This document shows positions 1 to 64,000 of a stretch of 64,000 bases of DNA, piece after piece (the stretch's first letter is position 1; the number at the start of each line of letters is the position of its first letter). The DNA is from Ereboglobus sp. PH5-10 (GTDB lineage: Bacteria > Verrucomicrobiota > Verrucomicrobiia > Opitutales > Opitutaceae). The stretch is from the NCBI RefSeq assembly GCF_029504735.1, contig NZ_JAQFIP010000008.1, forward strand, positions 1-64,000, in the 5' to 3' direction. The notes beneath the pieces were generated by a model. The model had not been told where the DNA came from and ran no database searches. It saw nothing but the letters and a program-made list of their open reading frames with translations. Position numbers and translations under genes: made by a program.

Positions 1-3000
1 CCGAAGAACGCTCCCGCCACGAGCATCGCTTTTTCGCGGCGCATGATCATGTCTCCGCCCGCGGTCAGTCCGTAGCTGTCCTGCTCAAAGCTGCTTCCCG
101 CGAGGTCCGGCGCGGCGTTGAGCCGGTAGTTGTTCACTCGCGCCCACACGTTGCCGCTCGATGTCGGCAGGTTCACACGGATTTCCCCGAGGCGTTTGTG
201 CACGTTGTCCAGCCCGTAGTGCCAGTCCGCACCCATCACTCCGGCGGTCAGCAGGATCGCGTCGGCCGCGCGGCTCAGCGCGTCTCCGCCGCTCAGGTAA
301 TACGAGTCGCCGTTGGGCATGACCAGCCCGCCGTCGCCTTTGTAGAGTTTGTAGGTGTGCATGCCCGATTCCACTCCGTCGGAGTCAAACTCCGCTGTGC
401 TTCCGGCTCCGAGCTTGACGACTTCGAGCGCGTATTTGCGTTGCGGGTCGCTGAGCAGCGAGGGGTCGGTCGTCGGGTCGAAGTGGACGTAGTGCGTGCC
501 GCTCGCAAGGCCGGCCACCGTGAGCGTGTCGCTCTTTTTGCCAACGAGGTCCACGTTCATGTAATGCGTTGTCGTGCCGTTGAGCTCGCCCGCCACCGTG
601 AGGTTGGTGTAGGCCGTCGCCGTGCCGCTGTTCGTGCTGTAGCGGATCACGCCGTTGGCGGCGTGGAGGTTCTGGATGCGCTGGTTGTTGTTGTTCAGGT
701 CGAGCGTGCCGCCGAAGAGAACCACCCCCTCGCTGCGTTCGATCGCGTTGGTGGTGTCCAGGCGCAGCGTGCTGCCTATTACGTAGGTTTCGCCTTCGTA
801 GGTTTGCGCGTTTTTGATCGCGAGCGTGCCGCTGCCGATGGTCGCCACGGCGCCCGAGCCGCTGATCACGCCGTCGTAGGTGACTTCGTCCGAGCGGTTG
901 AAGATGATCCCGGCGTTTTCGTCCACGCGGACGTTCGCCGCGATGGTCGAGGAATACCAGCCGGTTTCGTCGTCCTGGCCGATCATCAGCGCGCCGTTTT
1001 CAACGACGAGGCCGCCGTCGATTTTGTTCGCGCCGGTGAGGATGGTCGTGCCGGCGCCGCGCTGGATGAACACGCCCGCGCCGGTCACGGTGCCGCCGTA
1101 GACGAGGTCGTCGCGGCGGTTGATCGTGAGGGTGCCGGTGTTGGCCACCGCGCTGGCGTCGGCGATCATGCCCGTGGCGCCGCCGTTGCCGAGTTGCAGT
1201 TGCGCGCCGGAGCCGATCGTGGTCACGCCGGTGTAGGTGTTGGCGCCGAGGAGCGTCCACTCGCTGTCGTCGGCGAGGGTGACGTTGCCGGTGCCGTCGA
1301 TCACGCCGGAGAGTTCAAGGCCGGTTTCGGTGTTCGCAACGGTGAGCGTTTTGTCGCCGAGGCGGATGTTGCCGAGGCCGTTGAGGTTTTGCAGGCGCTG
1401 GTCGTTGCCGCCGAGGTCGAAGCCGGTGTCAACGGTCGCGAGCGTGACTTTGGTGCTGCTGGCGATCACGTCCACGACGCCGCCGATGATCCAGGCCGAC
1501 TCGTTGATGAGCGTCGTGCCGGTGTAGTCGTTGCCGCTGTGCGCGAGGGTGATCGCCTCGGAGCCGCGGAATTCGAAGCCCGCGCCGGAGCCGGTCAGCT
1601 TGGCGCTGAGGGTCTTGTCGAGCGAGCCGGTCGGGTCGAGGATGATCAGCTCGGTGGCGTGCACGGATTCAATCGAGATGAGGCCGTAGTTGAGCACGAT
1701 GTCGCCGCCGCCGCTGCCATTGGTTTTGTGGATGGCGTTGTAACCGTAGCTGTTCACGCCGACCGGATAGAGGCCGTTTTGGCCGAAGCTGATCGTGCTG
1801 GTGCCCGAGGGCAGTATGTTGCCGTCGCTGTCGACCATGTCGAAGGTCGCGCCGTCGATGATGGTGCTGTTCGCGCCGTGCACGATGGTGCCGCTGAGCA
1901 GCGTGTCGGGCGGAATCACGTCCATATCGAACACGTTTTGGTTGAGGCCGTCGCCGGGGGGCAGCGGCGGGTTGATGCCGGAGAGTGTTTCGGTATCGAC
2001 GCCGATCTTGCTTCCGCCCGCGGTGCTCATGAGGTTGTCCACGTCGAGCCGGTAGGGCGGCAGGCCCGCGGTGGTCGTGTCGGTCTTGACCAGGAATGTG
2101 CCGCCGGCCAGGTCGAGGCCGCCGATTTCGCGGTTGGCGTCGAGCGTGGTTTCGCTGTTGGCGTTGAGTTTGAGGGTCGCGTTTTCGAGCGCGGTCTCCG
2201 AGGTGGCGAGGTCGAAGACGGTCTTGTGCCCGTAGGCGCTGCCCACGCCGACCGTGCCGCTGAAGGCGGAGCCCATGCTGGAGGAGAGCGCGAAGGTGAC
2301 GTTGGGCGCGTTGACCGTCGCCGTGCCGACGAGGTCGAGCAGGCCGTCGCCGGTGAGCGGGTTGACGAGCGTGGTCGTGGTGGCCGTGTTGGCGGTGCGC
2401 ACTTCGAGGATCGCGCCGGCGGCGATGTTCACCGCGGCGTTATTGAGCGTGTGTTTCTCCCAGTCAACGATGAGCTTGCCGGCGTCCACCCTTGTGAGTT
2501 TCTGCCTCATTTGCGCGAGGGGGTTTGTGTTGAGGTTTTTGTCGATTGTCCAGGTGCCCGCGCCCTGCTTGATGAGTATGCCGGTGAAGTCCGTGTCGCC
2601 GGTCACCGCGTCCGAGTAGAGTTGCTCCGTGCCCGCGTCGCCGTTGAGGGTGAGCTGCGCGGAGACGCCCTCGATGCGCAGGCTGCCCGCGAGCGTGCTG
2701 CTGTTCCACAGGTTCACTATGCTCGACGCGTTGTCAGGCAGGTTGAGCGCATAGATGGTGCCGGTGATCACGCCGCCGATGGTGTTGGTGGCGACGACGG
2801 TATATTTTCCAAACACACCGCTGCCCGCCGTTCCCACGCCGGCGATTGTGCCGGAATTGACGAGGGTTCCGCCGGCACGAATCGTGATCCCGCTGTAACC
2901 CTGGACAAGGCCGGTGTTGATGATTTCAGCACCGCGGGTTTCCACCAATATTCCGGCATGCGGAGATGGGTTGGAAAGAGAACCCGCATTGATATTTGTC

Positions 3001-6000
3001 ACGGAAATCGTGCCGGTGTTTTTCACCGTGCCGCCGCCGGCAAGGTGCACGCCGACCGTGCCGCCGGAGATCAGTCCGGTGGCGTTGTTGATGATCGTGG
3101 CGAGGCTGCCGGAGTAAATGCCCACGAGGTCCGTGCCTCGAATCGTGCCGGCGTTCGCAACAGTGCCTCCGCCGGCAAGATGCACGCCGATCGTGCCGCC
3201 GGAGATCAGTCCGGTGGCTTCATTGGTGACGAGTGTCGCGTTGGAACTAGAATAAATGCCCACGAGGTCCGTGCCGATGATCGTGCCGGCGTTCGTAACC
3301 GCGCCGCCGGCGGCAAGTTGCACGCCGTATTTGCCGCCCTCGACACGACCGCCGGTGTTGGCGAGCTCTGCGATATCCTTTGAATAGATGCCGGCACTGC
3401 CCGTGCCGATGATCGTGCCGCTGTTGGTGATCGTGCTCGATCCCGCTATGTGCACGCCAGTGGTCCCTCCCTTAATGTAACCGTCGATGTTTTCGACTTC
3501 CGCATTGGTGCCGGAATAAATGCCGTAGCTGGCGGTGCCGGTGATTGCGCCGGTGTTGCGCACCCTGCCGCCTTCGCCCAGCCACACGCCGTTCAGTCCG
3601 CCCTGGATTTGGCCGCCGGTGTTTTCCACCACGGTGACGCCGGTGTCGGCGTAGATGCCGGTGTCGGTATCGCCGAGGATCGTGCCGGAGTTCGTAACCG
3701 TGCCGCCGACGTTCAGACGCACGCCGGTCTCGCCGCCTTGGATGAGGCCGGTGACAGCGGTGTTTTCGATCTTGACCGCGGCGTCGGCCTGAATGCCGAA
3801 GCTGGTGTTGCCAAGGATCGTGCCGCTGTTTGTGACCGTGCCGGCAGCGTCGGTCTGAACACCGATGTTGGCGCCTTCGATCAATCCGCTGTTTGTGACC
3901 GTGCCGCCCGCTGCGAGATTCACGGCAACGTCACCGGTGATCACTCCGCCGGTGTTTTCGACCACGGCCGCGCCGCCGGCATCAATGCCGTAGCCGCCTT
4001 CGATTGTGCCGCTGTTGATGATGGTGCCGCCTTGCATGAGTCTCACGCCGGTGTTGAAACCGTGGATCCAGCCGCCGGGTTTGTTTTCCACGTAGGCTTC
4101 GAGCGTTTCGATGCGCACGCCGTCGTTGCCGTGGATTTCGCCGGCGTTGATGACCGTGCCACCCTGCACGAGGTTCACGCCGGTGTCGCCGCCGTTGATG
4201 TAACCGCCGAGTTTGTTTTCCACGAGGGCTTCTGGGCCGTTGATGATCACGCCGAAGATGCCGTGGATTTCCCCGGCGTTGTCCACAGTGCCGCTTTGCA
4301 GCGAGACGCCGGCGTTGTTGTAGCCTTGGATCCAGCCGCCGGCGGCGTTGGTCACGAGTGTCGAGATGTTGAAGCCCTCCGCCCGGATGCCGTATTCGCC
4401 TTCGATGAGGCCGCTGTTGGTGATTTCAGCCGTGTCTTGTGTAACATAGACGGCCTCGCCATTATCCACTCGGATGGTGCCGGAGTTGACAAGTTTGCTA
4501 TCCCGCGCGTTGGTGCTTCCGTCGAGGTTCACGCCCTTGTCCATGCCTTGGATGAAGCCTTCGTTGTCGATGTCCGCCCGGCCTTGGGAATAAACGCCGT
4601 CGTTGTTCGTGCCGGTGATGACTCCATGGTTGACAAGGTTGAGATCGCTCGCGGCGTTGACGCCGTATTCCTGGCCGCTGATGAAGCCGCCAGGGTTGTT
4701 GGTAATCTTGATTTCGGGACCAGCGCCGGTGCGGATGCCGTCTCCAGCCAGGCCGTAAATCGTGCCGGAGTTGGTGATCGTCGCGCCGCCGTCGAGCTCC
4801 ATGCCGTGGATGCCGCCCTCGATCAGGCCGACGTTGGTCACCATGCCTCCACCGGCAAGATATGCGCCGGCCGCCTCGCCCCGAATGAGGCCGCGGGTGT
4901 CGTTGGTGATGTCCACCGCGCCCCCGTCGGTGCGCACGCCGTAGCTGCCGGCGCCCGTGCCGATGATCGTGCCGGTGTTCGCCACCGTGCCGCCGCCGGT
5001 GAGCCACACGCCGGCGGAACCGCCGGTGATGATGCTTGCGTAGTAGTCGTTGGTGACGGTGGTTTCCCCGTTGGGGCCGCCGTAAACGCCGACGCCGCTG
5101 GCCGGGTCGCGGCCCTCGATGCGGCCGGTGTTGGTGATCGTGCCGCCGGCGTCCAGCGTCACGCCTGTCGTCCCGCCGGAGATCGTCGCGTATTGGTCGT
5201 TGCGGATTTCGACGGGGACGTTGGAGGCCATGATGCCGTGGCTGCCAGCCGCGGTGCCCCTGATGATGGCGTTGTTCGTGTTGTGCACCGAGCCGCCGGC
5301 CTCGAGTGTGATCCCCGCGACACCGCCCTCAATCAGGGCGTTGTTGGTGATGTCGGCGACGGCGCCGGCGACATTGATGCCGTGGCCGAACGTGCCGATG
5401 ATCGTGCCGGAGTTGGTGACGGTGCCGCCCTGGGCGAGCTTGATGCCGGTGCCGGCGGTGATGTCGCCGCCAGCGTTGTTCGTGACGAGCGTGGCGTTGT
5501 TGTTGGAATAGACTCCATAATTGGTGCCGCCGGCGCCGCCGCGGATCGTGCCGGAGTTCTCAATCGTGCCGCCGGCATTCAGACTGACGCCGGTGTTGCC
5601 GAAGATGGAGCCGCCCGCGTTGTTCGTGACGAGTGTGGCGTTGTTGCCGGAAGAGACACCATAACTGCTGCCAACAATCGAGCCGGAGTTCTCAATCGTG
5701 CCGCCGGCACTCAGACCGACGCCGGTGGCGCCGGTGATGTAGCCGCCGGTGGTGTTCGTGACGAGCGTGGCGTTGCTGCCGGAAGAGACACCATAACTGA
5801 TGCCAACAATCGAGCCGGAGTTCTCAACCGTGCCGCCCGCGTTCAGGCTGACACCGGCATTGACACCCTGAATCAGGCCGCCGGCGTTGTTGGTTACCTG
5901 CGTGGCGTTGCTGGAGGAGGACACACCAAGTTTACTACCACCAGTGATCGTGCCGAAATTCGTGATCGTGCCGCCCGCGTTCAGGCTGACACCGGCATTG

Positions 6001-9000
6001 ACACCCTGAATCAGGCCGCCGGCGTTGTTGGTTACCTGCGTGGCGTTGCTGTTGGAATAGACCCCAAAATTGTTAGTGCTACGGATCGTGCCCGCGTTCG
6101 CGACCGTGCCGCCGGCATCCAGCCAGACGGCGGTGTTGCCGGAGATGGAGCCGCCGGTGGTGTTGCTCACGAGCGTGGCGTTGTCCTTGGATTGAACTCC
6201 AGACGAAGTGGAGCCGCGGATCGCGCCCGCGTTCGCGACCGTGCCGCCGGCATCCAGCCTGATGCCGGTGCGTGCTGTAATGACGCCGCCGGTGGTGTTG
6301 CTCACGAGCGTGGCGTTGTCCTTGGAATAGACGCCGAAATTGTTGATAGCGGTGATGGCGACAATCGAGCCGGAGTTAAAGACCGTGCCGCCGTGAACGA
6401 GGTTGATGCCGTAGGAGCCGCCGGTGATGACGCCGCTGGCGGCGTTGTTGACGGTGATCGCGGCGCCAAGCGCCTCGACGCCGGCATCGGCAACGCCGCG
6501 GATGGAGGTGGTGTTGCCGAGCGAGCCGGTGCTCGCAAAGGAGACTCCGACGTGGGTGGCGTCGATGGGGGTTGTGACCGTGTAATCGGCGTGGCTCAGG
6601 AAGGCCAAGCCCGTGCCGGTGACGGCGGTGATGGTGCCGGCGTTGATGAGCGTGGAGGACACGCCGATGACGATGCCCTGGGTGCCGGTGACGATGCCCC
6701 GGTTGTCAACGGAGCTGGTGCCGCCGGCGTAGATGCCGGCGTTGATGACACCGCCGGTGTTGTTGGTGATCGCGGCCTCGCCGCCGTTGACATAAACGCC
6801 GTAGCCGGCGTCGCCGCCGGTGATGGTGCCGGAGTTGGAGACGGTGCCGCCGGCGGTCAGATAGACGCCGTGGGTGCCGCCTTGGATGAGGCCGTTGGCG
6901 GCGTTGTTGACAAGAATGGCGCCGGTTCCGCCGACCACGCCGATGCCGTTTGTGCCGATGATCGTGCCGGTGTTGCCGAGCGAGCCGGTGGTTTCAAAAT
7001 GCACGCCCTCGTCGCCGCCCCGGATGAGGGAGCCGTTGGTGTAATCCGCGTGGCCCTTAAAGATGAGAGCCGTGCCGGTGACATCGATGGTGCCGGTGTT
7101 GACGAGCGTGGAGCTCGCGCCGATCTGAACGCCGAGGGCGCCGGTGACGAGGCCGCGGTTGTCAACGGTGGTGGTGCCGCCCGCGTAGATGCCGTTGTCG
7201 ATGACGCCGGTGGTGGCGTTGTTGACAACGGCGAGGCCGCCGTCCACGCGCACGGCGTGCTTGTTGGCGCTGGAGAGGGTGCCGGAGTTGTCAACCCGTC
7301 CGCCAGCCTGAAGCGTAACCGCATTTTGTTCCGTCGCGCGGATGAGCGCGCCCGCGTCATTTTCAACAACCGCGGCCGTGTTTTGGGCATAGACGCCATG
7401 CGCCCCTTGAATCGTGCCGGTGTTTTGCGCGGTGCCGCCTTGTAAAAAATTCACCGCGTCATTGCCCGTGCCTTCCACAAGGCCGCTGTTGACGACCAGG
7501 CCGGACGCGTTTTCAAACATTATCCCATCGACAGCGCCGCGGATGGCGCCGGAATTGAGCACCGTGCCGCCTTGTTCGAGATACACGCCCGTGTCGCCCG
7601 TGATCAGGCCGGTGTTGGTGTTGCTCACGAGGGTGTTGGCGCTGCCGGACCGGACGCCGACGCCGAGCGCGCCGATGCCGGAGATGGTGCCGGTGTTGGT
7701 GACCGTGCCGCCGCTCATAAGATACACGCCTGTGCCGCCCGGGCCGCCCGTGATCAGGCCGGTGCCGGAATTGCTCACGAGCGCGCTGGCGCTTGCGGAC
7801 CAGACGCCGACGCCGAGCGCGCCGGTGCCGGAGATGGTGCCGGTGTTGGTGACCACGCCGCCTTTGACGAGGCGCACGCCGGAATCGGCGGCCTCGATGA
7901 GGCCGGTCGAGAGATTGTCGATCAATGTGTCGGCAACCGTGGACTCAACGCCGAAGCTGCCGGTGCTGATGATTTTGCCGGCATTCTTGACGGTGCCGCC
8001 GCCGGTGGCGAGATACACGGCCCTGTAGCCGCTTTGAATCACGCCGTTCTGCAAGTTGTCGACGAAGATGCCGGCATCTCCGTTGATGGCACTGTTGGTG
8101 GCGCCGCCGGTGTTGTTGCCAGTGATCGTGCCGGCGTTGCGCACCGTGCCGCCGTTGCGCAGCGAAACGCCGCCCGCGCCCGAAATCATGCCGTCGGCGA
8201 TGTTGTCCACAAACGAGGAATTAGTGCTGGTGAAAACACCGTAGCCCGTGGAGCCTTCGATCGTGCCGGCATTGGTGACTGTGCCGCCGTTCATGAGATT
8301 CACGCCGTAGATGCCGCCGGTGATCTGCGCCGAGGTGGAATTGGTAATTGTGACCACGGCGGAAACGGCCTCCACGCCGGTAGAGTTCTCGCCCTCGATC
8401 TTGCCGGAGTTGACGATCTCGCCGCCTCGATTGAGGCGCACGCCAATGGTCGTGCCCGAGATGTGCCCGGTCGCGGCATTGTTGATCACGGTGTCGACGG
8501 TGTTGGACTCGAGGCCGACGCTGCCGGTGCTGGTGATCGAGCCGGAATTGAGCACCGTGCCGCCATACGAGAGATACACGGCCCTGTTGTTGCTTCGAAT
8601 CACGCCGCCCTCCTTGTTGTCGATGAGCATGCTGACTCCGCCATAGACGCCGTTGTCATTGTTGAAGCCATCGTCATAGCCAATGATCGTGCCGGAATTG
8701 ACCACCGTGCCGCCGGCACGCAACGAAACACCGCCGCTGCCCTCAATCACGCCCCCGGTGGTGTTGGATATGAACGCGGCGTTGGTGCCGGAGAGAACAC
8801 CGTAGTTTGCGGAGAGATTGCCGCCGGAAATCGTGCCGGCGTTGTAAAGCGTGCCGCCGTTCATGAGGCGCACGCCAACGTGCGAGCCCGAGATGTGCCC
8901 GGTCGCGGCATTGTCGATCACGGTGTTGACGGCGTTGGACAGGATGCCGAAGGTGCCGGTGCTGGTGATCGCGCCGGCATTGAGCACCGTGCCGCCGGCA

Positions 9001-9581
9001 TAGAGCCACACGCCCCTGTTGGCGCTTCGAATCACGCCGTCCGCCTTGTTGTCGATGAGTATGCTGTTGAAGCCATAGACGCCGCTGTCGCCATCGGCGC
9101 CATTGTCAAGGCCAATGATCGTGCCGGAATTGAGCACCGTGCCGCCGTTGCTCAACCAAACACCGCCTGCGCCCTGAATCACGCCACCAGTGGTGTTGGA
9201 TATGAGCGCGACGCCGATAGCACGAATACCGTAGCTTGCAGCGTTGTCGCTGGAAATCGTGCCGGCGTTGTAAAGCGTGCTGCCAACCCCATACCCATTA
9301 AAAAACACACCGTGCGTGCCGCTGCTGTGCACAAGGGCGTTGGCTCCGATTTGAAGCTCCACGCCGGGAACACTGGTCAGTATGGCAGGCCCCGTGATGT
9401 CGGTGACCGTGCCGCTGGCAGCGAGGATATGCGTGCCGGTGGCGGAGGCCTGATAACCAGTCACACCTTGGGTAATATTATATGTCTGCGCGGACAGCGA
9501 CCCGGCGAGGGTCGCGAGCGCGGCGGACAGGAAAAGCGCGAGAGAGCCGCGCGCGGAGGGAGGGCGAACAGGTGTGTTCAT
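1..9581 (-). CDS. Giant autotransporter adhesin-like protein (C-terminus beyond window)
   Basis: The frame is open from the ATG at 9581 to base 3 with no stop, giving at least 3193 residues. The N-terminus is a signal peptide (basic MNTPVRPPSARG, a hydrophobic stretch, then GSLSA before QTYN, probable cleavage near residue 31). Residues ~60-2260 are dozens of ~45-residue units of the type GGTVTNSGTI..G..GVYS..ATLVTN, as expected for a right-handed beta-helix passenger. Residues ~2280-3007 carry PATR-like segments (for example GANTYTGVTTIGSGAQLQLG). Residues ~3008-3095 resemble a pertactin-like end of passenger, and from ~3134 (GNVWARVNNYRL) a type V autotransporter barrel begins. By family knowledge it is exported by Sec, inserts in the outer membrane and displays the passenger. 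Adhesion is inferred. No clear Shine-Dalgarno precedes the ATG. It has no operon partner in the window. Long antisense open frames in the same register are composition shadows. Confidence 0.93.
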   Translation of the reverse strand, partial: MNTPVRPPSARGSLALFLSAALATLAGSLSAQTYNITQGVTGYQASATGTHILAASGTVTDITGPAILTSVPGVELQIGANALVHSSGTHGVFFNGYGVGSTLYNAGTISSDNAASYGIRAIGVALISNTTGGVIQGAGGVWLSNGGTVLNSGTIIGLDNGADGDSGVYGFNSILIDNKADGVIRSANRGVWLYAGGTVLNAGAITSTGTFGILSNAVNTVIDNAATGHISGSHVGVRLMNGGTLYNAGTISGGNLSANYGVLSGTNAAFISNTTGGVIEGSGGVSLRAGGTVVNSGTIIGYDDGFNNDNGVYGGVSMLIDNKEGGVIRSNNRAVYLSYGGTVLNSGSITSTGSVGLESNTVDTVINNAATGHISGTTIGVRLNRGGEIVNSGKIEGENSTGVEAVSAVVTITNSTSAQITGGIYGVNLMNGGTVTNAGTIEGSTGYGVFTSTNSSFVDNIADGMISGAGGVSLRNGGTVRNAGTITGNNTGGATNSAINGDAGIFVDNLQNGVIQSGYRAVYLATGGGTVKNAGKIISTGSFGVESTVADTLIDNLSTGLIEAADSGVRLVKGGVVTNTGTISGTGALGVGVWSASASALVSNSGTGLITGGPGGTGVYLMSGGTVTNTGTISGIGALGVGVRSGSANTLVSNTNTGLITGDTGVYLEQGGTVLNSGAIRGAVDGIMFENASGLVVNSGLVEGTGNDAVNFLQGGTAQNTGTIQGAHGVYAQNTAAVVENDAGALIRATEQNAVTLQAGGRVDNSGTLSSANKHAVRVDGGLAVVNNATTGVIDNGIYAGGTTTVDNRGLVTGALGVQIGASSTLVNTGTIDVTGTALIFKGHADYTNGSLIRGGDEGVHFETTGSLGNTGTIIGTNGIGVVGGTGAILVNNAANGLIQGGTHGVYLTAGGTVSNSGTITGGDAGYGVYVNGGEAAITNNTGGVINAGIYAGGTSSVDNRGIVTGTQGIVIGVSSTLINAGTITAVTGTGLAFLSHADYTVTTPIDATHVGVSFASTGSLGNTTSIRGVADAGVEALGAAITVNNAASGVITGGSYGINLVHGGTVFNSGSIVAITAINNFGVYSKDNATLVSNTTGGVITARTGIRLDAGGTVANAGAIRGSTSSGVQSKDNATLVSNTTGGSISGNTAVWLDAGGTVANAGTIRSTNNFGVYSNSNATQVTNNAGGLIQGVNAGVSLNAGGTITNFGTITGGSKLGVSSSSNATQVTNNAGGLIQGVNAGVSLNAGGTVENSGSIVGISYGVSSGSNATLVTNTTGGYITGATGVGLSAGGTIENSGSIVGSSYGVSSGNNATLVTNNAGGSIFGNTGVSLNAGGTIENSGTIRGGAGGTNYGVYSNNNATLVTNNAGGDITAGTGIKLAQGGTVTNSGTIIGTFGHGINVAGAVADITNNALIEGGVAGITLEAGGSVHNTNNAIIRGTAAGSHGIMASNVPVEIRNDQYATISGGTTGVTLDAGGTITNTGRIEGRDPASGVGVYGGPNGETTVTNDYYASIITGGSAGVWLTGGGTVANTGTIIGTGAGSYGVRTDGGAVDITNDTRGLIRGEAAGAYLAGGGMVTNVGLIEGGIHGMELDGGATITNSGTIYGLAGDGIRTGAGPEIKITNNPGGFISGQEYGVNAASDLNLVNHGVITGTNNDGVYSQGRADIDNEGFIQGMDKGVNLDGSTNARDSKLVNSGTIRVDNGEAVYVTQDTAEITNSGLIEGEYGIRAEGFNISTLVTNAAGGWIQGYNNAGVSLQSGTVDNAGEIHGIFGVIINGPEALVENKLGGYINGGDTGVNLVQGGTVINAGEIHGNDGVRIETLEAYVENKPGGWIHGFNTGVRLMQGGTIINSGTIEGGYGIDAGGAAVVENTGGVITGDVAVNLAAGGTVTNSGLIEGANIGVQTDAAGTVTNSGTILGNTSFGIQADAAVKIENTAVTGLIQGGETGVRLNVGGTVTNSGTILGDTDTGIYADTGVTVVENTGGQIQGGLNGVWLGEGGRVRNTGAITGTASYGIYSGTNAEVENIDGYIKGGTTGVHIAGSSTITNSGTIIGTGSAGIYSKDIAELANTGGRVEGGKYGVQLAAGGAVTNAGTIIGTDLVGIYSSSNATLVTNEATGLISGGTIGVHLAGGGTVANAGTIRGTDLVGIYSGSLATIINNATGLISGGTVGVHLAGGGTVKNTGTISVTNINAGSLSNPSPHAGILVETRGAEIINTGLVQGYSGITIRAGGTLVNSGTIAGVGTAGSGVFGKYTVVATNTIGGVITGTIYALNLPDNASSIVNLWNSSTLAGSLRIEGVSAQLTLNGDAGTEQLYSDAVTGDTDFTGILIKQGAGTWTIDKNLNTNPLAQMRQKLTRVDAGKLIVDWEKHTLNNAAVNIAAGAILEVRTANTATTTTLVNPLTGDGLLDLVGTATVNAPNVTFALSSSMGSAFSGTVGVGSAYGHKTVFDLATSETALENATLKLNANSETTLDANREIGGLDLAGGTFLVKTDTTTAGLPPYRLDVDNLMSTAGGSKIGVDTETLSGINPPLPPGDGLNQNVFDMDVIPPDTLLSGTIVHGANSTIIDGATFDMVDSDGNILPSGTSTISFGQNGLYPVGVNSYGYNAIHKTNGSGGGDIVLNYGLISIESVHATELIILDPTGSLDKTLSAKLTGSGAGFEFRGSEAITLAHSGNDYTGTTLINESAWIIGGVVDVIASSTKVTLATVDTGFDLGGNDQRLQNLNGLGNIRLGDKTLTVANTETGLELSGVIDGTGNVTLADDSEWTLLGANTYTGVTTIGSGAQLQLGNGGATGMIADASAVANTGTLTINRRDDLVYGGTVTGAGVFIQRGAGTTILTGANKIDGGLVVENGALMIGQDDETGWYSSTIAANVRVDENAGIIFNRSDEVTYDGVISGSGAVATIGSGTLAIKNAQTYEGETYVIGSTLRLDTTNAIERSEGVVLFGGTLDLNNNNQRIQNLHAANGVIRYSTNSGTATAYTNLTVAGELNGTTTHYMNVDLVGKKSDTLTVAGLASGTHYVHFDPTTDPSLLSDPQRKYALEVVKLGAGSTAEFDSDGVESGMHTYKLYKGDGGLVMPNGDSYYLSGGDALSRAADAILLTAGVMGADWHYGLDNVHKRLGEIRVNLPTSSGNVWARVNNYRLNAAPDLAGSSFEQDSYGLTAGGDMIMRREKAMLVAGAFF
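5830..6051. repeat. Exact 84-bp duplication inside the autotransporter passenger
   Basis: Bases 5830-5913 and 5968-6051 are identical over 84 positions, offset by 138 bp (46 codons, so in frame). They encode the same GGLIQGVNAGVSLNAGG segment twice. Weaker repeats surround them, and another near-identical pair lies around 7620-7690 and 7770-7860. Exact identity inside an otherwise diverged array suggests recent duplication or gene conversion. Confidence 0.9.
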
Positions 9582-9623
9582 GTGATCGTTATGGTTTGTG
9601 TTTTGCATGAGATTGACGGGGCA

Positions 9624-9642
9624 AGCCGGCGAATGGCCGGCT
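9624..9642 (-). other. Hairpin in autotransporter 5' leader
   Basis: A perfect 7-bp stem (AGCCGGC with GCCGGCT, 5-base loop) lies about 43 bases upstream of the autotransporter ATG. It could shape the leader RNA. No T-tract follows, so it is not an ordinary terminator. Confidence 0.4.
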
Positions 9643-9729
9643 CGGGTTGACGGGTGAGCGGATGGTTGAGCGATGATTGGCGGATGGTTAAACTTGGCAA
9701 CTGAAGCCCGGGGCATCAGTTGTAAAGTG

Positions 9730-9735
9730 ATTATA
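9730..9735 (-). promoter_or_regulatory. Possible -10 box of the autotransporter gene
   Basis: On the minus strand the hexamer TATAAT matches the sigma-70 -10 consensus exactly and sits about 150 bases upstream of the start codon in A/T-rich DNA. No good -35 is visible at 16-18 bases. The call rests on the -10 and position only. Confidence 0.35.
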
Positions 9736-10719
9736 AAATCAGGGAAATTTTGTAATGGATGTGCGCAAAGATATTTTGTTCCCAATTGCGCGTCCATGTC
9801 TTGTGATGCGATTGCTTCGGTTTGTTAAGAATAATTTTGTTAAATCCCCCCAAAAAGCTATTGCAAACAAGGTGCACAAGAAAGAGGCAAAGCAAGAAGG
9901 GACTGGATGTTACAAAATCAGTGCAAGAATGATTTTAGCGCCCAAAAAGCACAAGAAAACTAGAGTCTCTCTGGCTAAAAAAACGGCCTGAGCGCGCCGT
10001 GCTTCCACTGGCTACTGGCCATGGATATCCCGGCACAATCGTGCCCAGACAATCGACGCAAGAGACACAGGGTTGGCGCCAAATTTCATATTTTTTTCAA
10101 ACAAAAGCATTTCGGACGCCGGAACCGCCGGAAATACGCAAGGTCGGAAGCCGGCAATCTGTCCATGCCCGACACTCTCACATTAATTTCCCGCTTTGCA
10201 CAGGCCGCGCCGGGAACCCGCGCGAACGGCCCCAAAACAGCGGCTTTCGCCGCGCCATGCCACCGGGGCGTAAACCGGCATACACGCGCGCTGCTTGATT
10301 CCGTGACACGTCCATCCCGAAAACAAATCACTCGAGGCAATAGGGGCGTCCGCCCGAGCCTCACCCGAGCCTGATCGACGGCCTGTTTCGCGAAAACAAT
10401 GCCTGTGCGGGAAAATCGCATGGAGCCATGCGCCTGCGAGCGAGTTTGGAACGGCTGGGCTCATTCGATTTATTTGGCCGCACCTCATGGCGGGGCGAAC
10501 CCTCCGGGTGAGCCGAAACACCCCTGGCACACCGGGACTGCTCGCCTGGCAAAAGGGCTTTCCCTTGCAACAATTCATACCGGAAAAACGCCAACGGGTG
10601 GGCGGCTCGCAAGGACACCAAGAATTACGGAAGGCGGCACATACAGCGCGCCGGCGAAACCGTCGCGCCGCGTCAATCGAAAGGACGCCCGGAGTTTTTG
10701 AAGCAAAGGGGAAACGTCA
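9736..10719. other. Roughly 1 kb stretch without a convincing gene
   Basis: 9740-9990 is visibly A/T-rich and 10000-10700 is G/C-rich. Short open frames overlap on both strands, but none has a recognisable domain, a plausible start context or protein-like composition; several are arginine/proline/cysteine-rich, as in frames read across noncoding G/C-rich DNA. The only structured feature seen is a 27-base sequence at 10489-10515 that resembles one arm of the inverted repeat at 16846-16915. The left part probably holds the autotransporter promoter region. Confidence 0.5.
10489..10515. repeat. Solitary arm of the 16846 inverted-repeat family
   Basis: These 27 bases match the left arm at 16846-16872 at 24 positions (core GGGCGAACC...GGTGAGCCG). 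No partner arm was found nearby, so this is probably a decayed copy. Confidence 0.6.
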
Positions 10720-11751
10720 TCAACGCAGCAACTCCGTCGCGCGCGAGCTGGTTTGCGGCCAGTGCGCGTCCGGGACCAGCGGGCCCATGTGGCGCACGGT
10801 TTCGGCGCCGAGCAGCGAGGCGATCTCGCCGCACACGGGGAGCGGTTTTTCGCGCAGCCAGCCGGACAAAAAGCCCGCGCCCCACGCGTCGCCCGCGCCG
10901 TTGCTGTCGACCGCGTCGGTCACGCGCACGGGGGCGATTCGGTGCGACTCGACGCCGCCTCCCTTGCCGCGCACGATCCACGCGCCGTCCTTGCCGAGCT
11001 TTACCGCGGCGACGCCGCCGAACTCCGCCAGGCGCGCGCCCAGCGCGCGATAATCCTCCACGGTGTTCGCGTCCGCCGCGTCGGGAAACAGCGCGCGGAT
11101 TTCGTCCTCGTTGGAAAACACCACGTCGATCCCCTTGCGCAATTGTCCGAGCAGCCACTCGCGCGATTCGCGCACGACTTCGAACGACGCCAGGTCGAGG
11201 CTGAGCGTGCAGCCCGACGCGCGCGCGCCGTCGAGAATCGCGTCGGCGAGTTTTGAGTTGAACACGACGTAGCCCTCGATGTGCACATGCCGCGCGCCCT
11301 CGAAATCCGACGGCGAAACATCCTCCGGCGAAAACGTGCCGTGCGCGCCGAGGCAGGTGCGCATGGTGCGTTGCGCGTCGGGCGTGGTGAGCGCGAGGCA
11401 GCGGCCGTTTGGCATGGCGGCGTGCTTGAAGCGCGACGTGTCCACGCCGGCGGATGCGAAGCGCGCCTTGTAGGCGTCCGCCGCGTCGTCGTTGCCGAGC
11501 TTGCCGATGAACGCCGCGCGCAAGCCGAGCCGCGCGGTGTTGAAGGTCGTGTTGGCCGCGGAGCCGCCGGTGCTCATTGCGGGCTTGGTCGGGAGGAGCG
11601 CGAGCAGGCGCGCCATCTCGTCCGCGTCAACCATGACCATGCCGCCTTTTTCGCCGCCCGCGTGCGCGAGAAAATCGTCGGGCACGCTCACGACAATATC
11701 CATGATCGGCGCGCCGACGCCGATGAGATCGAGTGGTTTTGAAGGAGTCAT
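10720..11751 (-). CDS. PfkB-family (adenosine/ribokinase-like) carbohydrate kinase
   Basis: A 343-residue cytoplasmic kinase. The N-terminal PfkB signature region contains TGGSAANTTF (about 61-70), and the C-terminal active-site motif DSNGAGDAWGAGF (about 282-294) includes the GAGD anion hole and catalytic Asp. The start DLIGVGAPIMDIVVSVPDDFL and overall layout resemble the adenosine kinase-like branch of PfkB enzymes, so a sugar or nucleoside is the likely phosphate acceptor, but the substrate cannot be assigned from motifs. The upstream gene on the same strand (DUF-type, 11884-12276) is separated by a palindromic repeat at 11774-11875, which may uncouple the two transcripts. Confidence 0.9.
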   Translation of the reverse strand: MTPSKPLDLIGVGAPIMDIVVSVPDDFLAHAGGEKGGMVMVDADEMARLLALLPTKPAMSTGGSAANTTFNTARLGLRAAFIGKLGNDDAADAYKARFASAGVDTSRFKHAAMPNGRCLALTTPDAQRTMRTCLGAHGTFSPEDVSPSDFEGARHVHIEGYVVFNSKLADAILDGARASGCTLSLDLASFEVVRESREWLLGQLRKGIDVVFSNEDEIRALFPDAADANTVEDYRALGARLAEFGGVAAVKLGKDGAWIVRGKGGGVESHRIAPVRVTDAVDSNGAGDAWGAGFLSGWLREKPLPVCGEIASLLGAETVRHMGPLVPDAHWPQTSSRATELLR

Positions 11752-11773
11752 AAAAATTCGTGGAAATTAAATT

Positions 11774-11875
11774 CGTAGGGGCGCACCTTGCGTGCGCCCT
11801 GACGTTTGCCCGCGTTGTGGATGATTTGCATACAGTTTTCCGCATACTAGGGCGCACGCCAGGTGCGCCCCTACG
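11774..11875. repeat. Inverted-repeat element, family G copy 1
   Basis: Two 27-base arms (11774-11800 and 11849-11875, outer ends CGTAGGGGCGCACC and GGTGCGCCCCTACG) are reverse complements with one mismatch. A second copy lies at 51158-51259 with matching arms and partly matching interior (GCCCGC...CGCATAC). It lies between the PfkB start and the end of the next gene, like a REP/MITE-type intergenic repeat. Confidence 0.9.
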
Positions 11876-11883
11876 GACATCAA

Positions 11884-12276
11884 TTAATTCGAAACGGTGA
11901 TGCTCGTCGCGAGCAACGGCTCGTCGTCAACCTCGATCACGATCGAGTAGTCGCCCGCCTCGTCGAAGTTGAGGTTGTTGATTTCGTTGATGAGGTTGAT
12001 GCGCTGGAGCGGGCCGGCGGATTCGAATTCGCGCTCGATGAGCGGGCGCATGTTCATCGGGTCGAGCCCGAGCGTGATGCGGATCATGTGCTTGCCCGCG
12101 GGCACGTCGCTGATTGTGAGAAACCAGATCATGCGCGGATGCGTGACGGGAAACTCGCGCGCGCGGATGTTGGAAAAAACGCCGAGTATGGTGTGCTTGC
12201 CCGAGCCGGGATCGATGTGCACGCCGTCGCACGTGAGCCATGCCAGGACCTGTGGCTTTGATTGCATAGATGACAT
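11884..12276 (-). CDS. Conserved protein of unknown function
   Basis: A 130-residue soluble protein beginning MSSMQSKPQVLAWLTCDGVHIDPGSGKHTILGVF (reading across two segments) and ending in a beta-rich GDYSIVIEVDDEPLL segment. From memory it resembles the DUF6941 family; this is unverified and the function is unknown. The frame stays open upstream to 12366, but those residues are basic and low in similarity to a protein start and would overlap the divergent nadA start at 12350, so I placed the start at 12276 (an alternative is 12267). It has no signal peptide or membrane segment. Confidence 0.72.
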   Translation of the reverse strand: MSSMQSKPQVLAWLTCDGVHIDPGSGKHTILGVFSNIRAREFPVTHPRMIWFLTISDVPAGKHMIRITLGLDPMNMRPLIEREFESAGPLQRINLINEINNLNFDEAGDYSIVIEVDDEPLLATSITVSN

Positions 12277-12349
12277 GGCCGCATGGTGGCTGCGAACTTG
12301 CACAGGGCGCAAGCTTCGCGTAACGTCCCCCGCAATTTTACACACAACG

Positions 12350-13330
12350 ATGACAGCCACGCCCAACCACGAGCCTTACATTGTCCGCCCGCGCAACGAG
12401 CCCGCGCCGCTTTCCCCGATTCAGGAGGAAATCCTCGCGCTCAAACGCGAGCGCAACGCCGTCATCCTCGCGCACAACTACCAGATCGAGTCGATCCAGC
12501 GCATCGCCGATTACGTGGGCGACTCGCTCGGGCTCGCCTACCAGGCGCAACAGGCCCAGGCCGACGTCATCCTTTTCTGCGGCGTGCACTTCATGGCCGA
12601 GACCGCGAAAATCGTGAACCCGGCGCGCACCGTGCTCCTGCCCGACCTCGACGCCGGTTGCTCGCTCTCCGACTCGTGCCCCGCCGAACAACTCGCCGCT
12701 TACAAGGCAGCGCATCCCGGCACCTACGTCGTCGCCTACATCAACTGCTCCGCCGCCGTGAAGGCGCTCAGCGACGTGATCTGCACGAGCGGCAACGCCG
12801 CCAAAATCGTCGCGCGCGTGCCCGCGAACAAAAAAATCCTCTTCGTGCCCGACCAGAATCTCGGCCAGTGGGTGCGCCAGAAAACGGGCCGCGACATGCG
12901 GCTCTGGCCCGGCAGTTGTTACGCGCACGTGCAGTTCACCGTCGCGGCGATTGAAAAAATCCGCGCGCAATTTCCCGGCGCGCCGGTCGTCGCGCATCCC
13001 GAGTGCGTGCAAGCCGTGCGCGACATCGCCGACGAGGTGTGCTCGACCGAGCTCATGATCGGCTTCGCCAAAAAAACGCCCGCGCGCGAAATCATTGTCG
13101 TGACGGAAAGCGGCATGCTCCACCGGCTCCAGCGCGAGGTGCCGGACAAAACCTTCATCGCCGGCCCGACCGACACCTGCGCGTGCAACGACTGCCGCTT
13201 CATGAAAATGAACACCATCGAGAAAGTGCGCGACGCGTTGAAAAACATGTCGCCCGCGATCGAGATGCCCGAGGACGTTCGCGCCGCCGCGTTCGCCCCG
13301 ATCCAGCGCATGCTCGACTGGAGCAAGTGA
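12350..13330 (+). CDS. nadA: Quinolinate synthase NadA
   Basis: A 326-residue enzyme that condenses iminoaspartate with dihydroxyacetone phosphate to quinolinate in NAD synthesis, using a [4Fe-4S] cluster. Visible signatures: ILAHNYQ (39-45), DAGCSLSD with C104, WPGSCYAHVQF with C190, and a C-terminal CACNDCRFMKMNTIEKV block (277-293), matching the canonical CACxxCxxMxMNTLEK motif. These include the expected cluster cysteines. The ATG at 12350 was chosen because it puts the start just before PNHEPYIVRP; the longer open frame upstream runs antisense through the divergent gene. nadB and nadC are not in the window. Confidence 0.95.
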   Translation: MTATPNHEPYIVRPRNEPAPLSPIQEEILALKRERNAVILAHNYQIESIQRIADYVGDSLGLAYQAQQAQADVILFCGVHFMAETAKIVNPARTVLLPDLDAGCSLSDSCPAEQLAAYKAAHPGTYVVAYINCSAAVKALSDVICTSGNAAKIVARVPANKKILFVPDQNLGQWVRQKTGRDMRLWPGSCYAHVQFTVAAIEKIRAQFPGAPVVAHPECVQAVRDIADEVCSTELMIGFAKKTPAREIIVVTESGMLHRLQREVPDKTFIAGPTDTCACNDCRFMKMNTIEKVRDALKNMSPAIEMPEDVRAAAFAPIQRMLDWSK

Positions 13331-13385
13331 GGGCGCGCCGGAGGGCGGCAGTATTCGTTTAGCGTCGAGAGGCATGCGGCCTTTG

Positions 13386-13632
13386 CACGCCAAAGGCGTG
13401 CCACCCCTTGGCCCGGGGTGGAGCTTGCGACACCCCGGGTGTTTGTTTTTTTGAAATTCGGCGCCCTGAAGGGGCGCAACAAATCAACGCACACCTGCAT
13501 ATTGTCGCGCCCCTTCAGGGCGCCGATCTTGTGTCACTGATAACCCCGGGTTGCGCGCGCTGCGCGCCCACCCCGGGCCAAGCTGTATGACGCCTTTGGC
13601 GTCGTGCTTGCCACCATTCTTCCGACATTAAA
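13386..13632. repeat. Multi-hairpin palindromic element, copy A
   Basis: A ~245-bp noncoding element after nadA made of ordered inverted repeats: outer CGCCAAAGGCG with CGCCTTTGGCG, then CCCGGGGTGG...CACCCCGGG, a central pair GCGCCCTGAAGGGGCGC and GCGCCCCTTCAGGGCGC, and ACCCCGGGTTGCGC...CACCCCGGG. Copy B at 48904-49152 is clearly homologous along its length, and element C at 53955-54180 has the same architecture with different arm sequences. It also fills the 332-bp gap between nadA and the DUF4199 gene; no gene lies in it. Confidence 0.9.
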
Positions 13633-13662
13633 CGGATACGGGCGGCACCGATCCTCAAATTT

Positions 13663-14241
13663 TCACTGCGCAGCCGGAGGCATCGGCGGTGGAGGTGTCG
13701 AAGTGGGCACAACCGGAGGCGGCGGCACGGACCTCGCCGGATTGCGTTTCACGATTGCCGCGACGACCAGCGAGAAAACCACGCCGAAAAACATCTGGCT
13801 CAGGAAGCCTATCGCGGCCAGCGCGCCCGGATGGAAAAACATGCGCGTGATTTTTTCCGCGGCCTCCATTTGCCGGTCGTTCATTCCGGCCTCGGCCCAT
13901 TTCTGCTCGACGAGCGCCATCATGTGATCCGCGTAATCGGGATTGATAAATGTGAAATGGACAAACGTGTAAACCGCGCTGATGAGCGCCGCGACGAGCA
14001 CGATCACCACGCCCGCGCCAAATCCTTGTCCGAACGTCAGGCACTGGTCGTTGTTTTCATCGCGCACGGCGCGCACGCCGAGCCAGATCACAAAAAAGCC
14101 CGCGATCGTGCCGATCCATTGAAACATCGAGGCCAGCGTCGAGCCGGCCTTTTCCGTTTGAAGTCCGAGCAGGTAGCCGAGCAGCGCCAGCGCGATGCCG
14201 ACGGCGGCGAGAATAAGTCCGTAGGTAGTTTTGGTGCTCAT
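13663..14241 (-). CDS. DUF4199-like integral membrane protein
   Basis: 192 residues starting MSTKTTYGLILAAVG. Four hydrophobic segments are visible (about 7-26, 38-56, 72-96 and 142-165), and the tail is proline-rich (VPPPPVVPTSTPPPPMPP). The pattern of early helices, an NDQCLTFGQGFGAG loop and a charged central helix (EQKWAEAGMNDRQMEAAEK) resembles DUF4199 proteins, whose role is unknown. The open frame continues upstream antisense to argF; the ATG at 14241 is the first that begins a plausible inner-membrane helix. It is transcribed divergently from argF. Confidence 0.8.
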   Translation of the reverse strand: MSTKTTYGLILAAVGIALALLGYLLGLQTEKAGSTLASMFQWIGTIAGFFVIWLGVRAVRDENNDQCLTFGQGFGAGVVIVLVAALISAVYTFVHFTFINPDYADHMMALVEQKWAEAGMNDRQMEAAEKITRMFFHPGALAAIGFLSQMFFGVVFSLVVAAIVKRNPARSVPPPPVVPTSTPPPPMPPAAQ

Positions 14242-14422
14242 AAGCAAAGTGAACAGCACGCTACGGAGATTTCCCCCGCGCGCAAGACACACCTCGCGCC
14301 CGGCGCGCGTCCGCCGTGGCCGGCCCGCGTGACAGTCAGCCTCATTTTTCGCTCGTAGTGCGCCGCGCCGCCGCATAAACACGACCGCTTTCCCAGTCAC
14401 ACCGCCAACAATAACAAACACG

Positions 14423-15382
14423 ATGAAGCACTTCCTCAAAGAAACCGATTTCACACAGAACGAAGCGGCCGAAGTCCTCGCGCTGGCCCGCGACCTCAAG
14501 CAGGAACGCGGACGCAACACCCCCGCCGTGCTCAAGCACCAGACCTGGGCGATGATCTTTTCCAAGTCCTCCACCCGCACGCGCGTCTCGTTCGAGGTCG
14601 GCATCCACGAGCTCGGCGGCAATCCGCTTTTTCTCAACAAAAACGACATCCAGCTCGGACGCGGCGAAAGCATCGGCGACACCGCGCGCGTGCTCTCGCG
14701 CATGGTGCACGGCCTGATTGTGCGCACCTACGACCACGCCGAGGTCGAGCAACTCGCCGAGCTCGGCAACGTGCCCGTCATCAACGCGCTCACCGACTTC
14801 CTGCACCCGTGCCAGATCTACGCCGACGCCTTCACGCTCGCCGAGCGCTGGGCCCCGCCCGGCGGCGACTTGCTCGCCTCGCTCAAGGGCCGCAAAATCG
14901 CGTTCCTCGGCGACACCGCCTGCAACATGGCCAACTCGTGGATTCTCGGCGCGAACCTCTTCGGCATGGAAATCTCGCTCGCCGGCCCGAAAGGCTTCGA
15001 GCCCTCCGCCGAGTTCGACGCGCTCCTCGCCGCCGAAAGCAAACGCCTCGGACTTCCCGGCAAATACCAGTTCACGACCGATCCCTACGAAGCCGTGAAA
15101 AACGCCGACGTTGTTTACACCGACGTATGGGTGAGCATGGGCAAGGAGGACGAGGCCGCCGAGCGCATCAAAACCATGTCGCCCTACAGCGTGAACGCGC
15201 AACTCTTCGCCGCCGCCAAACCCGACGCCTGGTTCATGCACTGCCTCCCCGCGTATGTGGGCAAGGAAGTGACGCAGGACGTGCTCGACCACCCCCGCTC
15301 GATCATCTTCGACGAGGCCGAAAACCGCCTCCACGCCCAAAAAGCCATCATGGCCGTGCTCGCGCAACAACCGCGCGGCTAG
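14423..15382 (+). CDS. argF: Ornithine carbamoyltransferase
   Basis: 319 residues. It transfers the carbamoyl group of carbamoyl phosphate to ornithine, giving citrulline in arginine synthesis. The carbamoyl phosphate motif SSTRTRVSFE (49-58), HPCQ (128-131), the ornithine-loop DVWVSMG (234-240) and the active-site FMHCLPA (271-277) are all intact. Length is usual for the family. argG follows 175 bp downstream on the same strand, so two consecutive arginine steps are encoded side by side, with an imperfect inverted repeat between them. No Shine-Dalgarno is visible before the ATG. Confidence 0.96.
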   Translation: MKHFLKETDFTQNEAAEVLALARDLKQERGRNTPAVLKHQTWAMIFSKSSTRTRVSFEVGIHELGGNPLFLNKNDIQLGRGESIGDTARVLSRMVHGLIVRTYDHAEVEQLAELGNVPVINALTDFLHPCQIYADAFTLAERWAPPGGDLLASLKGRKIAFLGDTACNMANSWILGANLFGMEISLAGPKGFEPSAEFDALLAAESKRLGLPGKYQFTTDPYEAVKNADVVYTDVWVSMGKEDEAAERIKTMSPYSVNAQLFAAAKPDAWFMHCLPAYVGKEVTQDVLDHPRSIIFDEAENRLHAQKAIMAVLAQQPRG

Positions 15383-15383
15383 G

Positions 15384-15510
15384 TTTGATCGCGGAAACGC
15401 GGAAGGGCGGAAACACGAAAAAACGCCCCTCAACCATGCGTTCCGCAATCAAAGGCCGCTGTTGTTCCAATCTTTCCGCGCTTCCGTTTTTTCGCGTTTT
15501 CGCGATTAAA
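15384..15510. repeat. Degenerate inverted repeat between argF and argG
   Basis: Left arm 15384-15422 (TTTGATCGCGGAAACGCGGAAGG...) and right arm 15471-15510 (CTTTCCGCGCTTCC...TTTTCGCGATTAAA) are approximately complementary with gaps, so the argF-argG spacer can fold into a long imperfect hairpin. It could attenuate read-through or be a decayed repeat element. Only one copy was seen here. Confidence 0.6.
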
Positions 15511-15557
15511 ATTGAAGTGCAAGAAAACGAAGTGCAGTATTTTAACTTTATTCTCCC

Positions 15558-16784
<1,227 letters not shown>

Positions 16785-16812
16785 AACGTCATTTGACGAA
16801 GCATCCAAAAAG

Positions 16813-16845
16813 AAATGCGCGGCGCACAAAGCCGCGCATTTTTTT
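16813..16845 (+). terminator. Rho-independent terminator of argG
   Basis: Stem AAATGCGCGGC (16813-16823) pairs with GCCGCGCATTT (16831-16841) over a 7-base loop and is followed by a run of seven T. It sits 29 bases after the argG stop. Confidence 0.9.
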
Positions 16846-16915
16846 GGTGGGGCGAACCGTCCCGGTGAGCCGGATGGCAATTGCGGCGCGGCTCACCGTG
16901 ACGGTTCGCCCTACC
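16846..16915. repeat. Inverted-repeat element, family H
   Basis: Arms 16846-16872 and 16889-16915 (27 bases each) are reverse complements with two mismatches (core GGGCGAACCGTC.CGGTGAGCCG), with a 16-base spacer. It lies exactly between the argG terminator and the end of the convergent permease gene. A single arm recurs at 10489. Confidence 0.9.
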
Positions 16916-16926
16916 CTGCCTGACGC

Positions 16927-18060
16927 TCACGTCCGCTCCACGCGCCGTAAAAGTATCAATCCCGTGCCGATGAAAACCGCGTTCGGCAGCCAGATCAAAA
17001 TCTCCGGATGCAAGTCGGGCCGCTTGTCGAGCCAGCCGACCGCGACCGACATCACGTAATACACCACAACGAGCAGCATCGCGATGCCGATGTTTGCCGA
17101 CGACTCCTTGCGCTGCGTGCGGATGCCGAGCGGAATCGCAATGAGCGCGAACGAAAACACTCCGAGCGAAAACGTGAGCTTGTTGTGGATCGTGAGCGTG
17201 ACTTTCAGCCGGTCTATGTCGGTGGCCTTCGGGTCGTGCGCGAGCTCGGTCCTCCGTTCCAGAAGTTCCGGCAGCGTGAGCCAGTTGAGCTTTTGCCTGA
17301 AACCGCGCTTGCCGAGAAAATCGCCGAGCGGAATCTCAACCGCCTGCTCCGTGCCGCCCATTTGCAGGATGTTGTTGTGGTCGGCGCGCTTCTCCGGATC
17401 GGCCGCCGCGCGCGCCTCGATGTTGCCCTCGAAAGGCAGCACGCGCAGGATTTCCCTGTCCAAATCGAACTCAATGACGGCGGACGCCGCGTGATAAATG
17501 TAGGTCGCGCGCTGCTGGTTGTCCAACAGCCACACCCAGAGATTCTGGTAAGTTTGGCCGTCCTTCTTGTCGAAAAAAATGACCGCTCCCGGAATCTCGC
17601 GCATGAAGGTGCGCGGCACAAAAAAGTTCGCCGCCGAATGCCGGAGCGCCTTCTCAAGCTCGACGTGGTAGGACACGCGCGACTTTGGCATGAGATAAAA
17701 ATTGATGCCGAGCTCAGCGACGACGCCGAACAACGCAATCACAAGAATCGGGCGCGCGATTTGCAAAATGCTGCGCCCCGAAGTGCGCATGGCGGTGATC
17801 TCGTTGTCCGCCGACATGCGCCCGAGCACGAGCAGCACGCCGATGAGCATGCCGATGGGCACGGCGTAGGTGCCCACGTATTGGGCCATGTCCCAGCACA
17901 ATTTCAGGAAGAGCCCGAAGGGAATGCGCCCGTCGAGCAGATACACGAGCACATCCTTGAGCAAATTGACCGCGCCAAAAATAAATCCTATGAAAACAAT
18001 CGCCGCCGCCGCCGAGGAAAGGACGGAGCTGGCGATATAACGATGTAGGATTTTGAACAT
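16927..18060 (-). CDS. LptF/LptG-family LPS-export permease
   Basis: 377 residues. Permeases of this family pair with LptB to extract LPS from the inner membrane and pass it to the periplasmic LPS bridge. The N-terminal half has three hydrophobic helices (about 15-35, 55-80, 90-115), then a large periplasmic beta-rich domain (about 125-290), then three C-terminal helices ending NAVFIGTGLILLRRVE. Conserved TM features MLIGVLLVLGRMSADNEITAMRTSG and FALIAIPLGI fit the family. I cannot decide between LptF and LptG. The ATG at 18060 (MFKILHRYIASS) matches family starts; 14 extra upstream residues in the frame were excluded. lptE lies 4 kb away. Confidence 0.88.
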   Translation of the reverse strand: MFKILHRYIASSVLSSAAAAIVFIGFIFGAVNLLKDVLVYLLDGRIPFGLFLKLCWDMAQYVGTYAVPIGMLIGVLLVLGRMSADNEITAMRTSGRSILQIARPILVIALFGVVAELGINFYLMPKSRVSYHVELEKALRHSAANFFVPRTFMREIPGAVIFFDKKDGQTYQNLWVWLLDNQQRATYIYHAASAVIEFDLDREILRVLPFEGNIEARAAADPEKRADHNNILQMGGTEQAVEIPLGDFLGKRGFRQKLNWLTLPELLERRTELAHDPKATDIDRLKVTLTIHNKLTFSLGVFSFALIAIPLGIRTQRKESSANIGIAMLLVVVYYVMSVAVGWLDKRPDLHPEILIWLPNAVFIGTGLILLRRVERT

Positions 18061-18093
18061 GTGCGTGATTCGAAAAATGCGCGACGCCGCGCG

Positions 18094-18108
18094 GACTGCC
18101 AAGTCTGC
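18094..18108. repeat. Short copy of the GACTGCCAAGTCTGC repeat (family I)
   Basis: This 15-base sequence upstream of the permease start also forms both arms of the inverted repeat at 48801-48875. It is itself partly palindromic. Only a single arm is present here. Confidence 0.6.
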
Positions 18109-18159
18109 TTTCCGCCAATCGTGCGTTTTTCAAACCGGCAGGCGTGGCGGCCCGCGCCA

Positions 18160-20442
18160 CTAAAACAACTCCCCTTGCGCGCCGGGTTTTTCGGCGGCGA
18201 TTCGCTTGGCCTCGTCGCCCAGGAACGCGCCGTAGCGTTCGAGCCAGTCGTCGAGCTTGTCGTTGTAATAGACGGGATCATACGGCGCGAGCCCGGCGTC
18301 GTGGGCGCCGAGCGGGCGGGCGCGCTGCCAGTCCGCCGTTTTGCCCTTTTCCCTTGCGGTGATGTAGTAGCTGACGCGCTCGCCCATGCGCGGCCGGGGC
18401 GTCATCTGCAACGCCACCTCGGCGGTCGCGCGACGCGGCTTGCCGCCCTCGGCGATGAAGCGCTCGTAGGTCTCGGGGTTCTGCGAGAGGATTTCCGACT
18501 TCGCGAGCTCGGCCACCGGCATTTCGCTTTTGCCGATGCGGCTGCGGTAATCCTCGAGGAGCGCGAGCGGCGACTCGTCCGTCGCGCCGAGCAGGTAGCG
18601 GATGAGTGTGTCGCTGAGTTTTTTGAGATACGGCTCGATACCGCGCGAGCGAAGCGCGGAACCGCGAATGGTGATTTTGCCGCCGGGGCATTTGTCGATG
18701 AGCGCGTAGTTTTTCGACTTGTAGCAAAACATCGCCGCGTAGCTGCCGTCGTGCTCGAGTTCGATGCCCTCGGGAAGCACCGTTTGTGCGCTGGCGAGAA
18801 GCGCGGAGGGATCGGCAAAATATTTTTTTGACGAGAGGTAAATGCCGTCGGTGTCGGCCTCGAGGATGTCGCAACCCTCCGCGGCGAGCCTGTCGATGAG
18901 CGCCTGCAGGAGTTCGCGCCCGCGGCGAGTCACCTCGGCGGCGAGCGCGCCGTCGCCGAAGCGCGCGCCGGAAAATCCGAGGTAGCCGTAGAAGGAGTTG
19001 ATCAGGATTTTGAAGCTCGCCTGGCGAGCCTGGTATTCGGCGCGAAGAAGCTCGTCGGCCGTGGTGCGCGCGAGTTGTTTGTATTTCAAGCGATACTCGC
19101 GCAGGCGGGCCAGCATCGGAATGAAAACGCCGAGCGTGTCGCCGGCGGGGTTTTGCCCGATGGAAAGAAGCAGGCTCGGGTAGAGCGAGGCGACGTCGAA
19201 GTGCAGCACGTTTTTGAACACGCCCTCCTTAAACGAGCGCGTGTAGCCGCCGGCGAAGGCGGACATCTCGACCGGCGCGGGGCACGACTGGCGCGCGTGA
19301 TAATACTCCTCGAGGAAAAGCAGGTCGATCTTGGTCGTGGTGCCGCGCAGCGCGGCGTCCTGAAGCAGGATCGGAAACGTGCGCGTCTGCTCGAAATACG
19401 TGGGCAGGAGCAAATCAGCGAGCCCCTTGGTTTCGCGCAAGTCGTCGGCGAGATAGGCGAGAAACGCCTCGCGGTTTTCGCGATACGCGTTGCGAAGTTC
19501 AGAGCCCTTGATGTAAGTGCGCGCGCCGGTGGCGTCGGCGTCCTCGGCGGTGATGCCGAAAAAGACCGCGCTGTCCTTGAGACCGTAGCTTGTCATTTCG
19601 CGCGTGGTGATGTCGTGCAATTGCACGAGCATGTAGGTGTCGATCACGGCGCGGCCGGGAATGTCGCAGCGCGGAAAATCGAGCCAGCGCTCGGCGACTT
19701 TCAGGCGCGAGTTGCGAAACGCGGCCTTTTGCCCGAAACGTCCCCACGCGCAGGGAATTTTGTGACGCCGCGCGCGCTGGCGCAGGTAGTCGAGGTCGAA
19801 TTTGAAAATATTGTGCCCCTCGATCGTGTCGGGATCCTCGGCGGCGAGAATCGCGTTGAATTGCTCGAGCAGTTTTTTCTCCGCCGCGGCGGTCGGTTCA
19901 TCAAGGACAAGAAGCTGCCGTCTCGGCGCGGGCGAATCCGCCGATGTGAACTGGGGCCCGATGGCGAGAATATAGTCGGTCGGATTCGAGGGGTCGCTAA
20001 ACGCGCCCCCACCGGCGGAATCGGTTTCGATGTCGAGCTGGCAGCGCCGAAGCTGGTGAAACCCAAGGTCGCCAAAAAGACGCTGCCGGGTTTGCAGGAG
20101 AAATTGATTTTCAAACGGACGAAGCACATCGGTGCCGACACGCGCGTCCGCCGGTGTTTTTTTGGCTGCGGAAATCAGCGCATCGTAGGCGTCGGGCGTG
20201 TCGGCGTGCGCAAGCTGCGTGAAAACGCCCCGTCCCTTGAGCGCCTCGATGCGCGCGCCCTCGGGCGAGTCAATCTCCGCCGAGGTGAGCCATGCGAAAG
20301 GATGAAACACGGCGGATTGCCCGGCGCGAGTGCCGTCGGCATTCGCAAGCGAAAGGTGCGCGACGCCGTCGCCGTCGATCCAAAGGCCGCAGATGCTCTG
20401 CGCTGAGTTTTGAGCGGAGGGAGTTTGCCCGGACATGGACAA
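18160..20442 (-). CDS. Family B (Pol II-like) DNA polymerase
   Basis: 760 residues. The proofreading domain has Exo I LDIET (136-140), Exo II NIFKFDLDYL (211-220) and Exo III YLADD (330-334). The polymerase domain has motif A DVASLYPSL (416-424), motif B KILINSFYG (478-486) and motif C ADTDGIYL (529-536). All catalytic acidic residues are present, so an active, proofreading enzyme is expected. Length is close to E. coli Pol II. By analogy it would act in replication restart or translesion synthesis; that role is inferred. The tRNA-Glu gene lies upstream on the same strand but behind its own terminator. The alternative start MSGQ is two codons in. Confidence 0.93.
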   Translation of the reverse strand: MSMSGQTPSAQNSAQSICGLWIDGDGVAHLSLANADGTRAGQSAVFHPFAWLTSAEIDSPEGARIEALKGRGVFTQLAHADTPDAYDALISAAKKTPADARVGTDVLRPFENQFLLQTRQRLFGDLGFHQLRRCQLDIETDSAGGGAFSDPSNPTDYILAIGPQFTSADSPAPRRQLLVLDEPTAAAEKKLLEQFNAILAAEDPDTIEGHNIFKFDLDYLRQRARRHKIPCAWGRFGQKAAFRNSRLKVAERWLDFPRCDIPGRAVIDTYMLVQLHDITTREMTSYGLKDSAVFFGITAEDADATGARTYIKGSELRNAYRENREAFLAYLADDLRETKGLADLLLPTYFEQTRTFPILLQDAALRGTTTKIDLLFLEEYYHARQSCPAPVEMSAFAGGYTRSFKEGVFKNVLHFDVASLYPSLLLSIGQNPAGDTLGVFIPMLARLREYRLKYKQLARTTADELLRAEYQARQASFKILINSFYGYLGFSGARFGDGALAAEVTRRGRELLQALIDRLAAEGCDILEADTDGIYLSSKKYFADPSALLASAQTVLPEGIELEHDGSYAAMFCYKSKNYALIDKCPGGKITIRGSALRSRGIEPYLKKLSDTLIRYLLGATDESPLALLEDYRSRIGKSEMPVAELAKSEILSQNPETYERFIAEGGKPRRATAEVALQMTPRPRMGERVSYYITAREKGKTADWQRARPLGAHDAGLAPYDPVYYNDKLDDWLERYGAFLGDEAKRIAAEKPGAQGELF

Positions 20443-20508
20443 CTACATGCGTGAGAACCCCGCGCAGGTCAACGCCGCCGCAACCGTCTCATTGCGAAAA
20501 ATTAAAAA

Positions 20509-20550
20509 AAGAACCCCCTCGCATTTTTTTGAAAAAACGCGAGGGGGTTA
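20509..20550 (-). terminator. Terminator after tRNA-Glu
   Basis: On the minus strand an 11-bp stem (AACCCCCTCGC with GCGAGGGGGTT) closes on an A/T loop and is followed by CTTTTTTT. It lies just past the tRNA 3' end and before the polymerase gene, insulating the two. Confidence 0.9.
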
Positions 20551-20554
20551 AAAT

Positions 20555-20631
20555 TGGCGTCCCCACGGGGATTCGAACCCCGGTTCTCACCGTGAAAGGG
20601 TGGTGTCCTAACCGGGCTAGACGATGGGGAC
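20555..20631 (-). tRNA. tRNA-Glu (anticodon TTC)
   Basis: 77 nt with encoded CCA. The acceptor arm GTCCCCA/TGGGGAC, the TPsiC arm GGTTCGAATCC and the anticodon loop CTTTCAC (anticodon at 20594-20596) are clear, and the sequence matches bacterial tRNA-Glu. The outermost anticodon-stem pair is a C-A mismatch, slightly unusual. It reads GAA/GAG codons and also feeds the tRNA-dependent tetrapyrrole pathway where present. Confidence 0.96.
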
Positions 20632-20816
20632 TAATCCGGAAGAACCGCGAACGCTACGAGTCGCCCCCTTTTGCGCAAGGTTTTTTTCGAGTTTCTTTTG
20701 TCTTTGTAATTTTAAGGGCGTCACACGGCACGCGTCAGGCTGTCGCCAAAGCTCGTTTCAAAACTGCATTACGGACTTCTCAACGCCTTAAAATTGCATT
20801 TGTCTGTTTTCTTTTC

Positions 20817-22031
20817 ATGAAACGTCTCGCTCCTTTTGCATTGTTCGCAGCCTTGTTCTGTCTGTTTGTCGGCCCGTTACTCGGAGCCGTGCTGCCCGCC
20901 GCAACCACAACGACTTCATCCTCGGACAAGTCGCCCGCGGGCACACTCTCGTCCACCATCACCACGATCACCGGCATCGCCATTTCCCCGCTGCTCGGCA
21001 CGGGCGCCTACGGCGCTTACAAATACATGCGCGCATCGGATGAGGACCGGGCGAAACTTGCATGGTTTGCGCAACCCGCGTTTTTCATTCCGGCGCTGCT
21101 GATCGCGCTGGCCTGCGCGTTCAAGGATACGCTGGGGGCGGTTTTGCCGGCGGGATGGAAAAAGCCGCTCGATATTTTGGAGACTGTCGAAAACAAGGCG
21201 TCCGGCCTCGTCGCCGCGGGCGCGGTGGTGCCGCTCACCGTGGACTCGCTGCGCGGGTTGATCGCCGAATACGCGGCGCCGGCGGCAAGCGCGACGGAGC
21301 CGACCGGGCTGGCAATGGTGAACCTGGCCGCGATCGATTTTTCGTGGCTGCTGAACATCCTCACGGTGCCGCTGGGCATCGCCGTTTTTGCCGTGGTGTG
21401 GATGGCGTCGCATGCAATCAACGTGCTCATTTTGCTGAGTCCGTGGGGCGCGATTGACGCGGCGCTGAAGAGCGCGCGCACCGCGTTGCTGGGTCTGATC
21501 ACGGTCACCTCCACGCTTGATCCGAAGATCGCCGCGATCATGTCGGTGGCGGTGATCGTCATTTCGTATTTTGTGGCGGGATGGTCGTTCCGGTTGATGA
21601 TTTTCGGAACGGCGTTCACCTGGGACTATTTCACATTCCGAAAATACCGCTTCAAGGTGAGCGCCTCGGCCAACAATGTTTTCAGCGGCGCGCATTTGGA
21701 AAAGGTGCCGCTTCGCACATTCGGGCGATTGCTCAACGAGCCGGAAACCGGCTGCCTGCGCTTTGCATTCAAACCGTGGCTCGTGCTGCCGGAGCGTTCG
21801 GTCGAGGTGAAATTGAAGGAGCCGTTTGTGGGCAAGGGGCTGTTCTTCTCAAGCGTGCGCGACGGCGAATACACCCTGTTCTTGCTGCCGCCGCGTTATC
21901 GCGGGCACGAGGAGGAAGTCGTGAAAACCTACAACCTTTCGGGCGGCGTGAAGGACGCGGGGCTCCTCAAGGCGTGGAGCTCGATGCGGGAGCTGTTCGG
22001 CGGAAGCGCGACTAAAACACAAGTTTCGTAA
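20817..22031 (+). CDS. Exported multi-pass membrane protein, function unknown
   Basis: 404 residues from the ATG at 20817; the upstream part of the frame crosses the tRNA and is spurious. A signal peptide-like start (MKRLAPFALFAALFCLFVGPLLGA) is followed by a Thr/Ser-rich stretch, then hydrophobic segments at about 51-68, 85-102, 178-208 and 238-266. The last ~130 residues are soluble and beta-rich (FRKYRFKVSASANNVFSGAHLEKVPLRTF across two segments). I recognise no family. The stop codon TAA lies in the first bases of the inverted repeat at 22029-22140, so the C-terminus is set by that element. Confidence 0.8.
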   Translation: MKRLAPFALFAALFCLFVGPLLGAVLPAATTTTSSSDKSPAGTLSSTITTITGIAISPLLGTGAYGAYKYMRASDEDRAKLAWFAQPAFFIPALLIALACAFKDTLGAVLPAGWKKPLDILETVENKASGLVAAGAVVPLTVDSLRGLIAEYAAPAASATEPTGLAMVNLAAIDFSWLLNILTVPLGIAVFAVVWMASHAINVLILLSPWGAIDAALKSARTALLGLITVTSTLDPKIAAIMSVAVIVISYFVAGWSFRLMIFGTAFTWDYFTFRKYRFKVSASANNVFSGAHLEKVPLRTFGRLLNEPETGCLRFAFKPWLVLPERSVEVKLKEPFVGKGLFFSSVRDGEYTLFLLPPRYRGHEEEVVKTYNLSGGVKDAGLLKAWSSMRELFGGSATKTQVS

Positions 22032-22140
22032 GACCCGCCCGCGGCGAGAAATTTCGAAAAATTCAAAAAAACGGGCACATATTCCTGCCTTTGGAATTTG
22101 AATATTGAATATTGGAATTTCCCGCCGCAGGCGGGTCTTA
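22029..22140. repeat. Inverted-repeat element (family J) providing stop codons to both neighbours
   Basis: Arms 22029-22055 and 22113-22140 (GTAAGACCCGCC..GCGGCG.GAAATT) are reverse complements with a few mismatches around an A/T-rich middle. The first TAA is the stop of the plus-strand membrane protein gene, and the complementary TTA at 22138-22140 is the stop of the minus-strand lptE-like gene. The element therefore fits exactly between two convergent genes. Confidence 0.85.
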
Positions 22141-22680
22141 CCAAACATCCAGCACGGCGTGCGTCACGCCGTTTGCCAGCGAGGAGGCCAGCAGCGGCAT
22201 TGCGTTGTATTCGGCCTGCAGCTGGTCGCTTTGGCGCGCGTCAAAAGTGGGCGTGGTAAAAATCTGCCTCGTGGATGAAACCGGGCGTTTTTCAAAATAC
22301 ACCTTGCCGTCATTCGCGCCTTGAAGCGTGCACACGGCGAGAACCGTGAGGTCGAACTTGCGGGCGAGCCCCGAATCGTCGGCGCGCGACGTGGTCATGT
22401 TGCGCGTGTAGCGTTCGAGCGTGACTGTGAGCGTGACATCGGCGGCGGCGGCCGAGTTGACGACCGAGAGGCGTCCGTCGCGCACAAACCCATCCCTCAG
22501 TTGCGCGGAAAAAATCGCGGCACCCTGGGGGATGTTCGCCGCATTTTCGACGGGCGCGATGTAGATCGTGCGAAACGGCAGATTGCCGCCGGAGCCGAGC
22601 CGGTAGTGCGAGCAGGCGGAAAACACACCGACGCACAACAACAGCATCACCGCGAGGAAGCATTGACTTGAAAAACGCAT
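22138..22680 (-). CDS. lptE: LptE-like LPS-assembly lipoprotein
   Basis: 180 residues starting MRFSSQCFLAVMLLLCVGVFSACSHYRLG (shown over two segments), a lipoprotein signal with the lipidated cysteine at about C23. The mature part (HYRLG, then FRTIYIAPVENAANIPQGA, then VTLERYTRN) follows the LptE plan: a small outer-membrane lipoprotein that plugs the LptD barrel in LPS insertion. The start at 22680 was chosen for the signal peptide; the frame continues 55 residues upstream across the divergent serS leader. lptD is not in the window. Assignment rests on size, lipobox and sequence pattern rather than a strict motif. Confidence 0.75.
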   Translation of the reverse strand: MRFSSQCFLAVMLLLCVGVFSACSHYRLGSGGNLPFRTIYIAPVENAANIPQGAAIFSAQLRDGFVRDGRLSVVNSAAAADVTLTVTLERYTRNMTTSRADDSGLARKFDLTVLAVCTLQGANDGKVYFEKRPVSSTRQIFTTPTFDARQSDQLQAEYNAMPLLASSLANGVTHAVLDVW

Positions 22681-22786
22681 GATGAAAACGAATGTCCGCG
22701 TTTCGCCCGATGACCATGCAAAAATTTGCGTGTCAGCGGACGGCTTTCCCTCTTTGATTTGCGTTTTTCCATTTCCACCAACCGTC

Positions 22787-24058
22787 ATGCTTGATCCTAA
22801 ACTACTTCGTGAATCGCCCGGCACCGTGCGCGCGGCGATTGCCAAAAAACACCTTCAAGTCGATCTCGACGCCGTCATCGCGCTCGACAACGCATGGCGC
22901 GCGCTCTTGCAGGAAACCGAAACGCTGCGCTCCAGGCAAAAGGCCGCGAACGGCGAAATGGCCAAACTGCCGAAGGGCTCGCCCGAGTTCATCGCGAAGG
23001 TCGCGGAGATGAAGGCGGTGTCCGCCCAAGTGAAGGAAAAGGAGGCCGCGCTCAAGGACGCCGAGGAAAAATGCCGCGCCGCCATGCTCTCGCTCCCGAA
23101 CATCCCGCACGAAAGCGTGCCCGAGGGCGCGACGCCGGAGCAGAACGTCGTCTTCTCGACGCACGGCGACATTGCCGCGCTCGTCTCGCCGCACGCCAAG
23201 CCGCACTACGAAATCGACGGCTTCAACAAGCTCTTCGATTTCGACCGCGGCGCGAAGGTGACCGGCGCGGGGTTTCCGTTTTACGTCGGCGACGGCGCGA
23301 AGATCGTGCGCGCGCTGCTCCAGTTCTTCCTCGATGAGGACACGAAGGCCGGCTACACGGAGGTCAATCCGCCCATCTTCGTCAACGAGGCCAGCGCCAC
23401 CGCCGTCGGCCAGCTCCCCGACAAGGAGGGCATGATGTATGAGACGATCCCCGACCGCTTTTACGCGATCCCCACGGCCGAGACTCCGCTCACCAATTTC
23501 TTCCGCGACGAAATCATCGACGAGGCCGCGCTGCCGGTCTGCCGTTGCGCCTACACGCCGTGCTTCCGCCGCGAGGCGGGCAGCTACGGCAAGGACGTGC
23601 GCGGCCTCAACCGCCTGCACCAGTTCGACAAGGTCGAGCTGCTCAAATGGGTGCACCCGTCGAAGAGCTACGAGGAGCACGACAAGCTCCGCGACGACGC
23701 CGAGCGCCTGTTGCAAAAACTCGGGCTCCCCTACCGCGTGCTCCTGATGTGCGGCGGCGACCTCGGGTTTTCGCAGGCAAAAAAATACGACCTCGAAGTC
23801 TGGTCGGGCGGGCAAAAACGCTGGCTCGAAGTTTCAAGCTGCTCGAACTTCGAGTCGTTCCAGGCGCGCCGCGCGCAAATCCGTTTCCGCGGCAAGGACG
23901 GCAAACCCGAGCTCGTCCACACGCTCAACGGCTCCGGCCTCGCGATCCCGCGCGTGCTCTCGGCGCTCCTGGAAAACAACCTGCAAGCCGACGGCCGCGT
24001 GAAAATCCCCGCCGCGCTCGCGCCGTATTTCGGCAAGGAATATTTGTCGTTCGCGTGA
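22787..24058 (+). CDS. serS: Seryl-tRNA synthetase
   Basis: 423 residues, class II synthetase charging tRNA-Ser. The N-terminal part (residues ~30-100) is the long tRNA-binding antiparallel coiled coil rich in Lys/Glu/Ala. The catalytic core has YAIPTAETPLTNFF, motif 2 CFRREAGSYGKDVRGLNRLHQF (within two blocks) and motif 3 NGSGLAIPRVLSALLENN. Start MLDPKLLRESPGTVRAAIAK is typical for SerRS; 36 further residues upstream in the frame overlap the divergent lptE gene and were left out. Confidence 0.97.
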   Translation: MLDPKLLRESPGTVRAAIAKKHLQVDLDAVIALDNAWRALLQETETLRSRQKAANGEMAKLPKGSPEFIAKVAEMKAVSAQVKEKEAALKDAEEKCRAAMLSLPNIPHESVPEGATPEQNVVFSTHGDIAALVSPHAKPHYEIDGFNKLFDFDRGAKVTGAGFPFYVGDGAKIVRALLQFFLDEDTKAGYTEVNPPIFVNEASATAVGQLPDKEGMMYETIPDRFYAIPTAETPLTNFFRDEIIDEAALPVCRCAYTPCFRREAGSYGKDVRGLNRLHQFDKVELLKWVHPSKSYEEHDKLRDDAERLLQKLGLPYRVLLMCGGDLGFSQAKKYDLEVWSGGQKRWLEVSSCSNFESFQARRAQIRFRGKDGKPELVHTLNGSGLAIPRVLSALLENNLQADGRVKIPAALAPYFGKEYLSFA

Positions 24059-24101
24059 TCGTTTCGCAAGGGCGCCGATTGCGGCCCCCTCCCCTACGGC
24101 A

Positions 24102-24407
24102 TCAAATCTCCACGCGCTGTTTATCCCTGGCCTCCTGCCGGCGGAAAAATAGCGCCGTGCCGCCCACCGCGCCGACGCACACACAGCGACCCTCGTCGGC
24201 GATTCGTTCGCATAGTTCGGCGCGCACGTCGCGGTCTTTTTCGAGCAACCGCACCTTGATCAGCTCGTGCGCGTTGAGCGCGCGCTGCAGCTCCAGTAAA
24301 AATTCGCGGGTGATTCCGGATTTGCCGAGCTTGAGCACCGGCTCGAGCGTCTGCCCGATGCCGCGAAGCTTTTTTCTCTGCGCGCCCGTGAGTGGAAAGT
24401 CATACAT
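24102..24407 (-). CDS. yhbY: YhbY/CRS1-YhbY-domain RNA-binding protein
   Basis: 101 residues beginning MYDFPLTGAQRKKLRGIGQ. The LKLGKSGITREFLLEL segment contains the GxxG-type RNA-binding loop typical of CRM-domain proteins, which associate with pre-50S ribosomal particles. The C-terminus ends in a basic tail (FFRRQEARDKQRVE). The start at 24407 fits the family; the longer frame reaches into the upstream pseudouridine synthase gene. Both genes are on the same strand 28 bp apart, a likely ribosome-maturation pair. Confidence 0.88.
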   Translation of the reverse strand: MYDFPLTGAQRKKLRGIGQTLEPVLKLGKSGITREFLLELQRALNAHELIKVRLLEKDRDVRAELCERIADEGRCVCVGAVGGTALFFRRQEARDKQRVEI

Positions 24408-24435
24408 GGTTTCGAGGAAATTTTCTGAAATAGAA

Positions 24436-25137
24436 TCAGTCGAAAAAATTGATTGGCAATTCGCGAAATGCGCCCGGCTCAATGCCGTCCAAGTCGAGCG
24501 GGCCGAACTTTTCGCGATGCAGCGCGAGCACCTCGCTGCCCTGGCTCGCCAGCATCCGGCGCACCTGGTGGTAACGCCCCTCGGTAAGCGTCAGCTCCGC
24601 CGTATTCGGATTTAGGATACGCAACCGGGCGGGCAGGCATGGCTGCTTTTCGCCGTCAAGCACGAGCGCGCCCGATGCAAACAACCCGACGGCCTCCGGT
24701 GGAACCGGGCTCGCGACAGTCGCGCGATAAACTTTCGGCACCTTGTGCCTTGGCGACGTGAGCCGGTGCACGAGCGCGGTTTGGTCGGTCAGCAGAATCA
24801 AGCCGCTGGTGTCCTTGTCGAGCCGCCCGACACTCGTCACCTGCGGATTGCGCGCGCGCCAGCGCGAAGGCAGCAGCGAATAGACATTCGGCCCCTCGCG
24901 CGGATCGTGCGAGCACACAAGACCGGCGGGCTTGTTGAGCACGACAAGTATCCCCTCCGGATGATCCAGCGGTTCTCCATCAACGAGCACATTAGCCGGG
25001 TCAACTTTTTCAGAGGTGTCGCGCAACACCCCGTCCGAATCGCGCTGCGTCACCGCGTGCGTTTTCAGAAACAGGCGCGCCGCGCTGCGCGAGCAGTAAC
25101 CGAGGCTGGCAAGGATTTGGTCGAGTCGACGGCGCAT
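24436..25137 (-). CDS. RsuA/RluB-family rRNA pseudouridine synthase
   Basis: 233 residues. An S4-like RNA-binding segment at the N-terminus (RRRLDQILASLGYCSRSAAR) precedes the catalytic domain with GRLDKDTSGLILLT (104-117), where D107 is the nucleophilic aspartate, and with EGRYHQVRRM near the C-terminus. It converts a uridine in rRNA to pseudouridine. The size and layout favour RsuA (16S) but RluB/E/F cannot be excluded. It is co-oriented with the downstream yhbY. Confidence 0.92.
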   Translation of the reverse strand: MRRRLDQILASLGYCSRSAARLFLKTHAVTQRDSDGVLRDTSEKVDPANVLVDGEPLDHPEGILVVLNKPAGLVCSHDPREGPNVYSLLPSRWRARNPQVTSVGRLDKDTSGLILLTDQTALVHRLTSPRHKVPKVYRATVASPVPPEAVGLFASGALVLDGEKQPCLPARLRILNPNTAELTLTEGRYHQVRRMLASQGSEVLALHREKFGPLDLDGIEPGAFRELPINFFD

Positions 25138-25318
25138 GGCGGGTGGTATTTTTTAAAAAGATGTAAACAAAACGCCGGGACTGACAACGATTGTTGCGCG
25201 CCGGGGCGTTGCAATTTGATGATTCATTTTTGATTTTAATGTGCCAGTCTCCACCAGATTTTCAAAGCCCAGACCCAAAACACGCCGACATTATGATTTC
25301 AATGCCGCCCGACCAATC

Positions 25319-26242
25319 ATGAAAATCAGACTCCATATTTGGATTTTCCTGCTCCTCGCAATGACCAGCAACGCCGAACAACCCCAGCCGCCAATCAAAA
25401 CCAACCCGCTCACACCCGAGGAGGCGCGGGTGATTCTCCACAAGGGCACGGAGCAGGCGTTCAGCGGCAAATATTACAAGTTCGGCGACAAGGGCGTTTA
25501 CACCTGCAAACATTGCGACGCGATCCTGTTCCGCTCGTCCGACAAGTTTGACTCCGAATGCGGCTGGCCGAGTTTCGACAACGACATCCCCGGAGCCGTG
25601 AAAAAAACTCCCGACGCCGACGGCAGGCGCACGGAAATCGTCTGCAATCGTTGCGGCGGCCACCTCGGCCACGTTTTTCACGGCGAGCGTTTCACGGCAA
25701 AAAACACGCGCTACTGCGTCAACTCGATCTCGCTCAATTTTGTGCCGTCATCGAAAATGAAAGTTGAGAAGGCCTATTTTGCCGCCGGGTGTTTTTGGGG
25801 CGTTGAGTATTATCTGGAAAGGGCAAAGGGCGTGGTCGCGACAACCGTCGGCTACATGGGCGGAATGACCAAGAATCCAACCTACAGGCAAGTGAGTGCC
25901 GGCGGCACCGGTCACATCGAAACGGTCGAGGTTGTTTACGATCCGCTGCAAACCGATTTCGAGTCGCTCGCCCGCCTCTTCTTCGAGATCCACGATCCCA
26001 CGCAAACAGACCGGCAGGGGCCCGACATCGGCGAGCAATATCGCGGCGCGATTTTTTATCTCAACGACGGGCAAAAAAACACCGCGGAAAAATTGATCCG
26101 CCTCCTGAGGAACAAGGGCCTGAACGTCGTGACCAAACTGGAGGCCGCGCCAACATTCTGGAAGGCGGAGGATTATCACCAGCAATACTACGACAACAAC
26201 GGCAAGCAACCCTACTGCCACGCCTACACAAAACGCTTTTGA
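25319..26242 (+). CDS. msrBA: Exported MsrB-MsrA fusion, peptide methionine sulfoxide reductase
   Basis: 307 residues. A signal peptide (MKIRLHIWIFLLLAMTSNA) leads to an MsrB domain (about 30-143) with zinc cysteine pairs C63/C66 and C109/C112, GWPSF (82-86) and the catalytic cysteine in RYCVNS (C133). An MsrA domain follows (about 148-307) with GCFWG (C158) and the HPTQ-like HDPTQ/DIGEQYR blocks. It reduces both epimers of methionine sulfoxide, probably in the periplasm. No thioredoxin-like domain is fused, so an external electron donor is needed. The ATG at 25319 was preferred over 25241 because it starts the signal peptide. Confidence 0.95.
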   Translation: MKIRLHIWIFLLLAMTSNAEQPQPPIKTNPLTPEEARVILHKGTEQAFSGKYYKFGDKGVYTCKHCDAILFRSSDKFDSECGWPSFDNDIPGAVKKTPDADGRRTEIVCNRCGGHLGHVFHGERFTAKNTRYCVNSISLNFVPSSKMKVEKAYFAAGCFWGVEYYLERAKGVVATTVGYMGGMTKNPTYRQVSAGGTGHIETVEVVYDPLQTDFESLARLFFEIHDPTQTDRQGPDIGEQYRGAIFYLNDGQKNTAEKLIRLLRNKGLNVVTKLEAAPTFWKAEDYHQQYYDNNGKQPYCHAYTKRF

Positions 26243-26314
26243 AAAACGGCCGCGCCACATTGCAAACAGGTCAAAAAGCGTTAACTTTTTTTATTTAATT
26301 TTCGCAAGCACGAC

Positions 26315-27781
26315 ATGGATCAGTCCCACACAACCTCCACCAACTCCCCCGACGCGGCGCCCCGCGCATGCGCGTCGGCCTTTGACCTTGATTTGGTGCG
26401 CAAGTATTCCCATGTCGCGGCCCCCCGTTACACATCCTATCCGCCCGCAACCAAATTTTCCGAGGACCTGGCCTTGCTGCGCGCCGGGGACGCGATCGCC
26501 GAGGACAACAATCCCGACGCGGACGCCGAAGGCGGACAGCCGCTCTCGCTGTATTTCCACCTGCCGTTTTGCGAATCGCGCTGCTGGTATTGCGGATGCA
26601 CGGCGGTGATCACGCGCGACCAAGGCGCGGCGGACGCCTACCTGGACGACCTCGCGCGCGAACTGGAACTGGTCACGAGCAAAATCGACCGTCGGCGCAA
26701 GGTCGCGCAACTGCACCTCGGCGGCGGCTCGCCCACCTTTTTCACGCCCGACCAACTGCGGCGCCTGAACGGCCTCGTGCGCGCGCACTTCGCCTATGCG
26801 CCGGATGCCGAGGTGAGCGTTGAAATTGACCCGCGCAAGTTTTCGCAAGAGCATGTGCACGCGCTGCGCGAAATGGGCGCGACGCGCGCCTCGCTCGGCA
26901 TACAGGACACCAACCGCCGCGTTCAGCTCGCGATCCACCGCTACCAGCCAAACACCCTGAACCGGCAGGCCGTCGCATGGCTGCGCGAGCAGGGTTTCAC
27001 ATCGATCAACTTCGACCTGATCTACGGGCTGCCATTGCAAACCGCCGCATCCTTCGAGCGCACGCTGGACGATGTGCTCGCGCTTTCGCCCGACCGATTC
27101 TCGATCTTCAGTTACGCGCACATCCCCTGGATAAAACCCGCGCAACGCATTTTCGAGGACCGCGGGCAGCTTCCCGGAGCCGAGGAAAAACTGGCCATGT
27201 TTGCGCTCGCGCACAAGCAGCTCACCGGCGCCGGTTTTGTGGACATCGGGCTGGATCATTTTGCAAAACCCGACGACGAACTCGCCGCGGCGCTGCGCAA
27301 CGGCACGCTGCAACGCAATTTTCAAGGCTACAGCACGAAGGCCGGAACATCGCTCTATGCGTTCGGCATGTCGGCGATTTCGCAAACCCGCACCGCATAC
27401 TGGCAAAACACAAAGGACCTCGCCGCCTACCGCTCGATTCTCGCCGGCGGACGACTGCCGGTGGCGCGCGCCCTGTGCCTCAGCGCCGAGGACCAGCGCC
27501 GGCGCACGATCATCATGCGCATCATGTGCGACCGCCAAATCGACTTCGCCGCGATATCGGCGGAGCTGGGCGTTGACTTTGCGCAAACCCACGCCCGCGA
27601 ACTCGCCTCGATGTCGGATTTGGTGGCCGACGGAATCGTGCGACTGACCTCCGACAAATTGGAGATCACACCAGTGGGCGTTCCGCTGCTGCGCCTGGCC
27701 GCAATGCGTTTCGACACCACGCTCGCCAGGCCGTCCGGCCCGGACGGCTCCGCCCCGCCAATGCACGCGCGCGTGATTTGA
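26315..27781 (+). CDS. hemN: Oxygen-independent coproporphyrinogen III oxidase
   Basis: 488 residues, radical SAM enzyme that decarboxylates coproporphyrinogen III to protoporphyrinogen IX without oxygen. Signatures: PRYTSYPPATKF (37-48), and YFHLPFCESRCWYCGC (80-95) with the CxxxCxxC cluster cysteines C86, C90, C93. The downstream LGGGSPTFF, EIDPR, RASLGIQDTN and NFDLIYGLP blocks, plus the C-terminal HemN domain, are present. A true HemN rather than a HemW-type protein is supported by length and the extra C95. No haem genes adjoin. The leader is A/T-rich and lacks a Shine-Dalgarno. Confidence 0.95.
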   Translation: MDQSHTTSTNSPDAAPRACASAFDLDLVRKYSHVAAPRYTSYPPATKFSEDLALLRAGDAIAEDNNPDADAEGGQPLSLYFHLPFCESRCWYCGCTAVITRDQGAADAYLDDLARELELVTSKIDRRRKVAQLHLGGGSPTFFTPDQLRRLNGLVRAHFAYAPDAEVSVEIDPRKFSQEHVHALREMGATRASLGIQDTNRRVQLAIHRYQPNTLNRQAVAWLREQGFTSINFDLIYGLPLQTAASFERTLDDVLALSPDRFSIFSYAHIPWIKPAQRIFEDRGQLPGAEEKLAMFALAHKQLTGAGFVDIGLDHFAKPDDELAAALRNGTLQRNFQGYSTKAGTSLYAFGMSAISQTRTAYWQNTKDLAAYRSILAGGRLPVARALCLSAEDQRRRTIIMRIMCDRQIDFAAISAELGVDFAQTHARELASMSDLVADGIVRLTSDKLEITPVGVPLLRLAAMRFDTTLARPSGPDGSAPPMHARVI

Positions 27782-27886
27782 CACGGCATTTCACACGCGG
27801 GCTGGCGTTGCCGTATCCATTGTTTACGGTGGGACGCAAAAACGCCTGTTTGCATTCTCCCAAAAAACGCTTAAATTTGCCGTATC

Positions 27887-28153
27887 ATGAACCTCAAGAC
27901 CCTCATCGACGAAACGGCCAATCGTGCGGATGAAACGCTCGATGGTTGCACAAACCCATCGGAAGCCCGTTCGATCTTGCTCGAATTGCTAGCCACCGAA
28001 CACCCGGAACTCCAGCAAACCGACCTCCGGAAAATCGTCGACCAAGTTACGGCGATTCTCACCAACGAGGGATTCTTCGAAAGCGGCCCCGGCGGCGGAT
28101 GGGAAGGCGGCGGCGATGACGACGAAAGCGACGGCCTGGACGGGGACGAATAA
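27887..28153 (+). CDS. Small acidic protein of unknown function
   Basis: 88 residues. The first ~65 are helical and look folded (ETLDGCTNPSEARSILLELL, then DLRKIVDQVTAILTNEGFFE); the tail is Gly then Asp/Glu-rich (GPGGGWEGGGDDDESDGLDG). No motif is recognised. It stands alone between hemN and the carboxypeptidase, with a clean ATG and no overlapping better frame, so it is probably genuine. Confidence 0.65.
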   Translation: MNLKTLIDETANRADETLDGCTNPSEARSILLELLATEHPELQQTDLRKIVDQVTAILTNEGFFESGPGGGWEGGGDDDESDGLDGDE

Positions 28154-28288
28154 TATCGGCACCCGGTTCCCCACAAAAAAGTTTGCCGCAAACGCACGTT
28201 GATCCGCTTGCGGCGCACTGATTTTCGCGGCACCCCGCATTTCATCCTTTAACCCCGCGCCGGGACGCCCATTTTTGAGGGTTCAGAA

Positions 28289-29356
28289 ATGAGCATTCGA
28301 TTTTCCCAGCGCATCCTGTTCGCCGCACTCGCATCCCTCCTGTTCGCCGCATCGCAACCGGCGCTCCACGCCGCGCCAAAAAAAACGGCCAAGCGCGCCG
28401 CGGCACCCGCCGTCTACAAAGGCGCCATCACCATCAATGTGCAGGACGGCGCCGTGCTCTTCGAGGACAACGCGGACATTGTCAACCCGCCCGCCAGCAT
28501 CACGAAACTTATGACCTTTCTCGTCGTGCATGACGCCATTAAGGCCGGCCAAATCTCGCTCGACACCCCCGCCACCGTCACCGCCGAGGACAGCCGGATC
28601 GGGGGCACTCAAGTCTGGCTCAAGGAAAAGGAAGTTTTTCCCGTCGAGGAACTGCTCTACGCCCTCATGATCCAATCCGCCAACGACTGCGCGAACGCCC
28701 TTGCGCGCACCACGGCCGGTTCGCGCGCCGCGTTTGTCGAACGCATGAACATCCGCGCCCGCCAGCTCGGCATGACAAACACCACCTTCGTCACGCCCCA
28801 CGGCCTTCCGCCGCCCAGCCGCAAAATCAGCGACGGAGACCTCTCCACCCCGCGCGACATCGCCCTGCTCTCCCGCCACCTCATCGCCCACACCGACATT
28901 CTCAAATACACATCGGTGCGTTTGCGCAAATTCGGCGAAAACGTGCGCCCGCAAAAATCGCAAACCGACATGGTCAACCACAACAAACTCCTTGGCAAAG
29001 TCCCTGGCGTTGACGGGCTCAAAACCGGATTCACCAACAGCGCCGGGTTCTGCCTCTCCGCCACCGCCGAGCGCGACGGACGCCGCGTCATCGTCGTGAG
29101 CATGGGCACGCCAACCCGCATCGCACGTGATGCCAGGGTCGCCGAGCTCATCGAGTCCGCCTTCTCCAAGCTTTCCGAAATCCCCCTCTCGCCCGTGTCG
29201 GCTCCGCCGCCTGTTTCGCCCGTCAGCCCGCCACCGGAACCGCCACCCGCCGCGCCGGCAAACACCGCCGCGCCCGCGCCCGCCGAGCAACTCGGCGAGA
29301 TCCCGCGCATCGTTTTTCCCGCGCCGGGCGGTTCCGGCGGCTCTCGCAAGAAATAA
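28289..29356 (+). CDS. D-alanyl-D-alanine carboxypeptidase (PBP5-like, peptidase S11)
   Basis: 355 residues. A signal peptide (1-~28) is followed by a serine DD-peptidase domain with SITK (S70, K73), SAN (130-132) and KTG (245-247), so the catalytic set is complete. It trims the terminal D-Ala from peptidoglycan stem peptides in the periplasm. After about residue 297 the C-terminus is a proline/alanine-rich linker (APPPVSPVSPPPEPPP) instead of the usual PBP5 beta domain and amphipathic anchor. GAGGG lies 8 bases before the ATG, one of the few clear Shine-Dalgarno sites here. Confidence 0.93.
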   Translation: MSIRFSQRILFAALASLLFAASQPALHAAPKKTAKRAAAPAVYKGAITINVQDGAVLFEDNADIVNPPASITKLMTFLVVHDAIKAGQISLDTPATVTAEDSRIGGTQVWLKEKEVFPVEELLYALMIQSANDCANALARTTAGSRAAFVERMNIRARQLGMTNTTFVTPHGLPPPSRKISDGDLSTPRDIALLSRHLIAHTDILKYTSVRLRKFGENVRPQKSQTDMVNHNKLLGKVPGVDGLKTGFTNSAGFCLSATAERDGRRVIVVSMGTPTRIARDARVAELIESAFSKLSEIPLSPVSAPPPVSPVSPPPEPPPAAPANTAAPAPAEQLGEIPRIVFPAPGGSGGSRKK

Positions 29357-29383
29357 CGCCTCAAAATCATTACAGGCTCGCCA

Positions 29384-29418
29384 CATTCCGCATTCCGCAT
29401 TCCACATTCCGCATTCAA
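29384..29418 (+). repeat. Five tandem heptamers just before the obgE start codon
   Basis: CATTCCG, CATTCCG, CATTCCA, CATTCCG and CATTCAA run without gaps, ending 2 bases before the obgE ATG. They occupy the place where a ribosome binding site would lie; no Shine-Dalgarno is present. Copy number could vary by slippage. Confidence 0.85.
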
Positions 29419-29420
29419 TT

Positions 29421-30434
29421 ATGTTTATCGACGAATGTGTAATCAAAGCCCAGGCCGGTGACGGCGGACGCGGCTGCATCAGCTTCCGCCGCGAAAAATA
29501 CGAACCCTGGGGCGGCCCCAACGGCGGCGACGGCGGCCGCGGCGGCGATGTCGTCCTCATCGGCGACGTGAACACCAACAATCTCATCGACTACAAATAC
29601 AAGCCCCACTGGAAGGGCGAGCGCGGCGAGCACGGCATGGGCTCCGACTGCAACGGACGCGAAGGCCGCCCCGCCATTTTGAAAATGCCGCTCGGCACCG
29701 TCGTCATCAACGAGGAGACCGGCAAGGCCGTCGCCGAGGTCGTGCACGAGGGCGAGCGCATCGTGCTCTGCAAGGGCGGCAACGGCGGCTGGGGCAACAC
29801 CCGCTTCAAAAGCTCCACCAACCGCGCCCCAAAACGAGCCAACCCCGGCGCGCCCGGCGAGGGCGGCACGTTCCGGCTTGTCCTCAAAAGCATCGCCGAC
29901 ATCGGCCTTGTCGGATTTCCCAACGCCGGCAAATCCTCGCTCACGAGCAAAATCACCAAGGCGCACCCCAAGACCGCCGCGTATCCTTTCACAACGCTGC
30001 ACCCGCAGATCGGCGTCATCGAATACAACGACCTGAAAACGCAGGACCGCCTGCTCATCGCCGACGTGCCCGGCCTCATCGAGGGCGCGAGCGAAAACCG
30101 CGGCCTCGGTCATCGCTTCCTGCGCCACATCGAGCGCTGCACGCTGCTCATGTTCCTGATCGACATGGCGGGCACCGACGCCCGCGATCCGCGCGACGAT
30201 TATGCCACGCTCCTCAAGGAGCTAAAGCTCTACGATCCGGCGCTTGCGAAAAAAGCGCGCATTGTCGTCGCAAACAAAATGGACATCCCCGAGGCCGAAA
30301 AGAACCTGAAGAAGTTCAAGACCCGGCACAAAGTGGACATCTTAAAAATCTCCTGCCTGACCGGCGACGGCTTGGACAAGTTGAAAAAGGAACTCCTCAA
30401 GCGCGTCCGCAAGGCCAAGCCAAGTGGCAAATGA
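29421..30434 (+). CDS. obgE: Obg/CgtA GTPase
   Basis: 337 residues. The N-terminal Obg fold (1-158) is glycine-rich (GGPNGGDGGRGGDV, CKGGNGGWGN). The GTPase domain has G1 GFPNAGKSSL (165-174), G3 DVPGLIEG (215-222) and G4 NKMD (about 288-291). It is an essential GTPase linked to 50S ribosome maturation and stress control. It lacks the C-terminal OCT extension of some homologues, as is common. The ATG at 29421 gives the canonical start MFIDECVIKAQAGDGGRG; the longer frame upstream runs through the carboxypeptidase gene. Confidence 0.96.
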   Translation: MFIDECVIKAQAGDGGRGCISFRREKYEPWGGPNGGDGGRGGDVVLIGDVNTNNLIDYKYKPHWKGERGEHGMGSDCNGREGRPAILKMPLGTVVINEETGKAVAEVVHEGERIVLCKGGNGGWGNTRFKSSTNRAPKRANPGAPGEGGTFRLVLKSIADIGLVGFPNAGKSSLTSKITKAHPKTAAYPFTTLHPQIGVIEYNDLKTQDRLLIADVPGLIEGASENRGLGHRFLRHIERCTLLMFLIDMAGTDARDPRDDYATLLKELKLYDPALAKKARIVVANKMDIPEAEKNLKKFKTRHKVDILKISCLTGDGLDKLKKELLKRVRKAKPSGK

Positions 30435-30620
30435 ACCGCAAGCCACGGCGGGATGTTGCGTAAGCGCCAACCTCACCAAACCTGATTTTCAAAAAGCACC
30501 CATTACGGCATAATGGGCGGGATTGATGCGGGAGGACCGGATATGGATTTCGCCCAAGCAAAACGGGCAAATCCCGCGGGCTTCTTGACCGTGCGAAGAA
30601 AAACGATTCCTTTGACGCGC

Positions 30621-32045
30621 ATGTCACCCAAATTACCTCTGATTCAAACGACGCTTGGCGTGTGCGCTTTTGCGGCGAGTGCCGTGTCAATTCCCGCGGC
30701 ATCCCAACCGAAAAATATCGTTTTGATGCTTGTTGACGACCTCGGCTGGGGCGACACCGGGCCTTATGGCGGGAGATTTGCGGAGACGCCAAATTTCGAC
30801 CGTCTCGCCAAGGAAGGAATGCGATTCACCAACGCCTACGCGCCCGCGCCGATTTGCTCGGCAACCCGCGCCGCCATCATGACGGGAAAATCCCCGGCAC
30901 GGTTGAATTTCGAATTTGTTATTCAGGCGCGCGGTTCCAAGCCGCCGCCCGGCACCATTTTGAGGCAACCCGATTTTCCGCGTTTTCTTGATCCGGCGGA
31001 AACCAGCATGGGCGATGTGATGGGGGCGGCCGGTTATGTCACCGGATATTTTGGAAAGTGGCATCTTTCGGAGCACGGAGTTCCCGGAAACGAACGCTAT
31101 CTCGGCTACGGCAGCCAAGGGCCGGACAAACAGGGTTTTGTCCATGTAAACGAGGAGCGCGGCAGCCATCCCTACAGTTACCCGAAAGGAAAAAAGAACC
31201 GTCCGGGATACGGCGATTTTAGGGAGGGCGAGTTCGCGCCCGACCTTCTTACCGACAGGATGATCGATTTTTTGAAAGCGCACCGGGATGAAAAATTCTT
31301 TCTCTGCCTTTCGCATTATTATGTGCACGCCCCCATTCACACCCGCTGCGAATGGTTGATTAAAAAATACAAGGCCAAGGCCGCCCGCATGGGTTTGAAG
31401 ATGGACAAGGAACACATCGAGTATGCCGCTTTTGTGGAGACGATGGATCATCTTGTCGGGCGCGTGCTGGACGAGATGGACTCGCTTGGCCTGGCGCAAA
31501 ACACCCTGTTCGTCCTGATGTCCGACAATGGCGGCGATCCCCGTTTTGCCGACAATGGCGGATTGCGCGGCGGCAAGTGGACGCTCTACGAGGGCGGCAC
31601 CCGAGTGCCGTTGATGGCTCGCTGGCCCGGAATAATCGGCGCAGGCTCCGTCAACGACACACCCGTGATCGGCACCGATTTGATGGCGACATTTTGCGAG
31701 GCCTTGGGCGTTAAAAAACCGGCGAGCGCGGTGGACAGCATGAGCTTCCTTCCCCTTCTCACCGGCAAGGCAACGGCCCTGCCGCGGGACACCCTGACAT
31801 GGCATTTCCCCTTCTATCACCCGCGAGTCACCGGAACCAAGCCGATCTCCTCCATCAGAAAAGGAGACCTGAAACTCATTTATTTCTACGAGGATGATCG
31901 CCTTGAACTTTTTGACCTCAAAAACGATCCCCTCGAAAAGAATGATCTGTCGTCCCTCAAAACACAAATTGCCGCCAACATGAAAAAAACACTGCTCGAC
32001 ACGCTCAACGCGCAAGGCGCGCGGTTTCCGACGAAGCGCGAGTAG
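30621..32045 (+). CDS. Exported sulfatase (type I, formylglycine-dependent)
   Basis: 474 residues. A signal peptide (about 1-27) precedes the sulfatase core NIVLMLVDDLGWGD (32-45), with metal-binding D39/D40, and the active-site motif CSATRAAIMTG (79-89), in which C79 would be converted to formylglycine (C-x-A-x-R). GKWHLSEHG and LMSDNGGDPR supply further metal/substrate residues. It hydrolyses a sulfate ester, most likely of a sulfated glycan, in the periplasm. The substrate is unknown. No maturase gene adjoins. The gene is less G/C-rich than its neighbours, which may indicate transfer. Start chosen at the signal peptide; 36 upstream residues excluded. Confidence 0.92.
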   Translation: MSPKLPLIQTTLGVCAFAASAVSIPAASQPKNIVLMLVDDLGWGDTGPYGGRFAETPNFDRLAKEGMRFTNAYAPAPICSATRAAIMTGKSPARLNFEFVIQARGSKPPPGTILRQPDFPRFLDPAETSMGDVMGAAGYVTGYFGKWHLSEHGVPGNERYLGYGSQGPDKQGFVHVNEERGSHPYSYPKGKKNRPGYGDFREGEFAPDLLTDRMIDFLKAHRDEKFFLCLSHYYVHAPIHTRCEWLIKKYKAKAARMGLKMDKEHIEYAAFVETMDHLVGRVLDEMDSLGLAQNTLFVLMSDNGGDPRFADNGGLRGGKWTLYEGGTRVPLMARWPGIIGAGSVNDTPVIGTDLMATFCEALGVKKPASAVDSMSFLPLLTGKATALPRDTLTWHFPFYHPRVTGTKPISSIRKGDLKLIYFYEDDRLELFDLKNDPLEKNDLSSLKTQIAANMKKTLLDTLNAQGARFPTKRE

Positions 32046-32127
32046 GCGAAGTTGAGCCGTCCTCGTCTCCGTTCGCGTTGCGGCAAGAGTATTTCCGGTT
32101 TATTTTTTTGCTCAAAATGCGACTGAA

Positions 32128-32171
32128 AAAACCAAAACGGCAGCCCTGAGCAGGGCTGCCGTTTTGGTTTT
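32128..32171. terminator. Bidirectional terminator between sulfatase and aminotransferase
   Basis: A perfect long stem, AAAACCAAAACGGCAGCCCTG and its complement around an AG loop, with A-rich 5' and T-rich 3' flanks (stem arms 21 bases, shown as 20+1). It can end transcription of both convergent genes. Confidence 0.9.
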
Positions 32172-32204
32172 AATATGTATTTCGATCAAACTTTCGAACC
32201 ACAC

Positions 32205-33398
32205 TCAGTGTTTCAGGTTGGCGCAAAACGCGGCCAGGCGCTCAACGCCTTTCTTGATCATCTCGTCGCTCGTTGCGTAGCTGAGGCGCAGGTAACCCTC
32301 CGCTCCGAACGCGCTGCCAAACACCGCCGCGACCTTTTGCTGTTCGAGCAGTTTTTCGCAGAATTCAGCCGAGGAAAGGCCGAACTTGCTGATGTTCGGG
32401 AAAAGATAAAACGCTCCTTGCGCAAGCAGGCACGAAATGCCTGGAATTTTGTTGATCTCGGCGTGCAGGTATTTGCGACGGCGATCAAATGCCGCCATCA
32501 TCGCCTCAACGGCCGCCTTCGTTTTTTCCTTTTCGGTGAGCGCCGCAAGCGCGCCGTATTGGGCGAAGGTCGTGGCGTTCGAGCTTGTCTGGCTTTGGAT
32601 TTCCGCAACGGCCTTGGCGATCGGCGCGGGCGCGACAAGCGTGCCAAGGCGCCAGCCCGTCATTGAGTAGGTTTTTGAAAATCCGGACACCGTGATCGTG
32701 CGCGCAGCGGCTTCCGCCGAGAAGGTCGCGGGCGACACATGCTTGGCGCCGTCGTAGATGAGATGCTCGTAGATTTCGTCGGACATCACGTAGAGGTTGT
32801 GCTTGAGGGCGACGGCCATGATCGCCTCCATCTCGGCGCGCGTGTAAACGGCTCCGGTCGGATTCGAGGGGGAGTTGATGATGATGAGTTTTGTCCTCGG
32901 CGTGATGGCCGCCTCGACTTGCGCGGCGGTCAGGCGGAACCCGGTCGTGTCGTCGGCAAGCACGATCTTGGGCGTCGCGCCGGCGAGCTTGATCATTTCG
33001 GGATAGCTCACCCAATACGGCGCGGGGAGGATCACCTCATCGCCGGGCGAGCACACGGCCATGATCGCAAGGTAGCAGGAAAATTTGCCGCCGGGCGAAA
33101 CAACAACCTGCGCGGGCGTGAAGTTGAGGCCGGCGCGCGCGGCGTAGTCCGCGGCAATGGCCTCGCGAAGCGGCAGGATGCCGGGCGTGGGCGCGTATTT
33201 GGTTTTGCCGGACTTGAGCGCGGCGATGCACGCCTCCTTGATGTGCTCGGGCGTGTCAAAGTCGGGTTCGCCCGCGGCGAAACCGCAAACATCTTCGCCC
33301 GCGGCAATCATCGCCTTGGCTTTTGCGTCAACGGCGAGCGTCGGGGACGGCGCTATGTTCTGGGCCCATGTTGAGAGAGGACGTGTCGGTGTGCTCAT
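32205..33398 (-). CDS. Aspartate aminotransferase-like PLP enzyme (class I)
   Basis: 397 residues, fold-type I aminotransferase. [11 protein letters not shown] (39-49) and [18 protein letters not shown] are the family start blocks, [12 protein letters not shown] binds PLP/substrate, [11 protein letters not shown] holds the PLP Asp, [15 protein letters not shown] contains the Schiff-base lysine, and LRLSYATS holds the carboxylate-binding arginine. It resembles the subgroup Ib AspAT that moves amino groups between aspartate or related acids and 2-oxoglutarate. Start at 33398 ([15 protein letters not shown]); an upstream 31-residue extension was rejected. Divergent from the MFS gene. Confidence 0.93.
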
Positions 33399-33654
33399 GT
33401 GAAGTTGGTTTTGCTTGTGGAAAACGACAATCGGGGCGGACTTAAAGAGCCCGCCGCCAAAAGAGCAAGCGCGCTGTTGACCAATGACCATCGTCGGAGA
33501 CGCAAAAGTGCTTTCGAACGATCATCTCCGAATAAACGCGGCCCTGGCGCCGGCATGTCTTCAAAACGTGGTTAAACCCGCGTCCGCACCATCACGGCAT
33601 TGCACCCGTTTCGCCGACATGCCAGACTCGCCGGACAATTTTTATTATCACATA

Positions 33655-35031
33655 ATGTCCGATCACGCACACTCCATCCATTCCGGTCGCGCGCTGCTGG
33701 TGATTTGCACCGCGGCGTTCTTGGCACCGTTCATGGGGTCGGCGCTCAACCTCGCGCTGCCGGAGATCAGCGCGTCGCTTTCGCTCGATGCCGTCGAGCT
33801 TACCTGGCTCACAATCGCCTACCTGATTCCCACCGCGATTTTTCAGGTTCCCGCGGCGCGCATGGGCGACTTGCTCGGGCGCAAGCGCGTGTTCGTTTGG
33901 GGTGTGCTCGGGTTTTCGCTGTTCACTTTCGCATCGGGGTTTGCCCCGTCGGGAACGGTGTTGATCGCGCTCCGGTTTCTCGCCGGGATGTGCTGCGCGA
34001 TGATGTTCGGCAACAACATCGCCATCCTCACCTCGGTGTTTCCGCCGCATGAGCGCGGCAAGGTGCTCGGCATCAACACGGCCATGGTCTATTCGTCGCT
34101 CGCGGCGGGTCCGTTTGTCGGCGGGCTGCTCACGCATTATTTCGGGTGGCAAAGCATTTTCTTTGTCAGCGGGGCGGTCAGTTTCGCGGTGCATATATTT
34201 GCGCGCGTCTATTTGAAGGGGGAATGGACGGTGGCAAAGGGCGAGCGGTTCGATTACGCGGGCAGCGTGCTGTATGGAATCGGCATCATGGGGTTGATTT
34301 GCGGCTTCACGCGGCTGTCGTCCATCGACGGTTTTGTGTGGCTGTCAATCGGCGGCGCGGCGCTATTTGCGTTTGTATATTATGAGCGGCGCTGCGACGC
34401 GCCGTTGATCAACTTAAAACTGTTCAGCGAGAACCGCGTCTTCGCGTTTTCCTCGCTCGCCACGCTCATCAATTACGCGGCCACGTCGGCAATCGCGTTC
34501 ATGCTGAGTTTATATTTGCAATATATAAAGGGAATGGACGCGCGGCACGCCGGCTTGATATTGATATCGCAAGCGTGCGTGATGGCCGTGTTCGCGCTTG
34601 TCTCGGGGCGATTGTCCGACCGTTTTTCGGCCTCGCGCCTTGCCACGTTTGGCATGGCGGTAATCGTCGCCGGCCTTGTGATCATGCTGTTTTTGTCGCC
34701 GACAACACCCATCGGGGTCATCATCGGCAGTCTGTTTTTGCTCGGCCTTGGATTCGGCCTGTTTTCCTCGCCAAACACAAACGTTATCATGGGCTCGGTG
34801 GACAAGAAACACTACGGCCAAGCCTCCGCCACAACCGGCACGATGCGCCTGACCGGCCAGGCCTTCAGCATGGGCATCGCGGGAATGGTGATCGCGCTAA
34901 AAATCGGCAACAGGCAAATCACGCCGGAGATTTTCCCCCAGTTCATGCAAAGCCTGCGCATCACATTCATAATATTCGTGGTGCTGTGCGTGATCGGCAT
35001 CTACGCCTCGTCGGTGAGGACGAAAAAATAG
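33655..35031 (+). CDS. MFS transporter, DHA2-like (14 helices)
   Basis: 458 residues with about 14 hydrophobic segments. The helix 2-3 loop motif GDLLGRKRVFVWG and motif C-like MVYSSLAAGPFVGGLL mark a drug:H+ antiporter of the DHA2 type, an inner-membrane exporter of unknown substrate. The ATG at 33655 was preferred since the upstream 57 residues of the frame do not look like protein and lie in the divergent promoter region. The last codons (GIYASSVRTKK, stop) are duplicated at 36333-36368. Confidence 0.87.
   Translation: MSDHAHSIHSGRALLVICTAAFLAPFMGSALNLALPEISASLSLDAVELTWLTIAYLIPTAIFQVPAARMGDLLGRKRVFVWGVLGFSLFTFASGFAPSGTVLIALRFLAGMCCAMMFGNNIAILTSVFPPHERGKVLGINTAMVYSSLAAGPFVGGLLTHYFGWQSIFFVSGAVSFAVHIFARVYLKGEWTVAKGERFDYAGSVLYGIGIMGLICGFTRLSSIDGFVWLSIGGAALFAFVYYERRCDAPLINLKLFSENRVFAFSSLATLINYAATSAIAFMLSLYLQYIKGMDARHAGLILISQACVMAVFALVSGRLSDRFSASRLATFGMAVIVAGLVIMLFLSPTTPIGVIIGSLFLLGLGFGLFSSPNTNVIMGSVDKKHYGQASATTGTMRLTGQAFSMGIAGMVIALKIGNRQITPEIFPQFMQSLRITFIIFVVLCVIGIYASSVRTKK
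34996..35031 (+). repeat. Direct repeat, left copy (3' end of MFS gene)
   Basis: These 36 bases are the last 11 codons and stop of the MFS gene. They match 36333-36368 at 32 positions. Three of the four differences are synonymous and one changes Tyr to His. Confidence 0.9.
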
Positions 35032-35046
35032 GAGAATCATCGTCGA

Positions 35047-36216
35047 TCAAGTTTCATCCGTGCGAAGGCCTCGTATGAATTTCCCCAGTGATATTGCGGT
35101 CGTTTTGGCGTCCAGCGGATAGGTTTCCCCGCCTGAATAAATGACCCATTGCCGTGTGGCCTTTATGTCTGCGCAACCTATGTGGAATCCTTTGCTCACG
35201 GTTGGCGCGAGGCCTTTTTTGATCTCCACTGCCCAGCGGCAGCGCTTGGGCAACTCCATAACAAGGTCAATTTCCGCGCCCGCCGAGGTTCGGTAAAAAT
35301 AACAATGCGCGCCCTCGGGCATGGCCGCGATTATGTTTTCGATCACATGCCCCTCCCAAGAGGCTCCGGCGACTGGATGTCCGAGCAAGTCGTCCTCGGT
35401 GTCAATACCAAGCAGACAATGAAGCAGGCCGGTGTCGCGAAAATAGATTTTCGGTGATTTCACCAGGCGTTTGCCGACGTTTTGATGCCACGGTTCGAGA
35501 CGGCGGACGAGCAGGAGATCGACGAACAAATCCAGATACGAGGCGACCGTCTTGCCATCAACCCCGAGCGACTGGGCGATGGTGGCGGCGTTGTGCAGTC
35601 CGCCATGCCGGTGCGCGAGCATCGTCCAAAAGCGGCGCAATGTTTCCGCGGGAATGCGCGGGCCAAGCTGAGGGATGTCTCGTTCGAGGTAAGTGCGAAT
35701 AAAGTCCCGCCGCCACGACATGCTGGCTGCGTCGGTTTTGGCCGTGAAACTTTCGGGGAAACCTCCGCGCACCCAGAGCGCGGAGGCATGTTTTTGGCCG
35801 ACCTCCTCAAGCGTGAGCGGGCTAAGTTCAATGTAACTGATGCGCCCGGCGAGGGATTCGCTGGATTGTCGCAGAAGGTCGAGCGACGCGGAACCGAGCA
35901 GCAGAAATCGTCCGTTCTTTTTCTGACGCCGAATGCGGTCAATACTGCCACGCAGGGTTTGAAAGAGCCCGGGTTTGCGCTGGATTTCATCGAGAATCAC
36001 GCAGTCGTCCTCGTGCTTCGAGAGATAGAGTTCCGGGTCGCTGAGTTTCGCCAAGTCGCTTTCGGATTCGAGGTCGAGATAAACCGAGGAAGGCATGGAG
36101 TCGGCCACGGTGATCGCGAGGGTCGTCTTGCCGACTTGCCGAGGTCCAAGCAATGCGACTGCCGAACGTTCGGACAGGCGTGCTTTCAACAATGGAAGGA
36201 TATGGCGGGCAATCAT
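35047..36216 (-). CDS. AAA ATPase with DUF4143 C-terminal domain
   Basis: 389 residues from MIARHILPLLK. The AAA_14 part has Walker A LLGPRQVGKTT (about 22-32) and Walker B CVILDEIQ (about 70-77), then a sensor-like FLLLGSASLDLLRQS. The C-terminal DUF4143 region includes RTYLERDIPQL, VASYLDLFVDLLLVRRL, KSPKIYFRDTGLLHCLLG and a nuclease-like ending with EIDLVMEL...WAVEIKKG. The family is widespread and patchily distributed; its role is unsettled, though its C-terminus resembles PD-(D/E)xK folds. GAGGT precedes the ATG by 5 bases; an ATG 12 bases upstream is possible. The gene lies inside a unit flanked by direct repeats. Confidence 0.9.
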   Translation of the reverse strand: MIARHILPLLKARLSERSAVALLGPRQVGKTTLAITVADSMPSSVYLDLESESDLAKLSDPELYLSKHEDDCVILDEIQRKPGLFQTLRGSIDRIRRQKKNGRFLLLGSASLDLLRQSSESLAGRISYIELSPLTLEEVGQKHASALWVRGGFPESFTAKTDAASMSWRRDFIRTYLERDIPQLGPRIPAETLRRFWTMLAHRHGGLHNAATIAQSLGVDGKTVASYLDLFVDLLLVRRLEPWHQNVGKRLVKSPKIYFRDTGLLHCLLGIDTEDDLLGHPVAGASWEGHVIENIIAAMPEGAHCYFYRTSAGAEIDLVMELPKRCRWAVEIKKGLAPTVSKGFHIGCADIKATRQWVIYSGGETYPLDAKTTAISLGKFIRGLRTDET

Positions 36217-36224
36217 ACCACCTC

Positions 36225-36253
36225 GCATTTATGGAGTCGCATTCCAGAAATGC
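36225..36253 (-). promoter_or_regulatory. Palindrome at the ATPase start
   Basis: GCATTT (36225-36230) and AAATGC (36248-36253) form an inverted repeat 9-37 bases upstream of the ATPase start, a possible operator. No regulator is identified. Confidence 0.3.
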
Positions 36254-36332
36254 AAGGATGATTACATGGCAATAAAGAGCGCCAAATTGACCAATCCCGC
36301 ACCAATCTAGCAATTAATTCGCATCAACCGAC

Positions 36333-36368
36333 GGTATCCACGCCTCGTCAGTGAGGACGAAGAAATAG
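36333..36368 (+). pseudogene. Remnant of an MFS gene 3' end (direct repeat, right copy)
   Basis: These 36 bases read GIHASSVRTKK followed by a stop, nearly the same as the end of the MFS gene at 34996-35031. Nothing upstream of base 36333 continues the MFS reading frame. It is either the last piece of a deleted tandem MFS copy or a target duplication made when the ATPase unit arrived. Confidence 0.7.
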
Positions 36369-36372
36369 CCGA

Positions 36373-37782
36373 TCACCCTTTCCTTTTTCCGCGCATCTCC
36401 GCCTGAATCGTCGCGCGCATTTCGCGCCAGCGGGCGAGCCGCTCGGCGATTCGCGCCTCCGAGCCCGCCGTCTTCGGCGTGAACAAAGACACCGGTTTTT
36501 CCAGGTAGGCCTGTCCCGAAATATTCTCCGGGTAATCGTGCGCATACATGTAGTCCCTGCCCTGCCCCATGCGTTTGTTCGCCTGGCCGCTGCTTGAACG
36601 GCAGGACTCCGGCACTCGCTGCACCACGCCGCTCGCGATCTGCGCCTTCGCCGCGTGCAGGCCGAGCGTGATCGAGTTGCTCTTGCACGCGCACGCGATG
36701 TAAACTGTCGCGTGCGCCAGCGCGTATTCGCACTCCGGAAGGCCGACAAAATCGCACGCATGATGCGCCGCCACCGCCAGCGGCAACGCCAGCGGATCGG
36801 CCAGTCCCACGTCCTCCGACGCCAGAATCACCAAGCGGCGCGCGATAAATCGCGGGTCTTCGCCGCCCGCCAGCATTTTGGCCAGCCAGTAAAGCGCCGC
36901 GTCCGGATCGCTGCCGCGGCAGCTTTTGATAAAAACCGAAATTGTGTCGTAATGCTCGTCCTCGTCGGCGTCATAGCGCACGCGCCGCTCGCGCGCGAAC
37001 GCCTCCAGTTCCTCCGGCGTGATCTCGCGTTTCGCACCGCCCTCAGCCGGCGGCATGCTCAGCACGATCACCTCGAGCGAATTGAGCGCGCGCCGCAAAT
37101 CGCCGTCGCACAGCACCGCCAAGTCCGACAGCACCGCATCGCTCGCGGTCACGCCATGCGAGCCAAGGCCGCGCTCGGAATCGGCCAGCGCGCGCTTCAG
37201 CACACCCGCCACCGACGAGGCCGAGAGCGGCTCCAGCCGGAACAAATGACTGCGGCTCAGCAGCGGCGGATTCACATAAAATCCCGGATTGTGCGTCGTC
37301 GCGCCGATGAGCCGGATGTAGCCTTCCTCGACATCCGGCAGCAGCAAATCCTGCTGCGATTTGTTGAAACGGTGCAGCTCGTCAATGAACAACAGCGTCG
37401 GCGAGTCCGGCTGCGATCGCGCCTCCGCCAAAATCTCGCGCAGCTCCGCCACGTTGGACATCACCGCGTTGATGCGCACGAACCGGCTATTCGTCTCGCG
37501 CGCGATCACCTCCGCGAAACTCGTTTTCCCGCAACCCGGCGGTCCGTAAAAAATCAGGCTGCCAAAACGGTTGCTCGCGATCAAACGCGGCAGCAGCGCG
37601 CCCTTCGCCGTCAAATGCTCCTGTCCGACGATTTCGTCCAGAGCGCGCGGCCGCATTCGCGCCGCCAGCGGTTGCGCCGCCGAGGGTTTTTGCGGCATCG
37701 CGCTCAAAGCGCGCGCGCCGCGCGCCTTGCCCTTCGGTGCGAAACTCCCGCCAAAAAGATCAGCCTGTTCATCAAGTGCCAT
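36373..37782 (-). CDS. rarA: Replication-associated recombination protein A (MgsA)
   Basis: 469 residues, AAA+ clamp-loader-like ATPase acting at stalled forks. After an N-terminal tail, RMRPRALDEIVGQEHL opens the AAA+ domain; Walker A is GPPGCGKTSF, Walker B LLFIDELHRFNKSQQD, and sensor 1 is IRLIGATTHNPGF. The C-terminal tetramerisation region includes SCRGSDPDAALYWLAKMLAGGEDPRFIARR (in two blocks) and ASEDVGLADP. The start MALDEQADLFG was chosen; the open frame continues far upstream antisense to the ABC transporter gene and is not real there. It is divergent from the ABC transporter operon. Confidence 0.95.
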   Translation of the reverse strand: MALDEQADLFGGSFAPKGKARGARALSAMPQKPSAAQPLAARMRPRALDEIVGQEHLTAKGALLPRLIASNRFGSLIFYGPPGCGKTSFAEVIARETNSRFVRINAVMSNVAELREILAEARSQPDSPTLLFIDELHRFNKSQQDLLLPDVEEGYIRLIGATTHNPGFYVNPPLLSRSHLFRLEPLSASSVAGVLKRALADSERGLGSHGVTASDAVLSDLAVLCDGDLRRALNSLEVIVLSMPPAEGGAKREITPEELEAFARERRVRYDADEDEHYDTISVFIKSCRGSDPDAALYWLAKMLAGGEDPRFIARRLVILASEDVGLADPLALPLAVAAHHACDFVGLPECEYALAHATVYIACACKSNSITLGLHAAKAQIASGVVQRVPESCRSSSGQANKRMGQGRDYMYAHDYPENISGQAYLEKPVSLFTPKTAGSEARIAERLARWREMRATIQAEMRGKRKG

Positions 37783-37838
37783 GTTGCCGCGACCAAACCA
37801 AATCCCCGAGCCCTCGGCAAGCACGGGAACGGCCCGTC

Positions 37839-37864
37839 GCCCGCCCGGCTTTTGCCCGGCGGGC
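37839..37864. other. Stem-loop in the rarA leader
   Basis: GCCCGCCCGGC and GCCCGGCGGGC pair with one internal mismatch around a short T-rich loop, about 57 bases upstream of rarA. It may affect rarA mRNA or end transcription from the left. Confidence 0.4.
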
Positions 37865-37946
37865 TTAAAAAATCCATAAACTGAATTAAAAAACACCCTA
37901 AAATGAAATTTCACCTCGCCCTGCACCCCATCATTTGAGAGCGCTT

Positions 37947-37968
37947 TTGTGTGCGCAGAAGCACACAA
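37947..37968. promoter_or_regulatory. Perfect 8-bp palindrome upstream of the ABC transporter genes
   Basis: TTGTGTGC and GCACACAA flank a 6-base spacer, 31 bases before the lipoprotein start. With no T-tract after it, an operator or leader hairpin is more likely than a terminator. I looked for a TPP riboswitch in this leader and saw none. Confidence 0.4.
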
Positions 37969-37998
37969 ACCCACAACCCGGCAAAACCCTTCGCAAAC

Positions 37999-38997
37999 AT
38001 GAAAACAAAAAACACATTTCTGTTGCTCATCGCTGCTCCTTTGCTCGCCGTCGCCCTTCTCATTTCCGGCTGCGGCAAGAAAGAAGCCGACCTCACCGTG
38101 CTCCGCGTGGGTTACTTTCCCAATATTACCCACGCCCAGGGCGTCATCGGCCGCGCCTCGACCGACGACGGCAAAGGCTGGTTCGAGCAACGCCTCGGCC
38201 CCGGCGTCAAGGTCCACTGGTATGCCTACAACGCCGGGCCCACCGCGATGGAGGCCATGATCGCCGGCTCCATCGACATGACCTACGTCGGCCCCAACCC
38301 CGCCCTCAACGCCTACATGCGTTCGCGCGGCGATGAAATCCGCGTCATCGCGGGCGCGGCCTACGGCGGTGCCGCGCTCCTCGTGCGCCCCGCCGCAAAC
38401 ATCAAGACGCCAGCCGACTTTCGCGGCAAAAAAATCGCCACGCCCCAGTTCGCCAACACGCAGGACATCGCCGCGCGCGTCTGGCTCAAATCGCACGGCT
38501 TCAACGTCACGCAAACCGGCGGCGACGTCTCCATCCTCCCCGCCGCCAATCCCGACCAGCTTCTGCTCTTTCAGCAAGGCAAGATCGACGCCGTCTGGAC
38601 CATCGAACCCTGGGTCTCGCGCATCGAACGCGAGGCAGGCGGCAAACCCTTCATCGAACAAACCGACGCCATCACCACCATCCTCGTCGCCAGCAGCGGC
38701 GCGTTGAGGGACAAGCGCGCGCTCGTGGAAAAATTCCTCCAGGGACACCGCGAACTCACCGCGTGGATCAACGAGCACTCCGCCGAGGCGCAAGCCCTCG
38801 TCCAGCGCGGCATCACCAACACCGTGAAGCGCGAAATCCCGCTCGACCTCGTGCAAGCCTCCTGGAAACGCCTCCATTTCACAACCGATGTGAAACTCGC
38901 CCCATTCGAGGAACTCGTCACCCAAACCCGCGAGCTCGGCTTCATCAAGGACGACACCAAACTCGACCGCTTCATCGACACAAGCATCTCCAAATAA
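37999..38997 (+). CDS. SsuA/TauA/NrtA-type ABC transporter substrate-binding lipoprotein
   Basis: 332 residues. The lipoprotein signal ends LLISGC (cysteine at about 24). The mature domain has LRVGYFPNITHAQG, GSIDMTYVGPNPALNAY and GKIDAVWTIEPW, as in periplasmic binding proteins for sulfonates, nitrate, taurine or the thiamine precursor HMP. The ligand cannot be told from the sequence. It heads a run with the ATPase (39088) and permease (39933). Start ATG 37999 gives the signal peptide directly; the frame upstream adds 16 residues of no value. Confidence 0.92.
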   Translation: MKTKNTFLLLIAAPLLAVALLISGCGKKEADLTVLRVGYFPNITHAQGVIGRASTDDGKGWFEQRLGPGVKVHWYAYNAGPTAMEAMIAGSIDMTYVGPNPALNAYMRSRGDEIRVIAGAAYGGAALLVRPAANIKTPADFRGKKIATPQFANTQDIAARVWLKSHGFNVTQTGGDVSILPAANPDQLLLFQQGKIDAVWTIEPWVSRIEREAGGKPFIEQTDAITTILVASSGALRDKRALVEKFLQGHRELTAWINEHSAEAQALVQRGITNTVKREIPLDLVQASWKRLHFTTDVKLAPFEELVTQTRELGFIKDDTKLDRFIDTSISK

Positions 38998-39087
38998 TTT
39001 TGGATTGCGCGCCGCCGCGCGCCGCCGAGATTGAAGCCGGAGCGGCAGCTCCCCATCAAAAAACCCTATCCAAAATCCAAAATTTCA

Positions 39088-39936
39088 ATGGGCATTCAAC
39101 AGGAACTCGAAAACGAGGCGCCATCGAAACTTTCAGTGCGCAACATTTCGAAAATTTTTCATTCGAAACACCAAATCGTGCGCGCGCTCGACGGCGTCTC
39201 GCTCGAAATCAACGAGGGCGAGTTCGTGTGCCTCGTCGGCCCCAGCGGCTGCGGCAAAAGCACGCTCCTGAACATCATCGCCGGCCTCGACCAGGCCGAC
39301 GAGGGCTCCGTGCTCTCGGACGGCCAGCGCATCTCCGGCCCGGGGCGCGACCGCATGGTCATGTTTCAAGAGCACGCGCTCTTTCCCTGGCTCGACGTGC
39401 TCGACAACGTCATGTTCGGCCTCCGCCTCAAGCCCAACCTCAAGACCAACGAACGCCGCGAAGTCGCCAAGTATTACCTGCACCTAGTCGGTCTCGACAA
39501 CTTTCTGCACGCCAACATCCACGAACTCTCCGGCGGCATGAAGCAGCGCGTCGCCCTCGCCCGCGCCCTCGCGCCCAACCCCAAGGTCCTTCTCATGGAC
39601 GAACCCTTCGGCGCTCTCGACGCCCTCACACGCGAACAACTCTACCGTGACATCCAGCGCATCTGGGCGCAGCGAAAAAAGACCATCGTCTTCGTCACAC
39701 ACAACGTCCGCGAAGCCGTCTGCCTCGGCGACCGCGTCGTGCTCTTCTCCCCGCACCCCGGGCGCATCCGGCATGAGTATCCCATCACCCTCCCCCGTCC
39801 GCGAGACATCAACAGCGTTTCACTCGCCGAAAAATCCGGCGAGATTCTCCAAGCCCTGAAAGGCTACCTCAACGACGGCGTGGTCACCGCCGCCAACAGC
39901 CGCACACCCTTCAACACAGACGGAGCCGCCGAATGA
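39088..39936 (+). CDS. ABC transporter ATP-binding protein (SsuB/TauB type)
   Basis: 282 residues. Walker A GPSGCGKST (about 51-59), Q-loop MFQEHALFPW, signature LSGGMKQR, Walker B VLLMDEPFGALD and switch VTHN are complete. It drives import through the adjacent permease. The last four bases ATGA overlap the permease start, indicating translational coupling. The chosen start MGIQQELE follows an A-rich leader without Shine-Dalgarno. Confidence 0.95.
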   Translation: MGIQQELENEAPSKLSVRNISKIFHSKHQIVRALDGVSLEINEGEFVCLVGPSGCGKSTLLNIIAGLDQADEGSVLSDGQRISGPGRDRMVMFQEHALFPWLDVLDNVMFGLRLKPNLKTNERREVAKYYLHLVGLDNFLHANIHELSGGMKQRVALARALAPNPKVLLMDEPFGALDALTREQLYRDIQRIWAQRKKTIVFVTHNVREAVCLGDRVVLFSPHPGRIRHEYPITLPRPRDINSVSLAEKSGEILQALKGYLNDGVVTAANSRTPFNTDGAAE

Positions 39937-40706
39937 AAACCCGCATTATCTCCGCCATCGCATTTTTCCTTCTCCTGCTCGTCGCATGGGAGGCCGCCTC
40001 GCTCCTCGGATGGGTCAACCGCATCCTCATCCCCGCGCCCAGCGATGTGCTCCGCTATCTCTACGGCGCGGTCCTCGATGGCTCGCTCGCCTCCGCCGCG
40101 CTCGTCACCGTCAAGCGACTCCTTCTCGGCTACCTTTGCGGCATCGTCATCGGGCTGCCCCTCGGCCTTGTCACCGCCCGCTTCAAACTTTTTCAGGACA
40201 CCATCGGCCTGCTTGCCCTCGGCCTGCAAACCCTGCCAAGCGTTTGTTGGGTGCCGCTCGCGATCATCTGGTTCGGGCAAACCGAGTCCGCCATGTTTTT
40301 TGTCGTGGTCATGGGCACGCTCTGGTCGGTGATCATAGCGACCGAGACGGGCGTGCGCACCATCCCGCCCATCTACGCCCGCGCCGCGCGCACCATGGGC
40401 TCGCGCGGCATCCACACATGGGTGCATGTCATGCTCCCCGCCTCGCTGCCCTTCATCGTGAGCGGCATGAAACAAGGCTGGGCCTTCGCGTGGCGCTCGC
40501 TCATGGCCGCCGAAATCTACGTGACAATCCTCACCGGGTTCGGCCTCGGCCACCTGCTGCACTACGGTCGCGAACTCAACGCGATGGAGCAAGTCATCGG
40601 TGTCATGTTTGTGATTGTTGTGATCGGCCTGCTCGCCGACAAGGTCCTCTTCTCGCCGTGGGAGCGCTTCCTCCACCGCCGCTGGGGCACGCAAGGCAGC
40701 CGCTGA
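39933..40706 (+). CDS. ABC transporter permease (SsuC/TauC type)
   Basis: 257 residues, about six hydrophobic helices, with the EAA-type coupling loop around RAARTMGSRGIHTWVHVMLPASLPFIVSG (two segments). It forms the inner-membrane channel for the importer encoded by the two preceding genes, and overlaps the ATPase gene by 4 bp. A repeat element follows at 40722. Confidence 0.94.
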   Translation: MKTRIISAIAFFLLLLVAWEAASLLGWVNRILIPAPSDVLRYLYGAVLDGSLASAALVTVKRLLLGYLCGIVIGLPLGLVTARFKLFQDTIGLLALGLQTLPSVCWVPLAIIWFGQTESAMFFVVVMGTLWSVIIATETGVRTIPPIYARAARTMGSRGIHTWVHVMLPASLPFIVSGMKQGWAFAWRSLMAAEIYVTILTGFGLGHLLHYGRELNAMEQVIGVMFVIVVIGLLADKVLFSPWERFLHRRWGTQGSR

Positions 40707-40721
40707 TGCGGCGCGCGCGGC

Positions 40722-40814
40722 GAGGTTTACGGTTTACAGCTTGCGGTTTACAGTTACCCAAACAGTAACATCCGCAATCCGGCGCGGAAGCGCCCAACCG
40801 TAAACCGCAAACCC
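40722..40814. repeat. Intergenic inverted repeat, family D copy 1
   Basis: GAGGTTTACGGTTTACAG and TTGCGGTTTACAGTTA on the left pair with CAACCGTAAACCGCAAACCC on the right, with GGCGCG...CGCCCAA in the middle. Copy 2 at 42731-42834 shares the order of blocks. Each copy lies directly before a gene predicted to start with GTG. Confidence 0.8.
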
Positions 40815-40832
40815 ACCCGCACCCTTCCAATC

Positions 40833-41711
40833 GTGCCCGCCTCAACTGACGCATCCACGCCCGTTTCCCTCATCATCACGATGTCCGCCATCTGCATCGC
40901 GGGATTGTTTCTGCTGTGGCATTGGGAACTGGGCCCCACCGCGCGCAAGACCGTGCAATACTCGCGCGTCCGGCACATCGCCGCCTCGTGGCCCTATTTC
41001 GCGGCAATGTGCATCCTCGTGGTTTTCGCCGCCTTTTTCGCGCAAAGCCTCTTCGTGCAATGCTGCAAGTGGATTCATTCCGACTTTTCCCTTAACAACG
41101 GCTTCAACCAGATGCTCTCGCAAGGGGCGTTCGACATTGGCGCAATCGCCGCGGTGCTCTACGCCCGGCGCTTTCTTCTGGTCATGGAACGCCTGCCCCG
41201 CCTCGCAATCCTCGCGCACGCGCAACCCAAGCCAGCCAAGCCAATCCCGCTGCTCCAGGCCATTCTCGTTGGCATCGGGGTTTTCTGCATCGCGCGCACG
41301 GTTTTCATTCCGGTTGCGTTCGCCTGGGACTGGTTGCTCGACCGCGCCGGTGCCGAGGCCGCAAGCCAGGATCTCGTCCAAATTTTCATCAACGAAACTT
41401 CGCCCGCCCGCATTGCCGCGCTTGCTTTCATAGCCGTGGTCATCGCGCCTGTCACCGAGGAGGCGATTTTTCGCGGGGGGCTTTTTGGCTACATCCGCAC
41501 CCGCACCCAGCGCCTGATCGCGCTCATCATCCCCTCGTTTGTTTTCGCGCTGGTGCATTTTAACCTGCGCGTGTTTCCGCTCCTCTTCATTTTCGGCGTC
41601 ATCCTTTCGGTTTCCTACGAGCGCACCGGACGCCTCACGGTTCCAATCATCGCGCACGCACTGCTAAACCTCAGCACAATCCTCACCATTCTCCTCGGCC
41701 TTGCAAACTAG
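40833..41711 (+). CDS. CPBP-family intramembrane metalloprotease (Abi/CAAX-like)
   Basis: 292 residues with about seven hydrophobic segments. The catalytic motifs are VTEEAIFRGGLFGY (glutamates of motif 1), FALVHFN (motif 2 His) and the C-terminal IIAHALLN (motif 3 His). Such proteases cut within membranes; some process prenylated proteins or bacteriocins. The target is unknown. The start is GTG at 40833 with an ATG 48 bases further in as an alternative. It lies between an importer and thiL and may be part of one transcript interrupted by repeats. Confidence 0.9.
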   Translation: MPASTDASTPVSLIITMSAICIAGLFLLWHWELGPTARKTVQYSRVRHIAASWPYFAAMCILVVFAAFFAQSLFVQCCKWIHSDFSLNNGFNQMLSQGAFDIGAIAAVLYARRFLLVMERLPRLAILAHAQPKPAKPIPLLQAILVGIGVFCIARTVFIPVAFAWDWLLDRAGAEAASQDLVQIFINETSPARIAALAFIAVVIAPVTEEAIFRGGLFGYIRTRTQRLIALIIPSFVFALVHFNLRVFPLLFIFGVILSVSYERTGRLTVPIIAHALLNLSTILTILLGLAN

Positions 41712-41755
41712 CCTCCAATCCCCGCGCCCTCCGACGCCCGCGCCAGCCAACACAC

Positions 41756-42724
41756 ATGCACCCGTTTAGCAGCAAACCCGGCGAAACCGTTTCCGCGCTC
41801 GGCGAGGAAAAACTCATCGCATCCATCCGCCGCTGGCTCGGCCCCGTCTCGCCGCCCGCGCCGCTCGGCATCGGCGACGATTGCGCCGTTCTCGCGCCCT
41901 CGAAACGCGCCCAAGCCGTCACCGTCGACCCCGTCATTTACGGGCGCCATTTCGACGACGCCGTGCCGCCGCGCGCGGTCGGGGCAAAGCTCCTCAAGCG
42001 CAACCTCAGCGACCTCGCCGCAATGGGCGCCGCGCCCGTCGCCGCCGTGCTCGCAATCACGCTCGATCCGGGCGTGCGCATCGCATGGCTCGAACAATTC
42101 TACCGCGGACTCGCCTCCTGCGCGCGCGCATACCGGCTTCGCGTCATCGGCGGCGACATCGCGCAAAACACCGGGGCGCTCGCCGCCAGCCTCACGCTCA
42201 TCGGACGCGCCACGACGTCCCGCATGCTCCTGCGCACCGGGGCGCGCTCGGGCGACCACATCTGCGCAACCGGCGCGCTCGGCGGCAGCCTGCTGGGAAA
42301 ACATTATCGCTTCACGCCGCGCCTCGCCGAGGGCGCGTGGCTCGCCGCGCAACCCGAGGTTCGCTCGATGATGGACATCAGCGACGGCATCGCAAAAGAC
42401 CTTCACTCGCTCACGCCCGCCGGGGCGCGGGCGGAGATCGACGCCACGGCCATTCCGATCAGCGCCGCCGCGAAAAAAATGGCGCGCGGCGACAACCGCC
42501 CTCCCCTCGCCCACGCGCTTTGCGACGGCGAGGACTACGAGCTCCTCTTCACCGTCGCCTCAAAAACAAACGTCCCCGCCTTCGAGAAAAAATGGCGCGC
42601 GCGTTTTCCGAAAACCCCGCTCGCTCGCATCGGCAGATTTGTCCCGTTGCACGCGCCGCGCGCCCCCGGTGCCATCGACCTAGCCGCCCATCACGGCTAT
42701 GAACACCTCGCAATCGCCCGCTGA
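41756..42724 (+). CDS. thiL: Thiamine-monophosphate kinase
   Basis: 322 residues. It phosphorylates thiamine monophosphate to the active cofactor TPP. Characteristic blocks: GEEKLIASI, PLGIGDDCAVL, KRNLSDLAAMGA, VIGGDIAQ, MMDISDGIAKDL and CDGEDYELLF, with the metal/phosphate-binding aspartates intact. Full length. tsaE follows after the family D repeat. Confidence 0.95.
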   Translation: MHPFSSKPGETVSALGEEKLIASIRRWLGPVSPPAPLGIGDDCAVLAPSKRAQAVTVDPVIYGRHFDDAVPPRAVGAKLLKRNLSDLAAMGAAPVAAVLAITLDPGVRIAWLEQFYRGLASCARAYRLRVIGGDIAQNTGALAASLTLIGRATTSRMLLRTGARSGDHICATGALGGSLLGKHYRFTPRLAEGAWLAAQPEVRSMMDISDGIAKDLHSLTPAGARAEIDATAIPISAAAKKMARGDNRPPLAHALCDGEDYELLFTVASKTNVPAFEKKWRARFPKTPLARIGRFVPLHAPRAPGAIDLAAHHGYEHLAIAR

Positions 42725-42730
42725 TGTTTG

Positions 42731-42834
42731 TGAGGTTCACGATTTACAGTTCACCGTTTACAGTTATCCAAGCCACCAAAGTTCCAACCGGCGCGCCCGC
42801 GCCCAACTGAAAACCGCAAACCGTAATCCGCTAA
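42731..42834. repeat. Intergenic inverted repeat, family D copy 2
   Basis: GAGGTTCACGATTTACAG, CACCGTTTACAGTTATCCA, GGCGCG..CGCGCCCAA and AAAACCGCAAACCGTAA recur in the same order as copy 1 at 40722-40814. The tsaE reading frame happens to stay open through it, which makes a falsely long ORF. Confidence 0.8.
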
Positions 42835-42854
42835 CTCCGCCTCCGGCTTCTCCC

Positions 42855-43304
42855 GTGTCCGATTTTCTCCAACAACTCCGCGCCGGCCTCACCACGCATT
42901 CCGCAGAGGAAACACGCTCGCTCGCCGAACGCCTCGCGCACGTGCTTCCGCGCAACGCCACGCTCGCGCTGCATGGCGATCTCGGCGCGGGCAAAACAAC
43001 CTTCGTTCAGGGTCTTGCGCACGGTCTCGGCATCCAAAGCTCAATCACAAGCCCCACGTTCACCATCTTCACAATCCACCGCGGCCCGATTGCCAGCCTC
43101 GTTCACCTCGACGCCTACCGCCTCGAAAACGACCGCCAAATCGACTCGCTCATGCTGGAGGATTTTCTGATCACGCCCTACATCCTCGCCGTTGAGTGGC
43201 CTGAAAAAATCGCCTCATGGCTTCCCGAAACCGCCTGGCATTTCAGCCTCGGAATCACCCCCGAACAAAATCACTTCGTGCGTCTGGACAAATCCGCGGC
43301 GTAG
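42855..43304 (+). CDS. tsaE: tRNA threonylcarbamoyladenosine ATPase TsaE
   Basis: 149 residues from a GTG start (VSDFLQQLRAG). P-loop ALHGDLGAGKTTFVQGLA (about 39-56), TSPTFTIF, LDAYRL and the VEWPEKI block are the TsaE signatures. It works with TsaB and TsaD in the t6A modification of tRNAs reading ANN codons. The frame runs upstream to 42699, but that part crosses the family D repeat and overlaps thiL, so I placed the start after the repeat. Confidence 0.92.
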   Translation: MSDFLQQLRAGLTTHSAEETRSLAERLAHVLPRNATLALHGDLGAGKTTFVQGLAHGLGIQSSITSPTFTIFTIHRGPIASLVHLDAYRLENDRQIDSLMLEDFLITPYILAVEWPEKIASWLPETAWHFSLGITPEQNHFVRLDKSAA

Positions 43305-43437
43305 CCACAGGCAAAAACGAAGAAGCCATTTCGCTGACGGGCAAATGTCCGCCTCCACACTGCGCGCGGCCACATTTTCAAACGATTGACCTCAATCATA
43401 TTTTAAAAACAATCGCGCCTCACAAATTTGAATCCTC

Positions 43438-44214
43438 ATGCGCGTCCCCCTGCATATTGTTGAAGCCCGTCGCGAGCGGCTTCGCACCCTTATCCGGCAC
43501 GACGGCTTTCTGCCCATCGCCGACATTTGCGCGCGGCTGAGCATTTCCGAGGCCACCGCACGCCGCGACCTCGCTGCAATCGAGGCGGAGGGACACATCA
43601 CGCGCACTTACGGCGGCGCGCTGGCCGATTACAACATCTCCTTCGCGTCGATCGGCGAACGCGCCAAGCGCGCCCGTTCGGCCAAGGCGCTCATTGCGCG
43701 CGCCGCAATCAAACGCGCGCCACTCCACGGCACGATCTTCCTCGACGCGGGCACGACGGTGCTTGCGCTTGCGCGGCTGCTCGCGCGGCGTCCGGGGCAG
43801 CAGCTCACCGTCGTCACCAACAGCCTCGCCATCGCCTCGGTGATCGGCGGCGCGCCCGGCATCACGCTGCATTTGCTCGGAGGCGTTTTCCTGCACCGCC
43901 AGGCGTCGCTTTTCAACAAGCACGCGCCGGACGCGCTGGCGGATTGGAAATTCGACGCCGCCTTTCTGGGCGGCGAGGCGATGAACCCGAAGGGGGTTTT
44001 TAATTCGCATCCCGAGCTCGTGCAGTTGCAGCGCGCGGTGCTCGACCATGCGGCGAAAAATGTTTTTTGCATCGACGCCACCAAGCTCGCCCGCGACACG
44101 CCGCACCACGTCATCGCGTGGGACAAAGTCGGCTGCCTCGTCACGAACACAACGCCGGCGCAACTCGCCGAGGCCGGAATCGAGCTGGACAAAAGCCGGA
44201 TCGTTCCCGCGTAA
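43438..44214 (+). CDS. DeoR-family transcriptional regulator
   Basis: 258 residues. The N-terminal winged HTH (about 8-60: RRERLRTLIRHDGFLPIADI, then RLSISEATARRDLAAIEAEG, then ITRTYGGA) is typical of DeoR repressors. The sensor domain contains IFLDAGTTVLAL, TVVTNSLAIA and DAAFLGGEAM, the phosphosugar-binding pattern. It probably controls a sugar gene set elsewhere, as no sugar gene is adjacent in the same direction. Confidence 0.92.
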   Translation: MRVPLHIVEARRERLRTLIRHDGFLPIADICARLSISEATARRDLAAIEAEGHITRTYGGALADYNISFASIGERAKRARSAKALIARAAIKRAPLHGTIFLDAGTTVLALARLLARRPGQQLTVVTNSLAIASVIGGAPGITLHLLGGVFLHRQASLFNKHAPDALADWKFDAAFLGGEAMNPKGVFNSHPELVQLQRAVLDHAAKNVFCIDATKLARDTPHHVIAWDKVGCLVTNTTPAQLAEAGIELDKSRIVPA

Positions 44215-44263
44215 ACCGCGCGAAGTGATTTCGCAGCGACGGAACCCTCCTGCGGTTTTTTAG

Positions 44264-44911
44264 TCAATCAAGCGCCAGCAACGTTTTCACGCGACGGCCA
44301 ATCGCCTCGGAGGGCTCGATCACACGCGCACGCCCGGCGGCAAGCTCGGTGATCAGTTCCTTGATCCAGTGATAATGCGTGCAACCAAGCACGATCACGT
44401 CGGCGCCCTGCTCGCACACACCCTCGATCGTTTTCTGAATGTGCGAGCGGTTCATCAGATTGTTTTCGATCAGGCACGCCCACTCACCGCAATCCGGCTC
44501 GATGATGCGCAACCCTGCCCCGTAATCGCGCACGAGCCGTTTGTAACGCGCGCTGGTCAGCGTCGCCGACGTTGCGCAAACCGCGACGATTTTGCCGCGC
44601 GTCAACGCGGCCGCAGTTTTCACCATTGGCTCAATGCCGATGAATTTTTGCGCGGGATATTTTTCGCGAAGCGCGTCGATTGCGAGCGCGGTGGCGGTGT
44701 TGCACGCAAGAATGATCACATCGCATTTGCTCGCGAGCAGCGACTGGATCGCCGCGTCTGTCAGGCATAGCACGGCTTCGGGTGATTTGCCGCCGTAGGG
44801 CACATTGGCGCGGTCGTTGACAACGAGAACCTCCGCCCCGGGAAAAGTTTTTCGCAATGCGTCGGCCACTGCTTCGCCGCCGATGCCGCTGTCAAATACG
44901 CCTAGTTTCAT
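44264..44911 (-). CDS. murI: Glutamate racemase
   Basis: 215 residues. It makes D-glutamate for peptidoglycan. FDSGIGG (6-12), VPYGGKSPE (37-45), the first catalytic cysteine in ILACNTATA (C70) and the second in VLGCTHYHW (C177, with H179) are present. It is shorter than the usual ~260 residues, mostly in the segment between the two cysteines, but both halves of the active site remain. A related Asp/Glu racemase cannot be fully excluded. Confidence 0.85.
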   Translation of the reverse strand: MKLGVFDSGIGGEAVADALRKTFPGAEVLVVNDRANVPYGGKSPEAVLCLTDAAIQSLLASKCDVIILACNTATALAIDALREKYPAQKFIGIEPMVKTAAALTRGKIVAVCATSATLTSARYKRLVRDYGAGLRIIEPDCGEWACLIENNLMNRSHIQKTIEGVCEQGADVIVLGCTHYHWIKELITELAAGRARVIEPSEAIGRRVKTLLALD

Positions 44912-45080
44912 GCTCGAAGACAGGATGGACAGGATCGGCAGGATTCAATCCGAAAAAACAGGCGCGCCCCGGCATGCGTCCCGAAAAACGCGCGGGCATT
45001 AATATTTGTCGCACAGCGTCGTTTACCTCATGGATTATTCCACTCCCCGCCATGAAAACATCATAAGGCGCCACCCTCCC

Positions 45081-46256
45081 TCACCCTTTCCCCTGCCGTC
45101 TGTAGTGCTCGCGATATTCGCGCGGGGATTTGCCGGTGCGGGCGGCGAACATGCGCATGAATGACGACAGCGACGAGTAACCGCTGCCTCGCGACACGGC
45201 TTCCAGCGGCATCTCCGTTTGCCGCAGCAACCGCCTCGCGTTTTGCAGGCGCAACTCGACAAAAAAATCGTGCACGGTTTGCCCAAGGTCGGCGTTGAAC
45301 GCGCGCTCGAGCGTGCGTCGCGACATGCCCACCGCCTCCGCAACCTCGTCGGTGCCGATCAATCTGTGGCTTTCCGCGCGTATGAAATCGACCGCCTTCA
45401 ACACCGCGGGGCGCGCGGGCGGGAGGCGGTCCGTCGAGGCGCGGCTGACAACTTCCAGCGGCGCGACGCGCTGCCAGCGTTGTGCTGGGGATTCGCCGGA
45501 CAGCAGGCGTTCGAGCGTTTCCGCCGCGGCGCGTCCGATTCGGCGCGTCGGCAGGGCCACGCTGGTGAGGCGCGGCAGGGTCAGTTCGCAAATCAATTCG
45601 TCGTCGCCGATTCCGATCACGCCAACTTCGTCTGGCACGCGGATTCCCGCCCAGCGGCACGCGGCGAGCACGCGCTCGCCCATCTTGTCGTCAAAGGCGA
45701 GCACGCCCACGGGTTTTGGCAGCGAGCGCAGCCAGCGCATCAGTTTTTCAATGTCCATCTGTCCATCGCGCCGCTGGTCCTCAAATGTGTGCCCGGCCGG
45801 GCCCGAGAGTTCCATGAGGTGTTTCGCGCGCGCCGACGACGGGCTGCTGCCCGCGAGTCCGCAGTATCCGAAAAACTCGAATCCCACCGCGCGGAGATGC
45901 TCGACCGCCACGCGCACGAGCGCCTCGTCGTCCACGAACACGGCCGCGTCGTCCAGCGGCAGGTGGCGCGCGCTTGTCTCCACGCAAACCACGTCCTTGT
46001 TTTTCACCGCCTCCTGCAACTCGCGCGAGCGGTCGTAAAAGATCGCGCCGTCCAGCGAAATGCCCGCGAGTTTCGCGATCTCGTCCGCGTTGTCCTGCCG
46101 GATCAGGTAGAGACGCCAGTTTCGCTCGAGCGCGTATTGGTAGCAACCGAGCAGGCGCTCGCGCCCCGGGCCGTCGCGGGTGTCGATGCACACGGCGACA
46201 TGCAGCGGATCGCCGGGCTTGCGGCGTGCGCGGGGCTTGTTGCGGTTGCGAGGCAT
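45081..46256 (-). CDS. XylR-like AraC-family regulator with LacI-type sensor domain
   Basis: 391 residues. Residues ~18-280 form a periplasmic-binding-protein-like sensor (VAVCIDTRDGPGRERLLGCY, VGVLAFDDKMGERVLAACR, EVGVIGIGDDELICELTLPRL across two blocks, SVALPTRRIGRAAAETLERLL in two blocks). Residues ~285-388 are the AraC HTH domain (IGTDEVAEAVGMSRRTLERAF, shown as 20+1, and SGYSSLSSFMRMFAARTGKSPREYR in two blocks). This is the E. coli XylR plan: a sugar-responsive activator. It is divergent from the glycoside hydrolase at 46551 and probably controls that cluster. The start at 46256 avoids 46 implausible upstream residues. Confidence 0.92.
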   Translation of the reverse strand: MPRNRNKPRARRKPGDPLHVAVCIDTRDGPGRERLLGCYQYALERNWRLYLIRQDNADEIAKLAGISLDGAIFYDRSRELQEAVKNKDVVCVETSARHLPLDDAAVFVDDEALVRVAVEHLRAVGFEFFGYCGLAGSSPSSARAKHLMELSGPAGHTFEDQRRDGQMDIEKLMRWLRSLPKPVGVLAFDDKMGERVLAACRWAGIRVPDEVGVIGIGDDELICELTLPRLTSVALPTRRIGRAAAETLERLLSGESPAQRWQRVAPLEVVSRASTDRLPPARPAVLKAVDFIRAESHRLIGTDEVAEAVGMSRRTLERAFNADLGQTVHDFFVELRLQNARRLLRQTEMPLEAVSRGSGYSSLSSFMRMFAARTGKSPREYREHYRRQGKG

Positions 46257-46318
46257 GCGTCGAGAAGAAGCGTTCCGCCAGTGCCGGTCAATAGACCTCT
46301 TCGTGAAATCATCGGCTT

Positions 46319-46421
46319 GGGGAGCGCGCGCGTCCCGCGTGCTGGTTTGGGCGTCCCGCCCGAACCCTCGCCCATGCGCGGCGGGACGCCGCACAAGACA
46401 CGCGGGACGCGTGTGCTCCCC
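46319..46421. repeat. Nested inverted-repeat element (family F)
   Basis: Outer arms 46319-46340 and 46400-46421 (GGGGAGCRCRCGCGTCCCGCG) match as reverse complements with two mismatches in 22, and an inner perfect pair GGCGTCCCGCC (46350-46360) with GGCGGGACGCC (46380-46390) nests inside. It lies in the divergent region between the XylR-like regulator and the hydrolase. The rest of that gap shows no gene. Confidence 0.85.
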
Positions 46422-46550
46422 GGAAAGAATTCGTCTCCGTCCGTGTTTCTCATTTCCCGGGTCAATGTCGCAAAATAGAAACGGGTTGCCGCAAATGGCT
46501 GTTTGCCTTCGCGGGTCGCGAATTCAGCCTTTGCGGACATGTATTCCCCC

Positions 46551-48719
46551 ATGCGTTTTCTCGCCGCCTGCGTCGGCGCCATCGGCTTGGTCACCCCTCT
46601 TTTTGCGCAAGACGAATCACCCTCGCGCACCGTGGCCGGCTGGGAACGCTGGCCCGCCGCCGGAGTGAAAACGCTTTCGTCCGAGGCCGCGCCCAACGAA
46701 TCCGGCTGGCTCGAACTGACCGCACCACGCGACGCAAAACGCGCCGGCATTTCCGTGAGACCGGAGGCGGGCGCGGGCTCGTGGGATTTGGAGGCGTTTG
46801 CCGAAATCGCCGTGCCGTTCCGCAACCTCGGGACGGAGCCGGTTGATGTTGAGCTTGCGGTGTTCGACGCCGCCTCGGCCACCGGGCCGGTCAAAATTCA
46901 TCACAGGCACTATCGCGCCCCCGCGACGCTGCCCGTGGGCGGTCAGGTCGTGTGGGTAACGGTGCCGATCACCGGCAAAAACAAATCGCCGCTCGACGGC
47001 AAACTGATCTCGCTCGTCGGCAAGCCGCGGGAGTTCGCCCGCCACGGGGTCATGGACGGCGCAAGCATCGCGCGCATCGAAATCCATGCAAAAAACGCGC
47101 GCGCCGGACAACGTTTCGCCATCGGCAAAGTCGTCGCGCGCGGCGTGCCCGAACCGTGGCGCGACTGGCCGGAGAGCCGCGTGTTTCCGCTCGTGGACGA
47201 GTTTGGTCAATACGCGCACCGCGCGTGGCCGGGCAAAATAAAATCGGAGCGCGATTTCGCCGCGCGCCTGAAAGCCGAGGACGCCGACATCGCCGCGCAT
47301 CCACGCCCCGCAAAATGGAACCGCTACGGCGGCTGGGCGTCTGGGCCGCAACAACGCGCGACCGGATTTTTCCGCGTCGAAAAAATCGACGGCCAGTGGT
47401 GGCTCGTCGATCCGGAGGGGCGGCTCTTTTGGTCGCACGGCGTGGTGCGCGTCGCCACGCTTCAGCGCGTCGGCGGCGTTTATCGCGGCACGCCGCTTCC
47501 CGACCGCGAGCATTTCTTCACGCTGCCGCCAAAGGATTCCGCGTCGCCGCTCGCGCGGTTTTACGGCGACGAGTCGCCCTCGACGCGCGGCTATTATTTG
47601 GGAAAAGGCAGGCATGCCGTTTATGATTTTCTTGAGGCCAATCTTTTCCGCAAACACGGCGCGGACTGGGAGGCGGCGCACAAGGCGCGCGCGCTGCGGC
47701 GCCTCGAAAGCTGGGGATTGAACACCATCGCCAACTCCTCCGATCCCGACATTTACCTGCGCCGCAAATTTCCCTACACGGCGATTCTCTACTCCGCGCC
47801 GATGGGCGCGTCGGAGTTTCGCATCGAGGCCTCCGGCGGAAGCTGGGGCAAGCTGCCCGATCCGTTCGACCCCGCGTGGGAGCGGCACATGGAGCGCACC
47901 ATGCGCACCGAGTTGAGGGAGTCGCTCAACGACCCGTGGTGCCTCGGTTTCTTCGCGGACAACGAGCTGCGCTGGGGCAACTCGTGGCATGCCGCCGAGG
48001 TCACGCTCGCCTCACCGGCCTCGCAACCCGCCAAGCGCGCTCTCGTTTCCGTGCTGCGAAAAAAATACCGCGACATTGCCGCGCTGAACACCGCGTGGGC
48101 GACCGCGCACGAAAGTTGGGACGCGCTACTCGCCGCAACCGCGCCGCCCGACAAAACACACCCCGCCGCCAAGGCCGACCTCGAAATGTTGAGCGAACAC
48201 ATCGTCGAAAAATATTTCGCCGGCTGCCGCGCGGCGGTCAAGGCCGCGTCGCCGAATCACCTGTATCTCGGGGCGCGTTTCGCGGGCAGCGGCAGCGCGT
48301 TTGTAACGCGCGTGGCCGCGCGCCACTGCGACGTGATCAGCATCAACATCTACGCGTCGAGCCTCGCCACGCTTCCCGCCATCCTCGATACCGCGAAGGG
48401 CATGCCCGTGCTGATCGGCGAGTTTCACTTTGGCGCGCTTGATCGCGGGCCGTTTTGCGCCGCCCTCGTGCGCGTGGCCGACCAGGACGCCCGCGCGCTC
48501 GCCTACCGCGAATACGTGCGCAGCGGCCTGCGCAACCCGGCGATCATCGGCACGCATTGGTTTCAATATTACGACCAGCCGACGACCGGACGTTTCGACG
48601 GCGAGAATTACCAAACCGGCCTGCTCGACATTTGCGACACGCCCTACGCCGAAACCATCGAGGCCGTGCGCGACGTCGCCGCCACGCTCTACGAAACGCG
48701 GTTTGGGGTGCGCAAGTAA
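46551..48719 (+). CDS. Exported GH50/agarase-like glycoside hydrolase
   Basis: 722 residues. Signal peptide MRFLAACVGAIGLVTPLFAQ. Residues ~30-200 look like a carbohydrate-binding beta domain (WLELTAPRDAKR, then RIEIHAKNARAGQRFAIG). The catalytic TIM-barrel part has WWLVDPEGRLFWSHGV (283-298), LESWGLNTIANSSD, LGFFADNELRWGNSW with putative acid/base E472, and VLIGEFHFGALD with putative nucleophile E624. The arrangement resembles GH50-type beta-agarases and their relatives, but the true substrate may be another beta-galactan. It faces the XylR-like regulator. A start at 46539 is also possible. Confidence 0.8.
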   Translation: MRFLAACVGAIGLVTPLFAQDESPSRTVAGWERWPAAGVKTLSSEAAPNESGWLELTAPRDAKRAGISVRPEAGAGSWDLEAFAEIAVPFRNLGTEPVDVELAVFDAASATGPVKIHHRHYRAPATLPVGGQVVWVTVPITGKNKSPLDGKLISLVGKPREFARHGVMDGASIARIEIHAKNARAGQRFAIGKVVARGVPEPWRDWPESRVFPLVDEFGQYAHRAWPGKIKSERDFAARLKAEDADIAAHPRPAKWNRYGGWASGPQQRATGFFRVEKIDGQWWLVDPEGRLFWSHGVVRVATLQRVGGVYRGTPLPDREHFFTLPPKDSASPLARFYGDESPSTRGYYLGKGRHAVYDFLEANLFRKHGADWEAAHKARALRRLESWGLNTIANSSDPDIYLRRKFPYTAILYSAPMGASEFRIEASGGSWGKLPDPFDPAWERHMERTMRTELRESLNDPWCLGFFADNELRWGNSWHAAEVTLASPASQPAKRALVSVLRKKYRDIAALNTAWATAHESWDALLAATAPPDKTHPAAKADLEMLSEHIVEKYFAGCRAAVKAASPNHLYLGARFAGSGSAFVTRVAARHCDVISINIYASSLATLPAILDTAKGMPVLIGEFHFGALDRGPFCAALVRVADQDARALAYREYVRSGLRNPAIIGTHWFQYYDQPTTGRFDGENYQTGLLDICDTPYAETIEAVRDVAATLYETRFGVRK

Positions 48720-48800
48720 ACCGGACGAAATTTCCGAAACACGACCGGCATGAAAATTCAAACCAAACGCTCGCCCATCCCCACGCATCCGTTTGCCGTT

Positions 48801-48875
48801 GTAACGCAGACTGCCAAGTCTGCCCTTGAAAAAATCACGCAATTAATGGAAGGCAGACTTGGCAGTCTGCGCTAC
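48801..48875. repeat. Inverted repeat, family I
   Basis: Arms 48801-48824 and 48852-48875 (GTARCGCAGACTGCCAAGTC, TGCC) are reverse complements with one mismatch. The core GACTGCCAAGTCTGC recurs once at 18094. It lies just upstream of multi-hairpin copy B. Confidence 0.9.
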
Positions 48876-48903
48876 GTTGGCCGCAATGTTGGCCGCACTG
48901 TAA

Positions 48904-49152
48904 CCACGCCAAAGGCGTGTCACAACTTAGCCCAGGGTGGAGTCTGCGACACCCTGGGTATGCTATTTTTTGAATACAGCGCCCTGAAGGGGCGCAACAA
49001 ATCAGCGCGCACCGTAACATGTTGTCGCGCCCCTTCAGGGCGCCGGTCTTGTGGTATCGGTAACCCGGGGTTGCGCGCTACGCGCTCACCCCGGGCTAAG
49101 TTGTGTGACGCCGTTGGCGTCGTGTATGCCGTCGTTCCACCAATGTTAAGCG
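48904..49152. repeat. Multi-hairpin palindromic element, copy B
   Basis: Homologous to 13386-13632 along its length: CACGCCAAAGGCGTG, CCCAGGGTGG...CACCCTGGG, GCGCCCTGAAGGGGCGC and its complement GCGCCCCTTCAGGGCGC, CCCGGGGTTGCGCGC...CACCCCGGG, then GACGCCGTTGGCGTC. Compensating changes keep stems paired (CCCAGGGTG with CACCCTGGG here, CCCGGGGTG with CACCCCGGG in copy A). With the family I repeat it fills the 452-bp gap before the dehydratase gene. Confidence 0.92.
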
Positions 49153-49171
49153 ATTTCCAATTCCATTCACC

Positions 49172-50368
49172 ATGAAAGTCACCGCAATCGAAACACACAT
49201 CTGCAACGCGTGGCGCACGAACTGGGTTTTTGTGCGCGTGCTCACCGACGACGGCATCCACGGCGTCGGCGAGGCCACGCTCGAATACCGCGAGCAAACC
49301 GTCGCGCAAGCGTGCAAGGAGCTTGAGCGCTACCTCGTCGGTCGCGATCCGTTCGACATCGAGGCGTTCTGGCACGACACCTACCGCGACGTTTACTGGC
49401 GCGGCGGCCCGGTGCTGATGAGCGCGCTCTCCGCCGTCGAAATGGCGCTCTGGGACATCAAGGGCAAGGCGCTCGGCGTGCCCGTGTGGCAGTTGCTCGG
49501 CGGACGCGTGCGCGACCGTGTGCCGTGCTACGCGAACGGCTGGTTCGCGCCGGCGGTGCGCCCGGACGAGTTTGCGGAAAAAGCGCGCGTCGCCGTCGCG
49601 CAGGGTTTCCGCGGACTGAAATGGGACCCGTTCGGCTCGGCCTACATGAACATCGGCAAGCGCGAACTCAACGACGCGATGGCGTGCGTGCAGGCCGTTG
49701 TCGAGGCGGTCGGCCCCGACGTGGATATTTTGATCGAGGGCCACGGACGTTTCAACGTGCCCACGGCGATCCGCATCGCGCAACGGCTGGAGGAGTTTGA
49801 CATCACCTGGTTCGAGGAGCCGGTGCCGCCGGACAACCTCGACGCGCTCGCCGAGGTGAAGCAGCGCGTGCGCGTGCCCATCGCCGCCGGCGAACGCCTT
49901 TACAGCCGCTGGGATTTTCGCGCGCTCCTGCAACGCGGCGCCGCCGACTACGTGCAGCCCGACGTGAGCCATGCGGGCGGAATCGGCGAGCTGCGCAAAA
50001 TCGCCGCGATGGCCGAGACGCATCACATCGCGATCTGCCCGCACAACCCGTCCGGCCCGGTCGCCAACGCCGCCACGCTGCAACTCGCCGCGTGCACGAC
50101 CAACTTTTTCCTGCTCGAAACCATGTCGAACGACGTGCCGCACCGCCGCGAAATCAGCACCGAGCAGGCGCGTTTCGAGGCGGGCGCGCTGCTCATCCCC
50201 GACGGGCCCGGCCTCGGCATCGACCTGCGCATTGATGAAATTGCGAAGCATCCCTACGAGCCGCGCAACCTGCGGCACTACACCGGCGCGCTCACGCAAA
50301 TCCGCCCGCCTGACGCCGTCTCCTACTTCAATCCCGAAACTTCAAACACTCCGAAAAAACAACAATGA
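49172..50368 (+). CDS. Enolase-superfamily sugar-acid dehydratase (MR/MLE family)
   Basis: 398 residues. The capping domain covers ~1-125 and the barrel ~126-370. Active-site features: K150 in GLKWDPF, metal ligands E189 (IEGHGRF), E215 (WFEEPVPP) and E241 (AGERLYSRW), and H291 in CPHNPSGP. This is the galactonate/mannonate dehydratase-like branch, which removes water from an aldonic acid to give a 2-keto-3-deoxy acid; cycloisomerases of anhydro-galactonate also share the fold. The substrate is not determinable here. Its last bases ATGA overlap the SDR gene, so the two are translationally coupled. Confidence 0.9.
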   Translation: MKVTAIETHICNAWRTNWVFVRVLTDDGIHGVGEATLEYREQTVAQACKELERYLVGRDPFDIEAFWHDTYRDVYWRGGPVLMSALSAVEMALWDIKGKALGVPVWQLLGGRVRDRVPCYANGWFAPAVRPDEFAEKARVAVAQGFRGLKWDPFGSAYMNIGKRELNDAMACVQAVVEAVGPDVDILIEGHGRFNVPTAIRIAQRLEEFDITWFEEPVPPDNLDALAEVKQRVRVPIAAGERLYSRWDFRALLQRGAADYVQPDVSHAGGIGELRKIAAMAETHHIAICPHNPSGPVANAATLQLAACTTNFFLLETMSNDVPHRREISTEQARFEAGALLIPDGPGLGIDLRIDEIAKHPYEPRNLRHYTGALTQIRPPDAVSYFNPETSNTPKKQQ

Positions 50369-51138
50369 ACTTCCAAGGAAAACACGTGCTCGTCACGGGC
50401 GCGGCAGCCAACTCCGGCTTCGCCATCGCGCGCCGCTTCGCCGCCGCGGGCGCGCAAGTCGCGATCAACGACATCGACCCCGACGCCACCGCGCGCGCCG
50501 CCGCCGAAATCAGCGAAGCCACCGGAGCGGACGTGCTCGCGCTGCCCGCCGACCTCACGAAACGCGAGGGCATCGCGGGCATGTTCCGGCAAGTGCGCGA
50601 CAAGTGGGGCCGGCTCGACATCCTCGTGAACAACGCCGTGCAGCACGCCATCGGCCACTCGTTCGCGGACATGCCGTTCGAAGTGATGGAAAACGTCGTC
50701 CGCGTGAACCTCATGGGCACGTTTTTGTGCGGCCAGGAAGCCGCGCGGCTCATGATCGCGCAAGGCGGCGGGGCGATTGTGAACCTCGGCTCCAACACCG
50801 CGCAGCGCGCCATCCGCAACCGCAGCATTTATTGCGCGACAAAGGGCGCGATCGAGGCGCTCACCCGCGCGATGGCGCTCGAGCTCGGCGGGCACAACAT
50901 CCGCGTCAACACCGTCGTGCCCGGTTACATTCGCACCAACCGCTGGGATCACATCACGCCCGAAACCGCCGCGCAGCGACGCGCCATCGTGCCCATCGGC
51001 TGGGAATCGACGGGCGACGACATCGCCGACTCGGTGCTCTTTCTCGCCTCGGAACAGGCGCGCCGCATCACCGGCTCCCGGCTGGTGATTGACGGCGGCT
51101 GCTCGGTCCAACTCGTCCCGCAAGCACTCGAAACATGA
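50365..51138 (+). CDS. Short-chain dehydrogenase/reductase
   Basis: 257 residues, Rossmann fold. The cofactor loop reads TGAAANSG (11-18), where the middle glycine of TGxxxGxG is Asn16, a small deviation. NNAV (89-92), S143, Y156 and K160 form the catalytic set, and GYIRTNRW follows. Acidic residues after beta-2 (NDIDPD, 35-40) favour NAD over NADP. With the coupled dehydratase it probably oxidises a sugar or reduces a keto-deoxy acid; the direction is unknown. Confidence 0.92.
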   Translation: MNFQGKHVLVTGAAANSGFAIARRFAAAGAQVAINDIDPDATARAAAEISEATGADVLALPADLTKREGIAGMFRQVRDKWGRLDILVNNAVQHAIGHSFADMPFEVMENVVRVNLMGTFLCGQEAARLMIAQGGGAIVNLGSNTAQRAIRNRSIYCATKGAIEALTRAMALELGGHNIRVNTVVPGYIRTNRWDHITPETAAQRRAIVPIGWESTGDDIADSVLFLASEQARRITGSRLVIDGGCSVQLVPQALET

Positions 51139-51157
51139 AACCAGCCGCCGCAAATCC

Positions 51158-51259
51158 CGTAGGGGCGCACCTTGCGTGCGCCCTCGTGCTAGCCCGCTTT
51201 GGGTGTGCGCACGCGCACAGTCCTTCGCATACGAGGGCGCACGCAAGGTGCGCCCCTAC
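51158..51259. repeat. Inverted-repeat element, family G copy 2
   Basis: Arms CGTAGGGGCGCACCTTGCGT... (51158-51184) and its complement up to 51259 are almost perfect inverted repeats, and nearly identical to the arms at 11774-11875. It sits between the SDR and MFS genes. Confidence 0.92.
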
Positions 51260-51313
51260 AAGACCAAACCAAATCGAAGCACGCATTAGACCCCAAAAAC
51301 CAAAACATCTGGC

Positions 51314-52597
51314 ATGAAACCTCAAAAACCACTCCGTCCGGGCTACAAATGGGAGCTGCTCGCGCTGCTCTGCCTGGCGTTTTTCTTCCACCAGGGCGAC
51401 CGCGCGATCTTCGGCGTGGTGCTGCCGCAAATCCGCGCCGAGCTGCTGCTCACCGGTTCGCAGGAGGGCCTGGTCGGCTCGGTGCTCTTCTTCACGCTCG
51501 CCATCCTGATGCCCTTCGCGGGTTTTGTCGGCGATCGTTTTTCCAAGACGCGCGTCATCACCGGCTGCTTGATATTCTGGAGCACCGCCACGCTCTTCAC
51601 CGGCTTCGCCGGCGGCGTGGTCGCGCTCGTGGCGTTGCGCAGCGTGGCGACCGCGGGCGGCGAGGCCTTTTACGCGCCCTCGGCGTATTCTCTGCTCGCC
51701 AAGTTTCACCGCTCGACGCGCAGCATCGCCATGTCCGTCCACCAAACCGCGCTCTACATCGGCGTGATGACCAGCGGCTTCCTCGGAGGCTGGATCGCCG
51801 ATTGCTGGGGCTGGCGCTCCGCGTTCTACGTGTTCGGCGGCTGCGGCATTTTGCTCGGCTTTGTGTTCATCTTCCGCCTGCGCGACACAAACGACGACAA
51901 GTCGCTCGAACCCCCGCCCGCGGACGCGCCGCCCGCCGCCGCCCCCGTAGCGGAGCCGACGCTCTTCCAGTCGTTCGCCATGATCTTTCGCACGCCGACG
52001 GCGCTGCTGCTCACGGTCGCGTTCACCGCCATCGTTTGCGTGAACAACGCCTACGTCGTCTGGGCCCCCTCGTTTCTCCAGGACAAGTTCAACCTCTCGC
52101 TCACGCTGGCGGGCGGCTACGCGATGTTCTTCCACCACTTCGGCGCCATGGCCGGCGTGCTCGCCGGCGGCGCGTTTTCGGACTACCGCGCGCGCACCCG
52201 CCCGACCGCGCGCCTGGAGTTGCAAACCGTCGCGATGGCGCTCGGCGCGCCGGCGATTTTCTGGATGGCCATGGCGCCGGGCCTCGTCTCCGTGTGCGTT
52301 GCCATGACCGCCTTCGGCCTCTTCCGCGGCCTCTACGAATGCAACACCCACGCCTCGCTCTTCGACGTGATTCCGCCGCGCTTCCGCGCCACCGCCGTGT
52401 CGATGATGACCATGATGGCGTTTCTCGTCGGCTCGCTCTCGCCGCTGCTGCTCGGACGCATGAAGGACATTTACACCGACGGCTCCGGGCTCACGCGCGG
52501 GTTCGCCGTGCTCGCCTCGCTTTACCTCGTCGGCGCCATCGCCGTGGGTTTCGCCCGCGCGCGCACATTCCGCCGCGACCGCGTCGGTCTGGTTTGA
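51314..52597 (+). CDS. MFS importer, probably for a sugar or sugar acid
   Basis: 427 residues with about 12 hydrophobic helices and a central Pro/Ala-rich loop (EPPPADAPPAAAPVAEP, about 204-220). The helix 2-3 motif GDRFSKTRVI and N-terminal FFHQGDRAIFGVVLPQIR resemble the anion:cation symporter/hexuronate group. Its position after the dehydratase and SDR suggests it brings in their substrate (inference). No Shine-Dalgarno before the ATG. Confidence 0.9.
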   Translation: MKPQKPLRPGYKWELLALLCLAFFFHQGDRAIFGVVLPQIRAELLLTGSQEGLVGSVLFFTLAILMPFAGFVGDRFSKTRVITGCLIFWSTATLFTGFAGGVVALVALRSVATAGGEAFYAPSAYSLLAKFHRSTRSIAMSVHQTALYIGVMTSGFLGGWIADCWGWRSAFYVFGGCGILLGFVFIFRLRDTNDDKSLEPPPADAPPAAAPVAEPTLFQSFAMIFRTPTALLLTVAFTAIVCVNNAYVVWAPSFLQDKFNLSLTLAGGYAMFFHHFGAMAGVLAGGAFSDYRARTRPTARLELQTVAMALGAPAIFWMAMAPGLVSVCVAMTAFGLFRGLYECNTHASLFDVIPPRFRATAVSMMTMMAFLVGSLSPLLLGRMKDIYTDGSGLTRGFAVLASLYLVGAIAVGFARARTFRRDRVGLV

Positions 52598-52628
52598 TTT
52601 TTCCCAAAACCGGACAATAATTCCGCCC

Positions 52629-53918
52629 ATGAAATTCCCCCGCGCCGCCGCACGCCTCCTTGTCATTCCGGCCCTGCTATGCGTCCTCGCGACGTCCGCG
52701 TTTTCCGCGCTGCCGAAAACCGGGCGGGCCGGACCCGTCACGTGGAGCAATCCGCTTCTCGAAAAGACGTTCCCGCTGCTCGCCGTCCTCGAAAGCGATC
52801 CCGCCGTCGGCGCCGCGCTCGCCGCGCATCCCGAACTCGCCGCGCTTGCGCAAGCCAAGTTCCGCGCGATCCCGGCCTCCGCCGCGGCGAGCAAGGACGC
52901 GACAACCCTCGACGCCCTCACCGCGCAAATCGACCCGCTCCTCTGGTCCGACGCCGAGATTCAGCAAGTCGCCGAAATCCTCCGCGGCCTCCTCGCCGAC
53001 AGTCCCGCGCTCCGCGCCGCCGTCCGCGACAACCTTCGCCCGAGCGGTCTCTTCGCGCTCCACGAAAAGCTTCCCGACGCCGATTTCCTCGCGCGCGCCT
53101 GGGGTGATGCCGCCGGCATGGTCAACCTCGTCATCAAAACCTACGCGCTCGGAGTTCCGCCCCGCTACGCAAAAATCGACGCGCTCGCCTACGATCCCGC
53201 CTCCGCCTACCACGTCAAAACGACCCGCGAACTTCTCGTGCTCGTGCGCGACGACCCCGAGGCCGCGCGGCTCTTCATCCAGCCCTCGCTCCGTTTCGCG
53301 GTCATGCTCCTGCAAGCGCACCAGCGCGATTATGCCGGACGTTTTGAGCCGTTGCACGCGGGTGAAAACCAGGCCGCATTTGCCCGCGCCGCGAAGATTG
53401 ATTGGACGCGTTACAAGCACACCGCCCTGCTCGTGCTCGGCCACGGCGCGCACATCTCCGGCGTGCCCCTCAGTCCGACGGGCCGCGCCTCGCTCGACGC
53501 CGCCATCCGCCGCTTCCGCGAGGGCGACTCCGCGTTTCTGGTGCTGACCGGCGGCTACGTCTGGCCCTCCGGCACCAATTATTGCGAGGCGGTTGAAATG
53601 AAGCGCGTCGTTGTCCGCGACTTCGGCGTGCCGGAGGAGTGCGTCATCATCGACCCGCACGCCCGCCACACCACCACCAATTACCGCAACACCGCGCGCT
53701 TGTTCATCCGCCTCGGCGCGCCCCTGGACAAAACCATCCGCGTGCTCACCACCGACACGCACGTGAACTACATCGTCAGCCCGCGCTTCCAAAGAAACGC
53801 CAAAAAGGAGCTCGGCTATTCGCCGTTCACGCTCGTCTCCCAAGCCGGCCCGCTCGAACTCATAGGCAGGCTCTCCCCGCTCTCCACCCAAGTCGGCGCC
53901 GACCCGCTCGACCCATGA
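52629..53918 (+). CDS. Exported DUF218 (YdcF/SanA-like) protein
   Basis: 429 residues. A signal peptide (about 1-26) is followed by an N-terminal helical region (~30-250) of unknown role and a C-terminal DUF218 domain (~260-410) with LLVLGHGAHISG, AFLVLTGGYVWPSGTNYCEAVEM (in two blocks), CVIIDPHARHTTTNYRNT (within 20) and VLTTDTHVN. DUF218 proteins include ElyC/SanA envelope factors; biochemistry is largely unknown. It starts 31 bp after the MFS gene and may share its transcript. Confidence 0.85.
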   Translation: MKFPRAAARLLVIPALLCVLATSAFSALPKTGRAGPVTWSNPLLEKTFPLLAVLESDPAVGAALAAHPELAALAQAKFRAIPASAAASKDATTLDALTAQIDPLLWSDAEIQQVAEILRGLLADSPALRAAVRDNLRPSGLFALHEKLPDADFLARAWGDAAGMVNLVIKTYALGVPPRYAKIDALAYDPASAYHVKTTRELLVLVRDDPEAARLFIQPSLRFAVMLLQAHQRDYAGRFEPLHAGENQAAFARAAKIDWTRYKHTALLVLGHGAHISGVPLSPTGRASLDAAIRRFREGDSAFLVLTGGYVWPSGTNYCEAVEMKRVVVRDFGVPEECVIIDPHARHTTTNYRNTARLFIRLGAPLDKTIRVLTTDTHVNYIVSPRFQRNAKKELGYSPFTLVSQAGPLELIGRLSPLSTQVGADPLDP

Positions 53919-53954
53919 CGGTGTTTTGGAAAATTGAAAATGCGCGCCCACCCA

Positions 53955-54180
53955 TCCCCGACGGGGATGCGTCTTTTAGCCCGGGGTTGGTGCGAGGAAC
54001 GAGCGCCTACCCCGGGTGGGATAAAAAAGAAAACACAACCCTGAAAGGGTTGCGTTCGTTGAAAACGCACGGTGCGCAAACAGGCCACAACCCCGTCGGG
54101 GTTGGTTGTAATGCTTATCATTCCCGGGGTAGCTCGCCGCGCTCGCAACCCCGGGCTAAAAGACAGAAGCCCGTTGGGCT
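53955..54180. repeat. Multi-hairpin palindromic element C (same architecture as A and B)
   Basis: Ordered stems: CCCCGACGGGG, AGCCCGGGGTTGG...CCTACCCCGGGT, CAACCCTGAAAGGGTTG, CAACCCCGTCGGGGTTG, TCCCGGGGTAG...CAACCCCGGGCT and AGCCCGTTGGGCT. Sequence differs from A and B, but the CCCGGGG stems, the GCTCGC/GCGAG-type loops and the order of parts are alike. It occupies most of the gap before the next gene. Confidence 0.75.
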
Positions 54181-54212
54181 TCATGCAATGTCAGTTTTTT
54201 AAACCCAATAAC

Positions 54213-55760
54213 ATGAAACCAAAATCCCTCACCTCACTCCTCCGCATTGTCGCGCCCGCCCTCCTCGCCACGGCCCTGTGCCTCCCCGCGACGGCACAAA
54301 CCGTCCATCCGAAGGCGGCGCCCGTGCAGCTCAAACGGATTGGCAAAGTCACCCCGCGCGCATCGGTCGAAGGCGTCAGCCCGCGCATCGGCATCGGCTT
54401 CGAAAAACTCGACCGCAATGTCTTCGATCCGGAAAAAGCCTACGACAAAGTCGGCGCGCTCGGCGTCAAGTGGGTGCGCATCCAGTCCGGCTGGCAGCGC
54501 ACCGAAAAAGTTCGCGGCCAGTATGATTTCGCGTGGCTCGACAGCGTGGTGGACAACCTCATCAAGCGCGGCATGACGCCGTGGATCAACCTCTGCTACG
54601 GCAACGAACTCTACACGCCCGAGGCGAAAAAATATTTCGGCGCCGTCGGCGTGCCGCCCGTGAAAACCGGGGAGGAAAGACGCGCGTGGGCCGCCTACGT
54701 CACGGCCGTCGTCAAGCATTTCAAGGGACGCGTCCAACTCTACGAAATCTGGAACGAACCCAACGCGCTCAACTGTTGGAAAACCGGCGTGAATCCGGCG
54801 GAATACGGCGAGTTTGTGATCGCCACATCGAAGGCGATCCGCGCCGTCGATCCCTCCGCGCAAATCGCGGGCGGTGTCACCTCCGGCTCGCTCAAGCACC
54901 TCGGCTACATGGCCGCCGCGCTCGAAACCGGCATGGCCGCGCACCTCGACATTTTCTCGTATCACTATTACGCGATCACGGAGCTCGGATACAAAAACCG
55001 CTACGACGCCATGCGCGCGCTCGTGCGCGCCCACAACCCCGACATCAAAATGGTGCAGGGCGAGTCCGGCACGCAATCGCGCCCCGACGGACGCGGCGCG
55101 TTGCGCTACCGCGCGTGGACGCCGCAAAACCAGGCCAAGCTGTTGCTGCGACACCTCGTCACCGACATTTCGTTCGATGTCGATTTCACCTCGTATTTCA
55201 CGACCGTTGACATGATCGAGGCACTCGACGGCAAAGTCGGCGAAAAAGCCTCGTATCTGGATTATGGATATTTCGGCGTGCTCGGCGCGGACTTCGACGA
55301 GGACGGCCGCTCCACCGGCGAATACACGCCCAAGCCCTCCTACTACGCGCTGCAAAACCTCTGCTCCGTTTTCACCGACGACGTCACCACGGGAAACATT
55401 GCGCTGCAAATCGTCCCCGGCGAAGGCGCATACGGAAAGGAAGTCGGTTTCGACGATCATCCCCTGCAATATCTCGCATTGGAAAAGTCCAACGGCGCGC
55501 GCGGCTTCCTCTACTGGAACGCGACCGACCTGCTCACGACGAGCTTCGAAAGCGCGACCACGATGATATTCACCGGCCTTCCGAAACCCGTGCGCCTAGT
55601 GGACCTGATCACCGGCGACGTCTATGAAGTGCCCGACGAAATGATGGTCCAATCGCGCTACAAGGGCAATTCCTGGACCCTGAAAAACATCCGCATAACC
55701 GACTACCCGCTGCTGCTGACGTTTGGTGATTTTGTGAAGTTCGAGCCGAGTAAAAAATAA
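54213..55760 (+). CDS. Exported clan-A glycoside hydrolase (GH39/GH5-like)
   Basis: 515 residues. Signal peptide (about 1-28, ending LCLPATA). The TIM-barrel has VKWVRIQSGWQRTE (85-98), WINLCYGNELY, YEIWNEPNALN with acid/base E182, and VQGESGTQSR with nucleophile E284, the two-glutamate retaining pattern of clan GH-A. A beta-rich C-terminal part (~400-515) follows. The exact GH family and substrate are uncertain. The open frame upstream passes through element C and is not coding there; the ATG at 54213 starts the signal peptide. Confidence 0.85.
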   Translation: MKPKSLTSLLRIVAPALLATALCLPATAQTVHPKAAPVQLKRIGKVTPRASVEGVSPRIGIGFEKLDRNVFDPEKAYDKVGALGVKWVRIQSGWQRTEKVRGQYDFAWLDSVVDNLIKRGMTPWINLCYGNELYTPEAKKYFGAVGVPPVKTGEERRAWAAYVTAVVKHFKGRVQLYEIWNEPNALNCWKTGVNPAEYGEFVIATSKAIRAVDPSAQIAGGVTSGSLKHLGYMAAALETGMAAHLDIFSYHYYAITELGYKNRYDAMRALVRAHNPDIKMVQGESGTQSRPDGRGALRYRAWTPQNQAKLLLRHLVTDISFDVDFTSYFTTVDMIEALDGKVGEKASYLDYGYFGVLGADFDEDGRSTGEYTPKPSYYALQNLCSVFTDDVTTGNIALQIVPGEGAYGKEVGFDDHPLQYLALEKSNGARGFLYWNATDLLTTSFESATTMIFTGLPKPVRLVDLITGDVYEVPDEMMVQSRYKGNSWTLKNIRITDYPLLLTFGDFVKFEPSKK

Positions 55761-55770
55761 CCGAAATCGA

Positions 55771-55804
55771 GCCGTAAGGGCGTCGCAAGCGGCGCCCCTA
55801 CGCA
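55771..55804. repeat. Small GTAAGGGCG...CGCCCCTACG hairpin
   Basis: A short imperfect inverted repeat after the hydrolase stop, whose right half matches the end of family G arms. It may be a minimal relic of that family or a transcription end. Confidence 0.55.
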
Positions 55805-55818
55805 TGAAATTTTCGAGG

Positions 55819-56187
55819 TTAAGATTTCCGACGTTGTTTGCGCCTGATGCGGCGTCTTTCGGCTTCCTCAGCGACGTTTTTTTCGTGTTTCGCTTTTTCA
55901 ATTTTGTATCGGCGGATAGCCGCTACAAAAAGACAGAGCCCCATGACAAGCACAGCGGCGCCCATAATTTGCGCGCTGGCGCCTGTCATCAATCCTGCAC
56001 CTCTTTTTCCAGTGAAAGTTTTTGTTCTGATGTCATTGGCGCCACCAGCAATCAAAAGTGTAGCTACAAAAAATAGCCCCCAGTATGAAGTTCTGACAGA
56101 TTTTGGATAAAACCGGCTCAGTAGAAAACCAATCAAGAGAGGCCCGCCTAAAAACACCAAAAAACGCTGTATCGTGCCCCAGTCCAT
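55819..56187 (-). CDS. Small membrane protein of unknown function
   Basis: 122 residues. Three hydrophobic segments (about 9-26, 36-50 and 73-91) and a strongly basic C-terminal tail (RRIRRKQRRKS). No family recognised. It starts 15 bp after the ffh stop on the same strand, so it is probably co-transcribed with ffh. It is less G/C-rich than ffh, which may indicate a recent arrival. The complementary open frames in this interval look like shadows. Confidence 0.7.
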   Translation of the reverse strand: MDWGTIQRFLVFLGGPLLIGFLLSRFYPKSVRTSYWGLFFVATLLIAGGANDIRTKTFTGKRGAGLMTGASAQIMGAAVLVMGLCLFVAAIRRYKIEKAKHEKNVAEEAERRRIRRKQRRKS

Positions 56188-56202
56188 TGGAAAACGGTGT
56201 CC

Positions 56203-57552
56203 TCAAAACCTCGGCATTCCACCACCGCCCTTGGCCTGCATGGCTTGCATCTGGCGCATCATTTTGCGGCCTCCGCCGCCCTTCAGCATCTTCATCATTT
56301 TTTGCATTTGCTGAAATTGTTTCATGAGCTGGTTGACCTCTATGATTTTCACGCCCGCGCCGTTCGCGATGCGCAGGCGGCGGCTGCCGTTCAGGAGCTC
56401 GGGCTTGCGGCGCTCCTGCGGCGTCATCGAGAGAATGATCGCCTCGGTGCGCGCCATTTGTTTCTCGGCGTCGCCGTCTAGTTTGACGCCGTTCATGCCC
56501 GGAAGCATGCCCATGATGCTTTCCATCGAGCCCATTTTTTTGATCTGGCGCATCTGCCCGAGAAAATCCTCCAGGTTGAAGTCGGCCTTGCGGAGTTTCT
56601 CCGCCATCTTTTCCGCCTCCTTCTGGTCGATGTTTTCCTGCGCGCGCTCGACGAGCGAAACCACGTCGCCCATGCCAAGGATGCGCGAGGCAAGGCGGTC
56701 GGGATAAAATATCTCGAAGTTTTCCGTCTTCTCACCGGTGCCGACAAACTTGATCGGCACGCCCGTGATCGACTTGATCGAGAGCGCCGCGCCGCCGCGC
56801 GCGTCGCCGTCGAGCTTGGTGAGGATGAGGCCGGTGAGTTGCAGCGCGTCGTTGAACGCCTTTGCCACGTTGACCGCCTCCTGGCCAAGCGCGCCGTCGG
56901 CGACGAGAAACACCTCGTCGGGTTGCACGCGGGCGCGAAGTTTTTTCACCTCGTCGATCAGCGTCTCGTCAATTTGCAGGCGTCCGGCGGTGTCAAAAAT
57001 AATCGCGTCGCACGTCGCCTCGCGAGCCGCCTCAAGCGCGGCCGCGCCAATGGCGGGAACGTCCTTCGAGTTGCGATCCGCGTAAAACGCGACCTCCTCC
57101 GCCTTCGCCAGAATCTCCAGTTGGTCGATGGCCGCCGGGCGGTAAATATCGCACGCCACAACCATCGGACGGTAGCCGCGTTTTTTGAGCAGTTTCGCGA
57201 GTTTGGCGCTTGATGTCGTTTTGCCCGAGCCGTGCAAGCCGACCATGAGCACCCTCAGCGGACGCGCCGCGGAAAGCTCGGTCGCGCCCTCTCCGAGCAA
57301 GCGCACCAATTCGTCGTTGATAATCTTGACGATTTGCTGGCCTGGCGAGACGCCCTTGAGCACTTCCCGCCCGACGCATTGCTGCTGCACGCGCTCCACG
57401 AATTCGCGCGCGACCTTGAAGTGCACGTCGGCGCCGAGCAGGGCCGCGCGCACTTCCTTGAGCGCCTCGGCCATGTTTTCCTCGGATAGTTTGCCAACCC
57501 CGCGGAGATTGCGGAGCGCCTGCGAAAGTTTGTCTGTGAGCGATTCGAACAT
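56203..57552 (-). CDS. ffh: Signal recognition particle protein Ffh
   Basis: 449 residues. The N domain (1-~88) precedes the GTPase G domain with G1 [11 protein letters not shown] (105-115), [22 protein letters not shown] and the closing loop. The Met-rich M domain (~300-449; [29 protein letters not shown]) binds SRP RNA and signal sequences. It targets inner-membrane proteins co-translationally. The start [18 protein letters not shown] is canonical; five residues upstream were excluded. Confidence 0.97.
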
Positions 57553-57685
57553 GTGAAAAGCGCACAAATGAACTCACGCGCAAACAAATGGCCAGATTTG
57601 TTTGCGGCAAATTGCGAGCCTCGCCGGGCTCAACGGAATGCCGCGCTTTCAAACACGGCGATCCCTGTAGTTGATTTTTGAATAC

Positions 57686-57721
57686 AAAAAAAACACCCGC
57701 GACTGGATTACGGGCGTTTTT
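57686..57721 (-). terminator. Terminator of the cyclophilin gene
   Basis: On the minus strand ACGCCCG pairs with CGGGTGT (one G-T pair) and is followed by TTTTTTTT. It lies 46 bases past the cyclophilin stop and before ffh. Confidence 0.8.
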
Positions 57722-57766
57722 GTCTTGGATTGGGTTTGGGAGCGGCGTCGCGGCCGCATGCGCCGA

Positions 57767-58285
57767 TCACGCGGCGGGCACGATTTCGACACTCGTGAGT
57801 CCGATGCGGTCGATGGGCGTGCTGCGCTCGCCGGTGGGCTGCGTCGGAACGGTGGCGATGCGCTCGAGCACGTCGTCGCCGGCGATGAGTTCGCCAAAGG
57901 CGGTGTATTGCCTGTCGAGGAAACGCGCGTCACCGTGGCAGATGAAGAACTGGCTGCCGGCGGAGTCGGGATGCTGCGAGCGAGCCATCGAGATGACACC
58001 GCGCACGTGCGGCTTGGCGTTAAACTCGGCCTTGATCTGGTAGCCGGGACCGCCCGTGCCGGGCAGGCCGCTTTCGCCGTCCTTGGTATTGGGGCAGCCG
58101 CCCTGAATCATAAAGCCCTTGATGATGCGGTGAAACGCGGTGCCGTTGTAAAAACCCTCGCGCGCGAGTTTCTTGAAATTCTCCACGGTCTTGGGCGCGA
58201 CGTCGGGCCAAAACTTGATGGTCATGTCGCCGTAGGAGGTTTTCAGGATCGCGTGTTCTTCGGGTGCTGTGTTGGTGGTGCTCAT
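57767..58285 (-). CDS. Peptidyl-prolyl cis-trans isomerase (cyclophilin type)
   Basis: 172 residues with no signal peptide, so cytoplasmic. FHRIIKGFMIQGGCP contains the catalytic arginine, SAGSQFFICHGDARFLDRQYTAFGEL (in two blocks) the substrate pocket, though the usual tryptophan near LDRQYTAFG is not evident. It catalyses proline isomerisation in protein folding. The start MSTTNTAPEEHAIL was chosen; the frame upstream extends 67 residues into the divergent leader. Confidence 0.93.
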   Translation of the reverse strand: MSTTNTAPEEHAILKTSYGDMTIKFWPDVAPKTVENFKKLAREGFYNGTAFHRIIKGFMIQGGCPNTKDGESGLPGTGGPGYQIKAEFNAKPHVRGVISMARSQHPDSAGSQFFICHGDARFLDRQYTAFGELIAGDDVLERIATVPTQPTGERSTPIDRIGLTSVEIVPAA

Positions 58286-58440
58286 GTGTAAAAGGCCGAG
58301 AGACTGAAGGACAGAAGGGCTGAAAGGGAAGCAGAAACGGACGGTCAAAATTGATGGAGGTTCGAAAATAAAAATGAACGTCGGCTGGAGATTTTGTTGA
58401 ATGCGGAGCGCGCAGGTTGTTTCCTTGGAGCCATCCCGAA

Positions 58441-59880
58441 ATGTATTTGTTTTTAACAGGCCTGCTCGTCGGTGCGTTCGCGGCATTTTTGTTTTATTGC
58501 CGCGCGCGCCGCGGTGCCGCGCCCGCCGAGGACGACCGGCAGGTGGTTTCGCAGGAAACGCAAATCGTGGTGGATTTCATGCACCACATGGCGGAGGCGA
58601 TGGCGGACAATCCCCGCCGCGAGGCGCTCTATCAGCGCATCGTGCACGCGTCGATTTTGTGCACGGGCGCGCTCAGCGCGTGCATATTTGAAAAAACCGC
58701 GGGCAACATGATGCGCGGCGTGGCGGTGGAGGGGCTATTCCCGCCGCACAAGCCGCTGCCGGACTCGGGCCGGGCGGGAATCATTTCGCGGGCGAAGTTC
58801 ATCGAGCAGGTTTTGAAGTCGGAAACATTTCCCGTCGGCGATGGCGTGGTGGGAAACGTGGCGCAGACCGGCAAGGGGGAGTTGATTCCCGATGCGAAGG
58901 CCGACCCGCGCGTGGTCCGGCATTACGACCCGGCGCTTGAGGTGCGCTCGATCATCGCCGTGCCGGTGACATTTGGAAAACGGTTTTTCGGCGTGCTCGC
59001 GGTAACCAACCCGGCGGGCAGCCATCCGTTCACGCAAACGGATTTTTCACTGGTGCAATCGCTCGCCGAGCAGGCGGCGATCGCGTTGCACACGGTCGAT
59101 TTCATCAACTTCCAACTGGAGAAAAAGCAGCTCGACATGGATCTCTCGCTCGCGAGCAACATCCAGCAAATGCTGCTGCCGCACGGGGTGCCGCAGATCG
59201 ATGGGTTCGACATCGACACGCGTTACTCGCCCGCGCAAAAAGTGGGCGGCGATTTTTACGACTTGTTTGTGCTGTCCGAAACGAAGCTCGGCGTGGCGGT
59301 GGGCGATGTTTCGGGCAAGGGCGTCGCGGCATCGCTGCTGATGGCGATTTGTCGCACCAACCTGCGCCAGATCGCGCCGCGGTTCGAGTCGCCCGCGCGC
59401 GTGCTCGTGGAGCTCAACCACGTGCTGTCCGAGGACATCCAGCAGGGGCTCTACATCACGATGGTGTTTGCGATCATCGACACGGAATACAACGAGGTCA
59501 CGTTTGCGCGCGCGGGGCACGAGCTGCCGTTTTTCGCGCGCGAGGATCGCGCGGACAAACACTTCAAGGGCGAGTTTATCGGCTCAGAGGGAATGCCCAT
59601 CGGCATGGTGGAGGAGATGATTTTCGCCGAGATCATAAAGGACCGGCACGAACCGCTGATGCGCGGCGAGTCGCTCGTGCTCTACACCGACGGGATCACG
59701 GAAATGCCAAACGAAGACGGGAAGGAATTTTCCGGCGCGCGGCTCATGGACGCCGTCCGCGCATCGCGCAAGGGCAGCGCGAAGGAAATCAACGACCACG
59801 TGCTCGAAAGCGTGTCGCGCTTTGCCGGCCCGGAAAAGCAGCGCGACGATTACACGCTGGTGACGATCAAGCGCGTTTGA
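58441..59880 (+). CDS. Membrane-anchored GAF-PP2C (RsbU-like) serine phosphatase
   Basis: 479 residues. An N-terminal helix (YLFLTGLLVGAFAAFLFYC, 2-20) anchors it. A GAF domain (~45-215) contains GDGVVGNVAQTGKGE and a RSIIAVPV strand. The PP2C/SpoIIE domain (~240-479) has YSPAQKVGGDFYDLF, GVAVGDVSGKGVAASLLMA, FARAGHELPFF and LVLYTDGITE, with metal-binding aspartates present. Such enzymes dephosphorylate anti-sigma antagonists in partner switching. No anti-sigma or STAS gene adjoins. A TTG start eight codons upstream is possible. Confidence 0.92.
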   Translation: MYLFLTGLLVGAFAAFLFYCRARRGAAPAEDDRQVVSQETQIVVDFMHHMAEAMADNPRREALYQRIVHASILCTGALSACIFEKTAGNMMRGVAVEGLFPPHKPLPDSGRAGIISRAKFIEQVLKSETFPVGDGVVGNVAQTGKGELIPDAKADPRVVRHYDPALEVRSIIAVPVTFGKRFFGVLAVTNPAGSHPFTQTDFSLVQSLAEQAAIALHTVDFINFQLEKKQLDMDLSLASNIQQMLLPHGVPQIDGFDIDTRYSPAQKVGGDFYDLFVLSETKLGVAVGDVSGKGVAASLLMAICRTNLRQIAPRFESPARVLVELNHVLSEDIQQGLYITMVFAIIDTEYNEVTFARAGHELPFFAREDRADKHFKGEFIGSEGMPIGMVEEMIFAEIIKDRHEPLMRGESLVLYTDGITEMPNEDGKEFSGARLMDAVRASRKGSAKEINDHVLESVSRFAGPEKQRDDYTLVTIKRV

Positions 59881-59931
59881 GCCGCGCACATGGCGTCCCT
59901 TGCCAACAGCGAACCCGCGGCGCAAAACAAA

Positions 59932-61125
59932 TCACGGCAACGCCGCGGCGCCCGGAAAGCAGATGCGCTCCACGGCCTCGTTGAAGTCGGCCGCGCCTTG
60001 AAGAATCTCTATCTCGAGCCGCAGGTAATAGATCGGCACGGGGCACGGCATGCCGGGATCGATGCGCACGGCGTCCTTCTCGGTGGTCACGATAAACTCC
60101 ACTTTTTTCTCGATCGCCTCTTTGAAGATCGATTCGAAATCCGATTTCTTAAACCGGTAATGATCGAGAAACCGGCGCGTGAAAACAATCGAGCCGCCGA
60201 GATCGCGAACAAACTTCTCGAAACTCTCCGGCACCGCGATTCCCGAAAACGTGCCCACTCGCTTGCCTTTCAGAAAATCAAGCGGCTGCTTCTCATCGGC
60301 TCCGGCGCCGAAGCGTTGCAAATACTGCGGGCGGTGCGCGCACTCGATAATGTCGGCGTGCGGATTGTGTTTTTTGATAAGCTCCTCCAGCTCCAGGTCG
60401 CGCTGGCCGTTGGACTTCGTGAGGAAAACGTAGCTCGCGCGCTTGATGTGCTTGATCGGCTCGCGCAGGATTCCGCGCGGCAGCAGGTTGCCATTGCCGA
60501 ACGGGTTGGTCTTGTCAACGAGCAGCAGATTGAGCCGGCCCTTGAGCGGCAGGTATTGGAAACCGTCGTCGAGCACGAGCGTGTCGCAGCCGAATTTCTT
60601 GATCGCATACATGCCGGCTTTCACGCGGTTTTTGTCCACGAGCACGAGCACGCCCGGCAGGTTTCGAGCGAGCATGTAAGGCTCGTCGCCCGCGTGCTCC
60701 GAGTCGAGCAGCACGGTCTTGCCGTCGCTCACGATGCGCGGCGGCGGCTCCGCGGCGTGCGTAATCCAGTTGAGCCACTTGCGCCAAAACGGGGGCGACT
60801 TGCTCTTGTAGCCGCGGCTGAGGATGGCGACCTTGCGCCCGCGATCGCGAAGCGCCGCGGCGAATTTTTCCACCACGGGCGTCTTGCCCGTGCCGCCCAC
60901 CGTGAGGTTTCCCACCACCACGACGAGGCACCCGAGCGGCTGATCGTGAAAAATGCGCCTCCGGTAAAGCCAGTAGCGCGCCTGCACAATCCCGCTGAAC
61001 ATGAACGACAGCACCTGCAAGAATCCCGCGAACAATGTCGCCGCCGTCCCCTCCGCGCGCCCGAAGATCACATCGATGGCGAAAGCTTCGAAGCTGCGGA
61101 TTTTTCTTTGAAACCAGGAGGACAT
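59932..61125 (-). CDS. lpxK: Tetraacyldisaccharide 4'-kinase
   Basis: 397 residues. It phosphorylates the 4' position of the lipid A disaccharide at the inner membrane. An N-terminal hydrophobic helix (~28-46), P-loop [15 protein letters not shown] (72-86), [17 protein letters not shown] and [11 protein letters not shown] match the family. It is somewhat longer than E. coli LpxK (328 residues), with inserted segments around 105-130. Together with lptE and the LptF/G gene it confirms an LPS-bearing outer membrane. Confidence 0.94.
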
Positions 61126-61238
61126 TTGCGGTGCGGGCTTTTACAAAAGGCGTGGATCGTTGCGGTTGGGATTGAGTATTGACGATGAGGGCGGTGTGGC
61201 GTTCGTTGGCAGACTTCTATCACGAAGTTGATCCAACC

Positions 61239-61604
61239 ATGCAACTCAATCTCGTAAAATCCAAAATTCATCGTGCCGAAGTCACCGACATGAGCCTCAA
61301 CTACGAGGGCAGCCTTGCCATCGACATCGAGCTCATGGAAATGGTCGGCCTGCGCCATTACGAAAAAATCCTCGTGAGCAACCTCGCCAACGGCGAACGC
61401 TTCGAAACCTACGCCATCCCCGCCCCCGCCGGTTCGCGCATCTTCAGCCTCAACGGCGCGACCGCCCACCTCGGCAAGCGCGGCGACCTCATCACGATCA
61501 TGAACTTCGCCTTTGTTGACGAAAAGGAGGCCGAAAACTGGAAGCCGCAAGTGCTCCTCCTCTCCGAGGCGAACAAGAAAATCGTGAAACTTTCCCACAA
61601 GTGA
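61239..61604 (+). CDS. panD: Aspartate 1-decarboxylase (pyruvoyl enzyme)
   Basis: 121 residues. It makes beta-alanine for pantothenate and CoA. The self-processing site is Gly24-Ser25 (NYEGSLAID), giving the pyruvoyl group on Ser25; K9, R54, T57, Y58 and N72 correspond in number to the E. coli active-site residues. All are present, so activity is expected. The ATG at 61239 gives the canonical length; 20 residues upstream in the frame were excluded. Confidence 0.96.
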
Positions 61605-61670
61605 CGCGCGGCGGCCTGAAAAACGCCAAGATTCAACCTAACGCACACCCGTGCAAAAAAATTTCAATCA

Positions 61671-61700
61671 ATCGAAAATCCAAAATCGAAAATCGAAAAT
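61671..61700 (+). repeat. A-rich tandem repeat in the leader of the class V aminotransferase
   Basis: AATCGAAAATC, CAAAATCGAAAATCGAAAAT: units of about ten bases repeated three times just before the start codon at 61707, where a Shine-Dalgarno would be expected. A similar CCAAAATCCAAAATTTCA run precedes the ABC ATPase at 39088. Confidence 0.75.
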
Positions 61701-61706
61701 TTCCTC

Positions 61707-62795
61707 ATGAGCTACAAACTCTTCATCCCCGGCCCGATCGCCGTCTCTGAAAAAACGCTCCGCGCCATGGCCCAGCCCATGATCGGACACCGCAGCGCCG
61801 ACTTCGTCGCGCTCTTCAACGCCGTCCAGCCCGAACTCCAGGCGCTGATGTATACGAAAGACCCCGTTTACATCAGCACCAGCAGCTCGTGGGGCTGCAT
61901 GGAAGGCGCGATCCGCAACGTCGTCAAAAAGAAGGTGCTCAACTGCATGAACGGCGCCTTTTCCGACAAATGGTTCGACGTCTCGAAACGCTGCGGCAAG
62001 GACGCCGGCGCGCTCAAAGTCGAGTGGGGCCAGCCCGTCGAACCCGACGCGCTCCGCGCGGAACTCGCCACCGGCCAATACGACGCAGTCACCCTCATCC
62101 ACAACGAAACCTCCTGCGGCTGCATGAGCGACCTGCCCGCGCTCATGGCCGTGCTGCGCGACTTCCCCGACGTCATCTCGATCGTCGACACCGTCAGCTC
62201 CTGTAGCGTCGTTCCGATCAAAAAGGACGAACTCGGCATCGACGTGCTCATCACCGGCTCGCAAAAAGCGCTCGCGCTCCCGCCCGGCCTCTCGCTCATG
62301 TCGGTCTCCAAGCGCGCGCTCGAACGCGCCGCCACCGTCGAAAGCCGCGGCTACTATTTCGACTTCCTCGAATTCCAGGCCAACTGGGAAAAAGGCATGA
62401 CGCCCAGCACGCCCGTCATCCCGCTCATCTACGCGCTCAAGTCGAAGCTCGACGACATCAAGGCCGAGGGACTCGACGCCCGCCACGCCCGCCACGCGCA
62501 GCTCAACAAAATGGTGCGCGACTGGGGCTTCGCGAAAGGCTTCAAACTCTTCCCGAAGGAAGGCCACGGCTCGCTTTCGCTGAACTGCTTTGCCAACACG
62601 CTCAACTACGACATCGCCGCCCTGAACAAAATCCTCAAGGCCGAGCACAACCTCGTGATCGACGGCGGTTATGGAAAGCTGAAAGGCAAAACCTTCCGCA
62701 TCTCGAACATGGGCGACGAAACCGTGGAGACAATCACCTCACTCCTCGCCTCCCTCGACGCCGCGCTGGCGAAAACGCCGAAGCTCGCGGCGTAA
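61707..62795 (+). CDS. Class V aminotransferase (alanine-glyoxylate/serine-pyruvate type)
   Basis: 362 residues. FIPGPIAVSEKTLRAMAQPM opens as in the AGAT/SPT family, STSSSWGCMEGAIRN holds the PLP phosphate site, IVDTVSSCS supplies the PLP Asp, and ITGSQKALALPPGL has the Schiff-base lysine (K187). It transfers an amino group between alanine or serine and glyoxylate or pyruvate; in related bacteria such genes may also serve serine synthesis. Followed by a terminator. Confidence 0.92.
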   Translation: MSYKLFIPGPIAVSEKTLRAMAQPMIGHRSADFVALFNAVQPELQALMYTKDPVYISTSSSWGCMEGAIRNVVKKKVLNCMNGAFSDKWFDVSKRCGKDAGALKVEWGQPVEPDALRAELATGQYDAVTLIHNETSCGCMSDLPALMAVLRDFPDVISIVDTVSSCSVVPIKKDELGIDVLITGSQKALALPPGLSLMSVSKRALERAATVESRGYYFDFLEFQANWEKGMTPSTPVIPLIYALKSKLDDIKAEGLDARHARHAQLNKMVRDWGFAKGFKLFPKEGHGSLSLNCFANTLNYDIAALNKILKAEHNLVIDGGYGKLKGKTFRISNMGDETVETITSLLASLDAALAKTPKLAA

Positions 62796-62828
62796 AAAAC
62801 GCATCGACGTTTTCAACAACTCATCAAC

Positions 62829-62860
62829 AAAAACACCGCGCCAAAAGCGCGGTGTTTTTT
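62829..62860. terminator. Bidirectional terminator
   Basis: CACCGCGC and GCGCGGTG pair around CAAAA with A-rich and T-rich flanks, between two convergent genes. The T-tract touches the stop codon of the minus-strand gene at 62859. Confidence 0.9.
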
Positions 62861-63809
62861 ATTCGTCCGAAATTCCGAAAACAACCTGAGTCTCAAACCA
62901 ATTATCTTGAACCATGCCTTTTCTGGTGCCGGAGGTCCATGTCGTTTGCATGACATGCGCAATCGCATATCGGTCGAAAACTTCGTCACTCGATTCCTTC
63001 ACGGCCATTCTGGTGGGAACCCCTTCTTCATTTATTCGCACACAAAGCACCACTCTGCCCGAAAAGGCCGAGCGTTTTAACTCAAGCGGGTAAACCAACT
63101 TTGGTTGCGATACTTTTTTGGGTTCGGCTATTTTCGTCTCCGTGGAAAACACGACACTGTCAAATGGATACAGCGCGCTGCTAACTTCGGAATCAACAAA
63201 TGGGATGGGGTATTTTCGATTAATGCGCCCTTTTTTGTCAGGGGCGTCCTTGGTGGCATAATAAAACAATCGGGAATCGGCGCTAAACTCGGCCCAAAAT
63301 ACGCCCATCTGCCACGGTGTTTGATTTCTTTTTTTCATGCTTTCTCTAGCGCTCTCTTTAAGGCGAGCGGACATACGTTCACCCAAATCATAAAATCTCA
63401 TTCCTTGGGCGTTACAGTAATATAGTTTCATGGATGTAATATTGGGATTATCGCCTGATTCATCGTGTTTCAGAGCGATTCCATAATATGGCTTCTCACT
63501 TTCATATGGCTTCTCACTTTCTTCCGATGGATCAGTTATTGCCCAATAGTATGTCGTCCCGTTTTCGTCTCCGACTCCGAATATCCATTTGGGGTTCATC
63601 TCTCCCCACACATCTGTGCCGACTTTTGAAAGAGGCATGGGCAGTTCCGCCAAGGCAATCGCGTATGACAACGCATTGATCTCATTTGGCGTTGCCCACT
63701 TGGGTTCCGGTTGGGGTTTGTCCGCGGCATCAAGCGCCAATGAAACAAACCAAAGGCAGACGATGCCGAAAAGTCCGGCACATTGGAGCAATTTGAAATA
63801 ACGCATCAT
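62859..63809 (-). CDS. Exported protein with TonB-like C-terminal domain
   Basis: 316 residues, visibly A/T-richer than its neighbours. A hydrophobic N-terminal segment (about 5-29) may be a signal peptide or anchor. The middle (~35-225) matches no family I know and contains a tandem ESEKPYESEKPY. Residues ~232-316 (KLVYPLELKRSAFSGRVVLC, then RINEEGVPTRMAVKESSDEV, then VMQTTW) follow the TonB C-terminal fold, which normally contacts outer-membrane receptors. The proline-rich spacer of classical TonB is missing and no exbB/exbD is nearby. Start may be one codon later. Confidence 0.75.
   Translation of the reverse strand: MMRYFKLLQCAGLFGIVCLWFVSLALDAADKPQPEPKWATPNEINALSYAIALAELPMPLSKVGTDVWGEMNPKWIFGVGDENGTTYYWAITDPSEESEKPYESEKPYYGIALKHDESGDNPNITSMKLYYCNAQGMRFYDLGERMSARLKESARESMKKRNQTPWQMGVFWAEFSADSRLFYYATKDAPDKKGRINRKYPIPFVDSEVSSALYPFDSVVFSTETKIAEPKKVSQPKLVYPLELKRSAFSGRVVLCVRINEEGVPTRMAVKESSDEVFDRYAIAHVMQTTWTSGTRKGMVQDNWFETQVVFGISDE
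63486..63521. repeat. Tandem 18-bp duplication in the TonB-like gene
   Basis: Two identical 18-base units lie head to tail and add ESEKPY in frame. Exact identity points to a recent slippage or duplication. Confidence 0.9.
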
Positions 63810-63969
63810 GGTTAATAAGTTTTAAGCCTGTCCGGCGATACCATCTAAATAAACGCTCGAATCCGAGTTTTATTAGCGAGCGAAATCTGAATTTCGCCCG
63901 TGTGACACGTCGCTTCTTTCCCTTGCCCGCGCCGCGTTGCGCATACAGCGTGTCGCCTTACATTCCGTC

Positions 63970-64000
63970 ATGGCATCCACGACCAACTTTCCCGCACCGC
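63970..64000 (+). CDS. Possible start of a gene cut by the window edge
   Basis: ATG at 63970 opens a frame reading MASTTNFPAP to the edge. The 160 bases between it and the TonB-like gene hold no other feature. Too short to identify. Confidence 0.3.
   Translation, partial: MASTTNFPAP

Follow-up and report, generated by a model that had tools for sequence, protein, structure and literature searches.

We favour the view that a self-contained DUF4143 cassette, a candidate for defence, was inserted between the genes for an MFS transporter and RarA in the common ancestor of Ereboglobus sp. PH5-10 (genome G000, 3.58 Mb; other G and L labels denote the compared genomes and loci) and its sister genome G001, by illegitimate and probably homology-assisted recombination. 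The insertion would have left the 3' end of the MFS gene on both sides, one copy completing the MFS gene and the other standing as an orphan before the rarA stop codon. The window, which is the whole stretch of 64,000 nucleotides of G000 that was analysed, holds the following features at this locus.

33655 to 35031, plus strand: MFS transporter gene (MFS_1, E 7e-68; start codon by eye), whose 3' end is duplicated
34995 to 35031, plus strand: repeat copy A, the final 37 bases of the MFS gene including the stop codon (repeat search)
35032 to 35046, no strand: 15-bp spacer from the MFS stop to the DUF4143 stop, identical in G001
35047 to 36228, minus strand: DUF4143 ATPase gene between copies A and B (Pfam, PADLOC, structure model)
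35047 to 36263, minus strand: portable core (blastn, 87% DNA identity to the paralogue L097 on G000:C5)
36221 to 36257, no strand: proposed promoter/operator, an imperfect palindrome over the ATPase gene start that by eye encloses -35/-10-like boxes
36332 to 36368, plus strand: repeat copy B, the orphan MFS 3' end (repeat search), 4 bp before the RarA stop codon
36373 to 37782, minus strand: RarA/MgsA-type AAA ATPase gene (MgsA_C, E 4e-56; start by eye), on the far side of the unit

The first-pass annotation had reported that the end of the MFS gene recurs beyond the ATPase gene with four changes, three of them synonymous, and this was confirmed: a long direct repeat of adjoining sequence lies on both sides of the unit, 37 bp with 33 positions identical, and the four differences in the MFS frame are three synonymous ones and one Tyr to His. 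Only the extent had to be corrected from 36 bases beginning at 36333, since copy B starts one base earlier and has 37 bases. The orphan keeps the orientation and frame of the MFS gene and ends at its stop codon, and the stop codon of rarA lies at 36373-36375. The MFS gene itself is closest to efflux_EmrB among the NCBIfam models, with 163 bits, under the cut-off of 230. With 400-bp flanks, the flank alignment score of the ATPase gene is 25, against 7-13 for the other 33 tested genes of the window with one exception at 18, and a degenerate pattern of the repeat allowing up to 3 mismatches matched only copies A and B in the whole genome. A chance origin of the repeat and a dispersed repeat of G000 were thus both rejected. 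An 89% match in G027 was taken as chance and not as a related repeat, because it lies inside an ORF of 603 residues. Between the two MFS ends is a DUF4143 ATPase gene with AAA_14 and DUF4143 domains, as had been annotated. Besides it there are five overlapping ORFs of 82-259 residues, which gave no match in the Pfam search, and checking the ORFs against Pfam revealed no recombinase gene inside the repeats.

The same arrangement of MFS end, ATPase gene and MFS end is found in G001, of the same genus, where the copies are identical at 34 of 37 positions. The two genomes diverge by 1.4% in the MFS gene and by 6.8% from the ATPase start to copy B. In the outgroups, the MFS protein is 72% (G002) and 71% (G003) identical, and no DUF4143 gene was seen behind its gene in the readable 217 bases of G002 and about 1,500 bases of G003. 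An empty site in relatives, for which the first-pass annotation had proposed a search, was not found for the exact MFS/rarA locus: G001 carries the insert, and in G002 and G003, whose rarA has a different neighbour, the two genes are not adjacent. A donor with the MFS gene beside DUF4143 was not found outside G000 and G001 among the genomes compared. The annotation had also offered a tandem second MFS gene, mostly lost upon arrival of the ATPase, as the source of the orphan. The orientation, the frame and the terminal stop codon of the orphan would suit such an origin, and G003 has a second MFS-family gene behind its MFS gene, but that gene is on the opposite strand and no close paralogue is among the matches listed in G000, where the next best is 27% identical over 145 residues. 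Moreover, such a coincidence would have to have recurred at several DUF4143 loci whose neighbours are unrelated, one of them a tRNA, and we give this origin scarcely any credence.

The inserted gene encodes an AAA ATPase, a winged-helix stretch and a PD-(D/E)XK-like domain. Pfam gave DUF4143 with 169.4 bits (cut-off 28.1) and AAA_14 with 92.5 bits (cut-off 27). Comparison with relatives by eye makes the ATG ending at 36216 the more likely translation start. In two alignments with relatives, the conserved residues which we take to be the P-loop, Walker B and a C-terminal E-x-D...E-x-K nuclease-type motif are intact. The AlphaFold model, from 40 aligned sequences, has a pLDDT of 94.5. Foldseek with the complete model returned AAA proteins at low TM-scores, and a sequence search against solved structures gave short P-loop matches only. 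For the front 275 residues, VIA-align placed two archaeal ATPases at the top, 2qen (Z 17.5, rmsd 2.8) and 2fna (Z 16.9, rmsd 3.0), each aligned over 250 residues, with STAND-type immune receptors next. When the last 126 residues were predicted alone, the top row was the TBP-interacting protein 2czr (Z 9.7, rmsd 4.5) and the next VRR_NUC 4qbn (Z 8.5, rmsd 3.0, 88 residues), with further rows for the repair endonuclease 2vld (Z 8.3), Can2 (8.3), McrBC (8.0) and Hjc resolvases (6-7). Many rows of this domain are thus PD-(D/E)XK nucleases, but at middling Z. PADLOC matched the protein to PDC-S01 (PDLC04790, E 5.2e-94), and the gene is on its sequence a candidate antiviral defence gene of this kind. 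PDC-S01 is described as an ATPase fused to a member of the PD-(D/E)XK superfamily and is said to be the fourth commonest defence across prokaryotes, validation being pending for most such candidate systems (PMC12988326).

The cassette seems to bring its own control, because a palindrome with promoter-like boxes lies at the gene start within the core. The closest paralogue in G000, L097, has 90% protein identity to the window ATPase, and the DNA match between them runs from the stop codon to 36263, just beyond the palindrome. Inverted repeats that surround the start and outscore 40 shuffles were present in 117/251 DUF4143 genes against 16/237 randomly drawn controls, and 106 of the 117 extend to within 20 bases of the start or past it. 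By eye, many of the palindrome arms contain -35/-10-like boxes with the ATG directly after. This architecture is as expected for an autoregulated, perhaps leaderless, promoter, which would permit expression of the cassette at any landing place. In the literature searched, no paper names DUF4143 together with palindromes. A bolder reading is that these ATPases are self-mobile like homing endonuclease genes, the PD-(D/E)XK-like domain cutting or marking DNA near gene ends, repair copying the cassette and the flanking gene from a related chromosome, and the start-codon palindrome being both operator and recognition site; we consider this highly unlikely.

Flanking duplications are far commoner around DUF4143 genes than around their neighbour genes, which marks these ATPases as cassettes that have repeatedly entered new places. 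The DUF4143 loci came from relatives, from a set of 80 loci spanning many phyla and from 132 genomes belonging to the order. A profile made from at most 28 of these loci recovered 253 distinct genes with 250 or more residues, of which 248 had testable flanks, and 769 other genes of at least 180 residues from the same loci served as controls. When the 600-bp flanks on either side were compared, a direct repeat scoring 20 or more was present in 46/248 DUF4143 genes against 23/769 controls; if G000 and G001 are taken as one event, the figures are 45/247 against 23/769 (Fisher p 3e-14, locus-stratified odds ratio 9.3). Most of the 45 repeats are intergenic. When repeats that occur at over two places in their locus, or that match another compared locus, were dropped on both sides, 21/247 and 7/769 were left (p 1e-8); this crude rule counts 24 of the 45 repeats as multi-copy or as matching another compared locus, and it also removed the window, L290, L200, L267 and L273. 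The footprint is not special to DUF4143, because PIN-toxin genes show it too in a weaker form, in 7/69 cases (3/106 for their neighbours), against 36/164 for the DUF4143 genes of the relatives' genomes (p 0.04), although the PIN figure is the best of three flank definitions and hence more generous to PIN.

Partial duplications of a neighbour's 3' end, which the first-pass annotation had suggested looking for beside other DUF4143 genes, do occur elsewhere: 8/247 DUF4143 genes against 1/769 controls have a neighbouring gene or tRNA whose 3' end forms the repeat, a class that was sorted by hand and defined after the list had been inspected. The cases are as follows, with gene names assigned by eye from the sequence except for the tRNA.

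Window: 37 bp, end of the MFS gene
L203: 71 bp, end of an arsenate-reductase/transporter-like gene
L321: 66 bp, a gene end including the stop codon
L290: end of a glycerate-kinase-like gene and the sequence downstream of it, together about 260 bp
L267 and L273: ends of a pair of related genes from a single genome
L200: three copies of an rfbC-like gene end, the first and second separated by a PIN-toxin-like module, the second and third by the DUF4143 gene
L314: perfect 42 bp, 3' end of tRNA-Pro on both sides, with DUF4143 as the only recognised gene between
Control L279: end of a MutS-like gene, in a stretch that also holds DUF4143 genes

The idea that the ATPase unit integrates at gene ends and rebuilds them therefore survives in outline, as insertion beside genes that leaves or rewrites their ends (the two enrichments above and L101 below), but not as a site-specific element, and a site-specific integrase is not supported. 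Integrative elements in tRNA genes or icd bring a replacement gene end, and a mini integrative element that a recombinase supplied in trans inserts at an att site could in principle do the same here. The duplication of gene ends and of one tRNA 3' end would agree with this, as would several copies that look like functional alleles and L314 with its perfect tRNA-Pro end on both sides of a single recognised gene. On the other hand, the other ORFs of the window unit lack a Pfam match, 202/247 DUF4143 genes have no flanking repeat, and no common target sequence was seen among the independent insertions, the duplicated ends coming by eye from unrelated genes except for L267/L273. Proximity to tRNA genes is also not enriched (4/247 against 12/769), and tRNA targeting was rejected as a general rule. 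Integration of this kind is, in our judgement, quite improbable.

The differences between the coding copies bear on whether they are two alleles or one duplicate. Synonymous and nonsynonymous differences number 3 and 1 in the window, 3 and 0 in both L203 and L267, 6 and 1 in L321, 3 and 2 in L290 (134-bp alignment) and 4 and 14 in L273. Pooled over these six, 22 of 40 are synonymous against 22% expected (p 6e-6), and 18 of 22 without L273. There is no clear synonymous bias in L273 or in L200 (7 and 11), the latter left out of the pool, and L290 over its last 207 nt has 6 synonymous and 8 nonsynonymous differences. Polarised by G043 over these 207 nt, the orphan and the gene-attached copy of L290 each carry 7 derived changes, which is not as expected from decay of the orphan alone; L321, polarised with three relatives, gave mixed answers by eye. 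The synonymous lean and the derived changes in both L290 copies thus make the copies in the gene-end cases look like two alleles of a gene end rather than a single decayed duplicate. In the window, three of the sites that differ between copies A and B can be polarised with G002 and G003, and by eye all three agree with copy A, copy B being changed, which fits duplication then decay as well. A plain target duplication, in which the ends of the break were filled in at insertion, copying 37 bp of the MFS end, and the orphan has drifted since, would account for these three sites and for the identity of the L314 copies over 42 bp. However, the synonymous bias in L203, L267, L321 and the window points to two alleles, the L290 copies carry equal derived changes, and the copies are long and differ in length from case to case (37 to about 260 bp), and we regard plain duplication as unlikely.

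Turnover of such cassettes is visible at other loci of the same genome. Six DUF4143 loci are present in G000, of which one is common to G001 and one is a remnant there; at the remaining loci G001 has a short intergenic stretch (one), another gene (two) or a site that could not be anchored (one). At L101 (G000:C7), a different DUF4143 gene lies between DeoR-type and carboxypeptidase genes (names by eye) and is absent from G001. By eye, the leader and first codons of the carboxypeptidase gene are alike in G001 and G002 and different in G000, which has the cassette. The cassette thus entered the G000 lineage after its split from G001, and the start of the neighbour gene changed with it. L101 has no flanking repeat. 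Its DeoR end also differs between G000 and G001, though G002, with a different gene in front, gives no direction for this change. None of L098 (DUF4143 gene decayed in G001), L099 and L100 (site occupied by another gene) and L104 (other content in G000) offered a clean junction with a repeat. On the rhizobial plasmid pMLa, DUF4143 adjoins repC; among four related plasmid regions, one reads as being without DUF4143 (L449) and one as keeping a truncated remnant (L448), and no insertion junction was readable there.

For the favoured insertion by homology-assisted illegitimate recombination, the most likely route would be linear DNA from a related strain in which the neighbour gene and the cassette already lay side by side. 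Homologous recombination inside the neighbour gene would settle one side and an illegitimate join the other, and a join within the recipient's own gene end would leave a short second copy of that end. In the window, a join sparing rarA would have to fall in the MFS end, because rarA ends 4 bp past the MFS stop. Homology-facilitated illegitimate recombination would thus explain the duplicated ends, the two-allele copies and the join that spares rarA. Such recombination, with one homologous and one illegitimate side, is described in PMC3240628 and PMC5361080, and the latter proposes it for orphan immunity genes that follow new type VI effector modules. There it was reported from experiments or put forward for other genes, whereas here it is read from footprints.

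The footprint also resembles the insertion with long target duplication known for restriction-modification genes (Nobusato et al., 2000, as cited in PMC1643837, PMC3031569 and PMC4978471; also cited by PMC2654758). As these excerpts describe it, the likeness lies in a small gene unit between long, variable direct repeats of neighbouring sequence; the differences are that the unit here is a single-gene DUF4143 ATPase and that the repeat is sometimes the end of a neighbour gene, with copies differing mostly synonymously. Our searches of the literature found no earlier report of insertion of this type for DUF4143. The likeness to PDC-S01 of PADLOC is that the window protein matches its models (E 5e-94), the window gene being a candidate by sequence; on movement, the accessible text of PMC12988326 mentions transfers between domains.

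Although PDC-S01 is so common (PMC12988326), in the literature searched it is named by three papers and DUF4143 by one (PMC4406477). A measurable insertion footprint indicates how such genes may spread, and with it genomes allow insertions to be dated and counted. Regulation and DNA recognition can be approached directly through the gene-specific palindromes at the start codon. Finally, the footprint can change the ends of neighbour genes and may therefore explain some odd gene ends and orphan gene fragments.

Of the 251 DUF4143 genes, 117 have a gene-specific palindrome that lies on the start codon or shortly ahead of it, versus 16 of 237 control genes drawn at random, a palindrome being counted when the inverted repeat at the gene start beat 40 shuffles. 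In one DUF4143 subfamily, TTGCAA- and TAAT-type boxes were recognized by eye inside the palindrome arms, with the ATG directly after. The palindromes include that of the window ATPase gene.

Window, 36221-36257: palindrome of the DUF4143 gene
L098, 6416-6458: palindrome upstream of the DUF4143 gene
L208, L186 and L081: further loci with a palindrome upstream of the DUF4143 gene

Judged by eye, a DUF4143 subclass without the palindrome carries upstream units resembling 'CAATTGGACG', repeated about 21 bp apart (upstream regions of L059, L061, L076, L077 and L078), and the last unit lies at the start codon in several of these loci. On rhizobial repABC plasmids, 3 of 10 regions examined (L362, L365 and L369) have a DUF4143 gene 0.2-1.9 kb downstream of repC and facing it. 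The related plasmid region L449 was read as having no such gene, and L448 as retaining only its palindrome and first codons. At L104 of the same-genus relative, a weak match to the DUF4143 domain end (7570-7659; E 5e-4, below the cut-off) sits behind an intact DUF4143 gene and is perhaps a remnant of a second one.

The closest paralogue of the window gene, at L097 on another contig of its genome, adjoins a PifA-like gene (PADLOC, E 2e-74), which has a copy of the DUF4143 palindrome on each side in direct orientation (score 19; at least 20 was counted as a flanking repeat).

L097, 7984-8026 and 10584-10626: palindrome copies around the PifA-like gene

Among control genes, gene-end duplication was found only for a 700-residue gene at L279 (G124), which lies between two copies of a MutS-like gene end, on a stretch also holding DUF4143 genes. 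At L276, two adjacent DUF4143 genes are flanked by a 45-50 bp sequence that is present three times, and for which a separate count gives four places in the locus.

L279, 1631-1736 and 4423-4528: MutS-like gene-end copies
L276, 206-250, 2070-2119 and 3544-3593: copies of the 45-50 bp repeat

At L200 (3319-6305), an rfbC-like 3' end occurs three times, with a PIN-toxin-like module in the first interval and a DUF4143 gene in the second; it looks as though cassettes had been added successively at one and the same gene end.
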